Virus record (IMG/VR): IMGVR_UViG_3300042900_000588
Location: 1 to 20,927 of that record
Length of the DNA stretch: 20,927 nt
Direction: 5' to 3' (one strand)
Source: a virus
Positions 1 to 20,927 of this stretch are shown here, one piece after another. The notes under the pieces are model-generated. The model saw only the letters and a list, made by a program, of their open reading frames with translations, searched no databases and was not told where the DNA came from. A program made the position numbers and the translations under genes. Position 1 is the stretch's first letter. Each line of letters starts with the position of its first letter.

Positions 1-64
1 AAAGCTGCGTGCAACCTTTCTCTATTTCGATACAACCTGTTAAATCTATTCTTTCTATTGCCAT
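1..64 (-). CDS. Partial CDS, N-terminus of an unidentified protein
   Basis: An ATG at 62-64 opens a frame that stays open for 21 codons and runs off the left edge; the visible product begins MAIERIDLTGC. It starts 30 bases after the stop of the 2295-aa gene on the same strand, so it is probably the next gene of the same late operon. An A-rich leader precedes the start and there is no Shine-Dalgarno, as in the other genes here. Too little is visible to name a family. In crAss-like phages further virion or cargo genes usually follow at this place, but that is inference. Confidence 0.55.
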   Translation of the reverse strand, partial: MAIERIDLTGCIEIEKGCTQL

Positions 65-94
65 TTTATTACTTTTATACTGTAAATATATAGA

Positions 95-3000
95 TTATTT
101 TATTTGATTTTCAACAAATGTTACAGCCTTACCTCCTGGTAAAATTCTCTTAGTTTTCTGCCAAGCATCTTCCTCAAATCCTACAAGTGCTTTAAAAGCA
201 TTTAACATATCTTTAATCTTACCTAAAACAGCCGCAGGGTTACTTACCATGTACTTATCTTGTTCTAAATCAAAGATGAATAACACTTGACTTAATGCGC
301 TATCCCAATTTAATCCACCTTTTTTCTTATCATCATCGTCATCTCCTCCGTGTTTAAGAGCTAATAAAGCGCCGATAGTAGCCATTCCTTTTAAGTTTTG
401 AACAAAAGCAGGATTAGTTAAAGCTTTTTTAATATCACCTTTCTTTAAATCGGTAGCCATTTCTTTAATTCCTACTCTTAACATCTTAGTATAAGAACCT
501 TCTTTCTCTTGGCCATAAGCATTAAAGTATCTAGCAGAGAATCTTTCTTTGAACCAATCTGGCATCCATACTTTAAATTGGAATAAAGCCTTACCAAACT
601 CTCCGCGCATAATATTACGGCGGTCCTCGTCAGGATATTTACCTTGTATGTCTGTAACTCTATTCTTAATTTGAGTCATTTTAGACTTAATCTCATCTTC
701 AGTATATTTTCCGTTAGGTTTAACAGTTAATACATCGTTACCATACTTGTCTTTAGTAAACTCAAAGCTATCAAACTCTTCTTGACTAAGTAATCCTAAT
801 CCTAATGAACCTTGTATTTGATATTCACCTACTTGAGTACCCCACGTTGCTAACTTAGAAAATACACTACCTGCTTTAATTACAGGATGTGAGTCAAAGT
901 CTTGGTTTACTAAGTTATACTTCTTAATAATAGCTAAAGCATAATCATTAACAATACCTATTTCTTTTCTACTTCCCTTACCTCCAAATAATCTAGCATT
1001 ACCTCTAGCTAATGTTTCAGCATTCTCGGCTCTCCAATTATTGTAGTTACCTACAAATACGTTAATAGTATTAGCAGGAATATTAAACCACATAGTTGTA
1101 CTTGCTACTAATTTTCTTAAAGATTTAATAGCAGCGTCAATAACAGGATCGTTCACGTATGGTTCTTTGAAAATCTGTAAAGCTTTCCAATCGTTAATCC
1201 ACTTAGATACATTCTTTTTAGGAACATATCCCTCTTCCATATAGCCATTCTTATTAAGATACTCTATAGCCTCCACTAATGGCATAATCTTACTAATATG
1301 CTTAACGTGTGCTGACTCATCTATAAATTGATTCATAGCTTTATAGAAGTCTTTTGAGTAACCTCTATCCGCAGCTCTTGGCTTATCAAACTTACTTACT
1401 AATTGACCTTTCTCGTTTAATGAATACTCAGAATCTCCCTTTAATTCTAAAGGATTATCTTTCTCATCAATGTTTTGACCTTTCTTTAATTGGTATCTAG
1501 CTTTAATGTTAGCTACAAGTAAATTGTATAAAGCCTTTGCTATACTCTTAATGTTTTTCTTATCAACGCCAGCGATAATCTCTTTTTCTATTTCAGAATA
1601 AGACATTACTTTACCATTATGTAAGATTCTTACTCTACCTAAATTAGTTGCTCCGCCGCCTAAGTAATAACTAAAAGCAGGGATTAAACCTTCTGACTTA
1701 TAAGCCTCTCTAAAGTTCTTATCTACTCTAATAGCACCCATCTTAACATTCTCATAGTCATTTGAAGACATAGATTCTCTATATCCTGCAACTGTTTCTC
1801 TATGGAAGTCTAAGTAGTCAAGTTTAGCCTTAGATAATCCCTTAGCTTTTGCTTCGTCTATTGTTAAGTAATCACCTTTTTCGTTAATCATCCACTCGAA
1901 GTACTTACTTGAGTCAGAACTAAATCTATTGGCGGCTTTACCTACAATACCTAATCTCTTATTCTCTTCTTGAATTACTTTTAATCCAAGTTTAGCATGA
2001 GTATCTTTTAATGAATTAGCTTCAGTTATCTTGTCAATGATAGCTTTACCGTTTGCTAATGCTAAAGCTTGCATATCAGCGTTCTTTTCAGAGAATTGAG
2101 AGTAGTGTAATATCTTACTTTGCAATGGACTAATATCACTTGTTTTGCCTAATGCCTCTATGAATCCTTCTTTATCTTTATGTATCTCGTTTTGCTTAAC
2201 AGTAACTAGATGTCCAAGTCTTTGATATGCTCTTTCTTTTACAGATTTAGCAGCTCTATCATTAAATGCGAATAGCTTAGTAATTAAATCATTAAGTTCT
2301 TCAATATTGTATTCATCTAAGTTATCATCTTCTAAGATAGCTTGTACTGCTCTAAAGTCTTTTTTATACTTCAAGTATCCTAAGTATCTTTTAGCTTTTA
2401 TAGCAAACTCTTTACTAGCTTCTTTTAATAAGGCTCTTTGTTTCTCTAACTCAGCATCAGCAGCCTTAATTTCTTCATCAGTAACAGCTTCATCGGCGGC
2501 TATTGTAGCTAATTTTTCATCTTCTTTTACCTCTCTTAATTCTACAGTAGCTTGCTCGTATTTATCAAATTCTTTCTGAGCATCAAAGCCTTCTTCCATA
2601 GCATATTGATTATACTTTAGTGCTTGCGCCGCAAATGGTTTTTTCTTTTTTTTCTGTAATTGTTCTTTACCTGTAGCAACTCCTTTTAACTCTTTAGTTT
2701 TAACGCCTCCGATTATCTGTTTAGCAAGGCTCTTAGCTACGTTCTTATCTAAACCTAACTTCTGCTTTAACCAATCAAATATGTAGTCTAGGTAGGCTTT
2801 AAACTTACTTCTATCTTCAACCTTATCAAAAATATCAGCACCTTCTCTTCCGATTGCTTCTGCTAATACTTCTTTATCTAATTCTTGTTCACTTAATTCT
2901 TTGTAGCGTTCTTTTGTTTCTGCGTATAAAGGAGTTGTTCTTAATTGTTTTACTGCCGCTTGGATAATTTTATTATTATATCCCATAGCATCAATTAAGA

Positions 3001-6000
3001 TATGACCTGCCTCGTGGATAGGAGTATCTAATCCTGCATAGTTAGGATTAATGTATATGAATTTACCATCCGCAGATACTTTACCTGCAACTGTAGATTG
3101 CTCTCCAGTAAACTTACTAGCATCTTTAACTACTGTAATACCTTTAAAGTTAGCTTTTATTTTTTCAAATACTTTTTGAAAATCTCCTTTACGTTGAGAT
3201 ACTTTTTGGAATGGTTCAGCACCTTCTTCTCCTTTAATTATATCTTTTCCTTCTTCACTGTCCTGTTCGCTTTCCATTTCATCAAATGGACTTTTATTGC
3301 TTCCTTCCTCTCCTGCAATGTTTTGGATGATTTTGTTTGCTGATTCTTCGTTTCTGTCTTTTTCATTTGTGTTTTCTATTTTAGTTTCTAATTCAGTTAC
3401 CTCTTCTTCGTTTAAGTTATCTACAGATTCATCTATTACAACAACTTCATTCTCGATTAATCCTAAGCTCTCGCCATAAGCTACCATTTCAGCTATCTCC
3501 TTGTCGGTTTTGCCGTCATTAATTTCTCTCTCGTAAGCTTCAACAGCATAATCAATAGCTAAATCTCTACCTCCTTCTGTCAAAAAATCTTGTAAAAAAG
3601 AATTAGCTCTAGAGTTAAAGTTATCTTCATTAATATCATAAAATCCAGACTTCTCTTGATATTCTTGATACAATGATTCTAATGTATATCCATTTTTAAA
3701 ATCCTTCATCATTGAAGGCACATCAGGAATCTCTCCAACTATACTTTCTTTGAACTGACCCTTAGAACCTATAACCATAGCTATATACTGCTCAGGAGTA
3801 GTTGGAGTAGTATTTAAAGCATCTTTTCTTTTCTTAACAATAGCTTTTTCAGCATCAATAACAGATTGTTCTCTTTTTATAGGAGCTTTCTTTACTTGCT
3901 TGCCTTCGCTATCTAATAATTGTATTTTACCTTTAAGTAAAGGTTTAAGTGATCCGCCGAACTCCTCAACTTCTTTTTGAATTTCTTTTCTAAGATTAAC
4001 TCCAAATTCAGATTTCTTATTATTGCTACTTAGTTGATTATAACCTTTTATTTTTCTTCTAAGACTTGAACTATCTTTTTTAGTAGTAGGTTCTTTTTTA
4101 GTAGATTCCTTTTCTGAAATAACTTCTTTCTTATTAGTTTCTTGTTTGTTAATAATATCTAATGCTCTTTCAGGCTTCATGTTATCCACATTAACATTAC
4201 TATATCCCAAGTCAAGTAATCGTTGTCTTACTGCTTCTGTAATAGTTAATGGAACTGATGCTTTTTGTTCTTTTACTTTAGCTTTAGCTTCTTCTACTAT
4301 TTTACTTGTAGCTACTTTAGCTTTCTCTGTAGGAGTTGGTTTAGGTTTAGGTTTAGTAAGTCTTTCTATAACATCTCCGCCTTCAGGATTTTCGTTATAC
4401 ATCTGTTGCTCTAAGGTTTTAAGTAAATCCTTTTGCTCTGCTGTATATAATTCATTGCCTGCTTTATCTAAAGACTCTGCGCTACCTAATTTAGTTTCTT
4501 TAGCCCATGATAAAAACTTGCCTGTTCTAGCATCAAATACTTTTAAAGCTATTTTGCCAGGCTTGTAATTAGGTCCTTTATCTTCATTTAACGGATTGTT
4601 TAAGTCGACTGCGCGGATACCTACAGGTAATCCTTCTTCATTACCTTGTGTTCTTTCACTTCTAAAGTGTCTTCTAAAAATATCATCCCATCTTACCGTC
4701 TTATCATTCTCATCTTTAAATTCTTGCTTAGAAGAGGCTACACGTATTTTCTTACCATCTTCCATAGTAACTTCTATAACATCACCCTTCATTCTATCTC
4801 CTTTATCATTAACGTAAGAATATAATCTCTTAGTTAAGTTTCCGAATAGTTTTCTGTTAGGTTTATTATAAGCTTCCTTACGAATAACTCTATGTATAGT
4901 CCTCGCATCAGTAGCAGGATTATTAAATTCTTCTGTATCTATTTCACTGTAAGTTCTTTTATCGTCTTTCCAATAAGGTTTATTTTCAAGTTTAGGATAT
5001 GTAATTACTTTTTCTTGACCTAAACCTTCAATATCAGGCTGTCTTGTTTTAGCTTTTTCAACTTCCTTTTCTTGACTCAACTTTGAGTTAGTTTCTTCTA
5101 CCTTAATCTCCTTCTCTTTTTCTTTTTTGATACGCTCTTCTTCCTTTTTAGGAACTATTGGTTCACCTTTTATTTCTCCTTGGCGGATAATATCATTTAA
5201 TTCAGATTGAAGTTCTTTAGCTTGTTTCTGTTTACTCTCAACTTTTGCTCTAGCAATCGGATCAAGTTTAGAGATTTCATTCTCATTAGTTGGTATCTCA
5301 GTTTTAAGCCCTTGTATTTGGAATGATAATTCAAATGCCTTCTTTTCATTTTCAGGTTTTAAATTAACACCTTTTGTTTCTTCATTATATTTATTGTAAG
5401 CATCTATTTTAAAGTTAGCTTGCTCGTATTCTGATTGATTAATCTCTCCCCTCTCAAAAGCATTAGTCAGGTCAGTCTTTAATGCTGTAACCGCCCCTGG
5501 TCCTTCCTTAACTCTCTCGTAAGCATTAACAGATTGTTTGTCGTGGTTATTCTTTACTACTTGAGATACTAAAGACATCGGTGCGCCACTAACCCATCCT
5601 GTAGTAAAGCTATTAATATATTCTCCAAATGATTGAGCCGACAAAGCATCCGTTCCAAACTGACCTCTTTCATCATCAGTCATTTTATCCCATAAATTCT
5701 CTCCAGCCTTCTGCGCAAAAGTAGTAGCTACTTCGTTACTACCTTCTTCAAACATATCTTTTACAACTTGCTTGCTCTTAATCGCTCCCTTAGCTAATAA
5801 GCTATATTCAGATGCCATTTCTTTACCAAGTTGCTTAAACCCATTAGGTGTAATTAATCCTGTAGTTGCATCTCTTTCAACTTTCTTAATTATATTTTTA
5901 AATACTTCTTTCTCAGTACTTTTAAATGCGTTAGATAGAATCTTTCCTTCTAAGCCAAAAGCAGCATCAATAGAGGACTTAACTGTAGTTTCTAACATAG

Positions 6001-6982
6001 CATAAGCAGGAGCATCTCTACCTGTTAATCCAGCTTCGTGCGCTCTATCTAAAGCGTCTCCTGCATTAGTAAAAAAAGAACCTGTAAATAAAGCTCCTAA
6101 TTTTCCTGCTTTACCTAAAGTTAAAGCCTTATCAACCCCTTGATAACCATACTTCAAAGCCTTTGCTCCTTTAATAGCTGTTCCTCCAGTATATACGCCT
6201 AAGCCATATTCAGTAAGCGACTCCGCTACCGAGTTGAAAGTTCCCCATAATGCCTGTGGGCTAAAATCAAACCTATCTTTATCTAGCAAGTCACCAAATT
6301 TAGTAATGCCTTCCATGTTATAAACTGGTCTATCTAAATCAGCATCTTTCTCAAATTTTAATCCCTCTATTGCATTTTGCCCACCTCTTAAAGTTTCAGA
6401 TTCACTTCCTGTAGCTAATTCAACTCCCATTTGAGCGACATCTACAACTCCACCCATTAATCCAAATACTCCATTAGCTAAACTCTTACCTATATCTTGC
6501 CAAGCATTATCGTCTTTAGCAGATTCTTTAGTTCCCCAAATACTAGCAGCGTGGTATCCAACAGGTATTTTCTCTCCTTGCTCTAAAGCAATAGGTTTAT
6601 AATTACCACTATTTTCATCACGTTTCATGTAGTAATCAGGTGTTGTCCAACTATTATCTATTTGTTTTGCTTTTTTACCTTGTAGAGTCACTATAGCATC
6701 TGATAATTCCTCCTTAGAAGTCAAAGGATTTTTCATCATATTTTTCAATATATCCTTTTCATCATCACGCATAGTCCGAAAAGAATTTTCTTGGATAAAA
6801 TTTAATGTACTATCTATCTCTAAATCTTGAGGAGTTGTATATTTAGGTAAAACTACACTACTATCTCCTTCTCTTAATTGAGGAGAGTTATAGTTTAAAG
6901 CTTCTTCTGGACTAGGTAATCTACTAGCACTATTCGTTCCTAATATTTGATTAGGAGATGGTAATTTTGGATTTTCTGGCAT
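95..6982 (-). CDS. Giant internal virion (ejection/cargo) protein with embedded HExxH metallopeptidase domain
   Basis: A 2295-residue protein, probably packaged in the head and ejected with the DNA. The N-terminal ~480 residues contain Gly/Ala-rich hydrophobic stretches (about 168-192 and 255-305) that could insert into membranes. Residues 540-650 and 880-1060 are charged Lys/Glu linkers, with a Lys-Pro repeat near 877-884. Residues 655-880 look like a separate globular domain. A zincin-type site is clear: HEAGH at 1323-1327, with candidate third ligands E1371 or E1375 in EVLAEAIG. Residues 1455-1560 are probably helical or coiled coil. The last ~450 residues carry a pattern I associate with C-termini of large Bacteroidota-phage virion proteins: a DIQGKY...DRR block at 2111-2122, then FQFKVWMPDWFKERF at 2134-2148. 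It starts 2 bases after the 486-aa gene. I see no RNA-polymerase DxDxD signature. The peptidase could mature virion proteins or act in the host; which is unknown. A 'polyvalent' protein is the main alternative. Confidence 0.72.
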   Translation of the reverse strand: MPENPKLPSPNQILGTNSASRLPSPEEALNYNSPQLREGDSSVVLPKYTTPQDLEIDSTLNFIQENSFRTMRDDEKDILKNMMKNPLTSKEELSDAIVTLQGKKAKQIDNSWTTPDYYMKRDENSGNYKPIALEQGEKIPVGYHAASIWGTKESAKDDNAWQDIGKSLANGVFGLMGGVVDVAQMGVELATGSESETLRGGQNAIEGLKFEKDADLDRPVYNMEGITKFGDLLDKDRFDFSPQALWGTFNSVAESLTEYGLGVYTGGTAIKGAKALKYGYQGVDKALTLGKAGKLGALFTGSFFTNAGDALDRAHEAGLTGRDAPAYAMLETTVKSSIDAAFGLEGKILSNAFKSTEKEVFKNIIKKVERDATTGLITPNGFKQLGKEMASEYSLLAKGAIKSKQVVKDMFEEGSNEVATTFAQKAGENLWDKMTDDERGQFGTDALSAQSFGEYINSFTTGWVSGAPMSLVSQVVKNNHDKQSVNAYERVKEGPGAVTALKTDLTNAFERGEINQSEYEQANFKIDAYNKYNEETKGVNLKPENEKKAFELSFQIQGLKTEIPTNENEISKLDPIARAKVESKQKQAKELQSELNDIIRQGEIKGEPIVPKKEEERIKKEKEKEIKVEETNSKLSQEKEVEKAKTRQPDIEGLGQEKVITYPKLENKPYWKDDKRTYSEIDTEEFNNPATDARTIHRVIRKEAYNKPNRKLFGNLTKRLYSYVNDKGDRMKGDVIEVTMEDGKKIRVASSKQEFKDENDKTVRWDDIFRRHFRSERTQGNEEGLPVGIRAVDLNNPLNEDKGPNYKPGKIALKVFDARTGKFLSWAKETKLGSAESLDKAGNELYTAEQKDLLKTLEQQMYNENPEGGDVIERLTKPKPKPTPTEKAKVATSKIVEEAKAKVKEQKASVPLTITEAVRQRLLDLGYSNVNVDNMKPERALDIINKQETNKKEVISEKESTKKEPTTKKDSSSLRRKIKGYNQLSSNNKKSEFGVNLRKEIQKEVEEFGGSLKPLLKGKIQLLDSEGKQVKKAPIKREQSVIDAEKAIVKKRKDALNTTPTTPEQYIAMVIGSKGQFKESIVGEIPDVPSMMKDFKNGYTLESLYQEYQEKSGFYDINEDNFNSRANSFLQDFLTEGGRDLAIDYAVEAYEREINDGKTDKEIAEMVAYGESLGLIENEVVVIDESVDNLNEEEVTELETKIENTNEKDRNEESANKIIQNIAGEEGSNKSPFDEMESEQDSEEGKDIIKGEEGAEPFQKVSQRKGDFQKVFEKIKANFKGITVVKDASKFTGEQSTVAGKVSADGKFIYINPNYAGLDTPIHEAGHILIDAMGYNNKIIQAAVKQLRTTPLYAETKERYKELSEQELDKEVLAEAIGREGADIFDKVEDRSKFKAYLDYIFDWLKQKLGLDKNVAKSLAKQIIGGVKTKELKGVATGKEQLQKKKKKPFAAQALKYNQYAMEEGFDAQKEFDKYEQATVELREVKEDEKLATIAADEAVTDEEIKAADAELEKQRALLKEASKEFAIKAKRYLGYLKYKKDFRAVQAILEDDNLDEYNIEELNDLITKLFAFNDRAAKSVKERAYQRLGHLVTVKQNEIHKDKEGFIEALGKTSDISPLQSKILHYSQFSEKNADMQALALANGKAIIDKITEANSLKDTHAKLGLKVIQEENKRLGIVGKAANRFSSDSSKYFEWMINEKGDYLTIDEAKAKGLSKAKLDYLDFHRETVAGYRESMSSNDYENVKMGAIRVDKNFREAYKSEGLIPAFSYYLGGGATNLGRVRILHNGKVMSYSEIEKEIIAGVDKKNIKSIAKALYNLLVANIKARYQLKKGQNIDEKDNPLELKGDSEYSLNEKGQLVSKFDKPRAADRGYSKDFYKAMNQFIDESAHVKHISKIMPLVEAIEYLNKNGYMEEGYVPKKNVSKWINDWKALQIFKEPYVNDPVIDAAIKSLRKLVASTTMWFNIPANTINVFVGNYNNWRAENAETLARGNARLFGGKGSRKEIGIVNDYALAIIKKYNLVNQDFDSHPVIKAGSVFSKLATWGTQVGEYQIQGSLGLGLLSQEEFDSFEFTKDKYGNDVLTVKPNGKYTEDEIKSKMTQIKNRVTDIQGKYPDEDRRNIMRGEFGKALFQFKVWMPDWFKERFSARYFNAYGQEKEGSYTKMLRVGIKEMATDLKKGDIKKALTNPAFVQNLKGMATIGALLALKHGGDDDDDKKKGGLNWDSALSQVLFIFDLEQDKYMVSNPAAVLGKIKDMLNAFKALVGFEEDAWQKTKRILPGGKAVTFVENQIK

Positions 6983-6984
6983 AA

Positions 6985-8445
6985 TTATAAAGCTTTAATA
7001 GCACCTGATTGTACTCCTTGTTGTATTTGTTCTTTAGTCCATCCTGCATTAATCCATTCTTGAACTGATGCTGATGGAATATTTTGTTGCTCCATTTGAC
7101 TCATAGGATTTAAAGCATCCATTTGTTTACTAGTCAATTTAGATGCACTATTATATCTAGTTCTAAATCCTTCGTTACTTAAATCAGCTTCTACTTGCGC
7201 TGGCACTCTGTATAAAGTTACTGATTTACCCTTAACATCTTTCCCCTCGTAAGGAACTATTAAGTCTTCCATATTTTTATCATCAAGCAATCCAGAATTA
7301 TCTAATTCAGCTTCCGTCATTTCTACATAACCATGAAACACTCCTGTGTTTTTACTTGATGAGCGTCCGTATCCTTCATAAGCACCAGTCTTAGGATTAA
7401 TTTTCTTTTCTACTTGCGCCGCTTGTTGGAATGCTCCTGTTGGAATAAACTTTAATCCTTCTGTAGCTTTTTTAAATGAACCGTCTTTATTGTAAATCTT
7501 AGCTTGTGGAGTAATTCCTAATGTAGCTTGCACTAAATCAGTATTTAACCTATTAGCTTTTGCGCCTTTAATATCATACATATAAGGATCTAAATCATAC
7601 TGTCCACTTGCTTTTGCTTGTCCGTGTGCCATTTTCCATTTCTCTAATTCAATAGCAGAGTTATGGTAAGGCTCTCCAAACTTACGTTTTAATTCTATTC
7701 CTTGACGTATTAATTCTTTAGCGATGCCTAATCCTTCTTGTTCTGTTTTTGGATTATAAGATTCTAATATTTGACCCCTGTGTCTATTATAAAAATCTGT
7801 TGCAGATATACCTAAAGCGTTTTCATCAACCAATTCTTGCCACCCTCCATTACCAGTTTCTTTAAACCCTCTTGCTTGAATTAATTTACCTGTTTTTAAC
7901 GCTTCATCGTTCAAATTAACCCAATCTTGAGGTCTATTAAAAACAAACGTCTGAGCGCCAAATTTATCAGCAGCTTCTTTTCCATCTTGATGCCCGTATT
8001 GTAAATAATTCTGCCGTTGCTGTTTTAATTTATTTATCTCATTCATACTGTGCATTTGAGGATTTTTAACAGCCTCTTGCATATACTCATTCATTTTCTT
8101 AAAATTATCATCTGATGCCGTGCCTCTAATAACATCAGGATTAGATTTTAAGAAGACTTTATACTCTTTTAATTGCCTCCTTATTTCTGGATCATATTTA
8201 TAGTTGGGATTATCTCTAATTAAAGCTCCCATTTTTTTAATAGTTTTATCAGCTTGATTTTTTATCAACCCGTAATCAAATGAATTTGCAGCATTCATAT
8301 AGTCCGTATCATCCTCAAATGCCTTTAAAGACGCTTCATTTTCAGCTTTAGCCCTATCCATCTGTTGCTGATAATACCTTTCGTCAGCCATACGTTGATC
8401 ATATTTCATGCTTTGTGCAAGTCCAGTCGCTAGTCCGATTTCCAT
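6985..8445 (-). CDS. Putative internal virion (cargo) protein, 486 aa
   Basis: A soluble, mostly helical protein without signal peptide or membrane segment. Residues 1-60 (MEIGLATGLAQSMKYDQRMA and onward) resemble the helical N-termini of phage internal-core proteins. A charged helical region continues to about residue 150. The C-terminus carries a short motif near residues 465-486 (VQEWINAGWTKEQIQQGVQS), a pattern often seen at the ends of phage virion proteins. It lies directly upstream of the 2295-aa protein (2-base gap) and downstream of a strong terminator, so it probably has its own promoter; TATCTTTA at 8464-8471 is a weak -7 candidate 18 bases before the start. By position between a gp14-like and a gp16-like protein it could be the middle protein of the ejection set. 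That role is inferred from context and not from a recognised domain. Confidence 0.6.
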   Translation of the reverse strand: MEIGLATGLAQSMKYDQRMADERYYQQQMDRAKAENEASLKAFEDDTDYMNAANSFDYGLIKNQADKTIKKMGALIRDNPNYKYDPEIRRQLKEYKVFLKSNPDVIRGTASDDNFKKMNEYMQEAVKNPQMHSMNEINKLKQQRQNYLQYGHQDGKEAADKFGAQTFVFNRPQDWVNLNDEALKTGKLIQARGFKETGNGGWQELVDENALGISATDFYNRHRGQILESYNPKTEQEGLGIAKELIRQGIELKRKFGEPYHNSAIELEKWKMAHGQAKASGQYDLDPYMYDIKGAKANRLNTDLVQATLGITPQAKIYNKDGSFKKATEGLKFIPTGAFQQAAQVEKKINPKTGAYEGYGRSSSKNTGVFHGYVEMTEAELDNSGLLDDKNMEDLIVPYEGKDVKGKSVTLYRVPAQVEADLSNEGFRTRYNSASKLTSKQMDALNPMSQMEQQNIPSASVQEWINAGWTKEQIQQGVQSGAIKAL

Positions 8446-8497
8446 GTGTAAAATATTTGTTGTTAAAGATATAAAATTTTACAACTCATTATAAACA

Positions 8498-8527
8498 AAA
8501 AATAGGAATATTTCTACTCCTACTTTT
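8498..8527 (-). terminator. Rho-independent terminator after the 1245-aa/64-aa genes
   Basis: Read on the minus strand, 8527-8515 and 8510-8498 form a 13-bp stem with two G.T wobbles around a GAAA tetraloop (8514-8511). The stem runs directly into a T-rich tail ending at 8497. It lies about 80 bases after the stop of the 64-aa gene and before the 486-aa gene, so it separates two transcription units. The arms are A/T-rich at the base, so on the plus strand the hairpin is followed by only four T residues and is less convincing there. Confidence 0.85.
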
Positions 8528-8587
8528 AATTCATTCGTTGATTATTTTAATCATCATTATTAATACTTGTTTAACGTAAGTTATTTT

Positions 8588-8602
8588 AAAAGGTTACAAA
8601 AT
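8588..8602 (-). repeat. 15-bp intergenic motif, copy 1 (candidate promoter/operator)
   Basis: The minus-strand sequence ATTTTGTAACCTTTT occurs here, 4 bases after the stop of the 64-aa gene, and identically at 13154-13168. Its upstream edge also reads TAATTTTG (8597-8604), an exact match to the Bacteroidota -7 consensus TAnnTTTG. A promoter here would make a leader of about 90 nt ending at the 8498-8527 terminator. Confidence 0.5.
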
Positions 8603-8605
8603 TAT

Positions 8606-8800
8606 TTAATTATTAATAGTTGGGTCTAATTCTATCCAATCTGACTGAACTTCATCCCAATCTTCATTATCTTCTATTTGAGATGAATTAAAAAAATGAA
8701 ACTCCTGACTATCATTATTAATTACTAAATACTTATCTGGTTGCCCTAGAATCCTTTTAGCTTCCAAATAATGCAGTTTGTTATTTTTAAATGTTCTCAT
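8606..8800 (-). CDS. Hypothetical 64-aa protein
   Basis: A small soluble protein with a basic N-terminal third (MRTFKNNKLHYLEAKR) and a strongly acidic C-terminal half rich in Asp, Glu and Trp. It has no signal peptide, membrane segment or motif that I recognise. It starts 8 bases after the stop of the 1245-aa gene on the same strand and is followed by the 15-bp motif and a terminator, so it is the last gene of that transcription unit. The tight spacing and good protein-like composition support it being real. Its place among virion genes suggests a minor structural or assembly role, but nothing in the sequence shows a function. Confidence 0.72.
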   Translation of the reverse strand: MRTFKNNKLHYLEAKRILGQPDKYLVINNDSQEFHFFNSSQIEDNEDWDEVQSDWIELDPTINN

Positions 8801-8808
8801 GTTACAAT

Positions 8809-11800
8809 TTATATTTTATTTACAAAATCAGTTTTCTGTTTTTCAGCAGCATCTCTTTGCTCCATACTCCTTTTGAATCTATAAGCATCAATAGTATTCA
8901 TTAAACCTGCGCCTATTAATTCACTTCCTGCTTTTTGTTTTTGCTGAAAGGTATTCATAGCATCGTTATAAGCTTGTCTTCTATTAGCTGCTAATATAGT
9001 TGCTCTATCAGCAGCCATTACATCAGCATACTTTTGTTTATTCATTCTCATCTCTGCATCCGCTTGTTTTAACCCTAATTTATTCTTCCAAGCATCGTTA
9101 ATAGCAGCTCTGTTACGATTAAATGAATCAGATGCACTAGAGTTTAACCCTGCAAATTTAGCATCGTTTAATCCTCCTTGTATATCTTGCTCTGCCATAA
9201 ATCTTTGCTCAGGAGTTAATCCGAATAAAGCATCTTGTTGAGCGCGGTTAACAGCAGCATTATATGTTGGGTCTATTACAGCTTTATCAATAGGACGCTT
9301 CTCTTTACCTAGCATATTCAATCCTAATGCAGATTGTCCTATTCCTACGAATGCAGTTGGGTCAATATTACTTAATTTATTCGCCCAAGCATTTTTAGAT
9401 TTAACTGGTGCTGATGTAGTAGGTAATGTTTGAGGTAATGAACTATTTAAAGCAGTAGCTTGAGCAACAGCTTTATCTTCATCCGCTTTTATTTTAGCAA
9501 TTTCATTAGGAGATAAACTACTGCCTGGCACAACTACTTCCTCTCCTGTATCAGGAGTTAATGTAGGTATAAATTTACCTGCCTCTGTTTTAGGAGTTAC
9601 TTTAGGTGCTTTTAAAGATGGTTTAGCTGTAGGTATATTTTCAGTAACTACACTTGGCTTAGTTTCAGTTTTCTTAGTGCCAGATAATTCATTTATTTTA
9701 GCCTGTAATCTTTTAGCTTCTTCTGTGTTTCCGTTATCAGTAGCTTCTTTTAACTTTCTGCTATAAAGATTAATTTCTGATGCTGTTTTTTGTTCTTGAT
9801 TAGATTTTTCTTTAGCTACTGATTGATTATATTTATCAGTAAATTTCTTACCACCTTCAGTAGAATATTTACTTCCATCTGCTGATACCCAATTTTTACC
9901 ATCCCAAGTTGCGCCGTCAACTTTAGTTCCTTTTACAGGACCACCTTCAGCGTAACCTTTAACTTCTCCGTCATCCATTTTAGATTGCTTACTTCCGCCT
10001 GCTACCAAACCAAAATACTTACGTTGTTGTTCTGTAATAGGTTTACCATTAGCCATACCTTCATGTAGCATAATCTTAGCTTTAGATTTAGTTAATCCTC
10101 CGTCTTTGTATTCTCCTATGTATGTTCTGTCATTCATAGTTCCTACCGTTCCGCCTTCTGCCCACGTTTCTCTTGCATAAGCTCTGAAATGAGGATTGTT
10201 ATCTAAGTTCTCTTTATGTCTTGCATAGAAAGCTTCTTTTCTTGCAGGGTCTTTAGGATGTTGTCCTAAGTTAGGGTCTCCAAAGTACTTTACAGTTCCA
10301 TCTGGCCCTGTTACTTTATGAGTTTTACCTTCTCTATCACCTGACCTTTGAACTACATATCCGCCTTTAGCGTATTCAGCTTTAATCTTTTTTTCTTGTT
10401 TTAGCATATCCGCAGTTGGAGCTTTATTACTACCAGCAGCATCTCTAATATTATCCCATAAACCTCTTTTAGAATAAGAACCATCTGCTCTTTTTAGCAT
10501 ACCGCCCATTTTCATTTCTTCACTATTATTTTCTGAGTTAGGAGCTAAATCTTCTAATTCAATACCAATAGATTCTAAGTATTCATTCTCTTCAGGAGTA
10601 AACAAATGTTCTCCATTAGATAGTTTTACCGCTTCTCCTTCTTCTTGTTTAAGATTAGCTTTCTTATTAGGAGCTTTTAAATATAGTTTACGAATACCTT
10701 TTGCTAGTTCTGCATTCTCGGCAGGCACTACAAATGAGCCTTCTTTTACTTCAGCCATTATACTATCTGATTTAGCAGTTCCTTTACCTTTAATATCTCC
10801 GCCGTCAGCATACATATTTTTTATTTTACCAACTACACCACCTCTATTCATCATAGGACGATTCTTATCGAATTGTTGTCCATCAGCCAATATCATGTTT
10901 TGATTCTCGTCAAATGTAACTCCTGTTAAATTATAAGGATTAGTTATTGTAGGATTTTCTTCTTGGTTATTTCTAGCTAATATTGCTTGTTGTTGTTTAG
11001 ATGCGGTGTTAGCATCTTTTACTTCTTGAAGTTGTTTCTGAGCTTTATCTTCTAATGACTTAGTATATCCTTTTCCTGATACATCAGTCCATCCTCCAGC
11101 ATAAGAACTTCTTGTAGCTAAGGCTTTACTTGGACTTAAAAAACTTGCTCCGATAGCTGTTGTTCTAGCATCAGATTCGTTATTAAGTTTTCCTTCTGCA
11201 TTCATTGATTCTTTTCTAGCCTTAATAGGTTTTCCTATCTTATCTCCTATTGCGGCAATTCCACCTATCATTCCGCCAATACCTCCCATTTGAGATACTG
11301 CTGCCATTCCAGCATTTCTTGCAGATTCTCCTTCATTTTGTGCAGGTTGTGAATTGTAATAAGCTGAGCCTATACCTCCCATTCCTTCTCCTATTCCATT
11401 GGCTACATTTCTAGCTTTTTGTTGATTAGCTTTCTTTTTATTTTCATCTATAGCCTTTTTAGCTTGCATATTGTTTTGAGCAGTATATTGATCATTCTGT
11501 CCAACTACACCACTTCCGAATGTATCTATTGGTTTATAAGAACTGTTTGAATCCCCATAGGTTCCATCAATATTCATATTAGGATTATAGACAGGACCTC
11601 CATCATAATATCCTTTAATCTTACTTACAATACCACCTTTAGCAAACTTACCTTTAATCTCAATAGGATTATCTATATTGTACATTCTACCTACTTCCAT
11701 TTCTCCTTTTCTTAAAGGAGTTATATTCTTTGTATTCATTTGAACTCCTACATTTGGAGTAACAATAGGATTTCCTTGAGTATCGTATTTTTGTTCAATA

Positions 11801-12546
11801 TATCCAACAGGAGCAGTAGATAAAGCATTCGGAACATCTGCGATATTTCTTTGGTTAAATTCTCCACCGCCTCCGCCAGCTATTCTTGTAGCTTTAGTTC
11901 CAGGCATCATTAAACTTCCTTTGTAATTAGGGTTAGCTTTATCCACTCCACTCATTGCAGGAGTTTCTATTTTTTGAGTAGTATATTCTTTTCGTATATC
12001 ATCAATAGTTCTTCCTGTATAAGTTGGAGTGAATTTTCCGTCTTTAAAACTATTTAACGGATTAGCTAAATCATAAACAATTTCTCTACCTTCTTTGTCA
12101 ATATTATATTTCCTTGATGTATTGGTATATCTTCCTTCTGCATCAGGAGTTTCAACAGTTGTTATTCCATAATCAGCTCCCCATTGTTTTGCTGGGTCTA
12201 TTTTTTCATAAGTACTAATACCTCCATACAAACCTGTTTGCTCAGGAGGTATTACTTCTGGAGGCGGTAATTTATATCGTTGTACAGTTGACCCAAATGT
12301 AGAAGACTTTTCAGGGTCTTTTTTTCTTGGAGTACCTGTGCTTTTTTTTCCGCTAGAAGGCGAATACATCTTTTTCTTAGTCTCTTCATGCTTAGTCTCA
12401 ACTTCCCAATACTCTTCGCCGTCAGAATCAATTTTAAGTACAGCGTTTTTTGGTATTTCAGATTTGCTTTTAACTAATTGAGGAGCAAAATCATCATTAG
12501 ATTTACTTTTAGGTGCTTTAACACTTTTTCCTTTATCTTCAGGCAT
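8809..12546 (-). CDS. Large virion (cargo/internal core) protein with GG-anchor repeats and embedded phage domains
   Basis: A 1245-residue low-complexity, Lys/Gly/Ser-rich protein studded with short aromatic-x-GG anchors: FAKGGIV (301-307), YYDGGPV (313-319), NRGGVVG (567-573), YADGGDI (579-585), YAKGGYV (725-731), WAEGGTV (795-801), YKDGGLT (813-819) and YAEGGPV (865-871). Residues 591-650 match a 'VEEGEFVVP...' style block common in phage internal proteins. Residues 733-797 (GKTHKV, KYFGDPN, then a KDP-RKEAFYARH stretch) resemble the DUF5754-type domain of phages and giant viruses. Residues 819-850 hold another recurrent phage motif (KAKIML-EG-GKPIT-QQRKYFG). The last ~200 residues are Ala/Asn-rich helices reminiscent of T7 gp14-like internal proteins. 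It follows the lipoprotein gene after a 47-base gap containing a -7 box. The virion role is inferred; domain names are from motif memory only. Confidence 0.68.
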   Translation of the reverse strand: MPEDKGKSVKAPKSKSNDDFAPQLVKSKSEIPKNAVLKIDSDGEEYWEVETKHEETKKKMYSPSSGKKSTGTPRKKDPEKSSTFGSTVQRYKLPPPEVIPPEQTGLYGGISTYEKIDPAKQWGADYGITTVETPDAEGRYTNTSRKYNIDKEGREIVYDLANPLNSFKDGKFTPTYTGRTIDDIRKEYTTQKIETPAMSGVDKANPNYKGSLMMPGTKATRIAGGGGGEFNQRNIADVPNALSTAPVGYIEQKYDTQGNPIVTPNVGVQMNTKNITPLRKGEMEVGRMYNIDNPIEIKGKFAKGGIVSKIKGYYDGGPVYNPNMNIDGTYGDSNSSYKPIDTFGSGVVGQNDQYTAQNNMQAKKAIDENKKKANQQKARNVANGIGEGMGGIGSAYYNSQPAQNEGESARNAGMAAVSQMGGIGGMIGGIAAIGDKIGKPIKARKESMNAEGKLNNESDARTTAIGASFLSPSKALATRSSYAGGWTDVSGKGYTKSLEDKAQKQLQEVKDANTASKQQQAILARNNQEENPTITNPYNLTGVTFDENQNMILADGQQFDKNRPMMNRGGVVGKIKNMYADGGDIKGKGTAKSDSIMAEVKEGSFVVPAENAELAKGIRKLYLKAPNKKANLKQEEGEAVKLSNGEHLFTPEENEYLESIGIELEDLAPNSENNSEEMKMGGMLKRADGSYSKRGLWDNIRDAAGSNKAPTADMLKQEKKIKAEYAKGGYVVQRSGDREGKTHKVTGPDGTVKYFGDPNLGQHPKDPARKEAFYARHKENLDNNPHFRAYARETWAEGGTVGTMNDRTYIGEYKDGGLTKSKAKIMLHEGMANGKPITEQQRKYFGLVAGGSKQSKMDDGEVKGYAEGGPVKGTKVDGATWDGKNWVSADGSKYSTEGGKKFTDKYNQSVAKEKSNQEQKTASEINLYSRKLKEATDNGNTEEAKRLQAKINELSGTKKTETKPSVVTENIPTAKPSLKAPKVTPKTEAGKFIPTLTPDTGEEVVVPGSSLSPNEIAKIKADEDKAVAQATALNSSLPQTLPTTSAPVKSKNAWANKLSNIDPTAFVGIGQSALGLNMLGKEKRPIDKAVIDPTYNAAVNRAQQDALFGLTPEQRFMAEQDIQGGLNDAKFAGLNSSASDSFNRNRAAINDAWKNKLGLKQADAEMRMNKQKYADVMAADRATILAANRRQAYNDAMNTFQQKQKAGSELIGAGLMNTIDAYRFKRSMEQRDAAEKQKTDFVNKI

Positions 12547-12567
12547 GGTATTTATGTTTTATACAAA

Positions 12568-12575
12568 CAAAAATA
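12568..12575 (-). promoter_or_regulatory. Candidate -7 box of a Bacteroidota-type promoter
   Basis: Minus-strand TATTTTTG matches TAnnTTTG exactly and lies 21 bases before the ATG of the 1245-aa gene. No convincing -33 TTG is found at the usual distance, so this rests on the -7 box and its position in the intergenic gap. Confidence 0.35.
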
Positions 12576-12593
12576 CATATTTTAATAATACTT

Positions 12594-13103
12594 CTAACGA
12601 GCTGCTCGACTTAAAAAAGCAAAGAAATATAAAGAATCTTCTATTTTATTAATCTTATCTCTGTAATTAAACTGAACTGAAACAACTTTAAATCTAAATA
12701 ATTTATTAAACACGTTTTGAGGAATAGCATATTCAACATAACTCAACTTATGATCTATTTCAAACGCAGCAATATAATCTTCACTACCATCTTCAAATCC
12801 TATTTTTATAATAGAGTTGTTTAAATCTGTAGTCTTAGAGAAATAAGCATACAATCTAACTCCATAATGACCAGCGCGGATACTGTCAGAGAAAACAGAA
12901 AAATAAGTAGTATCTTTTCCGTCAACAAACTCTAAATTATAAGAAGGATATTTTGTAATGATACTTTTCTTGTAGTAAGAATTATAACTAGAATATCTTT
13001 CTATCTCCATAGATTGCCCAAAAGCACAACTGCTTAATAATAAGAATCCAAATGATAATAATAAAACTAAAATGTTTGTTCTACGAGATTTAATAGCTTC
13101 CAT
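12594..13103 (-). CDS. Putative secreted lipoprotein of unknown function, 169 aa
   Basis: The N-terminus has a basic segment (KSRR, residues 5-8), a hydrophobic core (about 11-23) and a lipobox LSSC with Cys26, followed by AFGQ. It should therefore be exported as a lipoprotein; cleavage after AFGQ by signal peptidase I is the alternative. The mature ~140 residues are rich in Tyr, Phe and Ser and look like a beta-sandwich, with a central IIKIGFEDGSEDY segment. I vaguely recall similar small exported proteins in Bacteroidota and their phages, but not a function. The acidic residues expected right after Cys for surface export in Bacteroides are absent, so a periplasmic-facing location is more likely. 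It sits between the muzzle and the 1245-aa protein, flanked by gaps of 79 and 47 bases, and looks like an inserted 'moron'. Superinfection exclusion is a reasonable guess only. Confidence 0.7.
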   Translation of the reverse strand: MEAIKSRRTNILVLLLSFGFLLLSSCAFGQSMEIERYSSYNSYYKKSIITKYPSYNLEFVDGKDTTYFSVFSDSIRAGHYGVRLYAYFSKTTDLNNSIIKIGFEDGSEDYIAAFEIDHKLSYVEYAIPQNVFNKLFRFKVVSVQFNYRDKINKIEDSLYFFAFLSRAAR

Positions 13104-13153
13104 AATTTCTAATATTAATTGGTTTATAAAGTACTTGTACGGTAGTTATCCAT

Positions 13154-13168
13154 AAAAGGTTACAAAAT
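13154..13168 (-). repeat. 15-bp intergenic motif, copy 2 (candidate promoter/operator)
   Basis: Minus-strand ATTTTGTAACCTTTT, identical to the copy at 8588-8602, lies 50 bases before the lipoprotein start and just after the muzzle stop. It adjoins the near-palindrome at 13167-13186. A related form, ATTTTCGTTACATTTG, is found at 19645-19660 before the 281-aa gene. Confidence 0.5.
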
Positions 13169-13186
13169 AATTCAACTTTGAGTTAT
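13167..13186. repeat. 20-bp near-palindrome, copy B (candidate operator or weak terminator)
   Basis: Two 9-bp arms (13167-13175 and 13178-13186) with one mismatch flank a central CT. The 18-bp core TAATTCAACTTTGAGTTA is repeated exactly at 19674-19691 on the opposite strand. The site covers the TAA stop codon of the muzzle gene (13183-13185). On the minus strand the hairpin is followed by TTTTG, so weak termination is a second possible role. Confidence 0.5.
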
Positions 13187-16100
13187 CTTTTACTTACAAA
13201 GAATGTTTTTAACCATTGAGAAACCTTTTGTATATTTTTAGCAGTAGTAGGATTAGTTACATAATTTTTATGAATAAATTTCACTCTAACGTAATAATCA
13301 GTCAATCTTCCTCTTAATGAATCTAAAGCAACTGAAAAGAACCATGCTCCATCTATAAATCTATAATTTCTATTAGTTGTAGATATATTTAAATCACTTG
13401 CTGATTGATTCTCTGTATCAAAATAAACACTTGTAGAGTTTGGTCCAATAGTCTTTACCTGCATATTTTGTGGGGTTACCGCCATGTCAGTCTTGAAATT
13501 AACAACAACCTCTTGCTCAAAATCCCATACCTTACCATAGAATTTACATAAGTCAGCTCCAAAGTTTTGTAAATAAATCTCATTAGTTTTGTTAATAGCT
13601 AACCATGAATTACTACTTGGTGCTAATGGATTAGTTCCTGTTATTGCAGTCAATGTCCCTGGATATGAAGCTATGGTTACATCCTTAACACAAATATACT
13701 CTACATTGCCAACTAATACTGTATCTCCAATTACAAATGAAGTAGATGGCATATCTGTATTATAAGCCTTAGTATTTTTAGGATTATTAGCTGTTAATAC
13801 CAAGTCATTATGATTATGCCATATAGCAGGAGTACAATCTGTAAAAGCTACAAAAGCATTTAAAATATGATTGTATCCTAAAGTAAAATCTCTATTTACA
13901 AATGATTCATTACTCTCTCCTATAAAATCTCTCTTAGCGTATTTAAAAGTTAAATAAGTCATTTTGAATGTAGGGTCATAAACTCCCACTATACCATATC
14001 CCATTAAAGGAATTTCAGGTATATCTAAATTATTTGTATTATAAATATTTGAAAAACTATTAGGATAAAAAATATTACCTTCATTAAATTCATTATTAAA
14101 GAATACTTGCAATCCTTTAACCATAGACATTTCTTCAGGCTTACTTCCAATACCCATTACCATAAATGCTCTTCTACGCATATCAAACCACGCAAAACCA
14201 TATTCTGTTTCAGTTAGTCCGTGTTGGTGTTGATTTCCAAAGTTAGTATCTATATCATCATATCTATCAATAACTCCTGTCACACCTAATGCAGTAGCAT
14301 CTCCTAAAGCACTTCCTCCGACTAATTGACGTTCTAATATCGGCGTGTAACCTACTGAGTGGTCTTGCCAATAGAATAGTTTAGAATCTCTTGCTTTAAG
14401 ATTATTAATTTGTCCACGCTGTCCATCTAAATCTCTGTAATCAGGTATTCTAAATACACGGAATGAATCTATTAATTCACCAGGCGTTTTGTATTTACTC
14501 CATCTAATTCTGTAATCAAATTCTCCTGTAAACTTATAATTAAGTGGTAGTGACGGATATTTAATAAAATTACCATCGGTAGTATATGCTTTGTTATAAT
14601 TATAAGATTCTAATTGTGTCGTAGGAGACAAAGATGAATCAAACCATCCTATGCCTGTAGCTCCCGAAGAAGGATACATATTCTTATTTGATACCTTTTG
14701 CCCTCTTCTTAAATTATAGTTTACATTACCCTCACATGGAAACCATAAAGCATAAGACATAGCATTGTCGCTAGTTTCAAATGCTTCATCCCATAATCCA
14801 TATCCTAAATCAATAAGATTTGTAAAGCAATCTCCGCCGAACACCTCTATATCATTAAAAGTATATTTATTTTCTCCTGCGTAAATTCCTGAAGCAAACG
14901 TTCCGTTTAAAGTATCCGCTTTAACTTGTGTGTTAATAGGTTGAAAGTGACCACAAGACATATACAATGTATTAGCTATAGCTGATTCGCTTGCTCCTCC
15001 GTATTGATTAGCTGGGTCTGTATCTGTTATAAAATTAGCTAACATCTTGTTATAGTTAGACGTATTAGCAGTAGCGTTATAATCCGTTAAAGCATCAAAG
15101 TGATTAAATTGAGATTTAATTATTTGCTTTTTACACCCAACAGATAAAATATCAAAGCCTGGGCTAAAAGGTGTTACGCCACAAATAGAATCATAATTAA
15201 GTGTTACTTGAAATTCGTTTACGTTAGAATATCTATTTCTATAATCAACACTTGTTCCTAAAAAACCTCCAGCACCATTATTCTCATCAAAATTATAAAC
15301 AGCATTTCCATTCATTGATTGAAGAGGTAAAGTTCTTGGAGAACTAGCATCTTTTCCTGTACCAAAGATTCCAGCAGACATTTGAAATAATTTAGTAAAC
15401 ATTACTCTTTTTTGAGTATCTGTTTTTAATTGACTTCCATTTAACCAACAAGCTTCTTTTAAATTATCTCCAATTTTAACCGCAGAAGGAAAAGAATATC
15501 CAGTTTGTATATCAGGCGATAATACAGAGTAAATATAGTATCCATCTCCAACTTCATACATAGGTAAAATACTATAATCTGTTCTGCATATACCTAATGG
15601 CATAACAGAATTAAAACCAAGCAAATTACTATATACACTTTGCATTAATAATCCTTGCGTAATTACAATCGGGTCCCTCTCTGCTCTTACAATACTAAAT
15701 CCACTAATTTGATTCATTACTGATTCAGGTATATCTAATCCACTTATATTTATAGCTGATGGATTTAAAGAATAAGAATCTTGTATTAAAGCTCCTCCGC
15801 TTGGACGGTAATTGTCTTTTTTCATTAATCCTCCTTTATCAGGAATAGTATCAAAAGTGTAGTCAAAAGTTGTTGGGTCTCCTTTTATATATTTTACATA
15901 GAATGGATTGCCTTTTAAGTCAAAAAACAAAATTCCAAATCTATATTTTTCTCCACTCCAATATCCTTTATTATGAGATGCTACGGCAGGATCTTTGTAA
16001 TCCCAAAATCCCGTTGTTAATTGTATAGCATCTTCTCGTCTTTTACCATCGCTAATAGCTGTATATTTATTTTTAGTTGTACATGGTCTAACAGCTCCAT

Positions 16101-17619
16101 TTCCTGTAAATAAAATAGATGAAGGAACTGTTACAATAGCTCCAAATGAACCTGTTATTACATCTCCTGTAACGTACTGAACTCCTTTATAAGTAACTGT
16201 ATCAGTTGTGTTGTTTCCAAATGTAACTAACCATCTGCTATAAGGTAAAATTGAATTTGCTGGTGGATTTCCTGTTAATGGAGGACTTACATCAGCAGGA
16301 ACATTACAATTAGAACATAAATTCAAATCTCCATGAGATACTAAAGGATATTGAAACTGATTAATAGTTACTCCACTTAAATCTAAATCAAACTCTTCTC
16401 TTTCTGTTATGTTAGCGATAGTACTGTAATTCTTATTTGTATTTACTGTTTTACACTTTAAAATACTAGCAGGGAATAATGTTAAATCACTAATGGTTAC
16501 TGTTCCTAAATTAGACGCTCCAGTGTCAGTAATAGACATAGTTGCTCCTGTTACAGCTTCTTTGTTTGTGATAATAATTCTATAAGGTACATCCGCCACT
16601 TGTGTAAACTCAGCACAAGCTACCTCAATCGTATCAAAATCAGTATCAATATCTGTTATATTTAACTTTACAGACTTACCACTATTCTCAAGAGTTGTAG
16701 CGGTTCCATTACCTACAAAATCTCTATAAGCATTTCCTGTAATAAAGGTAGATGAATTATTCATTCCTACGTGAATAGGAGTGCTTGCGTAACTCCAAGA
16801 AGTTACCACGCCATCATAAGAATTAGATAGTCTATAGAAGTAAATATGACTTCCACAATACTTATCTCCTGTACCATATTCTTTAAACTCAATATTACCT
16901 AATAATCTACTTGGAGACCAATCTAATAAAGATAATGGATAGTATTCAATTACTAATGGCGCACCTACAGGTAAAGTATATGATGTACCAGCGCTTGCTT
17001 TAAATATATTTCCTGCCGTAAGTCCTACTCCATATTTAACTCCATTATAAGTAACTGCTCCTTGCAATACCATGTAGGTATTATTAGCTATTAAATCCGC
17101 TGCTCCTGTAAAATAAGTTGTAAAAATAGGATTAGCAATATCAAATACTTTAGGCTCATTAAAATTATCAGTCCAATATACTCTTTGATTATTTGTATTC
17201 TCTCTAAAAGAAAATCCTTCTATCTTATGTAATTTAGTAAAATTTAAGTCTGCATTATGGTAATATGGCACATAACTTCCAACGAAATCCATTTCACTTC
17301 TAGTAAATGAAATTACGCCTATTTCTCCATATCCTGTAGTAGACTCGCTATTTGTCGAGAACACTACTAACTTATCAATAAAAGAAACAAAACCTATTGG
17401 CATAGGCTCTACGTCTAATGTAGCTGTAGTTGTTAAATATCTTGGAGTTAATTTAAGTAACACCTTATTTCCTTTAGTCATCTCTACAGTGTAATGATTA
17501 CCGTCATAAGAAATAAGCATACCGTTTTTCATGTTTCGATATGTGCCGTCAGGCTGTAATATAAAAGAACTATCTTGATGAAGTCCTTTGTCAAATGTAT
17601 TAATAACTGAACCTGCCAT
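13183..17619 (-). CDS. crAss-like muzzle/nozzle (tail stabilisation) protein, 1478 aa
   Basis: The distal tail nozzle through which DNA leaves the short tail. Signatures I recognise from crAss-like phage proteins occur in order: an INTFDKGLHQD start (6-16), YWTDNFNEPKVFDI (148-161), a YFYRLS...G..TSWS block (260-276), GYWSGEKYRFGILFFD (552-567), ISGFSIVRAERD (638-649), NQYGGASESAIANTLYMSCG (about 872-891), and DIEVFGGDCF (924-933). Length and all-beta composition fit the muzzle family, related to the P22 gp10/T7 gp12 nozzles. Three stretches look inserted: about 165-228 and 455-512, both with a 'TYxGVxY...G' core, and about 1280-1347, with a GDTVLVGNVEYICV core resembling small carbohydrate-binding modules. 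The start overlaps the end of the 243-aa gene by 20 bases in another frame; the MAGSVINTFDKG start is conserved-looking and supports this ATG. Muzzle identity is from family motifs; host-binding modules are inference. Confidence 0.85.
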   Translation of the reverse strand: MAGSVINTFDKGLHQDSSFILQPDGTYRNMKNGMLISYDGNHYTVEMTKGNKVLLKLTPRYLTTTATLDVEPMPIGFVSFIDKLVVFSTNSESTTGYGEIGVISFTRSEMDFVGSYVPYYHNADLNFTKLHKIEGFSFRENTNNQRVYWTDNFNEPKVFDIANPIFTTYFTGAADLIANNTYMVLQGAVTYNGVKYGVGLTAGNIFKASAGTSYTLPVGAPLVIEYYPLSLLDWSPSRLLGNIEFKEYGTGDKYCGSHIYFYRLSNSYDGVVTSWSYASTPIHVGMNNSSTFITGNAYRDFVGNGTATTLENSGKSVKLNITDIDTDFDTIEVACAEFTQVADVPYRIIITNKEAVTGATMSITDTGASNLGTVTISDLTLFPASILKCKTVNTNKNYSTIANITEREEFDLDLSGVTINQFQYPLVSHGDLNLCSNCNVPADVSPPLTGNPPANSILPYSRWLVTFGNNTTDTVTYKGVQYVTGDVITGSFGAIVTVPSSILFTGNGAVRPCTTKNKYTAISDGKRREDAIQLTTGFWDYKDPAVASHNKGYWSGEKYRFGILFFDLKGNPFYVKYIKGDPTTFDYTFDTIPDKGGLMKKDNYRPSGGALIQDSYSLNPSAINISGLDIPESVMNQISGFSIVRAERDPIVITQGLLMQSVYSNLLGFNSVMPLGICRTDYSILPMYEVGDGYYIYSVLSPDIQTGYSFPSAVKIGDNLKEACWLNGSQLKTDTQKRVMFTKLFQMSAGIFGTGKDASSPRTLPLQSMNGNAVYNFDENNGAGGFLGTSVDYRNRYSNVNEFQVTLNYDSICGVTPFSPGFDILSVGCKKQIIKSQFNHFDALTDYNATANTSNYNKMLANFITDTDPANQYGGASESAIANTLYMSCGHFQPINTQVKADTLNGTFASGIYAGENKYTFNDIEVFGGDCFTNLIDLGYGLWDEAFETSDNAMSYALWFPCEGNVNYNLRRGQKVSNKNMYPSSGATGIGWFDSSLSPTTQLESYNYNKAYTTDGNFIKYPSLPLNYKFTGEFDYRIRWSKYKTPGELIDSFRVFRIPDYRDLDGQRGQINNLKARDSKLFYWQDHSVGYTPILERQLVGGSALGDATALGVTGVIDRYDDIDTNFGNQHQHGLTETEYGFAWFDMRRRAFMVMGIGSKPEEMSMVKGLQVFFNNEFNEGNIFYPNSFSNIYNTNNLDIPEIPLMGYGIVGVYDPTFKMTYLTFKYAKRDFIGESNESFVNRDFTLGYNHILNAFVAFTDCTPAIWHNHNDLVLTANNPKNTKAYNTDMPSTSFVIGDTVLVGNVEYICVKDVTIASYPGTLTAITGTNPLAPSSNSWLAINKTNEIYLQNFGADLCKFYGKVWDFEQEVVVNFKTDMAVTPQNMQVKTIGPNSTSVYFDTENQSASDLNISTTNRNYRFIDGAWFFSVALDSLRGRLTDYYVRVKFIHKNYVTNPTTAKNIQKVSQWLKTFFVSKR

Positions 17620-18331
17620 AAGTATTGTTTATATTCATTCCTACCCATAATCCACGACCTGAATAAGGGTCATGGTATAATCTTGCAATCTCTTCTCTAT
17701 CTGTTTCTGATAATTCTGCATCTAAAGCTCTTGAATGAGCGCATAGTCTATCCCATTGTGTATAGTGCCATTGCATCATTTTAGTATCTTTTCTTCTCAT
17801 ACACCAATTATACAATATGAATTGAGTAATAGCTTCTACGTGATTTTCTCCTATCTCCATAAATCCATCACAATCCACCTTATATCCTATGTATTGAACA
17901 GTTACTTTATCATTATGCAATTCTACATCAAATATCATTTTATTATTCTGAAAATGATATGGCACTATTCCGCATCCACTTGTAGTTTCAGATACTCCTG
18001 TATCAACTATTAAGAAAGTGTTATCCGCAGATAATGAAGCGTTAACTATTGGATTACTAAATGTTCTAGCAAATATACTTCCACAATTAACATCGTGACT
18101 TCCTAAGATAGCACCTTCTACCTTAATAGCATTATCAGGTAATTGTGCCGTGCATCCGCAAACATCAATAACTTTCCATTGTCTTTCGTATTGATAGTAA
18201 CTTCCTATTTCCTTTTCCGCTTGGTAAGCCCAAGTCATAAATAACGGTCTGTGATTAGCGTGGTCAACCGCCGCCAAATCCATCGCATTAATTATAGGAT
18301 TGTTTATTGATATTAGTTTGTTTATTGACAT
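17600..18331 (-). CDS. Adaptor-like ring/tail-hub protein, 243 aa
   Basis: A head-to-tail connector protein that probably forms a 12-mer ring below the portal. The N-terminal half is helical and contains MTWAYQAEKEIGSYYQYERQ (32-51), followed by WKVIDVCGCTAQLPDNAIKV (52-71). The latter is a strand-rich core that I know from crAss-like ring/tail proteins annotated as P22 gp4-like or tail-tubular. A second helical block, ENHVEAITQFILYNWCMRRK (162-181), closes the fold. The region between (about 80-150) is beta-rich. It contains about ten cysteines (C58, C60, C83, C120, C154, C177, C197 among them), many for a virion protein. Its first 10 bases overlap the IHF-like gene and its last 20 the muzzle gene, so translation is probably coupled. 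The exact ring position (upper or lower) cannot be told from sequence alone. Confidence 0.75.
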   Translation of the reverse strand: MSINKLISINNPIINAMDLAAVDHANHRPLFMTWAYQAEKEIGSYYQYERQWKVIDVCGCTAQLPDNAIKVEGAILGSHDVNCGSIFARTFSNPIVNASLSADNTFLIVDTGVSETTSGCGIVPYHFQNNKMIFDVELHNDKVTVQYIGYKVDCDGFMEIGENHVEAITQFILYNWCMRRKDTKMMQWHYTQWDRLCAHSRALDAELSETDREEIARLYHDPYSGRGLWVGMNINNTYGRFSY

Positions 18332-18783
18332 TTTAGCCTTGTTATTAATGTTCCTTTTTTAATTCCTTCTGTAACAGCATCTCTTAAATCTTGATGTGGT
18401 TTAAAAAATATCTGTTTACTCTTTTTGTATCTTTTAGTTTCTAGTACTATTTTGTAAATATACTTAGAACTACTTAAATTTAACTTCGCTTTTGTTACTC
18501 GCCCTCCAACATACGTTAATCCTTTTTCTAGTAACGACATCATTCTTTTACTATCCGTTGTCTTTGTTGCTTTAACCCAAATTTTAGTTTGACTATCTAA
18601 GTTTATAATCGCTCCTAGTTTTAAGTTATTCAATATCTCTTCTTCTATGTAACTACTCCAAATATCGTTAATATCCTTTGTAGTTATCTTTTGTTTAAAT
18701 CTTCTTTTAAAGTCCCTTTTAATCAATCCATGTACTCTTGGAGTTGACCACTCTCCTAACTTCTTATCTACTAATTTCTTCAT
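18322..18783 (-). CDS. IHF-like ring protein of crAss-like phages, 153 aa
   Basis: A small basic protein of the family annotated in crAss-like phages as 'IHF subunit' and sited in the tail operon, where it is likely a structural ring component rather than a free DNA-bending protein. Visible features are a helical N-terminus (LIKRDFKRRFKQKITTKDIN, 20-39), IWSSYIEEEILNNLKLGAII (41-60), the strand KIWVKAT (67-73), KRMMSLLEKGLTYVGGRV (79-96) and SKYIYKIVLETKRYKKSKQI (105-124) leading to FFKPH. The DNA-binding beta-arm layout of HU/IHF is only loosely visible. It overlaps the 281-aa gene by 4 bases (ATGA) and the 243-aa gene by 10, which places it firmly in the operon. Family membership is by recognition of these motifs; the structural role comes from gene order and known crAss-like virions. 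Confidence 0.72.
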   Translation of the reverse strand: MKKLVDKKLGEWSTPRVHGLIKRDFKRRFKQKITTKDINDIWSSYIEEEILNNLKLGAIINLDSQTKIWVKATKTTDSKRMMSLLEKGLTYVGGRVTKAKLNLSSSKYIYKIVLETKRYKKSKQIFFKPHQDLRDAVTEGIKKGTLITRLKCQ

Positions 18784-19625
18784 TTAGTTACTACATCATC
18801 CGCCGAATCATTTAAAACATCCACCACTTGCTGTTTCTCTATTTGAAACTCAGTTGTTAAGATAGATATTACAATTTGTCTAGCTAAGTGTGACGATACA
18901 GGATATGGGTCATTCTCAGTCATCTCTACTTCATAGTTAGTATAGAATACTTGTGAGTTTCCGCTAGCTGTAAAAGTAGCTGTAGCCGTTCCTGTGAACG
19001 TATCATTAGGTAAATAATTAACTCCATTGTAAACTACTAATCCTGTTGTTCCTTTTACTGTATATGAATATCCACTCTTAATTCCACCGCTAATAACAGG
19101 TAATGTTTTCTTAATCATTAATCCTTCTGTGGTAGTAGGTATTCCAAAAAATCTTAGGTTTTGTACAATTTTATTAATATAAATAGTAGTACCAAATCTT
19201 TGATAATAATGAAACATTGACCTTACGTGTTCTTTAGGTATCATTCTCCACGTTTCAATAGGATAGAAAGTGTAAGTAGTCTTTCCGCAAGCAGATATAA
19301 CCCTTAACCCTAAATCTAAGTTTCCGTCTCCTAAGTAAGTTAAATTGATTACTTCGGGTATTTCAGCCTTCATAATATCACAAGCGCAAAAGTCTACGTT
19401 TGGATCATCAGAGAAATTTACCTTAGTTAACGAGTGAATACCAAAGTCCACTAACCAATTTTGGTCAATAACCTTAGTAATGTTGTATTCTTTAAGAATT
19501 TCAGAAACTCTTGCTTGCTCTACTTTATATCCAACCCAATCTTCATCAATCCTAGATTCATCAGTGCGAGAAAATCTTTCAGCTAAAATTAAAATATCGT
19601 CTATGATTTGTTTTTTAGTTGGCAT
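18780..19625 (-). CDS. Tail ring/hub protein with an inserted beta-module, 281 aa
   Basis: The first gene of the tail operon and probably a ring or tail-hub subunit. The N-terminal helices (ILILAERFSRTDESRIDEDW, 11-30, then VGYKVEQARVSEILKEYNI, 31-49) resemble a conserved opening of Bacteroidota-phage tail/ring proteins. The C-terminal helices after residue 238 (DPYPVSSHLARQIVISILTT and onward) end with a D-LND-ADD tail typical of the same family. Between them, residues about 182-230 form a Thr/Tyr-rich beta-module (TGLVVYNGVNYLPNDTFTGT) that looks inserted and resembles modules in the muzzle protein. A -7 box lies 19 bases before the start. The gene ends in an ATGA overlap with the IHF-like gene. 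Assignment to a particular ring of the crAss001 tail is not possible by eye. Confidence 0.68.
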   Translation of the reverse strand: MPTKKQIIDDILILAERFSRTDESRIDEDWVGYKVEQARVSEILKEYNITKVIDQNWLVDFGIHSLTKVNFSDDPNVDFCACDIMKAEIPEVINLTYLGDGNLDLGLRVISACGKTTYTFYPIETWRMIPKEHVRSMFHYYQRFGTTIYINKIVQNLRFFGIPTTTEGLMIKKTLPVISGGIKSGYSYTVKGTTGLVVYNGVNYLPNDTFTGTATATFTASGNSQVFYTNYEVEMTENDPYPVSSHLARQIVISILTTEFQIEKQQVVDVLNDSADDVVTK

Positions 19626-19644
19626 ATTCTACTTATTTATACCT

Positions 19645-19652
19645 CAAATGTA
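19645..19652 (-). promoter_or_regulatory. Candidate -7 box of the tail operon promoter
   Basis: Minus-strand TACATTTG is an exact TAnnTTTG match 19 bases before the 281-aa start and just downstream of a strong terminator, where a new promoter is expected. A TTTG further upstream (inside the near-palindrome) is 26 bases away, longer than the usual 19-21, so the -33 element is doubtful. Confidence 0.45.
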
Positions 19653-19672
19653 ACGAAAATAATTAATTGTTT

Positions 19673-19692
19673 TTAACTCAAAGTTGAATTAA
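19673..19692. repeat. 20-bp near-palindrome, copy A (candidate operator)
   Basis: Arms 19673-19681 and 19684-19692 (one mismatch) flank a central AG; the 18-bp core is identical to the copy at 13168-13185, in opposite orientation. It lies between the lysis-cassette terminator and the -7 box of the tail operon, a good place for a regulator-binding site. Confidence 0.5.
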
Positions 19693-19718
19693 AAAAGCCT
19701 CACATTTCTGTAAGGCTA
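19689..19718 (-). terminator. Rho-independent terminator of the lysis cassette
   Basis: On the minus strand AGCCTTACA (19717-19709) pairs with TGTGAGGCT (19704-19696) as a 9-bp stem with one wobble around a GAAA tetraloop, followed by a run of T (19695-19691). It lies 34 bases after the stop of the spanin-like gene. It is GC-rich compared with its surroundings and a textbook intrinsic terminator. Confidence 0.92.
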
Positions 19719-19751
19719 GTTGTAATTAAATTCAAGATTGCGACCCTAGAT

Positions 19752-20387
19752 TTATTTCAAAGCAAATATAGTTAAAACTTCTGTAATTGATGCAACTATA
19801 ATAGCGCCTATTGTTTTAATCTTTTGTTTTCTTAAAGCTTTTTTAGACTCCTTTTCAAGAGTTTTATAGTCCTCTGCTTGATTTTTAATTATTGTTTGCG
19901 CCGTCACAACCATTCCTTTACTTATAACTAACTCTTCTTTTACTGTACTTAATTCTTCATTAACACTTTTATTAGTAGAATCTTTCTGAGCAAGTAAATT
20001 GTTTTTTGATTTAATAGTACTATCGCAATCATTCATGGCAATCTTTATCAATATAGTATCGCAAATACCTCTAGCAAGTAATTCTCTCACTCTTTTAGAT
20101 GAACTTCTATATAACTTCTCATTCTTATCAGCAATTACCTTAATCGAGTCTTCTGAGCGTTTTGAAGCTATTGTATTTAAGCTGTCTTGATACCTCTCTT
20201 GCATTAAACTAACAATTATCATACTATCTGACTTCATTTTAGCAAAGTATTGACTATTATCAGTTTTAGCTACTTCAATTTTATTCTCGCATCCGCCACA
20301 ATATCTAAATACAAATAAACAAGCAAGTAATATTACTATGCCTCTGCCTATTACCCCTAACCAATATTTAACTACCGAAACTTCCAT
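19752..20387 (-). CDS. Spanin-like protein with N- and C-terminal membrane segments
   Basis: Probably a spanin-type lysis protein acting on the envelope of the Gram-negative host. An N-terminal hydrophobic segment (VVKYWLGVIGRGIVILLACL) carries a possible weak lipobox (LLAC) and further Cys residues (YCGGC). About 150 residues of charged, helix-forming periplasmic sequence follow, and a C-terminal hydrophobic segment (IGAIIVASITEVLTIFALK) ends the protein. Hydrophobic ends around a long coiled region match the layout of unimolecular spanins such as T1 gp11, though an ordinary inner-membrane spanin with an extra anchor is possible. I chose the ATG at 20387 because it overlaps the preceding stop as TAATG. 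An in-frame ATG at 20414 would add nine residues (MFIFRRKKL) and a 28-base overlap. It sits after a holin-like gene and before a strong terminator. The function is inferred from topology and context. Confidence 0.6.
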   Translation of the reverse strand: MEVSVVKYWLGVIGRGIVILLACLFVFRYCGGCENKIEVAKTDNSQYFAKMKSDSMIIVSLMQERYQDSLNTIASKRSEDSIKVIADKNEKLYRSSSKRVRELLARGICDTILIKIAMNDCDSTIKSKNNLLAQKDSTNKSVNEELSTVKEELVISKGMVVTAQTIIKNQAEDYKTLEKESKKALRKQKIKTIGAIIVASITEVLTIFALK

Positions 20388-20602
20388 TAGTTTTTTTCTT
20401 CTAAATATAAACAAGCTAATAACGTATCTAATATAACACCTCCTATACCTACATAAATAGCATAAGTAGCATTAGATTCATACCATGTCATTCCTGCAAT
20501 GGCACTTACTATACCTTTTGCGTATTGCTGTAATTTTACAATCTCTGATTGGGTATTCCCGAATAAATTAAATACCGAGAAATATACTTTATACTTTTTC
20601 AT
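20387..20602 (-). CDS. Holin-like small membrane protein, 71 aa
   Basis: A 71-residue protein with two hydrophobic stretches, about 28-40 (AKGIVSAIAGMTWY) and 48-67 (AIYVGIGGVILDTLLACLYL), and a charged C-terminal tail (EEKN). The size and two-segment topology fit a class II-like holin. The pattern 'QYAKG-V-IAG...Y-IYV-IGGV-D-L' resembles small lysis-cassette proteins in flavobacterial and other Bacteroidota phages. It begins 11 bases after the stop of the putative endolysin and ends in a TAATG overlap with the spanin-like gene, so the three genes form a lysis cassette. There is no Shine-Dalgarno, only an A-rich leader. Holin activity is inferred from topology and neighbours. Confidence 0.62.
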   Translation of the reverse strand: MKKYKVYFSVFNLFGNTQSEIVKLQQYAKGIVSAIAGMTWYESNATYAIYVGIGGVILDTLLACLYLEEKN

Positions 20603-20613
20603 ATCTTAATTTT

Positions 20614-20927
20614 TTAAATTATATGTTTAGATTCGATGATTGTTCCAGTAACCTTATTCCCATAAATACCACACGATATTCTTGTAATAGGTAATATCTT
20701 TTCAAATTCAGGCTCTGGACTTCCCATACATCCCAAACTCCAATTATTAACTAATCCACTTCCATAAGTATTATTTTGACTCATTCTGTGCCAATGTGTG
20801 CCAAATATCTTTGCTATTTGCCTTTGAACTTTATCAATAAAAGTGTCTTTATTTCCATCTCTCCAATAATTAACCTTACCAACTTGTCTGAAATAAGGAT
20901 ATGAACTAAATTCTTTTGTAGTATCCC
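20614..20927 (-). CDS. Partial CDS, C-terminus of a putative endolysin (L,D-transpeptidase-like NWSxGC motif)
   Basis: An open frame enters from the right edge and ends at a TAA at 20614-20616, giving 103 visible residues. The visible part has HWHRMSQN at 44-51 followed by VNNWSLGCMG at 59-68. A His near a conserved S-x-G-C, in the form H-R...VNNWS-x-GC, matches a catalytic pattern I recall from L,D-transpeptidase (YkuD)-like and related cell-wall domains in Bacteroidota and their phages. The Cys would be the nucleophile. With a holin-like and a spanin-like gene directly downstream, a role in cutting or modifying peptidoglycan at lysis is the simplest reading. The N-terminus is outside the window, so length, start and other domains are unknown. 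Confidence is moderate for the function and high that the reading frame is real. Confidence 0.6.
   Translation of the reverse strand, partial: DTTKEFSSYPYFRQVGKVNYWRDGNKDTFIDKVQRQIAKIFGTHWHRMSQNNTYGSGLVNNWSLGCMGSPEPEFEKILPITRISCGIYGNKVTGTIIESKHII

Follow-up and report, generated by a model that had tools for sequence, protein, structure and literature searches.

One small beta module at four insertion sites in the ring and muzzle proteins of a clade of crAss-like phages

The crAss-like phages are very abundant, and in tailed phages the Ig-like decoration domains provide an example of one class of small beta domain that is found on different virion proteins. Compared with these domains, the module described here measures about 50 residues and, apart from weak matches to cupin and cyclic-nucleotide-binding (CNB) beta-rolls, has no fold match. 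In the lactococcal 936 siphophages, BppA-type carbohydrate-binding modules (CBMs) are present on Dit, the major tail protein and neck proteins, and cell binding has been measured (available portion of PMC6669499). On the basis of the same portion, the present locus resembles the 936 phages in that several virion proteins of a single phage group have accessory modules in or on them, but the 936 CBMs have a known fold and a patchy occurrence in siphophages, whereas the present module is unnamed and fills four fixed sites in a crAss-like barrel and muzzle. The module-bearing proteins have homologues in the same gene order in phicrAss001 (gp40, gp34/gp35 and gp44; PMC10172136); crAss001 has none of the four inserts. 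The accessible part of the phicrAss001 paper notes that muzzle length varies because the IG2 region has taken up insertions, regards the muzzle as likely to contact the host without naming a receptor, and makes no mention of a module shared between ring and muzzle (PMC10172136). No published description of a four-site module was found in a literature that included few subscription papers.

The window, that is, the whole stretch of DNA analysed, is a virus record of 20,927 bases. Its minus strand encodes the ring-2 protein (R2, 281 aa; 18780..19625), a 153-aa protein (18322..18783), ring 1 (17600..18331), the muzzle (1478 aa; 13183..17619) and then further large proteins, an order that matches gp40, gp42, gp43 and gp44 of crAss001. 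The muzzle, host of two module copies, passed the curated cut-off of 27 for crAss_MUZ (PF25731) with 315.6 bits (E 1.2e-93), and R2, host of one copy, passed the same value for CrAss_Ring_2 (PF25702) with 34 bits (E 3e-8). AlphaFold2 models were obtained for R2 (mean pLDDT 68, 12 sequences) and for a muzzle fragment spanning residues 60-640 (mean pLDDT 79, 21 sequences); the former matched crAss001 R2 (7qog_C; Z 11.6, rmsd 5.6, 190 residues aligned) and the latter matched 7qok_A (Z 13.6, 356 residues, chain 62-439). The ring-1 protein is free of the module and is named by gene order alone, from its position as gp43 in crAss001, its 17 bits against CrAss_Ring_1 (PF24228) being below the cut-off of 27. 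The 153-aa protein takes the place of gp42 (IHF-like) by synteny only. At window positions 95-6982 is encoded a 2295-aa protein with no Pfam match, which contains a HEAGH stretch resembling the zinc-protease HExxH motif, and which is possibly a virion cargo protein. In two related records the muzzle frame is in two pieces (L113, 6968-10051 and 10161-11060; L067, 8977-11241 and 11300-12916), either because the frame shifts, because an element intervenes or because the assembly is at fault.

The module is a beta module of about 45-60 residues, with the pattern Y-x-V ... Y-N-G-x-x-Y ... F-x-G in three aligned stretches. Profile matches and predicted strands place one copy at residues ~181-233 of the 281-aa ring-2 protein (18927..19085, minus strand) and two in the muzzle. 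Of the latter, M1 occupies residues ~175-230 (16930..17097, minus strand), directly after the second propeller blade and ahead of the region that aligns with crAss001 IG1, and M2 occupies residues ~456-512 (16084..16254, minus strand), within the region that aligns with crAss001 IG2. To control for chance resemblance, the R2 stretch was made into a profile and slid along 71 windows of the muzzle alignment; the top scores were those of M2 (42.2, probability 96%) and M1 (28.2, probability 80%), and the best muzzle window clear of both scored 15.0. An HMM that had only six R2 modules as its input found the muzzle copies in relatives, with best E-values of 7e-5 for M2 and 7e-4 for M1, and weakly found a third protein (E 0.04), while a whole-muzzle profile matched R2 proteins at E 2e-5. 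Site-against-site comparison with hhalign, in a set of 57 non-redundant copies whose choice with the same iterated HMM biases the scores toward similarity, gave 54.5 for R2-M1, 54.0 for R2-M2, 49.4 for R2-ring 3, 36.8 for M1-M2, 32.8 for M1-ring 3 and 16.7 for M2-ring 3. Since column-shuffled targets, 40 for each pair, reached at best 12.3-16.2, the M2-ring 3 pair is unconvincing by itself and the other five are convincing. A chance likeness of a short beta-hairpin motif is ruled out by the sliding-window and shuffled-column controls, M2-ring 3 alone being not significant.

The third protein lies outside the window. In relatives, a ring-3 protein of 256-273 aa, encoded at or near the position of gp34/gp35, carries the module at residues ~172-232. 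Full-length profile similarity and gene position place this protein in the ring-3/4 lineage. Without its module it matched the crAss ring-3/4 set with a probability of 98.5% across 203 columns, and in L037 and L038 its gene comes after capsid-like and gp33-like genes, as in crAss001; at the curated cut-off of CrAss_Ring_3_4 (PF25710), none of the 15 module records matched. The modules of R2 and ring 3 match each other with a probability of 97%, and the two proteins without their modules with a probability of 0.25%. The likeness is thus confined to the module, which would have reached both genes by copying from one to another. Ring paralogy is ruled out as the source because nothing is detectable once the module is removed. 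The spacing between ring 3 and R2 is ~9 kb in the near relatives of the window and ~1.2 kb in L037 and L038, and proteins encoded between the two genes (L032, 2555-4144; L038, 6847-7914) have no Pfam match.

Alignment with relatives indicates that the module has been inserted. Gaps are present at M1 and M2 in crAss001, phi14:2 and cr50_1, and at the R2 module in crAss001 and phi14:2; in an alignment of 15 R2 proteins (eight with the module, seven without), all seven from outside the clade are gapped at this position. The module is present in 12/12 R2 proteins examined from the module clade, which are 272-292 aa long, and absent from 13/13 outside it (crAss001, phi14:2 and 11 further lineages), which are 214-242 aa long, in counts that leave out L079 and L082, where no R2 was identified, and L073, where the record starts too near the muzzle. 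In R2 the insert comes after the beta-sandwich has ended and before the YP motif, which itself precedes the C-terminal helices. Outside the clade, the R2 loop at this site holds two or more cysteines in 11 of the 13 proteins and one in the other two, those of crAss001 gp40 (L040) being residues 170 and 178. Among the 12 module-bearing R2 proteins, 11 have no cysteine in the loop, and the remaining one (L065) has a single cysteine inside the module; in ring 3 the cysteine trend is weaker. That the module is an integral part of the conserved core is ruled out by its absence outside the clade. In the tail of one uncultured clade, four insertion sites, one each in ring 3 and R2 and two in the muzzle, thus hold one homologous small beta module, and it is almost certain that the copies are homologous and that the module was inserted. 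The preliminary description had reported the same module in a ring protein and twice in the muzzle, which is borne out by profile scores far above the controls, and had proposed that it interrupts conserved families in virion proteins of one operon, of which there are in fact three, with four sites. The question it raised, whether orthologues lack the module, is answered in the affirmative for lineages outside the clade and in the negative for orthologues within it, which never lack it.

The distribution of the module was assessed with a 43-row profile run across 25 whole records, of which those from the module clade are incomplete (9-80 kb). The profile matched 15 records, with 54 matches in total, and gave none in the other 10, which include crAss001, phi14:2, Fpv1 and cr50_1. 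Four copies were found in 10 records, three in four and two in one, and no record had more than four; wherever four copies can be seen (10/10), the number is exactly four. In G004, G006 and G007 the end of the record cuts the missing site, and in G011 and G013 less than 3.1 kb lies ahead of R2, such that ring 3 may lie beyond the record. Once the module columns had been taken out of the alignment, a tree of 34 muzzles put the 18 module bearers together on one side of a single branch (SH-aLRT 99); this tree comes from a rapid search, it has long branches (Fpv1 3.23), and its labels were taken from the same module search. Because the tree has no outgroup root, a gain of the module is what we infer, and not what the tree itself demonstrates. 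Within the module clade, R2 proteins differ by up to ~75%. A query with M1 added two lineages (L108; L111-L114), again with R2, M1 and M2 copies. Pattern scans of viral_contigs led to confirmation of 6/105 and 19/95 stretches; among the confirmed stretches, those on records already in the set fall at this clade's R2 or M1 sites, and the five on new records are likewise M1 sites in muzzles. Pattern scans of genome_contigs found nothing, tblastn of one module copy against 50,697 phage records returned only matches at E 7-9, and searches for wider occurrence in PHROGs and Pfam turned up nothing beyond weak, scattered matches. Among the 25 records, the Pfam profiles THA and THB match crAss001 alone (L040 gp38 and gp39) and do not match phi14:2, of the same viral family, and loss of the tail hub is thus uninformative as a correlate of the module.

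Close relatives differ in how far the copies have diverged. Between the window and L016, muzzle identity averages 86% but falls to 48% at M1 and 60% at M2, whereas the R2 copy is 96% identical against an R2 mean of 97%. Against L019, however, the R2 copy scores 0.72 compared with a mean of 0.86, in the bottom 2% of windows along the comparison, and M1 often exceeds the muzzle mean in remote pairs. The contrast of variable muzzle copies with a conserved R2 copy therefore holds for most close pairs, but not for all. At the DNA level, identity between the window and L024 is 98% on either flank of M1 (muzzle residues 141-160 and 221-260) but 47-67% over residues 161-220 (47-51% at 181-220), a stretch in which L024 and L016 are 82-95% identical. 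The DNA of M2 behaves alike, with 40-75% at residues 441-500 against 93-97%. This mosaic suggests exchange of M1 and M2 alleles between related phages. Further hypervariable patches of the muzzle, equal to M1 and M2 in variability, lie at residues 601-620 and in parts of 1321-1440, the former with ~50% DNA identity between the window and L024 inside stretches of 87-97%, so that variability does not single out the module. The idea that the module shuffles between proteins is not supported, in that the sites are fixed and filled all-or-none across the clade and only the muzzle M1 and M2 alleles swap among close relatives.

With regard to fold, structure prediction of R2 and the muzzle, proposed when the three stretches were described, gives short strands in a similar order at all of them in the AlphaFold2 models. 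Strands are predicted at residues 187-191, 197-199, 202-204, 209-211, 218-220 and 225-228 of the R2 copy, where the block at residues 181-230 has a pLDDT of 76-87; at 181-186, 188-191, 194-197, 205-207 and 222-225 of the M1 copy; and at 462-467, 475-477, 480-482, 487-489 and 502-504 of the M2 copy. In a fold search with the R2 model, 22 of the 50 PDB matches listed cover residues ~165-240 only (Z 3.0-3.8), and nearly all of these are, judging by their titles, cupin or CNB domains. When the whole R2 model was searched against BFVD, the matches were ring-like proteins from other phages. A Pfam search with 43 copies brought up no cupin or CNB family at E <= 1, and no cupin or CNB chain was found in a PDB sequence search at E <= 10. 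A cupin/CNB-like beta-roll may thus be taken as a lead for the module and not as an assignment.

The role of the module is open to several readings, of which an exposed contact module, host-facing on the muzzle and docking or stabilising on the rings, is tentatively favoured, with a probability somewhat short of even. The module would have been acquired, copied between tail genes and fixed in the ancestor of the clade. The distal muzzle copies would then face the host surface and be diversified by allele exchange among related phages, and the ring copies, at the loop that carries cysteines in relatives outside the clade, would provide conserved contacts down the length of the barrel, to dock fibres or to stabilise the rings, with 12 copies per ring if the stoichiometry of crAss001 holds. 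In the accessible part of the crAss001 paper, insertions into the muzzle's IG2 region are proposed to affect the surface, and display of the module on the tail surface would fit this remark (PMC10172136). Nevertheless, in the same part Bayfield et al. favour the crass domain as the part that contacts the cell (PMC10172136), and M1 and M2 lie upstream of that domain, which counts against a host-facing role. The module could instead act as a structural staple that replaced the cysteine loop of the rings and joins rings, hub or muzzle domains non-covalently, with the muzzle copies doing the same job between propeller and Ig domains and without any host contact. This is a doubtful but not negligible explanation, and it draws on the occupation by the R2 module of a loop that carries cysteines outside the clade, on the disulfides that in crAss001 join the tail hub to the rings and R1 to R2 (accessible part of PMC10172136), and on the all-or-none occurrence, which suits a structural part. 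The accessible text gives those disulfides without residue numbers, and the loop is no more than a candidate for forming them; the cysteine pattern is weaker in ring 3, and the fast change of M1 and M2 among close relatives is ill-suited to a buried part.

It is unlikely that the module is a uniform glycan-binding decoration at all four sites, comparable to the BppA-type CBMs. The 936 phages offer a precedent with measured cell binding, but in the portion of that paper available the CBMs are patchy (PMC6669499), whereas in the present clade every one of the four sites bears a module. In Pfam, CBM_5_12 (PF02839) is matched by three of the 43 module copies tried, at E 0.14 or worse, but these matches are not significant: one copy reached 12.3 bits against a cut-off of 26.2, and no carbohydrate-binding family passes its cut-off. 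Furthermore, the conserved Y, V, Y and F/G residues would read as a beta core and not as an exposed sugar site. Least probable, and very unlikely, is that the copies arose by in-frame duplication in a neutral burst and were fixed through drift, with no function of their own. Many copies do differ at more than half of their residues (15-60% identity to the first row), as such a burst would allow, but all copies have been kept across a clade whose R2 proteins are so divergent, and the core residues are conserved in both muzzle copies and R2.

The exposed contact module thus remains the preferred reading of function. Taken more broadly, the module may represent an undescribed family of cupin-like tail modules, installed jointly in ring 3, R2 and twice in the muzzle of one clade, replacing the cysteine loop of the ring and with the muzzle copies swapped as allelic cassettes, which would amount to a coordinated remodelling of the whole tail by one domain; this composite proposal is speculative and, as a whole, less likely than not. 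The module clade, with its exchanged muzzle alleles, offers defined small domains for binding tests, and this one lineage shows that an extra module can fit several layers of a podovirus-like tail.
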